39,973 bases of DNA from positions 1 to 39,973 of IMG/VR virus record IMGVR_UViG_3300005613_000165, one strand, 5' to 3'. Position 1 is the first letter of the stretch, and every line of letters starts with the position of its first letter. The translations under genes were made by a program, and so were the position numbers. Below, piece by piece: positions 1 through 39,973 of the stretch. Source of the stretch: a virus. A model generated the notes under the pieces. That model did not search any database, had not been told where the DNA came from, and saw only the letters and a program-made list of their open reading frames with translations.

Positions 1-5
1 AAAAC

Positions 6-119
6 ATGAACCTTTTAGATGAGGAGTGGTTGAATATTATAAATAAATTGAATACACTTCGTTTACGATTATCTCTTGAAGAAGAAAAGTTGATTAAAGA
101 AATCGTAAACAGATATTAA
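6..119 (+). CDS. 3' end of a gene, or a 37-aa small protein
   Basis: The frame from the ATG at 6 encodes 37 residues ending EIVNRY. It is charged and predicted helical, with a LSLEEEKLIKEIV stretch. The frame is also open to the left edge, so this may be the C-terminus of a longer protein. The stop at 117-119 lies one base before the next start at 121, so the two are probably co-transcribed. I do not recognise the family. Confidence 0.55.
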   Translation: MNLLDEEWLNIINKLNTLRLRLSLEEEKLIKEIVNRY

Positions 120-120
120 T

Positions 121-1470
121 ATGAGTAAAAAAGTATTGAAAGAACAACACCCATGGGCGAATATCAACTTTATTGATATTCTCTCGTTGATTGACCCATC
201 AGGGACCAATAAGTTCTTGCCTTTGATGGCTAAACATCTTAAGGTTGAATTAGAAGAGCGAAATAAAAAATATCTTGACGACCGAAACTATATCATACAG
301 GAAATTACATCAAATACCGGAATGAAACCATCTGATTTTGAGAAGTATGAAACGTACACTTTAGAAAGGATTAATAACCTTATGGATACCTTCGGTAGAG
401 ATAATGTTTCTTTATTGTATGAATTTAACGAACATTTGAACTGTAATAGAATTGATAAAAATGACGTGTCTCAGTACAAATCATTCGATGAGATTCGTGA
501 GGTGGTTAAAATCGCATCATTCAAACAGGCACAGAAAGAATTGAAAAGTTCAACACACGTGGTGTTTGAGGATGAACATTGGTTGATGATTAAACCATTA
601 ACTTTTGAATCTTCAAGAAAGTACGGTTCATCAACAAAGTGGTGTACCACTATGGAGAACAATAAGGACTACTTCTACAACTACAGTAGTAATGGTGTTT
701 TGGTCTACATATTCAATAAGGTTACTAACATAAAAACGGCCGCACACATCCGATTACAAGAAAAAGGTCGTTACGATAACCCTGTCAAGTTATACAACGA
801 GCAAGATGTGGAAACGGACTCTTACGTTCTTCAACTACCCAAACAGGTGATGGAGACCTTAATGGAGGAATACAGAAAAAGTATTACCAACGAAAACTTC
901 ATTAAGGAGAACTATCCGAAGATTTACGAAAGTGAGTGGAAAAACAGAGATGAAGAAAAGGTCAATCAAATGGTTGAAGAAGTTGCAATGCCCATGCCGG
1001 GACCCGCAATGGGTGAAGAACACCCTGATGAAGAACCGATGATGGTTACAGAAGAAGAAGGAAATGTGGTTAATATGAGAAATCAAACTATTGAGGTCGG
1101 CGGAGGTAACCTAATAAGTTTTAATAATGAAGGATTTGCTCAACTTCAAGCAGGATTAAGTATCAATGGAACTGTAACATTAGACGATGAAGCCACCGAA
1201 AGTATAAGAGAACAACTTTTTCAAGGTCAGAATGATGTTGAAGATATCATCAAAAAAGTAAATGAATACACCAAAACTAGTAGACTCAAAAACCTATGGA
1301 GAAAGTGGTTCGGACCGAAGGTTGTTGTGGTTGGTGTTCCTGAAGGGACGATGCCATACGAAAGATGGGATGAGTTGGGTGAAAAACTTAACAACCACAC
1401 AGAAGGAAATTATAAGTTCATTGTGATATGGACCTATGGTACCAAACAAATGACCTTCACCACACTCTAA
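121..1470 (+). CDS. Conserved phage protein with KWCT motif, unknown function
   Basis: 449 aa. The middle holds a compact domain with TKWCTTM (about 172-178) followed by YFYNYSS-NGVLVYIFNK (about 184-200), a signature I associate with uncharacterised proteins of large phages. The N-terminus KKVLKEQ contains LKE followed by Q, resembling the short tags on other proteins here. Residues about 290-320 form a Pro/Met/Glu-rich linker (PMPGPAMGEEHPDEEP), followed by a second globular part. It starts one base after the preceding stop and has no TATTTAT motif, so it is the downstream member of an operon. A terminator follows directly. Function unknown. Confidence 0.85.
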   Translation: MSKKVLKEQHPWANINFIDILSLIDPSGTNKFLPLMAKHLKVELEERNKKYLDDRNYIIQEITSNTGMKPSDFEKYETYTLERINNLMDTFGRDNVSLLYEFNEHLNCNRIDKNDVSQYKSFDEIREVVKIASFKQAQKELKSSTHVVFEDEHWLMIKPLTFESSRKYGSSTKWCTTMENNKDYFYNYSSNGVLVYIFNKVTNIKTAAHIRLQEKGRYDNPVKLYNEQDVETDSYVLQLPKQVMETLMEEYRKSITNENFIKENYPKIYESEWKNRDEEKVNQMVEEVAMPMPGPAMGEEHPDEEPMMVTEEEGNVVNMRNQTIEVGGGNLISFNNEGFAQLQAGLSINGTVTLDDEATESIREQLFQGQNDVEDIIKKVNEYTKTSRLKNLWRKWFGPKVVVVGVPEGTMPYERWDELGEKLNNHTEGNYKFIVIWTYGTKQMTFTTL

Positions 1471-1476
1471 AAATAA

Positions 1477-1508
1477 AACCCTACCAAATCGGTGGGGTTT
1501 TTATTTAC
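1477..1508 (+). terminator. Rho-independent terminator
   Basis: Stem AACCCTACC (1477-1485) pairs with GGTGGGGTT (1491-1499), with one T-G pair and a 5-nt loop, followed by a T-rich tail. It closes the operon ending at 1470. The A-rich left flank could also give weak function on the other strand. Confidence 0.85.
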
Positions 1509-1522
1509 TTTACATATTAATA

Positions 1523-1765
1523 ATGGATATTGTCTTTATGGAAAAAACAAAAGTATCATACAGACGACATTTATTAAAAACATTAACATGGAGAATTGTG
1601 GGTACCATCGATACCATGTTATTGGGATGGTTGGTCTCTGGTGACCCTATGGTGGGTGTAACTATCGGTTCTTTTGAAGTTGTGACCAAAATGATATTAT
1701 ATTTTATACATGAAAGAATATGGTATAAAGTTGATTTTGGAGTAAAAAGAAATAAGAAAAAATAG
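1523..1765 (+). CDS. DUF2061 small membrane protein
   Basis: 80 aa. It carries the DUF2061 pattern: HLLKTLTWRIVGTIDTMLLGW, then IGSFEVVTKMILYFIHERIW, with two hydrophobic segments and a basic tail (KRNKKK). DUF2061 proteins are small inner-membrane proteins of unknown role, common in Bacteroidota and marine bacteria. A second ATG at 1538 (MEKTKVSY) is an equally plausible start and fits the family length better. It follows the terminator at 1477-1508, so it should have its own promoter; TATTTAC at about 1501-1508 overlaps the terminator tail. Possibly host-acquired. Confidence 0.85.
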   Translation: MDIVFMEKTKVSYRRHLLKTLTWRIVGTIDTMLLGWLVSGDPMVGVTIGSFEVVTKMILYFIHERIWYKVDFGVKRNKKK

Positions 1766-1810
1766 AAAACTTAGTCTGTTAATATATTTATTACATATAA
1801 ATGTTGATTA

Positions 1811-2434
1811 ATGGATTGGGTTAAAATAGTTGAGGTCTTAATTACATCTGTCACTTCAATAGTGGTAGCATTAGTTACTGCGGGTTACTTTAAACAAATG
1901 AAGGACAGAAAAGAAAAAGTTAAGTCCAAAGAAAAACTTATAGAACAGATACAAAGAGATGAAATCGTGCATCTTGCAATAAGAGATGTAAGACGTAGAT
2001 ATAACGCAGATAGAGTATATATTTGGCAGTTCCATAATGGTGGTTCATTTTATACCACCTCACCTATGCAAAGGTTGTCCATCACATATGAAAGATGTTC
2101 AGATGGTTTGGAACGAAAAGCAGATAAAAATCAAAACCACTTAATTGCCAATTTCTCATCTTACATAAAGGATGTTATGGATGGTACAATGTTTTATCCT
2201 GACATTAACGATATTGATGATATTGGTTTTAGGTCTTTATCACAATCAAGTGGAGTTAAGTCACACTGCGCAGCACCAATATACGATAAAGAACAACATC
2301 TGGTAGCCTTACTTTGTTTAGACTGGGTTTTTAGTGAAATACCATTAGAACATCTTAAAAAAGATGGTAAATTTACTCAAGACTTTATTGAGGAGTTCAG
2401 TACAGATGCTGATACATTAGACAAATACTTATAA
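1811..2434 (+). CDS. Membrane-anchored GAF-like domain protein
   Basis: 207 aa. The N-terminal hydrophobic helix (about 6-28) is followed by a basic, probably coiled-coil stretch (KDRKEKVKSKEKLIEQIQRD). A GAF-like domain follows, with ADRVYIWQFHNGG and CAAPIYDKEQHLVALLCLDW. GAF domains bind small ligands; here the domain would face the cytoplasm. TATTTAT lies at 1785-1791, 19 nt before the start. The next gene starts one base after the stop. The ligand is unknown, and the fold call rests on the RVYIWQFHNGG and late hydrophobic strand patterns only. Confidence 0.8.
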   Translation: MDWVKIVEVLITSVTSIVVALVTAGYFKQMKDRKEKVKSKEKLIEQIQRDEIVHLAIRDVRRRYNADRVYIWQFHNGGSFYTTSPMQRLSITYERCSDGLERKADKNQNHLIANFSSYIKDVMDGTMFYPDINDIDDIGFRSLSQSSGVKSHCAAPIYDKEQHLVALLCLDWVFSEIPLEHLKKDGKFTQDFIEEFSTDADTLDKYL

Positions 2435-2435
2435 T

Positions 2436-2684
2436 ATGTTTAGAAAGTGTACAGAACTATGTCGAAAGTTTCAGAAAATTATTTTAACCGTTCTAGGTTT
2501 ATCTGCACTTTCAATCGTAGATACGTTTAAAGGTTATATTTTAAGTCATTGTGGGTACAATTATGAATTCTGGATTACAGAAGCCGTCTCTTTACTTATT
2601 TCAATTACTTTACTATTTTACCTATGGAATATAATCCATGAAGGTAAATGCGTAACAGTAAAAAAAGGAGTAAGTAAAAAATGA
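2436..2684 (+). CDS. Small two-helix membrane protein
   Basis: 82 aa with hydrophobic segments at about 15-33 (IILTVLGLSALSIVDTF) and 47-67 (EAVSLLISITLLFYLWNII), and a Lys-rich tail. It starts one base after the GAF-like gene and its stop overlaps the next ATG (ATGA, 2681-2684), so the three are translationally linked. It could be a partner of the GAF-like membrane protein or a lysis or envelope protein; the sequence does not decide. Confidence 0.75.
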   Translation: MFRKCTELCRKFQKIILTVLGLSALSIVDTFKGYILSHCGYNYEFWITEAVSLLISITLLFYLWNIIHEGKCVTVKKGVSKK

Positions 2685-3007
2685 AATTCACAATAGATTT
2701 AGAAAACAAGAAAATATTAATTCACGACTCTTTCACAAGAAAAGAATTAGACCAATTATTCTCATTACTTAATATTGAGAATATGGATGAATTTGTTATT
2801 GACAAATATAATGAACCGACAATAACATATCCAAATGTTCCTAACATTCCTAATCAACCGATTAATCCTTATTATCCTGATTGGAGTGTACCTATTCAAC
2901 CATATATCACCTACACTACAGGTACTGGTACTTTAAATGTTGATAATAATAATAGTAGTACCACTCTAACAAATACAGGTCAAGTTTTATGTAATGAAGA
3001 CGTGTAA
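2681..3007 (+). CDS. Small Pro/Asn-rich protein, unknown
   Basis: 108 aa. The N-terminal 40 residues look globular (MKFTIDLENKKILIHDSF). The middle is rich in Pro, Asn and Tyr (YPNVPNIPNQPINPYYPDW), and the end is a Thr/Gly/Asn-rich low-complexity tail, as in some fibre-like or linker proteins. An AAGGAG site lies about 10 nt before the ATG, one of the few clear Shine-Dalgarno-like sites here. It overlaps the preceding stop by 4 bp. Function unknown. Confidence 0.75.
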   Translation: MKFTIDLENKKILIHDSFTRKELDQLFSLLNIENMDEFVIDKYNEPTITYPNVPNIPNQPINPYYPDWSVPIQPYITYTTGTGTLNVDNNNSSTTLTNTGQVLCNEDV

Positions 3008-3033
3008 TTCGTTTTTAGGTTATATTTATTGAC

Positions 3034-3345
3034 ATGGAAGAAATGTCACCGATGTTTAAATTTTTTAGTACTCTTAAACCAGATAACAGGATTGTTGAAC
3101 TATATACGACTATCAGAACTTGGTTACAGAGGGAAGGTCATACAACTGAATCTGCTAAAAGAATCAGTGGTGGCCCAGCTGAAATATGGGATGCAAGACA
3201 TAGAATGGTTGCCGAAATAGAAAAACTAAAAAAAGATTTATATAACTACGGTATATTTGACCAATCCGAGTTCAATAATTATATTGAAAAAAGACTGAAA
3301 GAAGTTGATAAAAAATTTCCATTAATAGATGAATTAGATGATTAA
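3034..3345 (+). CDS. Hypothetical protein, 103 aa
   Basis: Mostly helical and charged, with MVAEIEKLKKDLYNYG and IEKRLKEVDKKFPLIDEL suggesting a helical bundle or coiled coil. TATTTAT at 3023-3029 lies 4 nt before the ATG, the commonest spacing of that motif here and the reason for choosing this start. It overlaps the next gene by 8 bp. No family recognised. Confidence 0.75.
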   Translation: MEEMSPMFKFFSTLKPDNRIVELYTTIRTWLQREGHTTESAKRISGGPAEIWDARHRMVAEIEKLKKDLYNYGIFDQSEFNNYIEKRLKEVDKKFPLIDELDD

Positions 3346-3649
3346 GTTTTTAAAGAAATTATTTGGTAAAAAAGAAGAGAATAAACCTGTTGAGGTTAAA
3401 CAGGAAAGACAAGAGGTTTTTGAAAAACAACCAGAATTTATACCTGAGGGTCCCGAAGAAATATACTTAGTAAATCAGGGATTTAAATTTTCATTTGATA
3501 ATCTCGTAAAAGAGAAATCTGACTCATCAATAACTTATAACTTAGAAAAGAAAACAATGACCATAAATAAAGATGGTGGTACAATTGTTTTAATGACAGG
3601 TGGTAAGAAAGATAAGATTGAAAGATTTTACAAAAAATACTTTATTTAA
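3338..3649 (+). CDS. Hypothetical protein, 103 aa
   Basis: Basic amphipathic N-terminus (MIKFLKKLFGKKEE), a Glu/Lys/Gln-rich linker, then a small beta-rich C-terminal part (SITYNLEKKTMTINKDGGTIVLM). It overlaps the preceding gene by 8 bp, and its 3' end overlaps the convergent minus-strand gene by 8 bp. Function unknown. Confidence 0.75.
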   Translation: MIKFLKKLFGKKEENKPVEVKQERQEVFEKQPEFIPEGPEEIYLVNQGFKFSFDNLVKEKSDSSITYNLEKKTMTINKDGGTIVLMTGGKKDKIERFYKKYFI

Positions 3650-4466
3650 TTGTCACATTGTTTGGTAACCTATCATCGATATAAAACCTGTGTTTACTAT
3701 CATTAAGATTTTTAACGGACTCTACAATATAATGTCCTTTTAGGTCATAATAATCTCCGTATTCATATTCAAAATCATTAAATTCCATATCTTCGGTATC
3801 ACCAGCAGTACTTAATAAAAATACTGAACCCTTATCGTTATCTAAAATATCGTAAAGTTCATCAGTTAATTCACCACTGTTTCTCATTTTTTCTAATTCC
3901 ATTGCAGTATTAGGATTACCTATTACCCACTTTTCCTCATTAAAGAAAACATAATCATCGTCTGATTCAACTACTTTGTCACCACCACAGGCTTCACAAT
4001 AAGTCTCACCATCTGTGTCACATGTATCACAGGGAGCATAACCAGTACCGTCACAGTCAGGACATTTACTTCCATCAGCATATATTTCACCTGTACCATC
4101 ACAATATTCACAACTAGCATCTCTTTCACCATCACAATTAGAACAAATAACATAACCTGAACTATCACAAACTTCGCAAGGCACTTCTTTCTTTTCTAAA
4201 TCACCTACTTCCTTTACCTGTAAAAAATAAAGGTCGTTCTTACTTTTCCATTCAGCAGATACATAATCGTCACCTTCAAAGATAAAAAATACCATATAAC
4301 CAATTTGTAAGATTTCTTTTGGTTCGAAGTTAGATGTTAATAACATATTTAATGCAGGTAATGATAACATCTTATTAACGATATAACTTATACCAGGACT
4401 TGCGTCGGTATTTTTTGATTTTTTAATAAAATCAAATACTAATTTACCTACCTTACTAATTTCCAT
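3642..4466 (-). CDS. DnaJ-type zinc-finger protein without J domain
   Basis: 274 aa. Residues about 97-160 contain six CxxC pairs, several in CxxCxGxG-like form (CDGTG twice), the pattern of the DnaJ cysteine-rich domain, enough for about three zinc sites. There is no J domain (no HPD). The N-terminal 90 residues and acidic C-terminal 110 residues are unassigned. DnaJ-type zinc domains usually bind unfolded protein or support redox work; here the partner is unknown. Minus-strand TATTTAT at 4483-4489 lies 16 nt before the start, back-to-back with the one serving the plus gene at 4519. Confidence 0.85.
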   Translation of the reverse strand: MEISKVGKLVFDFIKKSKNTDASPGISYIVNKMLSLPALNMLLTSNFEPKEILQIGYMVFFIFEGDDYVSAEWKSKNDLYFLQVKEVGDLEKKEVPCEVCDSSGYVICSNCDGERDASCEYCDGTGEIYADGSKCPDCDGTGYAPCDTCDTDGETYCEACGGDKVVESDDDYVFFNEEKWVIGNPNTAMELEKMRNSGELTDELYDILDNDKGSVFLLSTAGDTEDMEFNDFEYEYGDYYDLKGHYIVESVKNLNDSKHRFYIDDRLPNNVTIK

Positions 4467-4482
4467 TATTTTTACTTTTATT

Positions 4483-4502
4483 ATAAATACTGTGATATTT
4501 AT
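4483..4502. promoter_or_regulatory. Divergent TATTTAT pair
   Basis: The 52-bp gap between divergent genes holds a minus-strand TATTTAT (4483-4489) and a plus-strand TATTTAT (4496-4502), each exactly 16 nt from its start codon. Directional placement on both strands supports a promoter or start-signal role. Confidence 0.6.
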
Positions 4503-4518
4503 TTAAAAAGACAAAAAA

Positions 4519-5289
4519 ATGTCAGATATTCAAAGAATAAGGAGTTTAATGATGATAAGTGAACAGGAACAAAAACCTGTTACTGCACCACTTAACGTTA
4601 AAGGTTTAGTCTTACTTCTACAACACGTTCATAAAATAGAACCAGAATGGATTGAAAGTGTTGGAAGTTATGAAGATGTGAATTTTTCAAAATCAAATTA
4701 TTACCCAAATAAATTAGGTGAAGAAATAGAAAAACACTCCAGATTATTTGCTCTACCAACTAAAATGAGTGCAGATGAATTTGATTTCATATCTGCATTC
4801 ATATTAGAAAACAAAGATAAAATAATAGAAGGTATTAAAGATTCTTCAGAATATATTATACCAAAACAAAAAACATTCCTTATCACAGGTGAAGAATGTT
4901 ATACTGGTAGAAAATGTGATATCTTTGAATTAAAAGAAACTGCATATAACGAAGAATACCTTAAAGAAATCATAACTAGTATTGAAATTATGGTTTCTGA
5001 TGGTAAATATATAAGAGAAGAGTGGGGCGATACTTGGGATATGGAACAAGAAGTTTTGGAAATTAAAGAGATTACATCTGAAAATGAAAATGTAAATGAA
5101 CAAGTCGACTTAGGTAATTTTCAAGCACCATTCACATCAGAAGATTTTGTCAACTATGTTAATTCAGAATTTGATATTGAAATGTTAGAAATCATGCAAA
5201 GTGTAATCCAAAAAAGAGTGAACTTTCTTAAGAGGATGGTTGACATGGGTAATAGGACAGAAATAAAAGGATTCAGAAGATTTGATTAA
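4519..5289 (+). CDS. Tagged hypothetical protein, 256 aa
   Basis: Begins MSDIQRIRSLMMISEQEQKP: a short amphipathic segment ending ISE followed by Q, matching the tag described in the findings. The rest is acidic and soluble, with no recognised domain. TATTTAT at 4496-4502 lies 16 nt upstream. A head-protein role for the tagged set is inferred, not shown. Confidence 0.8.
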   Translation: MSDIQRIRSLMMISEQEQKPVTAPLNVKGLVLLLQHVHKIEPEWIESVGSYEDVNFSKSNYYPNKLGEEIEKHSRLFALPTKMSADEFDFISAFILENKDKIIEGIKDSSEYIIPKQKTFLITGEECYTGRKCDIFELKETAYNEEYLKEIITSIEIMVSDGKYIREEWGDTWDMEQEVLEIKEITSENENVNEQVDLGNFQAPFTSEDFVNYVNSEFDIEMLEIMQSVIQKRVNFLKRMVDMGNRTEIKGFRRFD

Positions 5290-5293
5290 ATAA

Positions 5294-5327
5294 AAAAGGG
5301 AGTCGGTAGCGAACCTCTCCCTTCAAT
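5294..5327 (-). terminator. Terminator for the minus-strand cysteine-rich operon
   Basis: AAGGGAG and CTCCCTT form a 7-bp stem. Read on the minus strand the stem is followed by TTTTTA, so it ends transcripts coming from the right (the 5347-6058 genes). On the plus strand no T-run follows. Confidence 0.65.
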
Positions 5328-5346
5328 CGCTCATAACTGAACGGTC

Positions 5347-5454
5347 CTAGTCCTCTACTGAGGAAGTTTCATTATACTTACATTCACAGTTCGTACAAGT
5401 ACAACCTTCTGTAAGACATTTTTCTTGGTCACATGTGCAATTACTACAACTCAT
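5347..5454 (-). CDS. 35-aa Cys-rich metallothionein-like peptide
   Basis: A 35-residue frame starting MSCSNCTCDQEKC, with eight cysteines at 3, 6, 8, 13, 18, 20, 23 and 25 (CxxCxC, then CxCxxCxC), and a short acidic tail ending SSVED. The cysteine density and CxC/CxxC spacing resemble small bacterial metallothioneins, which bind Zn, Cd or Cu(I). It starts one base after the stop of the upstream zinc-ribbon-like gene and is followed by a terminator, so it is the last gene of an operon. It is below the size most gene finders keep. Metal binding is inferred from composition alone. Confidence 0.75.
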   Translation of the reverse strand: MSCSNCTCDQEKCLTEGCTCTNCECKYNETSSVED

Positions 5455-5455
5455 A

Positions 5456-5668
5456 TTATTTGTTATTTAAAAATTTATCAATCTGTTCTTGGTTTGGAAA
5501 TCCCAATAAAGCATTACAATCTTCACAATAAAGTCTCATACTATTTTTACCTTCTTCAAATTTTACTTTTTGATTTTTATGTAGACAATTGTTTTGAATT
5601 TCCAACTTTTCTTTTTCCAATTCTTTTATTTGTTTTTCAATGTTGTTAATGTTATTTTCATTTTCCAT
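5456..5668 (-). CDS. Small coiled-coil / zinc-ribbon-like protein
   Basis: 70 aa. The N-terminal half is a Lys/Glu-rich coiled coil (IEKQIKELEKEKLEIQ). The C-terminal half has CLH and YCEDC, a possible single CxH/CxxC zinc site. It lies directly upstream of the metallothionein-like peptide with 1 bp between. The pairing suggests a metal-related operon, but this is inference. Confidence 0.75.
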   Translation of the reverse strand: MENENNINNIEKQIKELEKEKLEIQNNCLHKNQKVKFEEGKNSMRLYCEDCNALLGFPNQEQIDKFLNNK

Positions 5669-5695
5669 TTTCCTTTTTTTAGTTTTTTATGGGAA

Positions 5696-6058
5696 CTACA
5701 CAAATTCAAAAACAGTATTTACGTCTTGTCCTTTGAAGTAGTCGTCAATGGATTTTTTAAATTTAGGTAATGATTGAATAAAATCAAACATCTCTTTAAA
5801 TTCTCCATTAACTCCCGTTGCGACCATTTTGGATAATAATAGATTTTCCATCGATGATGCAAACATAGGTAACATGTTGTTACTTATGAGTAATTCTTTT
5901 TTTAAGGATTCGGGTATCTTAAACTTATAAACGTGGTATAAGTAACCGCTGTCGGTCATTTCTGGCTCCACAGTGTAATCATAAAACTCTTTAGGTATCT
6001 TGGGTCCAAGAACCTTAAAAAAGTCTCTTAAAAGTTCTGTTGCAACTTGGTTACTCAT
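5696..6058 (-). CDS. Hypothetical protein, 120 aa
   Basis: No recognised domain. The helical start (VATELLRDFFKVLGPKIP) and a following beta pattern (TDSGYLYHVYKFKI) resemble the overall shape of several other small proteins here (14873, 15725, 27779 genes), possibly one diverged family. Minus-strand TATTTAT at 6063-6069 lies 4 nt before the ATG. Confidence 0.75.
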   Translation of the reverse strand: MSNQVATELLRDFFKVLGPKIPKEFYDYTVEPEMTDSGYLYHVYKFKIPESLKKELLISNNMLPMFASSMENLLLSKMVATGVNGEFKEMFDFIQSLPKFKKSIDDYFKGQDVNTVFEFV

Positions 6059-6062
6059 ATAG

Positions 6063-6088
6063 ATAAATATATTCTACCTTATATTTAT
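6063..6088. promoter_or_regulatory. Divergent TATTTAT pair in a 35-bp gap
   Basis: Minus-strand TATTTAT at 6063-6069 (4 nt from the ATG at 6058) and plus-strand TATTTAT at 6082-6088 (5 nt from the ATG at 6094). Little else fits in the gap, so the start signals of both genes must lie here. Confidence 0.65.
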
Positions 6089-6093
6089 CATAT

Positions 6094-6942
6094 ATGGTGA
6101 ATGAATCAACAATAGAATTACTCTTTAATTTCATGAATAAGGTAAGACGTGAATACATGGGAATGTCCTTACGTTATGAATATGATTCAACATACCCAAC
6201 AGTTAGAGTTACATTAATTGCCGATGGTAAATTTCCTTTTCCAATTATGACATTTGAAATGTTTCAAAATTTATTCTTTTCATTTTTATATGAGGATATA
6301 AAATATTTTGGATTAAATTATTCTGATTTTAAACCATTTTTCAGACACGTAATTTTTAATGGTAAAAAAATTCCTACTAAAGGTATTATAGTTGATGATG
6401 AGTTATCTGATAGAATTAATGATTTTTATGATGAAGCCAAAAAAAGTACTACACTTACAGTTGGTTTAAATAACGGTACAAAGGTAGAATTATTAAATAA
6501 TAAGATAATCACTTACGAAGAAGATGAAGGTGATATTTTATTCTTTACGTACACTTACACACCCAGCTTAATTAAGATGAATGGTATACCAATGACGGAA
6601 AAGAGTATTCAATATGCTATTGATAAGTTAAATATTGATAATGTTCAGGTAGATGAGGTTATGCATATTATATCTAACCTAATATATGAAGAAAGTTCAG
6701 ATAGACGTTACGCTTATGGTGACGAAACTTATGAAAAGTTTTATAATATGATTAACAACTCAGGTTATTCGTATTCTTCCCGATTAACAAGACATGTTAG
6801 TTTATTTTTTACAATTTATTTGAGAAGTTACCAGGGAATTACCCTATATGGGACTTCTGATTACACAGAAAATGACGAAGTTGAGTTAATAGACTATATT
6901 TTAGGCTTTTTGGAGGGTCAAAAAGGAGATTTCCCTTATTAA
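6094..6942 (+). CDS. Hypothetical protein, 282 aa
   Basis: The N-terminal half has a helix then beta strands (ELLFNFMNKVRREYMG, then a YPTVRVTLIADG strand), and the C-terminal half repeats a similar plan, possibly an internal duplication. No catalytic motif seen. TATTTAT at 6082-6088 lies 5 nt upstream. Its end overlaps the convergent gene by 4 bp. Confidence 0.75.
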   Translation: MVNESTIELLFNFMNKVRREYMGMSLRYEYDSTYPTVRVTLIADGKFPFPIMTFEMFQNLFFSFLYEDIKYFGLNYSDFKPFFRHVIFNGKKIPTKGIIVDDELSDRINDFYDEAKKSTTLTVGLNNGTKVELLNNKIITYEEDEGDILFFTYTYTPSLIKMNGIPMTEKSIQYAIDKLNIDNVQVDEVMHIISNLIYEESSDRRYAYGDETYEKFYNMINNSGYSYSSRLTRHVSLFFTIYLRSYQGITLYGTSDYTENDEVELIDYILGFLEGQKGDFPY

Positions 6943-7430
6943 TCAACTTTTTTCCAAATTATGGGATTTTTTGACCCTACAAAGGTGTCCAAATCCTCAT
7001 CATCATAAAAAAGTGTCTGTCCTTGAGAATTTTTAACGACAAAATCAACATATGGTACGTCTTTAAACGAAAAACCCAATAAATTAAGGTATTTTTTGTT
7101 AACATATGGAAAAATTACGTTATTTATGAATTGCCATGGGTCCAAACCTATGTAATTGCTAGCATATTCCATACAATCTGAAGGGTCGTCATCAATTCCA
7201 CAAATTTCATTGGTATTTAGGACAATATTTACCTCCAAAATACCTGGTTCAATCATTTCAAACCCGTCATATGTGATTTTTTCGTTTTTTGGTATAAAAT
7301 CTAACGAAATTTCCTTAATTTTTCCTTCCAACATTGAATGGTCAATAACCAAATTAGAAAATTTACCAAAATCAGTATATTTTTTAGGTAAATTTTTGTT
7401 AATAATATCAGTTATCGACTTAAGACTCAT
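6939..7430 (-). CDS. Hypothetical protein, 163 aa
   Basis: Unrecognised soluble protein. Its FINNVIFPYVNKKYLNLLGF segment resembles NMIIFPWLEKGFLNVMNI of the 125-aa protein at 14873-15250, followed in both by a FVVKNSQG/FVFHDKEG strand, so the two are probably distant relatives. Last of three minus-strand genes (8553 to 6939) with 11-bp gaps. Confidence 0.75.
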   Translation of the reverse strand: MSLKSITDIINKNLPKKYTDFGKFSNLVIDHSMLEGKIKEISLDFIPKNEKITYDGFEMIEPGILEVNIVLNTNEICGIDDDPSDCMEYASNYIGLDPWQFINNVIFPYVNKKYLNLLGFSFKDVPYVDFVVKNSQGQTLFYDDEDLDTFVGSKNPIIWKKVD

Positions 7431-7441
7431 AAAATTACGTA

Positions 7442-7771
7442 TTATCGAGGTAAAAATACCAAAATTTCACCATTAGTGAAACCCGCTTGTTCAAATTCAG
7501 GTACAAAATTCGTTGATAATGACTGAATTTGAGTGTTATTTAGTGGATTTCCGTCACTTGAGACATAAACATAAGTTTTAGTTGTCGACATTTGAGTATC
7601 GTAGGTATCTCCACTTACGTGTGTTATTACGAGGTCACTATCTTTTAGACCAGTAACGGTAAATGTGTTAGTATTACTATCATAACTACCAGGTAAAAGA
7701 TTGTCAAATTTTGATGCCTGCGTTTCTAAAATTGATTGGAAAACGGCAATTCTACTATCAGTTGTATTCAT
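7442..7771 (-). CDS. Hypothetical protein, 109 aa
   Basis: A helix-rich start (DSRIAVFQSILETQASKF) leads into Thr/Ser-rich beta stretches (NTFTVTGLKDSDLVITHVSGDTY cut into short strands), with KTYVYVSSDG resembling phage structural beta domains. It lies between two minus-strand genes with 11-bp gaps and has no own motif. A virion role is possible but not shown. Confidence 0.7.
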   Translation of the reverse strand: MNTTDSRIAVFQSILETQASKFDNLLPGSYDSNTNTFTVTGLKDSDLVITHVSGDTYDTQMSTTKTYVYVSSDGNPLNNTQIQSLSTNFVPEFEQAGFTNGEILVFLPR

Positions 7772-7782
7772 AATTAATTATT

Positions 7783-8553
7783 TTATAGTAAAGGTTCAAA
7801 ATAAGGTTCAAAATATGATACAATTATTGGTGGGTCCTGTGTATCCCTAAAATTATAAAGTGTAATTTCAAAACTTTGAGCCTCAATATAGGGTCCTATA
7901 GGTTCAATAAAAAACCCAACATGAGTGTACCCTTCAGGAACAACGACAAGTGTAATCTGAGTTAAGTATTTTGAAAAACCACTTTGAGGGTCGGTAGTAG
8001 TTTCTAATACCTTATACTCATAATTAATAGGAAATTCTTTAATATCTTGTTCATAACCTACATTATTAAAATCAATATAAAAAGGAGGTCTTAATTGAGA
8101 ATTATAAATATCTATAATGATATCATCAGAACTTTCATATCCTGAAGCTTCCGAATTCTCACTAAGAAAAGTTCTCATTAATTCTCTTAACTGTACCGAC
8201 TCTTTAAAACTTATATCAAAATTAACTGGTTTTAGTTGAATCCATCTGGTTATACCATCAATTAAGTGAGGAAAACCTGTAACTAAAATACTAACTTCGA
8301 AAGTTGCCAAACCATTAATAAATCTTTCATTAACAATTTGACCAACAATACTATTTACCTGTTCTGCATTTTCACTTAAAAACGTATCATACGAAGATTT
8401 TTTTTCTTCAATTATACTCACTTCTGCTTGTGAAAACTCACCTCCACCCTGAAATAAATCAAAGTCGTTAATAAATTTTAAACCTGTTGAATATTTGTCA
8501 TGCTTATAACTTCTTGGAATTGCATATGGATTCAATGCTGATATTTCTGCCAT
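7783..8553 (-). CDS. Hypothetical, possibly structural protein, 256 aa
   Basis: Soluble, beta-rich C-terminal half with many aromatic and Pro residues (GFFIEPIGPYIEAQSFEITLYNF), typical of virion or tail-associated proteins but not diagnostic. First gene of a three-gene minus-strand operon. Minus-strand TATTTAT at 8571-8577 lies 17 nt upstream. Confidence 0.75.
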   Translation of the reverse strand: MAEISALNPYAIPRSYKHDKYSTGLKFINDFDLFQGGGEFSQAEVSIIEEKKSSYDTFLSENAEQVNSIVGQIVNERFINGLATFEVSILVTGFPHLIDGITRWIQLKPVNFDISFKESVQLRELMRTFLSENSEASGYESSDDIIIDIYNSQLRPPFYIDFNNVGYEQDIKEFPINYEYKVLETTTDPQSGFSKYLTQITLVVVPEGYTHVGFFIEPIGPYIEAQSFEITLYNFRDTQDPPIIVSYFEPYFEPLL

Positions 8554-8632
8554 TGTTTTTCTTTTTTATTATAAATAGTTGATTATTTAATAATGGTCCC
8601 CCTTTTCTTTAAAAGTCCATTAAAACACACAC

Positions 8633-8662
8633 ATAAAAAAATACGGGAGGAACGACCCGTGA
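8633..8662 (-). terminator. Rho-independent terminator
   Basis: Stem ACGGG (8643-8647) / CCCGT (8656-8660), followed on the minus strand by A and a 7-T run. It ends the lipoprotein transcript coming from 9298. A second small hairpin, CGACC-GAA-GGTCG (8681-8693), and two copies of GGCATACGA (8675-8683, 8722-8730) lie between it and the stop codon. Confidence 0.8.
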
Positions 8663-8734
8663 AAAAAAATTTCTGGCATACGACCGAAGGTCGAGAAAAA
8701 AGTTCGAAAAAATCCGATTCCGGCATACGAAAGA

Positions 8735-9298
8735 TTAATTTACATCATTATTCTGAACAGTAATGGATGTAATCTTAACATTTAAAGGTCTTATTGTATG
8801 AGAACAAAAGGAAATTACTGAATTGTCGTCATCAGAGTAAGGAATACCATAAACATCAACGAGGGAAACGGTATCAATATAAAATTCAGATGACGCTTCA
8901 AGTATTTCATATTTGTAATCAATTAGTTCACCGACGCCGCTATGCTTGTACAAATAAAATTCATCAGAGTTTACCTGAATACCATCTTCACACATTACCA
9001 AGTAATTAATTTCCCAAGCAAATATTCCGACAGTAGTTACTTGCTCCCCTCCCCAAAATATTCCAATGGCACTCATAGTGGGTGACGAAGAGAATGTATC
9101 ACACCCCCACCCTAAAAAACTATCAACAACACGAATATTACTGTCGGAATCTTCTATGGGAAATTCAGCGACAGGACCATCGTAGACCCCCATGGTATCT
9201 ATGGTGGTATTATTAAAGGTGATGGGTTCGATAATGTCTTTTTCACAAGAGATTAAGAAAACCCCCAAGATTAGAGCAAGGGTTAAAAGATATTTCAT
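8735..9298 (-). CDS. Exported lipoprotein, 187 aa
   Basis: Starts MKYLLTLALILGVFLISCEK: a short basic n-region, hydrophobic core and LISC lipobox, so signal peptidase II should cut before Cys18. The mature part has four more cysteines (GWGCDTF, VMCEDG, SFCSHT and others) and mostly beta pattern, with no recognised domain. Phage lipoproteins often act in superinfection exclusion or as outer spanins; 187 aa is long for the latter. It has its own terminator. A minus-strand TATTTAT at 9336-9342 is 37 nt upstream, farther than usual. Role inferred only. Confidence 0.85.
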   Translation of the reverse strand: MKYLLTLALILGVFLISCEKDIIEPITFNNTTIDTMGVYDGPVAEFPIEDSDSNIRVVDSFLGWGCDTFSSSPTMSAIGIFWGGEQVTTVGIFAWEINYLVMCEDGIQVNSDEFYLYKHSGVGELIDYKYEILEASSEFYIDTVSLVDVYGIPYSDDDNSVISFCSHTIRPLNVKITSITVQNNDVN

Positions 9299-9457
9299 GA
9301 CTACAATATTTTAAGGGAACTTTATTATTATAACAATAAATAGAGTTTCAAAAAAAATAAACTCTGCTTTAATGTTAATTTTTATGTCTCTAAATAAAAG
9401 GGTCTATTTTTTAATACTTTGGTTTTTTTTATCCTAACGGATAGTATTTATAGTATT

Positions 9458-9790
9458 ATGCAAGACCCCAAACAACAAGAGACATTTAAGAAGTTTAAGG
9501 ATGGAGTATTCAAATACATCATTAAAGGTGAGGTAATGAGGAAGTTACCTTATGTGGAGGACATTATATTGTTAGATGAATACCACACTAATTCACACAC
9601 AGGTAAGATATACCCCTTGTTTGTTGTTAAGGTCAATAAAAATACTCTTTATACTCACCATCATAGTATGATTACTCAACGTAATCTTCAGACTCAGATA
9701 CTTAATGTGGTTAAGGATGGTTTAGATAAGTTTTATCCTACGGGTGAGTTTAATTTATTACCTCCTAACGTTCAGATTGATAAGGTATAG
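9458..9790 (+). CDS. Hypothetical protein, 110 aa
   Basis: The ATG start is chosen because TATTTAT (9445-9451) lies 6 nt before it; the frame also opens at an upstream TTG (9419) that would place the motif inside the gene. Contains KFKDGVFKYIIKGEVMRKLP and a beta stretch (YPLFVVKVNKNTLYTHHH). Family not recognised. Convergent with the 9844 gene. Confidence 0.75.
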   Translation: MQDPKQQETFKKFKDGVFKYIIKGEVMRKLPYVEDIILLDEYHTNSHTGKIYPLFVVKVNKNTLYTHHHSMITQRNLQTQILNVVKDGLDKFYPTGEFNLLPPNVQIDKV

Positions 9791-9843
9791 AATTTTTGAA
9801 ACTTTGGTGTTAGTAACCTTGAGGTTAGTTAATAGAAAGTTTT

Positions 9844-10215
9844 CTAAGACCCCCGCTGTGGAGATAGTTGTTCACGTAATCGGTTCTCATTCCATAATAA
9901 ATGTAGAGACGAAACATCATATGATACATGATAATATGTGTTATCTGATGGATAACCAATAGTGGTTATTTCTGAGATATTACAATATCGGAATATGGAT
10001 ATACAATAGTCGAGGTCTTTGTCGGATAGTGAGAATGTGTTTATAATTAGTGTGAGTTCTTTATCTACTCCGAGAAATTTGTAGTCCTTTAAATTTTCAA
10101 ATACATGATTTAATTGTTGTGTGTATTTAATGTCGTATTTTCCCCTTATATTAGGGATTTGTTTATTTACGAGTTCAACAACATTATTCAGATTTATCGG
10201 AGTCCCCATATCCAT
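9844..10215 (-). CDS. Hypothetical protein, 123 aa
   Basis: Begins MDMGTPINLNNVVELVNKQI and has alternating helix/strand character. It overlaps the upstream gene by about 32 bp; the internal ATG at 10209 would shorten that slightly. Third gene of a minus-strand operon beginning at 10728. Function unknown. Confidence 0.7.
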   Translation of the reverse strand: MDMGTPINLNNVVELVNKQIPNIRGKYDIKYTQQLNHVFENLKDYKFLGVDKELTLIINTFSLSDKDLDYCISIFRYCNISEITTIGYPSDNTYYHVSYDVSSLHLLWNENRLREQLSPQRGS

Positions 10216-10456
10216 TTCCGTTTACTGATGAAAGTGTAAATTCAAGATTTGTCAGTTTATTTAGGTCATTAAAAATTTCATTCACTTTTTTTGAGTTTTC
10301 ATCAGAGATTACATCGATATCATATGTCATGTGGTGTATTTCAAATTCACCTGTTTCTATATTATACTCATGAACGGGATGTAGAACCGCTGAGTTAATG
10401 TAGGTCCCTTTATGACCGAGACCTTCTATTAGTGTATTAATTTTTGGAATATCCAT
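10184..10456 (-). CDS. Hypothetical protein, 90 aa
   Basis: Begins MDIPKINTLIEGLGHKGTYI. The frame is open to an ATG at 10492, but that would overlap the preceding gene by 34 bp; the ATG at 10456 sits two bases after that gene's stop and gives a better-looking N-terminus. Similar in plan to the following 123-aa protein, perhaps a tandem duplicate. Function unknown. Confidence 0.65.
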   Translation of the reverse strand: MDIPKINTLIEGLGHKGTYINSAVLHPVHEYNIETGEFEIHHMTYDIDVISDENSKKVNEIFNDLNKLTNLEFTLSSVNGNGYGDSDKSE

Positions 10457-10458
10457 TG

Positions 10459-10728
10459 TTAGATATCCGTTTTGATTACGATTTGATTCCATCTTCTGTA
10501 TTTTTTGTTCTTTTTTAGGACACTGTTTATAAAGTCCTCTGCTTGTGTGGTTGAGGTAAACTGTGCTGGTATCTTTCCGATTGTCTTGGGACCTATGTGT
10601 TTGTACTTAATATACGACCACCACGTTATACCCAAGAAACTTCTTCTCTGTTGAATGAAAAATAAAATCTTAAGGGATTCCCCCTGTTCGTTAAAGAAGT
10701 CCTCTCTTACGATACGGTATTTCGTCAT
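10459..10728 (-). CDS. Hypothetical protein, 89 aa
   Basis: Basic, aromatic-rich small protein (FFIQQRRSFLGITWWSYIKYK), with a Lys/Arg-rich C-terminus. First gene of the 10728-9844 operon. A TATATTTG element on the minus strand about 25 nt upstream (near 10749-10757) fits a host-type -7 box instead of TATTTAT. Function unknown. Confidence 0.7.
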   Translation of the reverse strand: MTKYRIVREDFFNEQGESLKILFFIQQRRSFLGITWWSYIKYKHIGPKTIGKIPAQFTSTTQAEDFINSVLKKNKKYRRWNQIVIKTDI

Positions 10729-10784
10729 GGTCTTATTTTTTTATAAGACAAATATAGGGGATTGAAATGAATTAGACAAATGGG

Positions 10785-12074
10785 TTATTGAACCTTTATT
10801 ACAAATCGTGAAAAACTATTGTCGTAACTTGTAATTTTATATATTGTTGGGTTATTGATAACTTCATAATATACGGACATTCTTTTTCGTTTTGCATACC
10901 CAATATTATTCCAGTAGAACTTAATATTATCTTTTGGTATTAGATAACCGTCTTTAAAAATTATACCCACCAAATCTTTTGTTAAATGCTCGATTATTTT
11001 ATCCCCTGATTGTTTTTTTACTGAACTAACTAAGTTATTAATTAGATAATACATCATCACATCAAAAGATTCTTTAACATCTGTTAGTCTTGGTATTCTT
11101 CCAATATAGTTAAGTAACTCGTTGTAATTTTTGGTGGATGCGTCAATCTTAAAAAATTCAGAGAGATATGATGGTGTGGTATAAACATTGTATTTTACTT
11201 CCACATTTTCACCCTTGTTTCCGATAACGGTAACTTTTTTTGTATCTCTGTCTTCATAGATTAAAGATTCTTTCAATTTTAAATCTGCTTTTACATTGTT
11301 TGGTGAATAGTCAAAATTAATCTTAAAATTTAATGAGGAGAATACTGTCTCTATTACATCTTTTGGTGATGTATAGAATTTAGACTTGGCTATCTTATCT
11401 AACACATATAATATTTTATTTACATCCGATGATTGTGTATTGAACTCTCTTGCGGAAATTACCATGTTATTATAGGTTAAATCTGATTTTAGATTTATTC
11501 CGATACTTGGTGATGTTTTATATATTAAAAATGGACTTAGTTCACCTTCCGCGAATGACTCTTCATAATCAAGATAAGCTCTTCTTGTTTCCTTAAAAAA
11601 TTCATCTAAATCGAGTTTACTTGATTGTGTTAATAGTTTTATTAATTTTTTCTTGTGTCTATCGGCAAATCTTGGGTCCTCAAATATATTGATAACTTCT
11701 TCCATTTGTTCTTGTGCGGTTACAGCATCCATATTAATAAGTTCACCAATAAGTTCACCCAATTTTTTTAATGAATATGAACCTGTTTGATATCTTGAAA
11801 TTAATTCAAATAACTTATTAAGGTATTCTTTAAAAATTTCACTTTTTGGATGGTCTTCTAAGGTTTTAATTGCATTTGCCAATTCAATACCTCTTTCTCT
11901 CGATAATGTGGTTTTTCCATATTTTAACCCCGCACCTTTTACCGTCCTTCTTAAATCATCTAAAGAATCACTAGCTGAAAAATCATCAGGTCTTGTTAAA
12001 TCAATAACACCGTCATCTTCCTGTAGATTATCACTAACGGTTTCTTTTAATATGTTAAGTAATTTAAACTGCAT
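10785..12074 (-). CDS. Tagged hypothetical protein, 429 aa
   Basis: N-terminus MQFKLLNILKETVSDNLQED has two (I/L)xE sites (LKE-T and LQE-D) and resembles the tag of other proteins here. The remainder is helical and Lys-rich with no recognised catalytic motif. Similar-size tagged proteins in T4-like phages include internal head proteins; that link is inference. The nearest minus-strand TATTTAT (12128-12134) is 53 nt upstream, so its start signal is unclear. Confidence 0.8.
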   Translation of the reverse strand: MQFKLLNILKETVSDNLQEDDGVIDLTRPDDFSASDSLDDLRRTVKGAGLKYGKTTLSRERGIELANAIKTLEDHPKSEIFKEYLNKLFELISRYQTGSYSLKKLGELIGELINMDAVTAQEQMEEVINIFEDPRFADRHKKKLIKLLTQSSKLDLDEFFKETRRAYLDYEESFAEGELSPFLIYKTSPSIGINLKSDLTYNNMVISAREFNTQSSDVNKILYVLDKIAKSKFYTSPKDVIETVFSSLNFKINFDYSPNNVKADLKLKESLIYEDRDTKKVTVIGNKGENVEVKYNVYTTPSYLSEFFKIDASTKNYNELLNYIGRIPRLTDVKESFDVMMYYLINNLVSSVKKQSGDKIIEHLTKDLVGIIFKDGYLIPKDNIKFYWNNIGYAKRKRMSVYYEVINNPTIYKITSYDNSFSRFVIKVQ

Positions 12075-12178
12075 AATTTTTTTTCTAATATACTTGGTAC
12101 ATTAATCAAAAATATACCTCAATAACTATAAATATCCACCATTTTGTAATATGGCACAGATTGTGTCTATAATATGGT

Positions 12179-12676
12179 ATGAGAAAAATTTTATTGACAG
12201 CTTTGGTTACAATCGGAATGATTGGCTCAAGCGTGGCACAATTGGCAATCCCTGGTGAGATATTCGCCTCTAACCCTGCAAGATTTAACGGTCGTAAGGT
12301 AACTTTGAAAAATATTGAAGTTGTAAGAACCGTATCAAATGCGGGAAATTCTATTAATGGACCTGTTGGTTCCGTACAGATGGGAGCACCTGGTGCAATC
12401 GGAACACCCACCGCACCAAATGTGGTTCCTTGTCGTCCACCTCGTGGATTTTCAGAAGTTGGTTTATTCTTTAAGGGAGCACCTGAATATAAAGGTTGTT
12501 TCTTTATGACTGACGCAATGTTCAATCAATTAATGAGAGAAGTTGGTAATGAGAATACACCAGCTCAAATCACATTTAGAGTTGCTGCCGTTTTTGTGAG
12601 TTGGTATAGTATTTTGGACCTACTTCAAAAAATTCCAAATCAATATTTGAACCATATGAACGAGGGTCATTATTAA
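12179..12676 (+). CDS. Secreted protein, 165 aa
   Basis: Signal peptide MRKILLTALVTIGMIGSSVA followed by Q-LAIPG, a good signal peptidase I site (AQ is typical of Bacteroidota). The mature part contains NPARFNGRKVTLKNIEVVR and two cysteines (VVPCRPP, YKGCFFM). Family not recognised. The last 101 bp overlap, tail to tail, the minus-strand gene ending at 12576; the residues encoded there (SWYSILDLLQKIPNQYLNHM) look unlike the rest, so the original 3' end may have been replaced by a rearrangement. Confidence 0.7.
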   Translation: MRKILLTALVTIGMIGSSVAQLAIPGEIFASNPARFNGRKVTLKNIEVVRTVSNAGNSINGPVGSVQMGAPGAIGTPTAPNVVPCRPPRGFSEVGLFFKGAPEYKGCFFMTDAMFNQLMREVGNENTPAQITFRVAAVFVSWYSILDLLQKIPNQYLNHMNEGHY

Positions 12677-12986
12677 AATATCTCCTTAAAAAATCAAAGA
12701 ACATATTTTTTAGGTCTTTACCTGAAATACTTTTTCCTTTGTTTTTAATATATTCAGGATTGTCATAATTGAAATATAATTCTATTACATCAACAACACC
12801 TGATTGCCCTGCAAGTTCATTACTGGCGTACCATACTTTTCTCTCACGGGTTTTAATATCGTCAACCCATGGATAAACTTTTTTTATGGCATTAACTAAT
12901 AAGTCTAAATTTGCTCTTTCTCCCATACTTTTATGCATTTCAAGTATAGTATTTTTTTCTTCTTCTTTTAATATTAACTTTTTCAT
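12576..12986 (-). CDS. Tagged hypothetical protein, 136 aa
   Basis: Starts MKKLILKEEEKNTILEMHKS, close to MKKLFLLDESERERILKMHT of the peptidoglycan-binding protein at 17288, the best pair showing that the tag is a shared module on unrelated bodies. The rest (DLLVNAIKKVYPWVDDIKTR and a C-terminal strand) is unrecognised. Its ATG overlaps the preceding stop by 4 bp. Its 3' end overlaps the convergent secreted-protein gene by 101 bp. Confidence 0.75.
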   Translation of the reverse strand: MKKLILKEEEKNTILEMHKSMGERANLDLLVNAIKKVYPWVDDIKTRERKVWYASNELAGQSGVVDVIELYFNYDNPEYIKNKGKSISGKDLKNMFFDFLRRYFNNDPRSYGSNIDLEFFEVGPKYYTNSQKRQQL

Positions 12987-13537
12987 GAGTACGTTTTGTT
13001 CAATTCTTTTTTATCATCATCACATAATGATTCCCACCATTCCTCATTATCAATAGAGGCTAAGTGGAATGGCTCATAAATATCAATCATCCCATTCGCA
13101 AATAACGGGTAAACATAACCTGAATCCTTTTCAACAACAGAACCGTTACAAAGTTGTATAAATCTTTCAGGGTGTTCTTTAAAATCGTGTTGTTCAATTT
13201 TATCTCCGTACTTTTTATAAATAGAATCGGCTTCGTCAATCATTAAATTTATATTATTTCCAATATACCTTAATTGATGTTGTAGATTACCAATTAAATC
13301 ACTTGCAGTTGCATACTTACCATAAATAAATTCAGGTTCAATTTTAACATCCATAATATCGGGAATTCGTTTATCTGTTTTAACAAAGACCTCAATATAA
13401 CCATCATCATATTCTACAATGTCATTAACAGTATAGTTACCATCATAATCATAATACTTAATAGCCATTTTCTTACCTAAGACATTAAGTATTTTTTCTA
13501 CAGCAATTTTAGTTTGTTTTTTCTCAGCTTCGGTCAT
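12983..13537 (-). CDS. Hypothetical protein, 184 aa
   Basis: Its segment VEKILNVLGKKMAIKYYDYD matches the short broken frame at 14688-14804 (ADKLLNTMGRKMAIKYYDY), so a truncated paralogue exists 1.2 kb upstream. Acidic, with alternating strand and helix. Overlaps both neighbours (4 and 14 bp) within one operon starting at 13919. Function unknown. Confidence 0.75.
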   Translation of the reverse strand: MTEAEKKQTKIAVEKILNVLGKKMAIKYYDYDGNYTVNDIVEYDDGYIEVFVKTDKRIPDIMDVKIEPEFIYGKYATASDLIGNLQHQLRYIGNNINLMIDEADSIYKKYGDKIEQHDFKEHPERFIQLCNGSVVEKDSGYVYPLFANGMIDIYEPFHLASIDNEEWWESLCDDDKKELNKTYS

Positions 13538-13919
13538 CGTTATTTATCATTTTCTGTAACGCTTCAATTTCTCTTCTCAATTCTTCATCTCGGTCTGCAG
13601 AGTCGCCCTTTGTTTCAAAGTCCGAATACTTGCGAGGCTTATCACTATATAAACCACCCGTCTTAAAAGCTTTTTGGTGTTGACCTCCGTGGTCAAGACC
13701 TTTTTCGAGTTGAATTATTCTTTTATGAAGTTCTTTAATTGATTTCTCAACATCACTGAAATCGTTGAGGTCAGAAAGGATAATAACGTCAGATAAATAT
13801 TCAGGAAGGTTGTAGTCGATGACATCGCTGTTGTCACCGTAAAGACCTTGCTCTTTGATGACATCTTTTACGATTTGCTTAATCTGTGATTCTGTTAGTA
13901 TGTATCTTTTACCTTCCAT
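13524..13919 (-). CDS. Tagged hypothetical protein, 131 aa
   Basis: Begins MEGKRYILTESQIKQIVKDV followed by IKEQG, one of the clearest tags here, with IKE then Q. The C-terminal two thirds are coiled-coil-like (VEKSIKELHKRIIQLEKGL; EELRREIEALQKMIN), and the middle is Gly/His/Lys-rich. Minus-strand TATTTAT at 13925-13931 lies 5 nt before the ATG. Heads the 13919-12576 operon. Function unknown. Confidence 0.8.
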   Translation of the reverse strand: MEGKRYILTESQIKQIVKDVIKEQGLYGDNSDVIDYNLPEYLSDVIILSDLNDFSDVEKSIKELHKRIIQLEKGLDHGGQHQKAFKTGGLYSDKPRKYSDFETKGDSADRDEELRREIEALQKMINNDDRS

Positions 13920-13960
13920 ACTAAATAAATATCTAAAAAATCACATTTTACAAAAGAAGA

Positions 13961-14107
13961 TTAATTTTTCTTGAGGTACATATAACCTTTGTACTTAATA
14001 AAGTCCAAACCCTCAATCATATCAAATTCTTTTGCCTTTTCCCATTTTTCTTTTCGGTCAGGATAAACGAGAACAAACCCCTTTTCTGTAAATTGTATCG
14101 TATTCAT
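13961..14107 (-). CDS. Small protein, 48 aa
   Basis: A clean 48-codon frame: MNTIQFTEKGFVLVYPDRKE, then KWEKAKEFDMIEGLDFIKYK, ending GYMYLKKN. It sits 3 bp downstream of the 202-aa gene. A second copy of its first 8 codons (MNTIQFTE) lies at about 14812-14837 on the far side of that gene, where it runs into a stop after 10 codons, so this is a real gene with a broken duplicate. Function unknown. Confidence 0.7.
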   Translation of the reverse strand: MNTIQFTEKGFVLVYPDRKEKWEKAKEFDMIEGLDFIKYKGYMYLKKN

Positions 14108-14110
14108 AAT

Positions 14111-14719
14111 TTAATTACAAACTAAATCTTCAATGTCATAAGCAATGTAACCTTCAACAAGGTCATACATTAAATCAGATACTTGTGAACAACTAACTAA
14201 TTCTACTTCTTCACCTGTATTCTCATCTTTCACAACTATGTTATCACCTAAAAATTCAATTCTTGTGTAAAGTTCATCACTACTAGGTTTATAATAATAA
14301 AAATATATATTACTTTGCTCGGCTTCGTGCGGTCTGACGTTATATTGGTTTTCTAGTTCTTGATATAATCTTTGAGTGAGGTTATTCATTTTTTCTTCGG
14401 TCTCATCATCATTATAATAGTCATACAAAACACCACCATACATGTCTTGTATATTAATATAACGTAATGCATTTGGAATCTTTTTATCTAAGTTTTCCAT
14501 AAAATTTTCATACTCAGGGTCATACTGAGAAGTAAAATTGGTAAGTCGGTCCACATCTACGTTTACCCAAAAGGTCATATACCACGTATCACGATGTCTA
14601 CTATATTCCATTTTAATATCATATGGAATATTATATTTACCAAATACCAATTGGTCCACAACCTTTTTTGATATTTTAACCTTCTCTCTAATATCTTCGG
14701 ATAAATCTCTCATAATCAT
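14111..14719 (-). CDS. Hypothetical protein, 202 aa
   Basis: Contains IPNALRYINIQD, matching SALKYINRQD in the 177-aa protein at 24266-24799, both followed by a YxxYN segment and a helix, so they are diverged paralogues. Acidic, beta then helix. The start overlaps the end of a truncated paralogue of the 184-aa gene, placing it at a recombination junction. Function unknown. Confidence 0.75.
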   Translation of the reverse strand: MIMRDLSEDIREKVKISKKVVDQLVFGKYNIPYDIKMEYSRHRDTWYMTFWVNVDVDRLTNFTSQYDPEYENFMENLDKKIPNALRYINIQDMYGGVLYDYYNDDETEEKMNNLTQRLYQELENQYNVRPHEAEQSNIYFYYYKPSSDELYTRIEFLGDNIVVKDENTGEEVELVSCSQVSDLMYDLVEGYIAYDIEDLVCN

Positions 14720-14804
14720 AATATTTTATTGCCATTTTTCTACCCATAGTATTAAGCAATTTATCGGCACCATTTTTAAATGTCTCAATGTTAACCATCA
14801 CCAT
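14688..14804 (-). pseudogene. Truncated paralogue of the 184-aa gene
   Basis: A 38-codon frame (MVMVNIETFKNGADKLLNTM, then GRKMAIKYYDY) matches the N-terminal part of the 12983-13537 protein, then runs out of homology at KYYDY exactly where the 202-aa gene begins (TATTATGATTATGA), and stops at 14688. This looks like a gene cut by recombination, not an expressed protein. Confidence 0.7.
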
Positions 14805-14809
14805 TAATC

Positions 14810-14838
14810 ATTTTCTGTAAATTGTATCGTATTCATAA
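14810..14838 (-). repeat. Broken duplicate of the 48-aa gene start
   Basis: About 28 bp repeats the start region at 14083-14110 (TTTTCTGTAAATTGTATCGT and onward to the ATG). The duplicate frame ends MNTIQFTEND-stop. The shared TTTTCTGTAA also occurs at 13546-13555, at the 3' end of the 131-aa gene, a likely microhomology that drove the junction. Confidence 0.75.
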
Positions 14839-14872
14839 TTCTTAATATATCATTTTAATTATAAATGTCAAT

Positions 14873-15250
14873 TTATTTGTATCTCCAAATGTAACCTGAA
14901 TCTGTCGCACCTTCTTTATCGTGAAAAACAAATTTGGCGGATTTAAATTCCTGACGAGGTTTAATATTCATCACATTTAGAAATCCTTTTTCTAACCATG
15001 GGAATATAATCATGTTACCCGCATGGAAATGGTCCATATCCATAATTGGGTGTTCCAAAAATTCACCGTTGAGGTAGACATCGATGGTTAACTCATCTAA
15101 TACGTCATCCATGTCGATTTCAATATTTTCAATACCATCCCAAAAACGACTATGGTCCTGAGACAGCTTTGAAAAATTTGAAACACTTTTTTTTAGAGAA
15201 GGATAAGCCTTTCTGAATATATCTTTAATTAACGGGTAGTCCTTTTTCAT
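14873..15250 (-). CDS. Hypothetical protein, 125 aa
   Basis: The helical N-terminus (MKKDYPLIKDIFRKAYPSLK), central acidic strand region, and NMIIFPWLEKGFLNVMNI then FVFHDKEG resemble the C-terminal part of the 163-aa protein at 6939. Overlaps the upstream gene by 4 bp (ATGA). Part of the 16111-14873 minus-strand operon. Function unknown. Confidence 0.75.
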   Translation of the reverse strand: MKKDYPLIKDIFRKAYPSLKKSVSNFSKLSQDHSRFWDGIENIEIDMDDVLDELTIDVYLNGEFLEHPIMDMDHFHAGNMIIFPWLEKGFLNVMNIKPRQEFKSAKFVFHDKEGATDSGYIWRYK

Positions 15251-15723
15251 TTAATTTCACGTACAGTTGTGTTGGTACGAATACCATATTTATTTCGTAT
15301 CATATTATCAACTTTGCGAGTAACAGGTAACAAACATTCATAATCGAAACAATCTCCATACTCATCTTCATAAGGACATTCAAAATCAGGGTCATCGGTT
15401 GCTTCATAAGTCATTGTAAAAACACCAGCAAAACCTCCATACATACCCATCATATTTGTAACCATCGCGGAAGTATTATCGAAAGGTATATCAATATCTA
15501 CGGCTCTCATTTGATTATTACAAATCAAATTGTTTTGAATAACTTCATTGGCATTATCCAAAATGTGTTGTTTAATGTCGTTGGTACCATAAAACTTTTT
15601 AAGTTCATCAAAATAGTCATTGAGACTATGAAACTTAAAATTATAATAACGGGAATCCTTAAATGAGGGTTTACCCATTTTCTTCCATAAAAATTGCAGA
15701 CTATCTAATTTATCTTGAGTCAT
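15247..15723 (-). CDS. Hypothetical protein, 158 aa
   Basis: Begins MTQDKLDSLQFLWKKMGKPS. The middle has a Met/Gly-rich stretch (MVTNMMGMYGGFAGVF) and an acidic cysteine-containing loop (CPYEDEYGDCFDYECL) that could bind metal. It overlaps the next gene by 4 bp. Family not recognised. Confidence 0.75.
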   Translation of the reverse strand: MTQDKLDSLQFLWKKMGKPSFKDSRYYNFKFHSLNDYFDELKKFYGTNDIKQHILDNANEVIQNNLICNNQMRAVDIDIPFDNTSAMVTNMMGMYGGFAGVFTMTYEATDDPDFECPYEDEYGDCFDYECLLPVTRKVDNMIRNKYGIRTNTTVREIK

Positions 15724-15724
15724 A

Positions 15725-16111
15725 TTAATCTAATTTTCCATGCATGGATTCCCAATAAGTTTTTTCTGTAACTCCTCTACCTCTAACATACACTTTAATA
15801 CCTGTATATGTTTTTAGAAAATCCATAACATATCTTTCAAACTTATTAAATACTTGGTCACCTTTTGTTTCATAATTTATAAAGTCTTTATCTTTCCAAA
15901 TTATCTTCATTAAATCAAAATCATCATCTTTGTCGATAATATATTGAGGAGAAACATAATAGTCATAATTACCATAGGACTTTTCAATTTTTAATAATAA
16001 CGTATCAACACCCTCAGGTTTATATTTCTGAAAGGATTGTTCAATTATTTTAATATTTGAGTCTTTTTCCATTACCTCTTTTATTCTTGATATTTGTTCT
16101 TTTAGGTCCAT
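15725..16111 (-). CDS. Tagged hypothetical protein, 128 aa
   Basis: The ATG at 16111 (MDLKEQISRIKEVMEKDSNI, followed by KIIEQ) is preferred over one 24 nt upstream because minus-strand TATTTAT (16116-16122) lies 4 nt before it and because the protein then begins like the divergent MDLQENISRIKTIM protein at 17368. Several (I/L)xE-Q sites are present (LKE-Q, IIE-Q). C-terminal FLKTYTGIKVYVRG is a helix-strand pattern seen in other small proteins here. Confidence 0.8.
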   Translation of the reverse strand: MDLKEQISRIKEVMEKDSNIKIIEQSFQKYKPEGVDTLLLKIEKSYGNYDYYVSPQYIIDKDDDFDLMKIIWKDKDFINYETKGDQVFNKFERYVMDFLKTYTGIKVYVRGRGVTEKTYWESMHGKLD

Positions 16112-16130
16112 AACAATAAATACTTTAATA

Positions 16131-16162
16131 AACAAAAAACCCTCCTTTATTAGGGAGGGTTT
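16131..16162 (-). terminator. Terminator after the peptidoglycan-binding gene
   Basis: Stem AAACCCTCC (16137-16145) / GGAGGGTTT (16154-16162) with an 8-nt loop, followed on the minus strand by a T-rich run. The TATTTAT of the next gene begins about 9 bp beyond, so termination and re-initiation are packed together. Confidence 0.85.
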
Positions 16163-16184
16163 AGTATATTATATTCGTATTATT

Positions 16185-17288
16185 TTATGCATTACCTACA
16201 CCAGCATTAGGATTAGGTTGTTGGGGTTGTTCTCCACCTTGTTCTCCACCACCTTGCTGGGTATTTAAAGTGATTTTATTTAACTCACCTTTTGTTTTAG
16301 GTCCAATAATACCATCCACCTTTAAACCTTTCATTGCTTGAAAATATGCAACCGCGGCTATAGTTTTATCGTCAAAATTGGGGTCAGAAGTATTAATGTT
16401 TAAATCTTCAATAACCTTTGGTAATGCTTGATTTATTTTCATTTTAGCCGTTATCACTTCATCACTACTACTACCTCTTTTTAATAATCCACTCGAACCA
16501 CTTTTAGCTCTGTTTCCTTGTTGTTGACCGCTTTGTTGTTGTTGACCGCTTTGTTGTTGTTCACCACCAGTACCTGAAGTTACACTCTTAACTTCATCAT
16601 TATCTAACTGTTCCGATAAGTTTAAATCTTGTCTCTCCTCAGCACATCTAGCCTTTTCCCCCGTATCTGAATTACCCTTATAAAGTTTTCCAGTACTTAA
16701 GGCAACCCTAAATAACACACCATTAGTTTTAAATTCAAAAAGTTTATCACCACCATAAGGGAAAACTCGAACATCTGTATAACTATCATGTTCCAAACAT
16801 GGCCATTTTTCATAAAATGCCCTAGCATCACGTTTGGTTGCCTCATCTTTAGTTATGATATCGAAACTTTTAATATTTTTACCCCATTGGTCCATAGTAA
16901 AATGTAAAGTATATACCTTACTTTTCGCATTCAAAATATTTTGAATCTTTAAAAGTTCAATTTTATCTGAAGTGCCGAATTCATCTTTCAATAACGCATT
17001 AAGACCTGATTCACCATTCATCTCTGCGGTCATTAATTTATTCATAACCACATCAAATTTAGCATCGGGAATACTTTGTAACGCAAGTCTAAATCGAGCC
17101 TCATTTGTACCAGGACCTCTTGATGCTTTTACCAAGTCATCTTTAGCCGAAACAAAATCAGGGTCGGCATCTTGTTTATTATCAGTTTCGGCACCTTGTT
17201 CATTCAAATATTGTCTCGATGTGGCTGAGGTATGCATCTTTAAAATCCTCTCTCTTTCGGATTCGTCAAGTAAAAATAATTTTTTCAT
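16185..17288 (-). CDS. Tagged peptidoglycan-binding protein, 367 aa
   Basis: Begins MKKLFLLDESERERILKMHT and continues to YLNEQ (LNE then Q at about 30-31). A Gln/Gly-rich linker (about 240-262) leads to a C-terminal peptidoglycan-binding domain (about 268-345) with the family's VAYFQAMKGLKVDGIIGPKT pattern. The central 200 residues are unassigned, with no hydrolase motif visible. The domain points to a virion or lysis component touching the cell wall. Minus-strand TATTTAT at 17304-17310 lies 15 nt upstream; a terminator follows 20 bp downstream. Confidence 0.85.
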   Translation of the reverse strand: MKKLFLLDESERERILKMHTSATSRQYLNEQGAETDNKQDADPDFVSAKDDLVKASRGPGTNEARFRLALQSIPDAKFDVVMNKLMTAEMNGESGLNALLKDEFGTSDKIELLKIQNILNAKSKVYTLHFTMDQWGKNIKSFDIITKDEATKRDARAFYEKWPCLEHDSYTDVRVFPYGGDKLFEFKTNGVLFRVALSTGKLYKGNSDTGEKARCAEERQDLNLSEQLDNDEVKSVTSGTGGEQQQSGQQQQSGQQQGNRAKSGSSGLLKRGSSSDEVITAKMKINQALPKVIEDLNINTSDPNFDDKTIAAVAYFQAMKGLKVDGIIGPKTKGELNKITLNTQQGGGEQGGEQPQQPNPNAGVGNA

Positions 17289-17303
17289 AACTTAGTTTTT
17301 ATT

Positions 17304-17363
17304 ATAAATATATTGACAAATAAAAAAATGCATCTCACCAATAAACAAATCAAAGATATTTAT
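17304..17363. promoter_or_regulatory. Divergent TATTTAT pair
   Basis: Minus-strand TATTTAT at 17304-17310 (15 nt from the ATG at 17288) and plus-strand TATTTAT at 17357-17363 (4 nt from the ATG at 17368). Between them, a short out-of-frame ORF at 17328 begins MHLTNKQIKDIYKNG, which looks like a leftover tag. Confidence 0.55.
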
Positions 17364-17367
17364 AAAA

Positions 17368-17739
17368 ATGGACCTACAAGAGAACATATCAAGAATAAAA
17401 ACCATAATGGAAATTGAAGAAGATACCAACAGAATATCAAATATTCTACACTCGGTCTTTGATGATAAATTGAGTTCCATAACCGCAACCAATGACGGAG
17501 AAAACTATGTATTTTTTTATTTAAATGATAAACTGGTATTTGATAAGAATTATTGGGGAATGTTATGGATTCGAGATTGTGATATATACTCAAACCTTTT
17601 ATCTTATTCAAGATTATTGTCCATACCTGAGGAGGAAATAAAATTTAAATTAATCGACTACCTTAACAAAAAATATTCAGATGTTGTTGGAGAACGTCCA
17701 ATCAGAAAGATTGATGAAGAATATTGCGATGAGTGGTAA
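17368..17739 (+). CDS. Tagged hypothetical protein, 123 aa
   Basis: MDLQENISRIKTIMEIEEDT at the start parallels the 128-aa protein at 16111. IEE followed by D is a possible cleavage site. The rest (ENYVFFYLNDKLVFDKNYWG and a helical C-terminus) is unrecognised. TATTTAT 4 nt upstream. Tail-to-tail with the 17741 gene, 1 bp apart. Confidence 0.75.
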   Translation: MDLQENISRIKTIMEIEEDTNRISNILHSVFDDKLSSITATNDGENYVFFYLNDKLVFDKNYWGMLWIRDCDIYSNLLSYSRLLSIPEEEIKFKLIDYLNKKYSDVVGERPIRKIDEEYCDEW

Positions 17740-17740
17740 A

Positions 17741-17968
17741 TTAAAAATTCTTATAAACAATTGATTCCAAATCAATATATCCCTGACCTTTTATGGTTGG
17801 AAAACTTTTAAGAGGTTTTTTAAGGGGAACACTACCCAACATCTCATCAACAGGATTTCTAAATAGATGCTTTGTATTAACATTATTTAATAAGGATTTC
17901 ATACCCTCAATACAATCATCCTTTAAACAATTATTTTTAAACTGTTCACCTGTAATTAATACATCCAT
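17741..17968 (-). CDS. Hypothetical protein, 75 aa
   Basis: Begins MDVLITGEQFKNNCLKDDCI, similar in plan to the tag of the next gene (MDVKVTQSQLNRI) but without an (I/L)xE site. Minus-strand TATTTAT at 17973-17979 lies 4 nt upstream. Its upstream 70 bp are a near copy of those before the 141-aa gene. Short enough to be a truncated relative of that gene. Function unknown. Confidence 0.65.
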   Translation of the reverse strand: MDVLITGEQFKNNCLKDDCIEGMKSLLNNVNTKHLFRNPVDEMLGSVPLKKPLKSFPTIKGQGYIDLESIVYKNF

Positions 17969-18036
17969 AATGATAAATACCCAAATTTTTCCAGAAATTT
18001 TATTTTAACATTTGGACCCTTTTTAGAAACAAGGGT
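17962..18036 (-). repeat. Duplicated upstream region, copy 1
   Basis: From the first codons (MDV) through TATTTAT and the segments TTTTTCCAGAAATTTT and AACATTTGGACCCTTT, this region matches 18522-18605. It includes a hairpin GACCCT...AGGGTC. The duplication carries the whole start-signal region, so both genes probably share regulation. Confidence 0.75.
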
Positions 18037-18103
18037 CGTGTTTTAGGAACAAGCATTTAGAATCTCCACAACCATTTCAGAACATTCGGTTGTCAAAAAA
18101 AGA

Positions 18104-18529
18104 TTAATAATGACCCGTATCCAAGAATTTTTGTTCTCTATTTATATACATCGCGTTATATGTGGAATCCAAACTAAGGTCAATCTTAACTCCATACCTC
18201 TTTCTAAAATACTTTTCCATAATGGATTTTAATTGTAAAACACCAATAAATGGTAATAATGTTAAAATATTTTTTACCTGAGAAGGTTTAACGGTTCCAT
18301 AGTTGACCTTATCATTTGATTTTAACAATTTTATTTTACCATTAACATAATCATTCAATTTGTCCTTTGGATAAGAACCTGTAATCCCCACAATAACTTC
18401 ACCCCATTCGTTGAGGTATATTAAGGTATAATCCACATTACCTTTAATCGGGGTTAGGTTCCCAAAATATCTATCCAGCAAAATATTAGTAATTCTATTT
18501 AATTGAGATTGTGTAACCTTTACATCCAT
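18104..18529 (-). CDS. Hypothetical protein, 141 aa
   Basis: Begins MDVKVTQSQLNRITNILLDR. An upstream ATG at 18598 would run through the duplicated regulatory region; the start at 18529 is preferred because minus-strand TATTTAT (18534-18540) lies 4 nt before it. Contains a strand pair (YTLIYLNEWGEVIVGITG) and RKRYGVKIDL, the same helix-strand ending seen in the 128-aa protein. Function unknown. Confidence 0.75.
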   Translation of the reverse strand: MDVKVTQSQLNRITNILLDRYFGNLTPIKGNVDYTLIYLNEWGEVIVGITGSYPKDKLNDYVNGKIKLLKSNDKVNYGTVKPSQVKNILTLLPFIGVLQLKSIMEKYFRKRYGVKIDLSLDSTYNAMYINREQKFLDTGHY

Positions 18530-18605
18530 AATGATAAATACCCCAATTTCCCCAAATTTTTCCAGAAATTTTGTTTTGACATTTGGACCCTTTCCCAATT
18601 AAAGG
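18522..18605 (-). repeat. Duplicated upstream region, copy 2
   Basis: Matches 17962-18036 with one inserted stretch of about 8 bp. It carries a perfect stem GGACCCTTT...AAAGGGTCC near 18586-18609, longer than in copy 1. No T-run follows on the minus strand, so this is more likely a leader structure or operator than a terminator. Confidence 0.7.
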
Positions 18606-19424
18606 GTCCCCTTTTAGAAACACCCATAAATTTTACCACCGTTTAATTTCATCCCACATACATAAGGGGAATACCCCCAAATTTTCCCAAAAATTTTTAA
18701 AAACATTTTTTTACCTTTTTATACCCACAGATTTTATTTAGGGGATTGACCCCCCTTTTGACCCCAAAAACCCCCCAGGGGGAGGGGGGATACGGGACCC
18801 TCTACAGGGAGGGGGGGACCCATACGGGGGTATATAGGGGGGTATTGGTGACCCCACACTATGGGGGACCCCTATGTCCTTAGAACCCCTCCCATAAGGT
18901 CATGTCATACGGGGGACATATCCAAATAATATATGGGGAAGTTATCAACACATTACTCACAAGTTCGTATGGTTTATAGGCAGACAATGTGTCAGTAGGA
19001 AAGTTATCCACAGGGGGATTGTTAATAACTTTATCGTGGGGACAAATTGTCAGGGGGAATATTTGGTGGTGTGGAATATTATTTGTACCTTAGCTTGGGG
19101 CAGTCTGCCCTTATGGTATTTTTTTAAAATGATGCAGGTTGGAGCTCAATTGGTGAAACCAATTTTCACTACCAACATTGCATGTTGGAGTATACTCTCC
19201 CTCCCCTGGTAGTGGGGACCGCCCGTTAACAATCACTTTCGTGTTGCACACTGTAAAGGTACGGAATTCTTTTTAAACAAACAAATGGTTGGGGATTTTT
19301 TTATTAGGAATATTATTCGTATCTTTGTACTGATGCTCTAAAGTGTAGGGGTTGGTTTTATAATACTTCCCTCCCTCATACCACCCTGAAAGGTACCACT
19401 TTTTTTGTTAAGAATCAATATAAA
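18606..19424. other. Non-coding region: candidate replication origin, left part
   Basis: About 820 bp without a convincing gene. Contents: A/T tract with CCCC runs (18640-18740); alternating G-runs and C-runs (18748-18900); one perfect DnaA box TTATCCACA (19004-19012) and one TTATCAACA (18942-18950); TGTCAG-type repeats (18990, 19048); three strong hairpins (19148-19218). Together with the region right of the small gene at 19425 this resembles an origin or master control region. Function is inferred. Confidence 0.5.
19148..19218. other. Cluster of three tight hairpins
   Basis: AATTGGT-GAA-ACCAATT (19148-19164), CCAACAT-TGC-ATGTTGG (19172-19188) and TCCCC-N7-GGGGA (19202-19218) follow one another with short spacers; GGGCA-GTC-TGCCC lies just upstream (19098-19110). 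This may be a structured RNA, a primer site or a protein-binding array. Confidence 0.6.
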
Positions 19425-19736
19425 TTACTCCCCTATGTTAAGGTGTTTGTCCATCACGTCCATCGCCATCTGAATCAGGAGTTTCCTTACCTCGTGGTAG
19501 TGGTCCTCTGTAAGGTTATAATACCGATTTAGAAAGTCCAACATATGGACCATCTCAGCATCCACAATAATATACGTGTTTGTACTTAGGGGTTTCTTTC
19601 TCCATCCCCTCTTGGCTCTCTCGAACCATATGGTCCCCTCAGTTATAGGACCACGGAATATTACCTTCATTCCATTCTTGTCCTCGTGTACCGTTGGGGT
19701 GAACCTCTCCTCTATGAACTTTCTAATCTCCTCCAT
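19425..19736 (-). CDS. Hypothetical protein inside the origin-like region, 103 aa
   Basis: The start at 19736 (MEEIRKFIEERFTPTVHEDK) is chosen because minus-strand TATTTAT (19741-19747) lies 4 nt before it; the longer frame to 19787 has no signal. Basic middle (WFERAKRGWRKKPL) and helical C-terminus (VRKLLIQMAMDVMDKHL). Being the only gene among iterons, it could be an initiator or origin-binding protein, but no helix-turn-helix is obvious. Function unknown. Confidence 0.65.
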   Translation of the reverse strand: MEEIRKFIEERFTPTVHEDKNGMKVIFRGPITEGTIWFERAKRGWRKKPLSTNTYIIVDAEMVHMLDFLNRYYNLTEDHYHEVRKLLIQMAMDVMDKHLNIGE

Positions 19737-19740
19737 GTGG

Positions 19741-20559
19741 ATAAATATAATTGTTAACACCCATTTGTGAATATCTTTTTTTGTCATTGTGTCAGTGGGG
19801 TTAAGTTTTTGTACACATAAAATTGTTGATAACTTTTTTATAAATTGTCCCTGTCAGTATGTCAGGGGGAAAAATGTTGATAACTTTATGGTGAAATATT
19901 TGATTTTGTCAAAATGTCAGGGGAACTCTGCACGGGGGACAATCCCTTTCCCCACTTTTTACCACCCTTCCCTGAATGTCTAAAACAAGAAAAATGGGGA
20001 TTTCACCGATGAAATCGAAGAAAAAGTGTTGTTTTGAGTTAATTATAGGGTATTATTTTACTATGTATAATTTCTAGCAAATAATATATGTTTATTCCCT
20101 GAAGCGGGGGAGACGTAGTCTTATAGATTTAAATAAGTAAACCTCAACGTATCTGTAGGACTATTTTTTTATATGACCCTATAAAATGACCTCAACGAAT
20201 AAGGTCTTATTTAGACTTTCTATAGTGGGAGAAAGTGGTAGATATATCATTAAATAACCCCTATGGGGTTTGTTAGTATACTATTGTATTCTTTCTCTTC
20301 ATGTATAATGTTATAATATACCTAACTAATACCCTATCGGGTATAATACTGTATGTATATTGTTTTATTATACCCTAATGGGTATATAAGTATAAGTCTT
20401 TAATGACCTTCTTAAGGGGGAATGGGTTGTATCTCCACATTCTTACGGGAATGGGGAATGGATTTATTTCAGACACCGAAAGTGAATGACCCGATAGGGG
20501 AATGAACGACCCTGAAAGGGGTGAGGGGGATGGAATTAATCTATTACCTAATTCCCTTA
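19741..20559. other. Non-coding region: candidate origin, right part
   Basis: About 800 bp without a supported gene. 19790-19925 carries the iterons and two inverted DnaA-like boxes. 20040-20390 is very AT-rich with small palindromes: AACCCC-TAT-GGGGTT (20256-20270), ATACCC-N4-GGGTAT (20329-20344 and 20370-20385) and GACCT...AGGTC (20188-20206). 20410-20530 has repeated GGGGAATG and CCCTGAAAGGGG-like runs. It could hold an unwinding element or promoters. Confidence 0.5.
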
Positions 20560-21057
20560 CTATAATTCTTTTCTTAATGATATCTGAACCATTTCTCTTT
20601 CAGAAGTGGTGAAAGATGTTTCTAATGATAAATCCTCTTTTAATTGGATATGAGTATAAATCGATGTTGGAGTTTTATAGAACCCATTTCTTGGTAACGG
20701 ACCTAACATCCAAAACGGTGCAACTCCTACTTTAATTTTGTCGTTTAATGAATATTCCACCTGCACTAATCGTATTCTGAATTGAGCATTCATTATAAAT
20801 GTTGTATCTTTACCTTCAGGAGTTTGACCTGGGTAGGTTTGACTATTAAATGGATTTAACAATTCTACTCTTGGTCCGAATGTAAACCTTCCGTATGTGA
20901 ACTCTTTTTCTATGCTGATTGATAGTGAGTTATATTGCGAAACATTCGCCGCAATTTCCACCATATATCTTTCACTTTGTTTTACGGTGTCTTGTGCACT
21001 TGCAGTAAAGAATAAGGATGAGAATAATAGTGACCATAAGAGTAATAGTTGTTTCAT
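20560..21057 (-). CDS. Exported beta-barrel-like protein, 165 aa
   Basis: Signal peptide MKQLLLLWSLLFSSLFFTAS followed by AQD, a typical Bacteroidota cut site. The mature part is rich in alternating amphipathic strands (RFTFGPRVELL; FRIRLVQVEYSLNDKIKVGV) and ends ...SLRKEL, compatible with a small outer-membrane barrel. Minus-strand TATTTAT at 21074-21080 lies 16 nt upstream. A phage protein placed in the host outer membrane could block receptors; this is inferred. Confidence 0.8.
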   Translation of the reverse strand: MKQLLLLWSLLFSSLFFTASAQDTVKQSERYMVEIAANVSQYNSLSISIEKEFTYGRFTFGPRVELLNPFNSQTYPGQTPEGKDTTFIMNAQFRIRLVQVEYSLNDKIKVGVAPFWMLGPLPRNGFYKTPTSIYTHIQLKEDLSLETSFTTSEREMVQISLRKEL

Positions 21058-21142
21058 AGTTTTGATTTTACCTATAAATAGGCATAGTTTTTATTTTATC
21101 GCTTAATGGCTGTAAAACTATTGTAATGAAAACGTTATCATC

Positions 21143-21358
21143 ATGTACGACGCTAACACATTTAACCCTATTTATAAAAATGTGAGTGATGATAGTTGGA
21201 CTGATTTAAAAGCCGATATTATATCTCGTGGTGAAGATTTCTATTTAAAAGCCCTTAATGATTTTGATATGGTTCAGAAAATGGCTGACGATTATGATTA
21301 CTCTGAGTCATTCTCATATGGGTTTCCTTATCCTCACGAAATTGGAAGAGAATCATAA
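21143..21358 (+). CDS. Small acidic protein, 71 aa
   Basis: Begins MYDANTFNPIYKNVSDDSWT; strongly acidic, with many Tyr and Ser. No domain recognised and no TATTTAT before it. It overlaps the end of the convergent minus-strand gene by 6 bp. Moderate support from composition and gap filling only. Confidence 0.6.
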   Translation: MYDANTFNPIYKNVSDDSWTDLKADIISRGEDFYLKALNDFDMVQKMADDYDYSESFSYGFPYPHEIGRES

Positions 21359-22177
21359 TTTAATTCCCACACCCAAACCAATACCAATCTTACCATCATA
21401 CCTCAACTGAGCAATGACCTCCATAACTTCCCAGTGATAAATAAAACCACCACGCAAACTAATATTGGTTTGAACCTGTTTGTTAATCGAATATATACCA
21501 TCCATAGATGGTGATGATAAGACATAAGTTTCATCTATGTAAGTATCATATGTCCTTCTTACAGGTACACCAATCATAATGTAAGGTGAAAATTGTTCTA
21601 TCGTGGTACCCGCACCAATTGCAAATTCTCCTTTGGTGATTTCTTGACCCTGATATTTATCTTCCCACTGAACCGCTTCCCATGTCTCAATGTTATCATA
21701 ATAAGGATATTGATTAGGAAGTGAAAAATGATATTGAATAATCATAAAACTCTGACGACCTATTACCATATAAGGTGAAAAAGTGACCAAAGAATTATCG
21801 ACCTCAACCAATGCACCAATAGATAACCTCATTGGAGACCTATTGCTATTTGACCTAATTAAATCTTCATTGGTGGTCATTATATACGACCTTCTGTTCC
21901 ATGTTCTGTTTGTGTTCCAATATGGAGTATAACCCCATTGATATGGAGAATAATAATATGGTTGTACTGGTCTATAATATGGCCCGTAATAACTATTTGG
22001 TCTGTTGTAATTATAGTTCGTATAGGGTCGATTACCACTCTCTGTGGGTCTATTGTTTGTTGATGGTCGAGTACGACTCTCTTCGACTTTTCTTATCTTC
22101 TGTTGCCTTTCCGTTTCTTGAGCAAAAGTGGTAAGTGTAAAAAGTGAACATACCACAAGTAATATTAAGTTCTTCAT
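21353..22177 (-). CDS. Exported outer-membrane-like protein, 274 aa
   Basis: Signal peptide MKNLILLVVCSLFTLTTFAQ, then a charged stretch, then a Tyr/Pro/Asn/Arg-rich low-complexity segment (about 48-95, NYNYNRPNSYYGPYYRPVQP). The C-terminal 150 residues have barrel-like strands (RLSIGALVEVDNSLVTFSPY; GKIGIGLGVGIKL) and end in a Leu. It resembles surface-exposed barrel proteins of Bacteroidota. It starts 1 bp after the DHFR stop, so it is in the same operon. Likely acts in the host envelope; possibly host-derived. Confidence 0.8.
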   Translation of the reverse strand: MKNLILLVVCSLFTLTTFAQETERQQKIRKVEESRTRPSTNNRPTESGNRPYTNYNYNRPNSYYGPYYRPVQPYYYSPYQWGYTPYWNTNRTWNRRSYIMTTNEDLIRSNSNRSPMRLSIGALVEVDNSLVTFSPYMVIGRQSFMIIQYHFSLPNQYPYYDNIETWEAVQWEDKYQGQEITKGEFAIGAGTTIEQFSPYIMIGVPVRRTYDTYIDETYVLSSPSMDGIYSINKQVQTNISLRGGFIYHWEVMEVIAQLRYDGKIGIGLGVGIKL

Positions 22178-22178
22178 A

Positions 22179-22556
22179 TCAGAAATAATAATTAAAAATC
22201 TTACAATCAGGTTTTAATCTTCTTAAATTTGGGAATGTCACATCACCAATCTGATTGTCGTTTATATGTGATATATGTAGTTCTGTAAACATATGACAAA
22301 AATCTTCATAAGTCTTTTTCCCACCAATACACCACTCGGCATCTGCATAATGTTGAGTCGAGTCATCCCGTCTATCAACCACAATTAATTCCCTATTAAC
22401 AAGTTTTGGTAGACCCTGTGCTGTACGATAACCAACAAGTAACGTGCCATGTTCTGTTAACCTTTTAAAGTGTCTTAAATCCTCTTTATTGTGCCATAGT
22501 AATTTGTCACCTTTTCCGATAAATCCAAGATTATTTACTGCTACAATTGCTTTCAT
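22179..22556 (-). CDS. Reduced dihydrofolate reductase-like protein
   Basis: 125 aa against about 160 in bacterial enzymes. Recognisable DHFR parts: AIVAVNNLGFIGKGDKLLWH, NKEDLRHFKRLT (the acidic residue matching the catalytic Asp27 region), LLVGYRTAQGLP (cofactor segment) and EWCIGGKKTYEDF (the IGG-x-xxY-x-x-F motif). The loss is mainly in the middle and C-terminus. It would regenerate tetrahydrofolate for thymidylate synthase, which is also encoded here (29217). Overlaps the 273-aa repeat gene by 26 bp. Activity is not certain given the deletion. Confidence 0.8.
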   Translation of the reverse strand: MKAIVAVNNLGFIGKGDKLLWHNKEDLRHFKRLTEHGTLLVGYRTAQGLPKLVNRELIVVDRRDDSTQHYADAEWCIGGKKTYEDFCHMFTELHISHINDNQIGDVTFPNLRRLKPDCKIFNYYF

Positions 22557-23352
22557 CTATTATATTATCTATATAAGTAGGATGATTATCCACCTTTCTC
22601 CAATTTGTTTCTACGATAGAAGTGACATCTCGTTTAAACCTCATCCATCTTTTAGTTTCTTTAATTCCATCTCTGATAATATGGTCGGCCCTCATTAACG
22701 AATGTAACTCACAATATTTAGTTTCCTTAATTACATCATTAACAATATCAGCGTGTGGATATGTTTTATTTTTTTGTCGAGCGTAATATTCACCGTAACC
22801 ATTTAATTCACCACTCTTATCAGGAAGTTCTATGATTTCTTTTATTCCATTATTAATTGCACCCTCAACTCTCGCTCTGTTGTGATATGCATCATCGTGA
22901 GTTTCTTTGATTCCATTTTGAATGGTATCTTCAACTGTTTCCATAGGTTTACCAACAGAAAGCGTGGTGTGTCTGACCCCATTTTGAATGGTATCTTCAA
23001 CCAAATTGTGGTGGCTGTGGTGTGCTTGCACGGTGTGTCTGACCCCATTTTGAATGGTATCTTCAACATACATCAACAAAGACCCTCCATATTTTACGGT
23101 GTGTCTGACCCCATTTTGAATGGTATCTTCAACCCACTCGGTGATATAGTGTTGGTTTTCAACAACATCCAAAGAAGTATATCTAAAACACTTAGTAAAG
23201 AAATTATAATTATACCATAAGGTTCCTTCATTAGTAAGTTCAATAACCCACTCATTTTTATCCGTAAATATCATCCACATACTAGTCTTGGTATGATATA
23301 CATCAACACCTTCGGTAAACTTATCAAATATTTTAAATAATGTTTTTTCCAT
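22531..23352 (-). CDS. 22-aa-repeat protein, 273 aa
   Basis: The N-terminal 73 residues (FTDKNEWVIELTNEGTLWYN and onward) are a non-repeat domain. From about residue 74 come repeats of 22 residues beginning VEDTIQNG: three near-identical (VEDTIQNGVRHT), one VEDTIQNGIKET and one VEGAINNGIKEI, then diverged NDVIKETK and RDGIKETK units. The variable 9-10 residues between differ completely. At DNA level the unit is 36 bp repeat plus 30 bp spacer, exactly 66 bp. Conservation of the NGIKET pattern in the diverged units supports a true protein. Function unknown. Confidence 0.8.
   Translation of the reverse strand: MEKTLFKIFDKFTEGVDVYHTKTSMWMIFTDKNEWVIELTNEGTLWYNYNFFTKCFRYTSLDVVENQHYITEWVEDTIQNGVRHTVKYGGSLLMYVEDTIQNGVRHTVQAHHSHHNLVEDTIQNGVRHTTLSVGKPMETVEDTIQNGIKETHDDAYHNRARVEGAINNGIKEIIELPDKSGELNGYGEYYARQKNKTYPHADIVNDVIKETKYCELHSLMRADHIIRDGIKETKRWMRFKRDVTSIVETNWRKVDNHPTYIDNIIDESNCSSK
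22834..23133 (-). repeat. 66-bp-period direct repeats (CRISPR-like but coding)
   Basis: Three identical 36-bp units (22966-23001, 23032-23067, 23098-23133) and two diverged ones (about 22900-22935 and 22834-22869), each 66 bp apart with unrelated 30-bp spacers. Minus-strand repeats begin GTTGAAGATACCATTC. Spacing equals that of many type II, V and VI CRISPR arrays, but the whole block stays in one reading frame. Confidence 0.85.
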
Positions 23353-23362
23353 ATCTTATCTA

Positions 23363-23647
23363 TTATTCAGGTGTTGCACCAAAACAACCACCTTCACTCA
23401 TTTCACCTTCCTTAACCAATTGCCATTTTAACCAATCCAAATGCAAACAGAACTTATTTCCGTCCTTTTGCAAATCATATCTATATAACTCAAGTAACTT
23501 ACCAAACCAAACCAAATCGTTCCAATTCTTAATCTTTTTAATGATTTCTTTCGCTTCTTTGCGGCAAGATTCTTCAACCCATTTCTCAACCATAGGTCCA
23601 AAGTCAATAAACGATTTTTCGTCCAAATGTAAAATTAGGGAACTCAT
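23363..23647 (-). CDS. Hypothetical protein, 94 aa
   Basis: Helical, Trp/Lys/Glu-rich (MVEKWVEESCRKEAKEIIKK; FGKLLELYRYDLQKDGNKF), ending in a short Gly/Cys tail. 10 bp upstream of the repeat-protein gene in the same operon. Family not recognised. Confidence 0.7.
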   Translation of the reverse strand: MSSLILHLDEKSFIDFGPMVEKWVEESCRKEAKEIIKKIKNWNDLVWFGKLLELYRYDLQKDGNKFCLHLDWLKWQLVKEGEMSEGGCFGATPE

Positions 23648-23684
23648 AAAATTAATAGTAATAGATTGTCTTTAGAAAAACAAA

Positions 23685-24227
23685 TTAGTTGTTGTCTTTT
23701 CTTTTTTCCATATCATTTTCGATATGTCTTTGAATATCTTCAATACCCTCCAACATCATATCAGGTGTGTTATCAATAATTATTGGTGCAGATGCACTTT
23801 GAGTTGCTCGTATTATTGTGTCCCCTTCAACAATTAACGTATCAGAAACAGGTTCTGTTTGTATTGGCACAACAATTTGACTGGTATTACCTTTGTCACG
23901 AATTACTCTTTTTAACCTTTCAAGTTCGTCCCATATATCCTGCTCTCGTTCCAATAATTCTCTTTCTCGTTGAAGAATCTCGTCCGTACACTCTCTTTGA
24001 TTTCTGATTAACTTCTGATTAAGTGTATCGATTTCATCATTAAAAAGTTTGTTTAACTTTTTTTGTTTTTCAATCTCCTCAACATATTCTTCCTGATTTA
24101 ATGTAATTGCATCAATATATGAAGGACCAACAGAAACAATAACAATACTCAATAGCAATAACAACAACGCTAAAATACGCTGCGGAGCAGTAAAATGACT
24201 TATTATTTCTGAGATATACTTAAACAT
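23685..24227 (-). CDS. Membrane-anchored coiled-coil protein, 180 aa (inner-spanin candidate)
   Basis: Start at 24227 (MFKYISEIISHFTAPQRILA) because minus-strand TATTTAT (24232-24238) lies 4 nt before it; an ATG at 24233 would sit inside the motif. One transmembrane helix (about 18-36, ILALLLLLLSIVIVSVGPSY) is followed by a long coiled coil (about 45-110, Glu/Leu/Arg-rich) and a Thr/Ile-rich tail. This N-in, single-helix, coiled-coil plan is like Rz-type inner spanins but also fits other envelope proteins. No outer-spanin lipoprotein is adjacent. Confidence 0.75.
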   Translation of the reverse strand: MFKYISEIISHFTAPQRILALLLLLLSIVIVSVGPSYIDAITLNQEEYVEEIEKQKKLNKLFNDEIDTLNQKLIRNQRECTDEILQRERELLEREQDIWDELERLKRVIRDKGNTSQIVVPIQTEPVSDTLIVEGDTIIRATQSASAPIIIDNTPDMMLEGIEDIQRHIENDMEKRKDNN

Positions 24228-24231
24228 AACC

Positions 24232-24249
24232 ATAAATACCAGTATTTAT
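24232..24249. promoter_or_regulatory. Divergent TATTTAT pair in a 38-bp gap
   Basis: Minus-strand TATTTAT 24232-24238 (4 nt from 24227) and plus-strand TATTTAT 24243-24249 (16 nt from the ATG at 24266). The two motifs are 4 bp apart. This gap shows both spacing classes side by side. Confidence 0.65.
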
Positions 24250-24265
24250 GATAAAGACATTTTTT

Positions 24266-24799
24266 ATGAACGCAATTGAAAAGTTAATAGGTCAACTAAT
24301 AATGATACCCAATAGAATTGATTTCAGTGTTGAAGAAGTCAAAGACTCAATATCAGGTATGGATGATTTCGCAATACTTAAAATAACAATTAACATTGAT
24401 GATTCAAAAATAATTCGTACATCAGAAAATTACGATGAAGATTACGCAAGAACGTTCACGGAATACGACATTGAAGATAAAGTGTATAGCGCCTTAAAAT
24501 ATATTAACAGACAAGACAATGATGTGAGGATAATTTATAATCATTACAACAGAACATATATGAACCAATTAGAGAAAGAAATTGAAACCATTGTTAATGA
24601 TTACATCTTACGAGCATCTCAAGAGGACAGAACAAAATATGAATTCGACACATTTATCGATTCATCAAGTAGAGCGTCTCATTTATTTCTTACAATTAAT
24701 ACCAACTTACCAGATAATAGACAAAGAGAATTATACTATAAGTTAGTAAATGAAAACGGATATGATGATTTAGTTATTGAATTTGATGAGTATGTTTAA
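24266..24799 (+). CDS. Hypothetical protein, 177 aa
   Basis: The start at 24266 (MNAIEKLIGQLIMIPNRIDF) is preferred over the ATG at 24248, which overlaps the TATTTAT element. Contains SALKYINRQD and a following YNHYN, matching the 202-aa protein at 14111-14719 (NALRYINIQD, YDYYN). Acidic, strand then helix. Function unknown. Confidence 0.75.
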   Translation: MNAIEKLIGQLIMIPNRIDFSVEEVKDSISGMDDFAILKITINIDDSKIIRTSENYDEDYARTFTEYDIEDKVYSALKYINRQDNDVRIIYNHYNRTYMNQLEKEIETIVNDYILRASQEDRTKYEFDTFIDSSSRASHLFLTINTNLPDNRQRELYYKLVNENGYDDLVIEFDEYV

Positions 24800-24818
24800 T
24801 ATAATTAAATAAAAACTT

Positions 24819-25172
24819 ATGGCTCATCCTGTTCAACACGCAAAATCCTCGGTTAAAAAATGGGGAGGACAACCTGAAGATTATTTACATATACATAAAT
24901 GGTTCGATGAAAGCAAAGGTTGGTTAGGGACATCCTTACACCGAGTATTTCGTCACCACTCAGAAGGTATATTTGAATGTGAAAGAGTATTTGGTGAATC
25001 ATTTACCAACTCAGATGGTAAAGAAGTTTATACCCGATATGTCGGAGAACAACACGTTCGTGAGGATTGTAACAATTATATCCCATCCGCAAAAGAATGG
25101 ATAGATGCATTACAAAACCATGAAAAACCTATATGGATGATGAAAACCATGAAACTAAACTTCACAGACTAA
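24819..25172 (+). CDS. DUF6915 family protein
   Basis: 117 aa. MAHPVQHAKSSVKKWGGQPE, then DYLHIHKWFDESKGWLG, RVFRHHSEGIFECERVFG and YVGEQHVREDCNNYIPSAKE match the conserved pattern of DUF6915, a widespread small phage and bacterial protein of unknown function. The conserved His residues (RHH, GEQHV) suggest a metal or nucleic-acid site. It follows the 177-aa gene by 19 bp. Confidence 0.8.
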   Translation: MAHPVQHAKSSVKKWGGQPEDYLHIHKWFDESKGWLGTSLHRVFRHHSEGIFECERVFGESFTNSDGKEVYTRYVGEQHVREDCNNYIPSAKEWIDALQNHEKPIWMMKTMKLNFTD

Positions 25173-25191
25173 TATTTATAATAAAAAAATC

Positions 25192-25869
25192 ATGGAACAG
25201 AAACAGAAAGTCTTATTTAATTTATTCAATAAATTTCTTATAAAAACAGGATGTGAAGAAATGTCAGTTGAACTTGGAGATACCTTTGACCTATGGAATG
25301 GTAATAAATTCTATTGTGAAAGAGATGGTCGAACAGAAACAATAACATATCCAATTCCTATTGGTCGTGAAATAAGTGAATATGTTCAACAATCCGTTGA
25401 AGATGAAAATTCTTATTATTCTGATAGTGGTGAAGAATTTTATACATTTGAATTTAAATTAAAACCCAAAGAAAGATTAATTGAAGTAACAGGTACCTAC
25501 AGTATATATGAGACTGAAGATTTCACAGAAGAAGTAATTGAAGCAGAAGAAGAGCCAGATGTATTTGATGAAATATTTGAATATTTGGAAGACTCAGGTT
25601 CTGATATCTTAGAAGTAAATGTTGAAGCTGGTGGTGATAGTGGTTGGATTGAAGACACCTCATATGATGTAAATGGAAAACAAATTGACGTAACACAGGA
25701 AATGAAAGATGTTGGTTATAGACTTTTAAATAATCATCCAGGTTGGGAGATTAATGAAGGTTCAACTTCAAGTTTTACTTGGGACCCACATAGAAGAATA
25801 CTTATTTTTAGATTTGCTTACAATACAGAAAAACAAGCAACTGAAGTAATCAGTAAAGAATCTTTTTAA
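25192..25869 (+). CDS. Acidic hypothetical protein, 225 aa
   Basis: Strongly acidic (ETEDFTEEVIEAEEEPDVFD), with alternating strand and helix, no recognised domain. TATTTAT at 25173-25179 lies 12 nt upstream. Tail overlaps the convergent gene by 4 bp. The acidity could mimic DNA, but nothing more specific is seen. Confidence 0.75.
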   Translation: MEQKQKVLFNLFNKFLIKTGCEEMSVELGDTFDLWNGNKFYCERDGRTETITYPIPIGREISEYVQQSVEDENSYYSDSGEEFYTFEFKLKPKERLIEVTGTYSIYETEDFTEEVIEAEEEPDVFDEIFEYLEDSGSDILEVNVEAGGDSGWIEDTSYDVNGKQIDVTQEMKDVGYRLLNNHPGWEINEGSTSSFTWDPHRRILIFRFAYNTEKQATEVISKESF

Positions 25870-26285
25870 TCATAAAGACCTAACTCTTGGTCTCGTTTCA
25901 TAATTTCAGATAATGTGATTTTCCTCTTTGCACGGATTTCTTTTGATTTATATTTAAAATATGTTTCAACACCACTGATTAGCGCATCTTCATAACTCTC
26001 ATAATCAACATCTGAGGTACCTAAATGGTGTTCATTACATAAGATGTCATCACCATCATTAAAGTCGTTTAAATCAATCACAGAGTAGTAAAAATAAAGG
26101 TCTGAACCTTCTTCAGCATCACGGAATGGAAGTGCTGTAATATAAACATCTTGCTCCCTCAAAAAATTAAGAACATCATCCATAGTTGGATAATTTTTTA
26201 AAACTCTTTCGTTACCAATACGAACAGTTTCAAAAGGATAATCACACATTTGAAGTAAAGTGAAGATTGTTTCCGTAATTTGCAT
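25866..26285 (-). CDS. Hypothetical protein, 139 aa, host-type promoter
   Basis: Begins MQITETIFTLLQMCDYPFET; acidic middle (DVDYESYEDALISGVETYF) and basic end (KSKEIRAKRKITLSEIMKRD). Family not recognised. Unlike its neighbours it has a clear host-type promoter just upstream (26303-26333), which suggests early expression. Confidence 0.75.
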   Translation of the reverse strand: MQITETIFTLLQMCDYPFETVRIGNERVLKNYPTMDDVLNFLREQDVYITALPFRDAEEGSDLYFYYSVIDLNDFNDGDDILCNEHHLGTSDVDYESYEDALISGVETYFKYKSKEIRAKRKITLSEIMKRDQELGLYD

Positions 26286-26302
26286 GTGATTTTAATTTTC
26301 TA

Positions 26303-26333
26303 CAAAGGTAAAGTAAACAATTTTAATTGTCAA
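26303..26333 (-). promoter_or_regulatory. Bacteroidota-type promoter
   Basis: On the minus strand TTGACA (26328-26333), 17 nt, then TACCTTTG (26303-26310), matching the TTG/TAnnTTTG form of the Bacteroidota primary sigma factor. The start would fall about 10 nt before the ATG at 26285. It abuts the stop codon of the upstream gene. Confidence 0.75.
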
Positions 26334-27158
26334 TTATTTTTGACTACTCTTAAAGGAATTGTTATTTACAATTTCATAATCAACTAAGTCACCATCAATT
26401 CCATATTTTACTGAAATATTATCAAAATATTCTCTAATAATGTCTGAAAGTTCATAACCAATCTCTTCAATAACACTATCATCTAAATCGGTGTTACCTT
26501 TTGACAATTCACCAATATTATAAGTCTCACCATTAGTCATTAGTGTAACTTCGGATGTATCACCATTAATAAGACCTGTCATTTCATAGAAAATCTCACC
26601 GTCATGATGCATATCCATTTTTGAATCGGGTTCAAATATATCAATATCAACACCAGTAAGCAAATAATCGATACTGTAACCACCTGATTCTATACGTACA
26701 GGTTTACCTGTTAATACCTTTTCTAAAAATAATTTCTTAATGTTTTCAAAACCACCAAAGTAAGATAATTTGTGATAAAATATTTCCTTTCGGTCTTCTA
26801 TGTTTTTTGGATTTAAACCTAAATAATTATAAATTGGTTTTGAATCTATACCCTTTTTATCCCAATAGTTATGAAGAAGTTTTCTTTTATATTCTGACTC
26901 GTCAATAGATTCTTTTTTCTTTGTGAAATGTTCCTTATTCTGCTTAAGGAAATTATAAAAGTAATTTAAGGCTTTTTTACTACTTTCTTTTCTGTATTTA
27001 CTCGATAAGAACTCATATACATCGTCCATATGAGATTCACTCTCCATAAACGCATCATGGAGTTCACTGAAAATGTGAGCATACAACGCAAACATTGAAT
27101 AGTCTACGCCAGTTACATTTTCTCTTAACATATTCTCAAGTAGTTGTAATAGTTTCAT
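26334..27158 (-). CDS. Tagged hypothetical protein, 274 aa
   Basis: N-terminus MKLLQLLENMLRENVTGVDY has LLE-N and LRE-N sites. The first half is helical (SSKKALNYFYNFLKQNKEHF); the second has strands. No catalytic motif. Minus-strand TATTTAT at 27164-27170 lies 5 nt before the ATG. Confidence 0.75.
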   Translation of the reverse strand: MKLLQLLENMLRENVTGVDYSMFALYAHIFSELHDAFMESESHMDDVYEFLSSKYRKESSKKALNYFYNFLKQNKEHFTKKKESIDESEYKRKLLHNYWDKKGIDSKPIYNYLGLNPKNIEDRKEIFYHKLSYFGGFENIKKLFLEKVLTGKPVRIESGGYSIDYLLTGVDIDIFEPDSKMDMHHDGEIFYEMTGLINGDTSEVTLMTNGETYNIGELSKGNTDLDDSVIEEIGYELSDIIREYFDNISVKYGIDGDLVDYEIVNNNSFKSSQK

Positions 27159-27170
27159 TACATATAAATA

Positions 27171-27779
27171 CTACTCAAATGTCGTTTGCCACTCTTTAAA
27201 ATGTTTTCTTTCTTCCTTTCCAATCCAAAGTTCATGACCTTCCAATGTTTCGTGTCTTACCTCAACCCAGTTTGGTATCATCTTTCTTTGGTGGTTTTCC
27301 CATATGTGATATGTCGCTTGTTCAATAGATTTACTCAAATAATCTGCACTATCAGGGAAATCTTCCAATACCATTTGTCTGTAGATACCCCATTCATAAG
27401 AATGACTTTTATCCTTCACAAATGGATTTCTGTGAGAATACCTCTCGATACTATCCATATCTTTATACATAAAGACAACCAACACATCTTTTAGACTTTC
27501 AGGGTACCTGTGAATTAATCCTGATTGAGATGGACCAAAGATTGAAAAATTCTCCTCTTTATGTTTTTCGTAAAACTTTGAAATGGTATACTCCTCAGAG
27601 TACTCGTCTAAACTCCACGGATTCTCACCTCTGATTTCTGTAAGGTTAAAATCGTGAGCAATAACCTTTGTTGTTATTTTATTTCCTGCACCATGAGGAC
27701 CTGTAACCAGTACTTTCTTAAACTGACTGATTAATGGTTTTAACTCATAGTAATTTCCTTTTATTTTTGATACTGCCAT
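27171..27779 (-). CDS. P-loop nucleotide-binding protein, 202 aa
   Basis: KKVLVTGPHGAGNKITTKVI near the N-terminus (about 17-36) is a modified P-loop (GPHGAGNK), followed by a beta-alpha fold with VLVVFMYKDMDSIERYSHRN. It could be a small-molecule kinase or a sulfotransferase-like protein; the GxHGAGN form fits neither family cleanly. Starts at 27779, overlapping the next upstream stop by 1 bp. Close to thyA, so a nucleotide-metabolism role is possible. Confidence 0.75.
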   Translation of the reverse strand: MAVSKIKGNYYELKPLISQFKKVLVTGPHGAGNKITTKVIAHDFNLTEIRGENPWSLDEYSEEYTISKFYEKHKEENFSIFGPSQSGLIHRYPESLKDVLVVFMYKDMDSIERYSHRNPFVKDKSHSYEWGIYRQMVLEDFPDSADYLSKSIEQATYHIWENHQRKMIPNWVEVRHETLEGHELWIGKEERKHFKEWQTTFE

Positions 27780-28072
27780 TATAGTTGTTCTTCAGATTTT
27801 TTACATTCAATCATTATTGATTTATTGTTTAAATTAACATACCTATCAATGTCTCTTATTTCATGTTGTAATACTTCATTTAAAAGTCGTCTTACCACTG
27901 TTATCTTATTATATGGAGTTGTTCTGTTATAATCTACTCTAAATGATATTGTTCTTTCAGTAACCAATATATTCTCATAAGTAATATCATAACTAATACC
28001 ACCAGGACTTGGATAATTATAGGTTATCTTTGGTAGTATTTTTTGAAATAATCTCTTGTAATCTGTTTCCAT
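27779..28072 (-). CDS. Hypothetical protein, 97 aa
   Basis: Starts METDYKRLFQKILPKITYNY; the frame is open to 28090 but the longer form overlaps the preceding gene by 74 bp, and an AGG lies 5-7 nt before this ATG. Helix-strand plan (ISFRVDYNRTTPYNKITVVR), ending in a strand and charged tail (SIMIECKKSEEQ), like other small proteins here. Function unknown. Confidence 0.65.
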   Translation of the reverse strand: METDYKRLFQKILPKITYNYPSPGGISYDITYENILVTERTISFRVDYNRTTPYNKITVVRRLLNEVLQHEIRDIDRYVNLNNKSIMIECKKSEEQL

Positions 28073-28397
28073 ATAAACCTGGGAATTCATCTTTCACATC
28101 CCTTAAAGGAATATTAATCACCTCTCTCTCATTAATCAAGAATTTATAGAAATCTAATGACCTTTCATCTCTAAAAACTTCACGAATAATTGTTGGTACG
28201 TGATTTAAATCTTTCTTATATAAGTTTATGGCGGTAATATCAAATGCCTTTCCCCATATGAATTTAACTTTCTGTGTTATGTCAATCATGGTTGGTTCAT
28301 TCTTTTTCTTCTCAAACACATCCAATAGGAATATCTGACTACCTGTTGATTGTAGACAATAAGATTGTTGAATGAATAGCATTAACGCCTGTACCAT
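28017..28397 (-). CDS. Hypothetical protein, 126 aa
   Basis: Begins MVQALMLFIQQSYCLQSTGS; later VKFIWGKAFDITAINLYKKD. It starts 2 nt after the stop of the GIY-YIG ORF. Before the endonuclease arrived, this gene probably followed thyA directly. Function unknown. Confidence 0.7.
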   Translation of the reverse strand: MVQALMLFIQQSYCLQSTGSQIFLLDVFEKKKNEPTMIDITQKVKFIWGKAFDITAINLYKKDLNHVPTIIREVFRDERSLDFYKFLINEREVINIPLRDVKDEFPGLYGNRLQEIISKNTTKDNL

Positions 28398-28399
28398 TA

Positions 28400-29155
28400 T
28401 TAGTTGGATAAAGGTGCTTTAATTGGTGGGTGTGATTGGTAGTTTTCGTATTTTTTATTTTTAGATTTTATTCTCCATAAAATAGTTGGTGATGGAACTC
28501 CTGTTTGTCTAGACGCTTCCACTAAACTTTCATAGATGATACCATCAATAGTAACTTTTTTCATATTTGTTGGTTTTTTTCCTTTTCTATTTTCACTTAA
28601 TTTCTTTTTAGTTTCTTCTGAATGTTTTTTTCCGAAAAATGGATTATTAACACCTGATTTATCTCTACAATTTATACAAGTTTCGTTAATAGGTTTTATT
28701 TTAACCCCACATTCACAATATTTAAAACTCACACCACCTCTCCAGTTTGGGTTATTTTCCATAGGTTGTGAATGTTTTTCTTTTTTTTCTTCATCAGCCA
28801 TTAAACCATATCTTTTTCTAACTGATTCTGTCATTTTTTTAATAATCTTATCTCTATTAGGATTATTAGTTAAATTATCACCACCACTCGATTTTAAACC
28901 AATATTATAATCAGGGTTTAAATCTAAATAATATTGTTCCATTTCAAGTAAAAATATTTCATCACACTCTTCTACAACCTCAAAAGAAAAATTATCTTCA
29001 CCATATTTATCCCAAGCTCTTTGTAATGGAACATTATGGTGTTTACCACCATTCAAATGATTTTTATGTGTTACCCATCTTTTTTCTATATTTTTTGATG
29101 ACCCGTAATAACACTTATCATTTACCAAATTTTTTATTCTATAAATACCAATCAT
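28400..29155 (-). CDS. GIY-YIG homing-type endonuclease with ThyA-like C-terminus
   Basis: 251 aa. N-terminal GIY-YIG nuclease (about 1-90): GIYRIKN, CYYGSSKNIEKRW with the catalytic Arg, and EMEQYYLD with the catalytic Glu. Then a CxC/CxxC zinc site (about 137-153), NUMOD3 (NNPFFGKKHSEETKKKLSE) and a NUMOD1-like helix-turn-helix (LVEASRQTGVPSPTILWRIK). The last 13 residues, YQSHPPIKAPLSN, match the ThyA C-terminus (YQSHPTIKMPLSN) of the gene directly upstream. This suggests insertion at the 3' end of thyA, with the old ThyA tail now fused to the endonuclease. Confidence 0.9.
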   Translation of the reverse strand: MIGIYRIKNLVNDKCYYGSSKNIEKRWVTHKNHLNGGKHHNVPLQRAWDKYGEDNFSFEVVEECDEIFLLEMEQYYLDLNPDYNIGLKSSGGDNLTNNPNRDKIIKKMTESVRKRYGLMADEEKKEKHSQPMENNPNWRGGVSFKYCECGVKIKPINETCINCRDKSGVNNPFFGKKHSEETKKKLSENRKGKKPTNMKKVTIDGIIYESLVEASRQTGVPSPTILWRIKSKNKKYENYQSHPPIKAPLSN

Positions 29156-29160
29156 AAGAC

Positions 29161-29206
29161 TACCTTTTAATATAATTATCTCTAAATTATAAAAAGTTAA
29201 AAGGTA
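29161..29206 (-). promoter_or_regulatory. Hairpin between thyA and the endonuclease
   Basis: TACCTTTTAA (29161-29170) pairs with TTAAAAGGTA (29197-29206), a perfect 10-bp stem with a 26-nt loop, 5 nt before the endonuclease start codon. It could mask the ribosome site, as hairpins do for I-TevI in T4; that role is inferred. Confidence 0.6.
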
Positions 29207-29216
29207 ACCCTAAAAG

Positions 29217-30362
29217 TTAATTAGAGAGTGGCATTTTTATGGTAGGATGACTTTGATACCCCTCAATTTTAAAATCAGATATTGAACAACTATTTAAAAA
29301 TTCATCTATTGTACCTGTAAAGTTTACACCATCTGAAATAACTAATTTCGGTAATGGATATGGTTCCCTAATTAATTGTTCTTTCACACCATCTACCTGA
29401 TTTTTATAAATGTGACAATCACCCATATTAGTAATCAATTCATCAGGAACCATATTAACCATTCTACCAATTATTTCAAGCAATAATGCATAAGATGCGA
29501 TATTAAATGGTGTCCCTAATGGAACATCTTGACTTCTGGCATTATACATCAAGGAGATTGCTCTGGTTGGAACAGAATCACCATATACTTTAGGTTCTCC
29601 TCTGTAAAGGTATTTATTAGCTTCGTGTTCTGGGTCTTCAGAATTTCTAACCCAATCTACATTATCAATAACCCATTTTTGCCTTTCATCATCACTCAAC
29701 TCTCTTGTATAAACTTGAAATCCGTAATGACAAGGTGGAAGTACCATTTCACCCAATTCACCTACATTCCAAGCTGAAACCATTAATCGTCTTGAATCTG
29801 GGTTTGTTTTGAGGTCTTTGATTAGGTTTGCAATTTGGTCTATTCCCTCAATATTCCATTTCAACATGGGTCTATCTGGGTGTGTTGGGTCTATTTTATC
29901 TGTTGCCTCCCATTTAAGCGTATTCCAACTTCTCCATTGTTTACCATAGATAGGGCCTAACTCACCCCACTTTTTGGCAAACTCATCATCTGTTTTGATT
30001 TTGTTGATGAACTTATCTTTGTTAATAATGAATTCCACTTCACTACCTTCAGGTAAGGTATTCAAATACTTTTCAAAATTCCTATAATAGTTAGCAAAGG
30101 CATCACCATCCCAAATATGACATCCATTCTCAACCAAATACTTAATGTTGGTATCTCCTTTTAGAAACCATAGCAACTCGGTTACCATAGTTTTGAATGC
30201 CATCTTCTTGGTGGTCAGCAATGGATAACCTTCAGACATATTATGTCTAATTTGTCTACCAAATACTGAGATGGTTCCAGTACCTGTACGGTCTTTCTTC
30301 TCCACACCATTGTTAATTATATCGACCAACAGGTCCTTATATTTTCGGTCCAAACTGTTCAT
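29217..30362 (-). CDS. thyA: Thymidylate synthase ThyA
   Basis: 381 aa, longer than the 264 of E. coli because of insertions around 95-135 and in the C-terminal half. Motifs: RTGTGTISVFGRQIRHNM near the N-terminus, GPIYGKQWRSW, PDSRRLMVSAWN, active-site LPPCHYGFQ (Cys211), and C-terminal GYQSHPTIKMPLSN. It methylates dUMP to dTMP using methylene-tetrahydrofolate; the DHFR-like gene at 22179 would recycle the cofactor. The frame is intact. The endonuclease ORF follows. Confidence 0.95.
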   Translation of the reverse strand: MNSLDRKYKDLLVDIINNGVEKKDRTGTGTISVFGRQIRHNMSEGYPLLTTKKMAFKTMVTELLWFLKGDTNIKYLVENGCHIWDGDAFANYYRNFEKYLNTLPEGSEVEFIINKDKFINKIKTDDEFAKKWGELGPIYGKQWRSWNTLKWEATDKIDPTHPDRPMLKWNIEGIDQIANLIKDLKTNPDSRRLMVSAWNVGELGEMVLPPCHYGFQVYTRELSDDERQKWVIDNVDWVRNSEDPEHEANKYLYRGEPKVYGDSVPTRAISLMYNARSQDVPLGTPFNIASYALLLEIIGRMVNMVPDELITNMGDCHIYKNQVDGVKEQLIREPYPLPKLVISDGVNFTGTIDEFLNSCSISDFKIEGYQSHPTIKMPLSN

Positions 30363-30365
30363 TAG

Positions 30366-30521
30366 TTATTTTTTTACAATTGCAATATATGTTCCAAGAT
30401 ACCATCCAAATATCTCATCATCGTACTCCTTATCCATTTTAAATTCACCCCAATCAAAATTCACCATCTCAGTCCATGTGGACTCATTGGGAAATCTTAC
30501 TTTTACTGGTGTTCTATTCAT
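30366..30521 (-). CDS. Small protein, 51 aa
   Basis: Frame MNRTPVKVRFPNESTWTEMV followed by NFDWGEFKMDKEYDDEIFGW and ending YIAIVKK. It ends 3 bp before the thyA start and overlaps the upstream 68-aa gene by 8 bp, the typical packing here. Function unknown. Confidence 0.7.
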   Translation of the reverse strand: MNRTPVKVRFPNESTWTEMVNFDWGEFKMDKEYDDEIFGWYLGTYIAIVKK

Positions 30522-30720
30522 GGATATATTCAATTATTGTTTGGTTTATTGGTACCCTCCAAATTGGAGCATTTTTATCCGTTGTTTGTTGACGCTGACG
30601 GACCTCATAGAATCCTTGAAATTCTTTAATAGTCATCACATTTGGGTATTCTTTAATCCCGATTGAGTCAGACTGAATTGTCATTGTGTGTGTTTTGGTG
30701 TTAAATGTAATTCTTATCAT
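30514..30720 (-). CDS. Hypothetical protein, 68 aa
   Basis: MIRITFNTKTHTMTIQSDSI, then a Gln/Arg-rich middle (YEVRQRQQTTDKNAPIWRVP). Small beta-rich protein, unrecognised. First gene after the terminator at 30741-30776; likely leads the thyA transcript. Confidence 0.7.
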   Translation of the reverse strand: MIRITFNTKTHTMTIQSDSIGIKEYPNVMTIKEFQGFYEVRQRQQTTDKNAPIWRVPINQTIIEYIHE

Positions 30721-30740
30721 ATTATTAATTTGTTTGCATA

Positions 30741-30776
30741 AAAAAACCTTTCTCCTAAATAATAGAAGAAAGGTCC
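30741..30776 (-). terminator. Rho-independent terminator
   Basis: Stem ACCTTTCT (30748-30755) / AGAAAGGT (30769-30776), followed on the minus strand by a run of 7 T. Ends the 98-aa gene transcript. Confidence 0.85.
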
Positions 30777-30800
30777 ATCTTTGTCAAGTATTCTTAAGAA

Positions 30801-31097
30801 TTAAGTTCCAATTACCAAATCCTGATAATTTAACTTATCCATTCCTTTTAATTCATCCTCAACCTCATCGTACATGTACGCTTTTACCGCAGCAACAACA
30901 CCTTGTTCTGCTTGGGCTATTTTACTTTCCATCCAATCTTCCAACTGTTCACCTTCTTCCATCTGTTCCCACATCTTATATGCCAATGTAGCTATGGTGA
31001 ATAATTGTTGTTTAGCCATATACGAACCATCTTTATTCTCATTAAGATGTCCTTTGAGTTTCTTTAATTGTCCTTCTGTGATGATTATATTTGCCAT
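30801..31097 (-). CDS. Tagged hypothetical protein, 98 aa
   Basis: MANIIITEGQLKKLKGHLNE followed by NKDGS: a tag with ITE-G and LNE-N. The body is helical and acidic (YKMWEQMEEGEQLEDWMESK). It is a single gene between a TATTTAT site (31117-31123, 19 nt upstream) and a terminator. A small packaged protein is possible. Confidence 0.8.
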   Translation of the reverse strand: MANIIITEGQLKKLKGHLNENKDGSYMAKQQLFTIATLAYKMWEQMEEGEQLEDWMESKIAQAEQGVVAAVKAYMYDEVEDELKGMDKLNYQDLVIGT

Positions 31098-31135
31098 AAC
31101 TTATTTCCTTATACCTATAAATATACCGTAGTTAA

Positions 31136-31567
31136 TTAAAAATGAAACCTGTCTTTGATTTTATCCAATAAATCTTCACTGAATTCTATTCCGTGTCTGT
31201 ACTCAAATTCTTCAATCAGTCTTTGAATGGATTTATCATATCCTTTTTGTTTTAACAGGACATATGCACCCAAATCAGCTTCCAACTCATCTTGCATTGA
31301 ACGAGGACCATTATGTCCCAATTTAAGGTGTGAAATCTCGTGTGCCTCGATAAATCTCAGGTCATCCATAGTCAACCCCTCACCACCAAGTAAAGCTTCA
31401 CCATCGACAATTATGGTCTTAAACTCAGGAGCCACAAAACCATAACCAAACTTTTCAAAGATGGGTACCAACTCATTATAACGGTCGTTCTCCTTGAATA
31501 TCACCGTGATATTCATTCCGTCCATAAATTCACTGGGGTAAACCACAAAGTCTTGACTGTCTTCCAT
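31136..31567 (-). CDS. HExxH metallopeptidase-like protein, 143 aa
   Basis: IEAHEISHLKLGH (HEISH at about 76-80) followed by MQDELEADLGAYVLL provides the two His ligands and a likely third acidic ligand and helix (ExxxD), as in IrrE/ImmA-type and M48-like zinc peptidases. No membrane segment or signal peptide is seen, so it would act in the cytoplasm or inside the virion. Minus-strand TATTTAT at 31573-31579 lies 5 nt upstream, right next to a terminator. The substrate is unknown. Confidence 0.8.
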   Translation of the reverse strand: MEDSQDFVVYPSEFMDGMNITVIFKENDRYNELVPIFEKFGYGFVAPEFKTIIVDGEALLGGEGLTMDDLRFIEAHEISHLKLGHNGPRSMQDELEADLGAYVLLKQKGYDKSIQRLIEEFEYRHGIEFSEDLLDKIKDRFHF

Positions 31568-31582
31568 ACTTAATAAATATAA

Positions 31583-31610
31583 AAAAGGTCAGATTTCTCT
31601 GACCTTTTTG
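31583..31610. terminator. Bidirectional terminator
   Basis: AAAAAGGTCAGA and TCTGACCTTTTT form a 12-bp perfect palindrome with a TTTC loop. It has T-runs on both strands. It ends the minus-strand transcript from 32802 and sits 4 bp from the TATTTAT of the next gene. Confidence 0.85.
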
Positions 31611-31676
31611 GGACCGACCGTTAAAAGGCTGTCGGACAACTCCACCACCCCATTTAATCTAACGGGGAAATCATCA

Positions 31677-32012
31677 TCAAACCATCTCCTCTACTATACC
31701 AATTACTTCACTTAAAATAAGTATTACACATGCAATTGTCAAACTAAACGGAATAAAACCATAACCAACAATTCTCACACCCGACTTAATAAAACTCACA
31801 TACTTATGCCATTTTTGATTGGGCATATGTTCCAAATGGGTGTACCTTTTAATCTTATTGTGGTATTTCATATCCTTATTCATAATCTTAGCGTAAAGTT
31901 CAGGATTATGAATACTGTTGAATGGATTGTTCTCACCTGTCAATCCTTCGTAATAAGGGTTAAGTTCACCTGTTTGTGGGTCGTGTGTTGGTATTTTTTT
32001 AGTCTTTTCCAT
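31677..32012 (-). CDS. C-terminal membrane-anchor protein, 111 aa
   Basis: Soluble Lys/His/Pro-rich N-terminal part (MEKTKKIPTHDPQTGELNPY), with one hydrophobic helix near the C-terminus (about 82-105, IPFSLTIACVILILSEVIGI). Last gene of the 32802-31677 operon. Function unknown. Confidence 0.7.
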   Translation of the reverse strand: MEKTKKIPTHDPQTGELNPYYEGLTGENNPFNSIHNPELYAKIMNKDMKYHNKIKRYTHLEHMPNQKWHKYVSFIKSGVRIVGYGFIPFSLTIACVILILSEVIGIVEEMV

Positions 32013-32020
32013 AATATTTA

Positions 32021-32194
32021 TTATTTAATTCCTTCTATCTCTGCTGTTTTTTGTATCGTTGTTAATTGGTCGACACAATATGAAGAACCATCAGTCATGT
32101 AAGCAATTACAATACCATCAATCTCCTCAAACTCTTCGATTATCTTTATCTTCCTCTCATTTAATAATACGGCATATCCACCAACTCTAAACAT
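32021..32194 (-). CDS. Small protein, 57 aa
   Basis: Frame MFRVGGYAVLLNERKIKIIE, then EFEEIDGIVIAYMTDGSSYC, ending QKTAEIEGIK. It overlaps the upstream gene by 8 bp and precedes the next gene by 8 bp. Strand-rich, no family seen. Confidence 0.7.
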   Translation of the reverse strand: MFRVGGYAVLLNERKIKIIEEFEEIDGIVIAYMTDGSSYCVDQLTTIQKTAEIEGIK

Positions 32195-32543
32195 TTTTCA
32201 ACTGTTTTAATTTAATATTCAATAAATCCAACGTATTTTTATCTTTGGTGGTTTTCTTAACCTTCTTCTTTATCTCGTCAATAAGATTCTCAATATAGAC
32301 AATCTCAGGATTAATCTCATCTTTTTTCTGTTTTGGTTTTTCAACCTCAACAGGTTTTCCCATCTTCATTCTAAGATATTCTACACTCAAATCAACCGCT
32401 TTGACAGCAACGTATAATCCCAAACAAATTGCCGAAGCTTGAAGTAGTTCTGACATTCCAACAAACTTGATGACAATAACCATCACCAATAAAACAGTTA
32501 CCATCTTAATAATCGACCAAAGATTGTTAATCACTTTTACCAT
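32187..32543 (-). CDS. Membrane protein with coiled-coil tail, 118 aa
   Basis: Two hydrophobic helices (about 14-30, VTVLLVMVIVIKFVGM; 32-52, LLQASAICLGLYVAVKAV), then a Lys/Glu-rich region with a coiled coil (IENLIDEIKKKVKKTT). Overlaps the downstream gene by 8 bp, and starts 1 bp after the upstream stop. Could be a holin- or antiholin-like membrane protein; not decisive. Confidence 0.7.
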   Translation of the reverse strand: MVKVINNLWSIIKMVTVLLVMVIVIKFVGMSELLQASAICLGLYVAVKAVDLSVEYLRMKMGKPVEVEKPKQKKDEINPEIVYIENLIDEIKKKVKKTTKDKNTLDLLNIKLKQLKNV

Positions 32544-32544
32544 A

Positions 32545-32802
32545 TTACTTCTCTATTTTAGATTTTTGAATTGCGTACTCAGCCAAACTCATCTCGTGAA
32601 CATTACCCATCACCATACACTCCTTCAATAAGTTATAAGGGACATGAAGAAGGAAGTCCTTCCCGTTGAATGTGGTGAGGTCTTGCTTGAGTTCCAAACA
32701 AGAGTGGACCAACTTTAGGTACAACTTGAATTGAGTTGCATCATCAAATGATTCCTCTTGAAGAACTCCGAACTGTGGGTGTAATATCTTAACTGTTTTC
32801 AT
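32545..32802 (-). CDS. Hypothetical protein, 85 aa
   Basis: MKTVKILHPQFGVLQEESFD, with a helical middle (FKLYLKLVHSCLELKQDL). First of the minus-strand operon ending at 31677. A TATATTTG element (minus strand, 32823-32830) stands about 20 nt upstream, consistent with a host-type promoter whose -33 is weak. Confidence 0.7.
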   Translation of the reverse strand: MKTVKILHPQFGVLQEESFDDATQFKLYLKLVHSCLELKQDLTTFNGKDFLLHVPYNLLKECMVMGNVHEMSLAEYAIQKSKIEK

Positions 32803-32845
32803 ATCTTATCTTGTTTGTTGTACAAATATACTGAAATTTCTTGAC

Positions 32846-33010
32846 TTAACCAAATAAAAGGACCTTGACAATAATAATAACTAAGATGATACCTAGTACC
32901 CATCCAGCGATGCGTCCTACAATTGAAAATATGTTGGTAGCCCCTTTTATTAACTGACCACCAAAACTAAAAATAACGAGTAAAATGACTAATAAGATTA
33001 TTGATTCCAT
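32846..33010 (-). CDS. Very small two-helix membrane protein, 54 aa (holin-like candidate)
   Basis: Frame MESIILLVILLVIFSFGGQL, then IKGATNIFSIVGRIAGWVLG and IILVIIIVKVLLFG: two hydrophobic helices separated by a short basic loop, like small class II holins or other membrane microproteins. Upstream on the minus strand is a host-type promoter (33028-33059). Function not proven; lysozyme, peptidoglycan-binding and spanin-like genes elsewhere make a lysis role plausible. Confidence 0.7.
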   Translation of the reverse strand: MESIILLVILLVIFSFGGQLIKGATNIFSIVGRIAGWVLGIILVIIIVKVLLFG

Positions 33011-33027
33011 GATTTTTTTATTTGTAA

Positions 33028-33059
33028 CAAATATAGGAAACTTTTTTCACACCACCAAA
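33028..33059 (-). promoter_or_regulatory. Bacteroidota-type promoter
   Basis: On the minus strand TTTG (33056-33059), 20 nt, then TATATTTG (33028-33035), the classic spacing. It sits between the ncRNA terminator and the 54-aa membrane protein. Confidence 0.7.
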
Positions 33060-33067
33060 ACTTTTGA

Positions 33068-34000
33068 GCAAAAAAAAACCTCAGTCGACTAAAACTGAGG
33101 TTAAGGAAAGAATATATAGGTATAATACGCTGAGATTACACGTCTATGTGACCCATCTTTTGTGAGATTATCCTGATAATCGGTTCCTCACTTATCCACC
33201 ACAGTTGCCCATGGTATCGAGTCAGTGTCGGTTATTTAAGTGAACCACTCTTCTCGTTAACAACTACTCAACTACTACTCTACTCTGTTAAGTCTTGCGA
33301 ACTCACTAAGGGATGGCCGTCCCACCAGGTATTTCACAATTGACATTGAAAGACTTGCGGTCTGTTCAACGACTTCGTTAGTCTCACGACCCGAAGTGTT
33401 AGACACCTTTCGTTGTCAACGCCCGAAGACTTGTGCTTGTCATTTTAATTGTTCATAATTAAAATTAGCAACTGTGGAAAAAAAGACGATGTGCTTCGGG
33501 AGAAGGTCCGTTCCTTTTGAGAACAAAATGCTTCACACCATCCTGTAAGTCTGCAAACTTACGGTCATTTCAGGACTACGTTGAGTTAAGACTTTCGTCA
33601 ATCCCCTCGGTAACCCGTTAGACTGGTACCCAGCCCTACAACTCATAGCAGTGAGTGTCGAACCGTCACCTGTACCTTTTCCTATTGATGTCACCATCTC
33701 AACTTCGATATTCCACGGACTCGAAGTGATTAAACCCTCTTAGCAGTTGCCCTCAAGGTTCTAACCGTAGGTACTTTGTTTAGTTGTCAAGTCTGTGACC
33801 TGCGAACGTTCACGGTGTACTAATCCCGTTTCAGTCCCTTTAGTCCCATTGCTGGGGTTATCTGACGACGCTAAACCGCCGATAGTTGTTATCTGTTTAA
33901 TAGAAAGGGGTTAATCTTTTTAAGAATTTCATAAACTTATGAAAAACAGACAACCAACTATGAGTATTTCAAAGAACGTTTTCAGTGTTTCAACTGAATT
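33068..34000 (-). ncRNA. Candidate giant structured non-coding RNA
   Basis: About 0.9 kb with no supported ORF on either strand, visibly higher GC than its neighbours. On the minus strand it lies between two tandem host-type promoters (34007-34037, 34113-34142) and a strong terminator (33069-33102). Local hairpins include GTAAGT-N6-ACTTAC (33545-33562), GAC-GAAA-GTC with a GNRA loop (33590-33599), GGGA-N6-TCCC (33310-33323) and TTAACA...TGTTAA (33257-33291). Size, phage setting and isolation recall the large ornate phage RNAs GOLLD and ROOL, but I cannot test that. Exact ends are unknown. Confidence 0.7.
33069..33102 (-). terminator. Terminator of the ncRNA
   Basis: Stem AACCTCAGT (33077-33085) / ACTGAGGTT (33094-33102), followed on the minus strand by a T-run (33069-33078 as A on the plus strand). 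No T-run follows on the plus strand, which fixes the RNA's direction. Confidence 0.9.
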
Positions 34001-34006
34001 GTTTGA

Positions 34007-34037
34007 CAAATCTACAACAAAGTTTTCAATCCGTCAA
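34007..34037 (-). promoter_or_regulatory. Proximal ncRNA promoter
   Basis: Minus-strand TTGACG (34032-34037), 17 nt, TAGATTTG (34007-34014). GTACTTGAC precedes it, as at the distal promoter. The RNA would start near 34000. Confidence 0.75.
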
Positions 34038-34112
34038 GTACTTTCCAAAAAAAATTTCTGATTTTATCAGTAGGGTAAAATATAAATATACCGTTTTCCC
34101 TGAAAAGTTATA

Positions 34113-34142
34113 CAAAGGTACAAAAAAATTTCTTTCTGTCAA
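34113..34142 (-). promoter_or_regulatory. Distal ncRNA promoter
   Basis: Minus-strand TTGACA (34137-34142), 16 nt, TACCTTTG (34113-34120), an excellent match to the Bacteroidota primary promoter. GTACTTGAC occurs here and at 34032-34040, so the two promoters look like duplicates. Confidence 0.8.
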
Positions 34143-34161
34143 GTACCTAAGTGAATTTTTT

Positions 34162-34383
34162 TTAAGTTAATGGATTCCCACCCGCATCAAAGTTTATCTT
34201 CAAAGCTTCTAACTTATCTTCAGCGGCAGCCAATTGGTCTACAAATTTATCCATCTCTTCTAAATGTTGGGGGTGTTCACCAATACCAACAGAACTGTTG
34301 AAGTAAATGTTTAGAGTTGCCATTGCTTCTGCTTTTTCGGCTTCATACTTTTTTACTAAAGCATTGTAAAGTAAATTTTTCAT
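34162..34383 (-). CDS. Small helical protein, 73 aa
   Basis: Almost all helix, Ala/Glu/Lys-rich (LVKKYEAEKAEAMATLNIYF; DQLAAAEDKLEALKINFDAG). ATGA overlap with the Nudix gene upstream (34380-34383). Small helical phage proteins of this type are often structural or regulatory; no family recognised. Stops about 20 bp before the distal ncRNA promoter. Confidence 0.75.
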   Translation of the reverse strand: MKNLLYNALVKKYEAEKAEAMATLNIYFNSSVGIGEHPQHLEEMDKFVDQLAAAEDKLEALKINFDAGGNPLT

Positions 34384-34787
34384 TTTAAAATTATATTAAG
34401 TAGTTTATTAAATTGTTTTGTCATCGGTTCAGGTAATTCATCTTTACCAAAATAACCACACTCCGTGTGTTCGTCACCATCAGGTGCGTTTTCTAAATCA
34501 GGATACATTTCTTCATCAACATCCATTAGATAACAATACATCATACCTTTAACTTTGGTACCATCTCTGTTGTATCTCTTAATCATGGCGGCATATTCAA
34601 CATTTCCCACAACTGGAAGGTCAGTTTCCTCCATAAATTCTCTAATTGCCCCGTCTTTTGGTTCTTCACCATCCTCTACGCTACCCGCAGGACAAGACCA
34701 ATGACCAGGGAGTGTTGAATCTGAGTTTCGTTTACATAACAAAACTTTGTTGTTACACCTAACGATTATACCTGCATATCTATTCAT
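34380..34787 (-). CDS. Nudix hydrolase, 135 aa
   Basis: Nudix box GSVEDGEEPKDGAIREFMEE (about 36-55) followed by TDL fits GX5EX7REXXEEXG closely. Family members hydrolyse nucleoside diphosphate derivatives (NTP clean-up, ADP-ribose, capped RNA). The substrate cannot be read from the sequence. Start 30 bp from the divergent DUF192 gene. Confidence 0.9.
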   Translation of the reverse strand: MNRYAGIIVRCNNKVLLCKRNSDSTLPGHWSCPAGSVEDGEEPKDGAIREFMEETDLPVVGNVEYAAMIKRYNRDGTKVKGMMYCYLMDVDEEMYPDLENAPDGDEHTECGYFGKDELPEPMTKQFNKLLNIILK

Positions 34788-34803
34788 AATTAAGTTTGTA
34801 ATA

Positions 34804-34810
34804 TATTTAT
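34804..34810 (+). promoter_or_regulatory. TATTTAT start-proximal motif
   Basis: Plus-strand TATTTAT 7 nt before the DUF192 start (34818), in the 30-bp gap to the divergent Nudix gene. Confidence 0.55.
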
Positions 34811-34817
34811 ATGTTGT

Positions 34818-35171
34818 ATGAAAGTAATAATAGACAACAATATTTTTAAAGTCAAACTTTGCACCACGCCAAAATCAATTCAAGAAGGTATGATGGGTAA
34901 AAACTTTGACGAGACCTTTAATGGTATGTTATTCTTCCTCCCACCAGGTGAACAATCTTTTTGGATGTATAACTGTATTGTACCTTTGGATATTATTATG
35001 ATTAACGGTAATGAAATTACGGATATTCACCATAACTGTCAACCCTGTGAAAATATGGGTGAGTGTGATTCTTATAAAGGATTTGGTGATTCTGTATTAG
35101 AAATACCTGGTGGATATTGTGAAAATAACGACATAAAAAAAGGAGACACGGTCTCCTTTTCTATGTATTAA
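34818..35171 (+). CDS. DUF192 family protein, 117 aa
   Basis: Matches the DUF192 pattern: IQEGMMGKNFDETFNGMLFF, SFWMYNCIVPLDIIMINGNE, PCENMGECDSYKGFGDSVLE and IPGGYCENNDIKKGDTVSF. The family is widespread in bacteria and some phages, of unknown function, usually exported in bacteria; no signal peptide is present here. Cysteines PCxxxxxC are conserved in many members. Overlaps the convergent gene end by 4 bp. Confidence 0.85.
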   Translation: MKVIIDNNIFKVKLCTTPKSIQEGMMGKNFDETFNGMLFFLPPGEQSFWMYNCIVPLDIIMINGNEITDIHHNCQPCENMGECDSYKGFGDSVLEIPGGYCENNDIKKGDTVSFSMY

Positions 35172-37432
35172 ACTCTTGCGATTGGTTTGGGGTTTATATT
35201 ACCCCTTTTTATAACTTTACTAACCAATCCTCCTGTACCCCAAGTTTCCAAATCCTTAGTACTTGCCAATTCTTCTGCAGTTATTCCATCATCATTTAAC
35301 ATTTGCATTAAATCTTTATAATATGGTAACTTCAAAGTCTTAACTGTTGCCATAATACCAGTACTCATATCAGGATAATTTTTAACCCCAACACTATTGT
35401 AATTACTAATACCTGACACCCTCATCATTTTTGTGGTATTAAATGGATTATAAGTTGCGGTACCACTTTCTGCTTGTCTCCAAGCTTTAAAGAATTTCAT
35501 TTTTTCTTCTGTTGGTGTTACACCTAACTTATCAAATATCTCATCAAAAAAGTATTTCATAAACTGACCATCACTTAAACTTTCAACACCCTTAGAACGT
35601 AATTCTTCTTCATAATCTTCAAGTTCAATAACTTGGTCCAAATATTTTTCAATATCTTTTGATGTTAAGTTTTCATCTTTTAACAACTCATACATTTTTA
35701 ATGCTGTTTCCTCATCAAAAATTCCTTTTTGTTGTTTTTTGTATTCAATCTCGTGGTCATCTTTGAATTTTCTAAGTTGACCTGCAGTTTCAGGACCAAA
35801 CAAACCATCTACACCAAACCTTGGTAAATGATATCCTAATAATTCCAATCCAATCTGAAAAGTTTCTACTGTTTTTTGGAATTCATATCCACCCCTTTCT
35901 TGTTGTCCAATATTACCGTCAAATTCTTCAAGTGTCCTTAAAAATTCTGTTACGTTATCATCAACCAAATCCGCAGTTTTTGGGTCATCAATCTTTTCTT
36001 CTTCTTGTTCATTCAACCCTTTTGATTCGTTTATCTTTTCCTTAAGTTTTTTAACAAACTCATTTTGAATCATCTTTGCAAATTTAACATAAGGTGCATC
36101 TTCAGAATTTGGGTCATATCTATAAGGACCTTCAGGTGGTCTCTTACTTCTACCAAAATAATTAAGTGCTGAAATGTTTGTAATACATTTGTGACCACCA
36201 GAGTTCGCTTGAATCATTTCCCACGCTGGTACACCTAACTTATCCAATATTGTCCACTCCTCATCAGATAATTCCATATATGGTTTGTTCATAATTTCTT
36301 TTAACCTATCCATATATTGTTCACCACCTTCGATTGAACGAACTTTATCACCATAAAAGGCTTCCAAATCCGCATTGGTGAATCCAACTGACTCAGGACT
36401 AAATTGTTTACTACTTTCTGAAACCCACTTAATTGTAGATAACGGAATAATCTTATCTCTTAATTGTCCTTCCCATTTTGCTAGTACTTCTTGTGCAATC
36501 TCACCTAAGTTAACACCTTTGAGTTCTCTTTCTTTTTTGAATGGATTACATGATGCCTGAACCAATCCCATCGGCCAAGCGATAACTAAGAAATCCGCAT
36601 CAGGATTATTTTTAAATGGTGTGTATCGGTCGTAAGAACCAGGTTTAAACATTGAACCTCCACCATATTGAATAATTATACCATCCTCAAATCTAACGTT
36701 TTCACTTTCTTTTTGTTTTCTAACATAACTTTGTTGGTTAATTGCCATTTCCTCAGGAAGAGCAAATCCTCTTTCCGCGGCAATTCTATTAATATTTTGA
36801 AATATGTTTAAAAGTGATGGAGTTGATTTCATTACCAACTCTTCCAAAAACCCTGGTTTGTTTTTGTAAGCCAAAAGTAATTTGTTGGTTGCAAGACCCA
36901 AAGCCATTTTATTCTTTTGTAGTGACTTATCCTTTTGAATCTTAAATACGAAGTTCATAATATCATCAGGTGTAAGACCGAATCTTGCAAAGTCTGCGGA
37001 GTCAACAGTTGAAATAAGTGTTACATCTTCAGATGGAAATATTTCTTTTGGTGACATGATTTGAGACAATGTTGCCACATTTGAACGAGATGGTCTAAAC
37101 GATGTTGAGGTGTCGCCTTCAACACCTGTCTGACTGTCGTGGTGGTCTGTATGAACCACAAACATCGGCTTACCGTGAGCAAAGTCTACTAATACTGGCA
37201 TTGTATCACCCTTCGCATCTTCTTTCTTAACCGCAAATTCTTTATCTCCATATTGAATGATTTCAGAATCAACTACTTTGATTCCGTTATCTTCCAAATA
37301 ATTCTTCATAGCCAAAGCTGTTGTAACCCCATCCAAATCCTGATGGAAGTATATTTTGGCTTTTGGATATCTATCGGCCAATGCCTTGATATTTCTTAAA
37401 CCTGATTCTTTAATTATTTTTTTCATCAACAT
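35168..37432 (-). CDS. DHH phosphoesterase fused to peptidoglycan-binding and muralytic-like domains, 754 aa
   Basis: Tag-like N-terminus (MLMKKIIKESGLRNIKALAD; IKE-S). DHH domain about 25-350: FHQDLDGVTTALAM (Asp32, Asp34), LVDFAHG, VHTDHHDSQ (His97-98) and VDSADFARFG, metal-binding motifs of the DHH/RecJ superfamily. Peptidoglycan-binding domain about 517-586 (FQIGLELLGYHLPRFGVDGL). The last 129 residues, including AWRQAESGTATYNPFNTTKM and YNSVGVKNYPDMSTGIMATV, fit a lysozyme or transglycosylase-like fold with Glu655 as candidate catalyst. Joining these in one chain is unusual. Starts 7 bp inside the lysozyme gene. Confidence 0.85.
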   Translation of the reverse strand: MLMKKIIKESGLRNIKALADRYPKAKIYFHQDLDGVTTALAMKNYLEDNGIKVVDSEIIQYGDKEFAVKKEDAKGDTMPVLVDFAHGKPMFVVHTDHHDSQTGVEGDTSTSFRPSRSNVATLSQIMSPKEIFPSEDVTLISTVDSADFARFGLTPDDIMNFVFKIQKDKSLQKNKMALGLATNKLLLAYKNKPGFLEELVMKSTPSLLNIFQNINRIAAERGFALPEEMAINQQSYVRKQKESENVRFEDGIIIQYGGGSMFKPGSYDRYTPFKNNPDADFLVIAWPMGLVQASCNPFKKERELKGVNLGEIAQEVLAKWEGQLRDKIIPLSTIKWVSESSKQFSPESVGFTNADLEAFYGDKVRSIEGGEQYMDRLKEIMNKPYMELSDEEWTILDKLGVPAWEMIQANSGGHKCITNISALNYFGRSKRPPEGPYRYDPNSEDAPYVKFAKMIQNEFVKKLKEKINESKGLNEQEEEKIDDPKTADLVDDNVTEFLRTLEEFDGNIGQQERGGYEFQKTVETFQIGLELLGYHLPRFGVDGLFGPETAGQLRKFKDDHEIEYKKQQKGIFDEETALKMYELLKDENLTSKDIEKYLDQVIELEDYEEELRSKGVESLSDGQFMKYFFDEIFDKLGVTPTEEKMKFFKAWRQAESGTATYNPFNTTKMMRVSGISNYNSVGVKNYPDMSTGIMATVKTLKLPYYKDLMQMLNDDGITAEELASTKDLETWGTGGLVSKVIKRGNINPKPIARV

Positions 37433-38022
37433 ATATTATTTTGACAAAATAGTTTTCGGGTTTCTACTCTTCTTTCATCGTGACCCCAATCACCATTTTC
37501 TATTTTATTCGCCGCACTTCTATAATTACCATTTTCAATATCACTAACAATTGAAGAATTTCTTAATCTTCTACAACCCATATTATATGCCATGTCAATC
37601 ATTGCCATATACATACCTCTAGTTAACCTTCTACCATTTTTATCAGTGTCCTTCGCGTCTTCTTGCCATCTTTTTATACAGTCAGCAGCACTATTGATAT
37701 CTATTGCAGATAATTTCATAGCCTCAGATTGACTCATTTTATTTAAATATTTTTCAATAATATCTGGATTTGTTGTACCATAACCAATAGTTAAAGTTCC
37801 TTTAGGTCTACCACTGTTTGGGTCATAAGGTTCTGTAGGAAAAACACCATCATCATAAACATAAGGTATAAATTTTTCCCATTTTCTAATATAATCAAAA
37901 ATAGGCTGACCCGCACTTCTACCACCTTCATACCAATATACCATTTCTTCTGACTGCTCATTAATTTGGTATAGGTTTTTAATTCTTAAAACTTCTTCTT
38001 CTGATAATATTAAACGAGGCAT
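37426..38022 (-). CDS. Tagged T4-type lysozyme (GH24), 198 aa
   Basis: Tag MPRLILSEEEVLRIKNLYQI followed by NEQSEE (INE-Q). GH24 core from about 32: IRKWEKFIPYVYDD (catalytic Glu), then LTIGYGTT, and the C-terminal helix-loop pattern (RGMYMAMIDMAYNMGCRRL). It would cleave peptidoglycan. No signal peptide, so release needs a holin, or it is carried in the virion, as the tag would suggest. Minus-strand TATTTAT at 38037-38043 lies 14 nt upstream, next to a terminator. Confidence 0.88.
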   Translation of the reverse strand: MPRLILSEEEVLRIKNLYQINEQSEEMVYWYEGGRSAGQPIFDYIRKWEKFIPYVYDDGVFPTEPYDPNSGRPKGTLTIGYGTTNPDIIEKYLNKMSQSEAMKLSAIDINSAADCIKRWQEDAKDTDKNGRRLTRGMYMAMIDMAYNMGCRRLRNSSIVSDIENGNYRSAANKIENGDWGHDERRVETRKLFCQNNIC

Positions 38023-38052
38023 AAAAACTTTTATTTATAAATATCCATAATA

Positions 38053-38078
38053 AGAAAAAACCCTCACTTTGGAGGGTT
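38053..38078 (-). terminator. Rho-independent terminator
   Basis: Stem AACCCTC (38059-38065) / GAGGGTT (38072-38078), followed on the minus strand by a T-run. It overlaps the last codons of the 56-aa gene and is about 10 bp from the TATTTAT of the lysozyme gene. Confidence 0.8.
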
Positions 38079-38234
38079 ATAATTAATTAATGAGGTTGAA
38101 CATGCAATTATGTTATCAAACCAAGTTCGTTCGGGACCTTTAAGTTCTTGTTTTTTAAACCAATGGTCATCACCTTTTTCATCAGTAATGATTATGATTT
38201 CTTTCTCAATAAATTTAATCTTTTGAATGTTCAT
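38064..38234 (-). CDS. Small protein, 56 aa
   Basis: Frame MNIQKIKFIEKEIIIITDEK, then GDDHWFKKQELKGPERTWFD, ending NYNPPK. Its stop lies inside the terminator stem, and its start overlaps the methyltransferase end by 20 bp. Function unknown. Confidence 0.65.
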   Translation of the reverse strand: MNIQKIKFIEKEIIIITDEKGDDHWFKKQELKGPERTWFDNIIACSTSLINYNPPK

Positions 38235-39084
38235 CTAATACTATCTCCAATTGTTGTTGGTTTATTCTATACTCTTTGATTCTTTCCCTTGCAACCTCAC
38301 AATAGTTTTCACTAATATCCAATCCAATCCATGGTCGACCCAACATCTCAGCCGCCAAACATGTAGTTCCTGAACCGTTGAATGGGTCCAATACCACATC
38401 TTCTTTATATGAAAGAATCTTAATGGCTCGATACGGAATATCCAATGAGAATGTAGCCTTAGTTTTTTGTTGAGTATCCGCAAAATAATTCCATTGTCCA
38501 TAAACTAATGAAATGAAATCTTTCTTATCCTTCTCATCATATACCAACTTCTTTCTGAACTCACCTTCAATCTTCTCGTTTGGTACCATCTGATACTCAC
38601 CTTCCCATTGAGGTGTCCCCTTTACATCTTTCTTGTGTTTCTTTTTGTAAGCCAAAATAACACACTCCTTTGGATTATAAATGTACGGAGCAGATGGACT
38701 CATCCAACTTCCCCACGCTGTGGTCTTACTTCGATGTGGTGAACTCTCTTCCAAATCCACAATACCAAAGAAACCAAAACCAATCTCTTTCATAACCATC
38801 CAAACCTCAGCAGAGAAATATATTCTTCCACCCTTTTCTTGTCGGTTAGTCTCATAAGGTATGTTTAGTGCGATACGACCATCGTCTTTTAATACTCTAT
38901 ATGCTTCCCTTAACCACTCACGAGTAAAACTCATATACTCGGCAATATGTTTGTCGTCATCCCAACTGTCATAATCAATTCCAACACCATAAGGTGGTGA
39001 GGTAACAATTAAGTCGATGGACTTCTCGTCCATATCTGACATCAACTTAATACAGTTACCACTATAAATCTCATTTCTCTCCAT
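38215..39084 (-). CDS. Beta-class DNA methyltransferase, 289 aa
   Basis: IVTSPPYGVGIDYDSW (motif IV, about 26-41) comes before VVLDPFNGSGTTCLAAEMLG (motif I, about 230-249), and GRPWIGLDISENYC follows: the beta-class amino-methyltransferase order. SPPY rather than DPPY leans to N4-cytosine but does not exclude N6-adenine. No restriction partner is next to it, so it likely protects phage DNA. Overlaps the DUF3310 gene by 14 bp. Confidence 0.93.
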   Translation of the reverse strand: MERNEIYSGNCIKLMSDMDEKSIDLIVTSPPYGVGIDYDSWDDDKHIAEYMSFTREWLREAYRVLKDDGRIALNIPYETNRQEKGGRIYFSAEVWMVMKEIGFGFFGIVDLEESSPHRSKTTAWGSWMSPSAPYIYNPKECVILAYKKKHKKDVKGTPQWEGEYQMVPNEKIEGEFRKKLVYDEKDKKDFISLVYGQWNYFADTQQKTKATFSLDIPYRAIKILSYKEDVVLDPFNGSGTTCLAAEMLGRPWIGLDISENYCEVARERIKEYRINQQQLEIVLDEHSKD

Positions 39085-39316
39085 TCTGTTCTATTACTTT
39101 AATACGTCTGTCCAAGTAGAATAACGCTTTTTTTAGGTCTTGTAAAGGTGGGTTATCATCTTTCTTACCACTTCTCACAATGTATTTCAACACATTGAAT
39201 AGATATGCGTCTTTATCAAGTCCCCATACTTCTGCAACATTTATTACCTCATAGGTATTATCATTACCAAATTGGTAATGTTTAGGATGATTTACTTTTT
39301 CTGTGTTATTTTTCAT
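39071..39316 (-). CDS. DUF3310 family protein, 81 aa
   Basis: VNHPKHYQFGNDNTYEVINV, then FNVLKYIVRSGKKDD and LQDLKKALFYLDRRI match DUF3310, a small protein common in phages of many hosts and often next to nucleotide-metabolism genes; function not firmly known. Overlaps the methyltransferase gene by 14 bp and the HNH gene by 4 bp. Confidence 0.9.
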   Translation of the reverse strand: MKNNTEKVNHPKHYQFGNDNTYEVINVAEVWGLDKDAYLFNVLKYIVRSGKKDDNPPLQDLKKALFYLDRRIKVIEQNGEK

Positions 39317-39973
39317 ATTACTAATTCTGGTTTATATTTTTTCAAAAAAGAATAACAAAAATCGACCATATCATCAACTCTCTTACCGACTGGTTGTGAT
39401 TTATTCCATAATTCTAAATTTTCAATCCTGTTATCATCTCTTACACCATTTTTATGGTGTATCTGTTCATCATCATTTAGTAATCGACCTAATTCTTGCT
39501 CCATCACTAATCTATGCTCTCTAACATAACCATTTGGGTTTGAATTTGGGTGTTCGGGATTATATACCATAACATAACCATTATTTTTAATTTTACCTCC
39601 CTTCCAAAAATGGCTGTTTTCACCTTTTCTTACACATCCACAAGAATTTTGTTTGTTTCTTGTTAGTACTCCAGTCGCAACTGTCACATTATTTCCACAT
39701 TCACACTCACATAACCATTTATTACTATGTCCCGTTACCTCATCTTTTACTCTTTTGATGACGGTTAACTTACCAACTTTTAAACCTGTTATGTCTTTTC
39801 TTTTTAAATTTGAAACTACATCTTTTACATAACATCCACACGATTTTGATTTACCACTTCTTAATCCATAAGAAGAGACGTATCTAACGGTCCCACATTC
39901 ACACTCACATTCATAATGAGTAGTTTTTTTTACCCCCTTAACTAAGGGTATATCATTTACAATTGTCCATCTA
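39313..39973 (-). CDS. HNH endonuclease with repeated Cys modules, 5'-partial
   Basis: The frame is open through the right edge, so the N-terminus is missing. Two repeats of a Cys module: YECECECG...GLRSGKSKSCGC, and WLCECECG...VLTRNKQNSCGC, each with C-x-C-x-C-G, then SCGC about 20-25 residues later. Then an HNH domain: GYVREHRLVMEQELGR, IHHKNGVRDDNRIENLELWN. The Cys modules likely bind zinc and DNA, as in phage homing endonucleases. An internal ATG at 39687 is probably not the start because homology runs on upstream. Confidence 0.88.
   Translation of the reverse strand, partial: RWTIVNDIPLVKGVKKTTHYECECECGTVRYVSSYGLRSGKSKSCGCYVKDVVSNLKRKDITGLKVGKLTVIKRVKDEVTGHSNKWLCECECGNNVTVATGVLTRNKQNSCGCVRKGENSHFWKGGKIKNNGYVMVYNPEHPNSNPNGYVREHRLVMEQELGRLLNDDEQIHHKNGVRDDNRIENLELWNKSQPVGKRVDDMVDFCYSFLKKYKPELVI

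What the first reader, a model, noticed from the sequence alone, without database searches (positions are those of the whole stretch)
33068..34142. Isolated ~0.9 kb structured RNA gene in a phage
A long ORF-free block with higher GC, several hairpins including a GNRA loop, a strong directional terminator and two tandem host-type promoters. Giant phage-linked RNAs such as GOLLD and ROOL have this size and setting. If it is a new class or a new branch in Bacteroidota phages, it would be notable.
Basis: partly seen in the sequence, partly recalled or inferred. Interest (0 to 1): 0.85.

Follow-up and report, generated by a model that had tools for sequence, protein, structure and literature searches.

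The report
GOLLD giant RNA with rRNA-like leader
The block is a gene for GOLLD, a known giant phage RNA that forms hollow RNA cages, here in a branch from phages that probably infect Bacteroidota; in these phages it sits behind promoters typical of those bacteria and a short signal (boxA) that the bacteria place before their ribosomal RNA genes.

Summary
Window 33077-34142 (minus strand) is a non-coding gene: two tandem Bacteroidota-type promoters, about 0.92 kb of structured RNA, then an intrinsic terminator. Its 3' half (33543-33127) matches Rfam RF02032, GOLLD, over the whole model at 304 bits (cut-off 150). So it belongs to a known family whose env-38 member forms a 14-mer RNA nanocage; it is not a new class. 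Homologues were found in at least 71 viral contigs, often downstream of the same 754-aa gene, and in two megaphages, LR745206 and LR756502. Among 21 close relatives the 5' half, absent from Rfam, folds into 88 pairs, 36 with compensatory changes; slid controls give 3-12. This branch has a shorter part of the 'cap' domain (114-131 nt against about 190). The new element is the leader. GTTCTTTGAAA lies just after the promoter; GTTCTTTG occurs in 18 of 23 non-redundant GOLLD leaders (0.14 expected) and in 12 of 18 Bacteroidota 16S leaders (0.15 expected), and matches published boxA antitermination sites. Divergent GOLLDs without Bacteroidota promoters lack it. Most likely, host RNA polymerase transcribes this cage RNA with rRNA-type antitermination. 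The boxA function, cage assembly and host are inferred, not shown. I found no report linking GOLLD to boxA in the papers held.

The parts
34113..34142 (-). Upstream promoter, Bacteroidota type (TTGACA...TACCTTTG)
   Evidence: tandem copy about 105 nt upstream of the second promoter in many relatives
34007..34037 (-). Proximal promoter, Bacteroidota type (TTGACGG...TAGATTTG); start of transcription inferred near 34001
   Evidence: 37 of 38 close relatives carry a promoter of this type; 1.5 expected
33981..33998 (-). Small hairpin UUCAGU-UGAAAC-ACUGAA directly 5' of boxA (boxB-like position)
   Evidence: stem differs by compensatory changes in relatives (e.g. GAUGA/UCAUC, GGUGA/UCACC, UCAGUA/UACUGA); absent where transcription appears to start at boxA
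33967..33977 (-). boxA-like element GTTCTTTGAAA, as in Bacteroidota 16S rRNA leaders
   Evidence: only exact copy of GTTCTTTGAAA in the 40-kb window
33544..33881 (-). GOLLD 5' (cap) domain; the second half (33671-33544) is the short form of this branch
   Evidence: covariation; comparison with the longer form
33127..33543 (-). GOLLD 3' domain, full match to Rfam RF02032
   Evidence: 304.1 bits, E 2.8e-86, cut-off 150
33425..33482 (-). Variable A/U-rich linker inside the 3' domain (place of the disordered loop inside the cage); no tRNA in it
   Evidence: approximate borders
33310..33323 (-). Hairpin P21a with loop containing self-complementary GGCC (place of the cage's kissing bridge B8)
   Evidence: searches (central GC kept in all 21 relatives; PMC12286853) for the bridge
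33077..33102 (-). Intrinsic terminator
   Evidence: covarying stem

Best explanation
This is a GOLLD RNA gene of a large phage that most likely infects Bacteroidota. Host RNA polymerase starts at one of two tandem host-type promoters. A boxA-type element in the leader then loads the host's rRNA antitermination factors (NusB with S10), so that the roughly 0.92-kb untranslated RNA is completed up to its own terminator. The RNA folds into a 5' cap domain and a 3' ring domain and, as shown for the GOLLD env-38 RNA, assembles with copies of itself into a hollow RNA cage. Shown here: family membership, covarying structure, promoter, boxA-like element and terminator. Inferred: binding of Nus factors, cage assembly of this member, and the host. 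The purpose of the cage in infection remains unknown for the whole family.
For: RF02032 match at 304.1 bits over the full model. At least 71 viral records carry it, all but one truncated copy over the cut-off. Two megaphages of 635 and 642 kb carry it at 287 and 275 bits. In the 5' region, 98.4% of cells pair, 36 of 88 pairs show two-sided changes, and the covariation score is 0.348 against 0.152 shuffled and at most 0.080 slid. Promoters of Bacteroidota type occur in 37 of 38 close relatives. GTTCTTTG occurs in 18 of 23 non-redundant leaders (0.14 expected) and in 12 of 18 Bacteroidota 16S leaders (0.15 expected). It is about 70-fold denser in GOLLD leaders than elsewhere in the same contigs. 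The published boxA of a Legionella CRISPR array is GTTCTTTAAAA, and boxA raised long non-coding transcription about 10-fold there (PMC7862264). The GC centre of the L21a kissing loop is kept in 21 of 21 sequences.
Against: No transcript, protein binding or particle was measured. BoxA is inferred from sequence and position. LR756502 (L332) has no clear boxA, and five divergent GOLLDs lack both promoter type and boxA, so boxA is not a feature of the whole family. In some relatives (L173, L176, L179, L182) the element is GTTCTTACA, a poorer match. Several group-B leaders have GTTCTTAAAA, which scores no better than chance against the 16S matrix. The host is not demonstrated; the promoter pattern is the main argument.
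Confidence: 0.75

Rival explanations
1. The boxA-like element is real but acts as a decoy: the abundant GOLLD transcript binds NusB and S10 and draws them away from host rRNA operons, so that the phage slows ribosome production.
For: Same element as host 16S leaders; a stable, abundant RNA carrying it could titrate the factors. The cryo-EM paper notes that ribosomes bind GOLLD in pull-downs (PMC12286853).
Against: The element sits right behind the promoter, where a cis signal belongs. A similar element precedes a phage tmRNA, which suggests a general cis role for non-coding genes.
Confidence: 0.12
2. GTTCTTTGAAA is a structural or processing part of the GOLLD RNA, not an antitermination site, and its likeness to the 16S leader is shared use of another factor (for instance a nuclease).
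For: rRNA leaders also serve processing; the element is present across distinct 5' leaders.
Against: It is separated from the structured domain by a poorly conserved spacer, has no pairing partner in the consensus fold, and lies at or outside the 5' end of the region that corresponds to the 420-nt 5' part of env-38.
Confidence: 0.13
3. It is a new class of giant RNA unrelated to GOLLD.
For: The 5' half is not covered by Rfam and blastn finds nothing in the phage or plasmid collections.
Against: Full-length RF02032 match at twice the cut-off. The 5' half shares its first part with other GOLLDs, and both subdomain models recognise the same place in the intermediate loci L380 and L483.
Confidence: 0.01

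Closest known systems
GOLLD RNA (Rfam RF02032; cryo-EM of GOLLD env-38, PMC12286853)
   Same: Full 3' domain, 5' cap domain before it, variable linker, L21a loop with self-complementary centre, phage setting
   Different: No tRNA beside or inside it in this branch; shorter second half of the cap (114-131 nt against about 190); Bacteroidota promoters and a boxA-like leader, not described for GOLLD in the papers held
GOLLD of the huge phages LR745206 and LR756502
   Same: Same family at 287 and 275 bits; LR745206 has GTTCTTTGAAATATTG and, as reported for env-38, lies behind tRNA-Met
   Different: Longer cap half; tRNA neighbours; LR756502 lacks a clear boxA
Bacteroidota rRNA operon leader (promoter, boxA, 16S)
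   Same: Promoter TAnnTTTG followed within tens of bases by GTTCTTTGAAA; hairpin just before boxA as in rrn boxB-boxA order (order from general knowledge)
   Different: Drives a phage RNA cage, not rRNA
boxA upstream of CRISPR arrays (cited in PMC7862264)
   Same: boxA in front of a long untranslated RNA; GTTCTTTAAAA against GTTCTTTGAAA here
   Different: CRISPR array, proteobacterial host

Membership tests
GOLLD (RF02032) | Match to the curated covariance model over the gathering score | tested here: met
   304.1 bits, cut-off 150, model 1-416
GOLLD (RF02032) | Structured 5' domain preceding the 3' domain, total about 800 nt or more | tested here: met
   88 pairs with covariation; boxA to end of terminator T run about 0.91 kb
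   First part aligns with group B; second half is shorter and recognised by the group-B model in only one of 21 relatives at the right place (L173, 23 bits), but both models recognise L380 and L483. No env-38 sequence was at hand.
GOLLD (RF02032) | Location near tRNA genes (usual, not strict) | tested here: not met
   No tRNA in the window or beside the RNA in the six close-relative loci looked at (L001, L158, L173, L184, L160, L180)
GOLLD (RF02032) | Self-complementary L21a loop (intermolecular bridge B8) | tested here: met
   GC centre in 21 of 21; GGCC in most, AGCU in L163
GOLLD (RF02032) | Assembly into a 14-mer cage | not testable with these tools
   Known for env-38 only
ROOL, OLE, HEARO | Match to their Rfam models | tested here: not met
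   No match up to E = 1 in 32950-34250
boxA antitermination element | Consensus as in host rRNA leaders, between promoter and a long untranslated RNA | tested here: met
boxA antitermination element | Binding of NusB/S10 and resistance to termination | not testable with these tools
   needs experiment

The most novel reading that the evidence does not exclude
Phages of Bacteroidota make their GOLLD cage RNA like ribosomal RNA: a host-type promoter, a small hairpin and a boxA element taken from the rRNA leader recruit the host's rRNA antitermination machinery. This would be a general way for such phages to express long non-coding RNAs, a phage tmRNA included, and would link GOLLD to the host's ribosome-making machinery.
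Probability: 0.5. Interest if true: 0.68.

Novelty: new member of a known kind. Interest (0 to 1): 0.5.

Why it matters
GOLLD is one of the largest structured RNAs known, forms protein-free cages and has no known function. This work places a well-populated aquatic branch of it in phages with Bacteroidota signals and in megaphages, and maps its promoter and terminator. It also finds an rRNA-type boxA in its leader, which gives a direct, testable link to host Nus factors and ribosome production.

Tried and rejected
blastn of the RNA against the phage and plasmid collections found nothing. A pattern scan of bacterial genomes gave only chance matches: no locus matched a GOLLD sequence profile. GOLLD in 80 Lactobacillales genomes: no match, so boxA in the classic Lactobacillales GOLLDs could not be tested. 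Three larger genome searches failed on the machine. I first thought the second half of the cap was replaced in this branch; cross-searches with both models show a shortened relative instead. I first thought boxA was universal in GOLLD; five divergent loci lack it. Intermolecular bridge B7 (L20 with J13/15) could not be placed without the env-38 numbering. Mar_Mega_1 (OU342829) is not in the collections. Weak snoRNA and microRNA matches are chance.

Full report
Observation. The block 33068-34142 holds no ORF of 60 aa or more before 33985, has raised GC, a terminator at 33102-33077 on the minus strand and two promoters of the form TTG-N20-TAnnTTTG starting at 34142 and 34037.

Identity. Rfam gives one match in the whole 40-kb window: RF02032 GOLLD at 33543-33127, minus strand, 304.1 bits, cut-off 150, model positions 1-416. 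No other giant-RNA family matches up to E = 1. GOLLD is known from phages and prophages; its env-38 member was shown by cryo-EM to form a closed 14-mer cage, with 5' cap and 3' ring domains and a disordered linker inside (PMC12286853).

Relatives. A GOLLD pattern gave 61 viral contigs, and the 754-aa protein next to the RNA (35168-37432) gave 80 more loci. RF02032 was then found in 34 of 50, 24 of 49 and 16 of 41 records, 71 distinct ones. The protein's closest matches among deposited phages are the 635- and 642-kb phages LR745206 and LR756502. Both carry GOLLD; they are the freshwater and subsurface megaphages related to the marine Mar_Mega_1 (PMC9723777). A contig of 270 kb carries a close relative of the window RNA (L164), so the window is probably a fragment of a large phage genome.

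Structure. Twenty-one non-redundant close relatives were aligned from boxA to terminator (A1), and the 5' region alone as A2. The full RNA folds into 203 pairs, 84 with compensatory changes. The 5' region, absent from Rfam, gives 88 pairs, 36 with compensatory changes. On A2, 98.4% of cells pair, with a covariation score of 0.348 against 0.152 +/- 0.007 for shuffles and 0.025-0.080 for slid partners. The second half of the 5' domain is 114-131 nt here and about 190 nt in the other group. Models of the two forms do not find each other's members, with one weak exception, but both recognise the same place in the intermediate loci L380 and L483. So this branch has a shortened, diverged form, not a foreign domain. 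The loop L21a, which makes a self-kissing bridge in the cage, keeps a self-complementary GC centre in all 21. That fits cage assembly but does not show it.

Leader. In 37 of 38 close relatives and 19 of 27 others a Bacteroidota-type promoter lies upstream, against about 1 expected in each set. Just downstream lies GTTCTTTGAAA (window 33977-33967), often after a small hairpin whose stem changes in a compensatory way. The same element is in the 16S rRNA leaders of Bacteroidota, for example in all four Prevotella operons, after TACCTTTG. In a non-redundant test, GTTCTTTG occurs in 18 of 23 GOLLD leaders (0.14 expected) and 12 of 18 16S leaders (0.15 expected). In the contigs that carry GOLLD it is about 70 times denser in the leader than elsewhere. 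The window has one exact GTTCTTTGAAA in 40 kb. A boxA of published function, from a Legionella CRISPR array, reads GTTCTTTAAAA and improves transcription of long non-coding arrays (PMC7862264). One of the rare other copies behind a promoter precedes a phage tmRNA. I found no paper in the library that joins GOLLD and boxA. Limits: LR756502 has no clear boxA, and five divergent GOLLDs have neither this promoter type nor boxA, so the element follows the Bacteroidota-type branches. Relatives share ancestry, so counts are not independent events.

Mechanism. Most likely the host polymerase makes this RNA from host-type promoters with rRNA-type antitermination, and the RNA then folds and assembles with copies of itself. 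Family membership, fold, promoter, boxA-like element and terminator are shown by sequence. Factor binding, assembly and host are inferred. The role of the cage is unknown for the family.

Host. Promoter type, the 16S-like leader, and a thymidylate synthase closest to Flavobacterium phages (51% identity) point to Bacteroidota; no direct host link was found.

Verdict. A genuine new member of GOLLD, in a shortened-cap branch, with a leader that appears to be taken from the host's rRNA operons. The RNA itself is of a known kind; the leader is the part worth following.

Noticed in passing
L039:4892-5294 (-) and L007 (same region): A phage tmRNA (Rfam RF00023, 74.5 bits, not called by ARAGORN) sits directly behind a Bacteroidota-type promoter and GTTCTTTG, like GOLLD.
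   Followed up: partly
G011 contig (L147, L336): One 59-kb viral contig carries two different GOLLD genes, both with promoter and boxA-like element.
   Followed up: partly
L165, L166, L331: These GOLLDs lie just behind tRNA-Met with a small covarying hairpin before boxA, the setting described for cryo-EM env-38.
   Followed up: partly
L380, L483, L424, L450, L444: Divergent GOLLDs without boxA or Bacteroidota promoter; tRNA-like T-arm pieces lie upstream in some (L380, L483, L450) that ARAGORN does not call.
   Followed up: no
window 29217-30362 (-): Thymidylate synthase of 381 aa, about 110 aa longer than the 266-position Pfam profile it matches end to end; a homing endonuclease gene lies just downstream (28400-29155).
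   Followed up: no
window 35168-37432 (-): 754-aa protein of unknown function, often upstream of GOLLD in relatives; many homologues match only residues 3-471, so the C-terminal part seems to be exchanged.
   Followed up: no
window 16185-17288 (-) and 37426-38022 (-): Two different endolysin-like genes in one 40-kb fragment.
   Followed up: no
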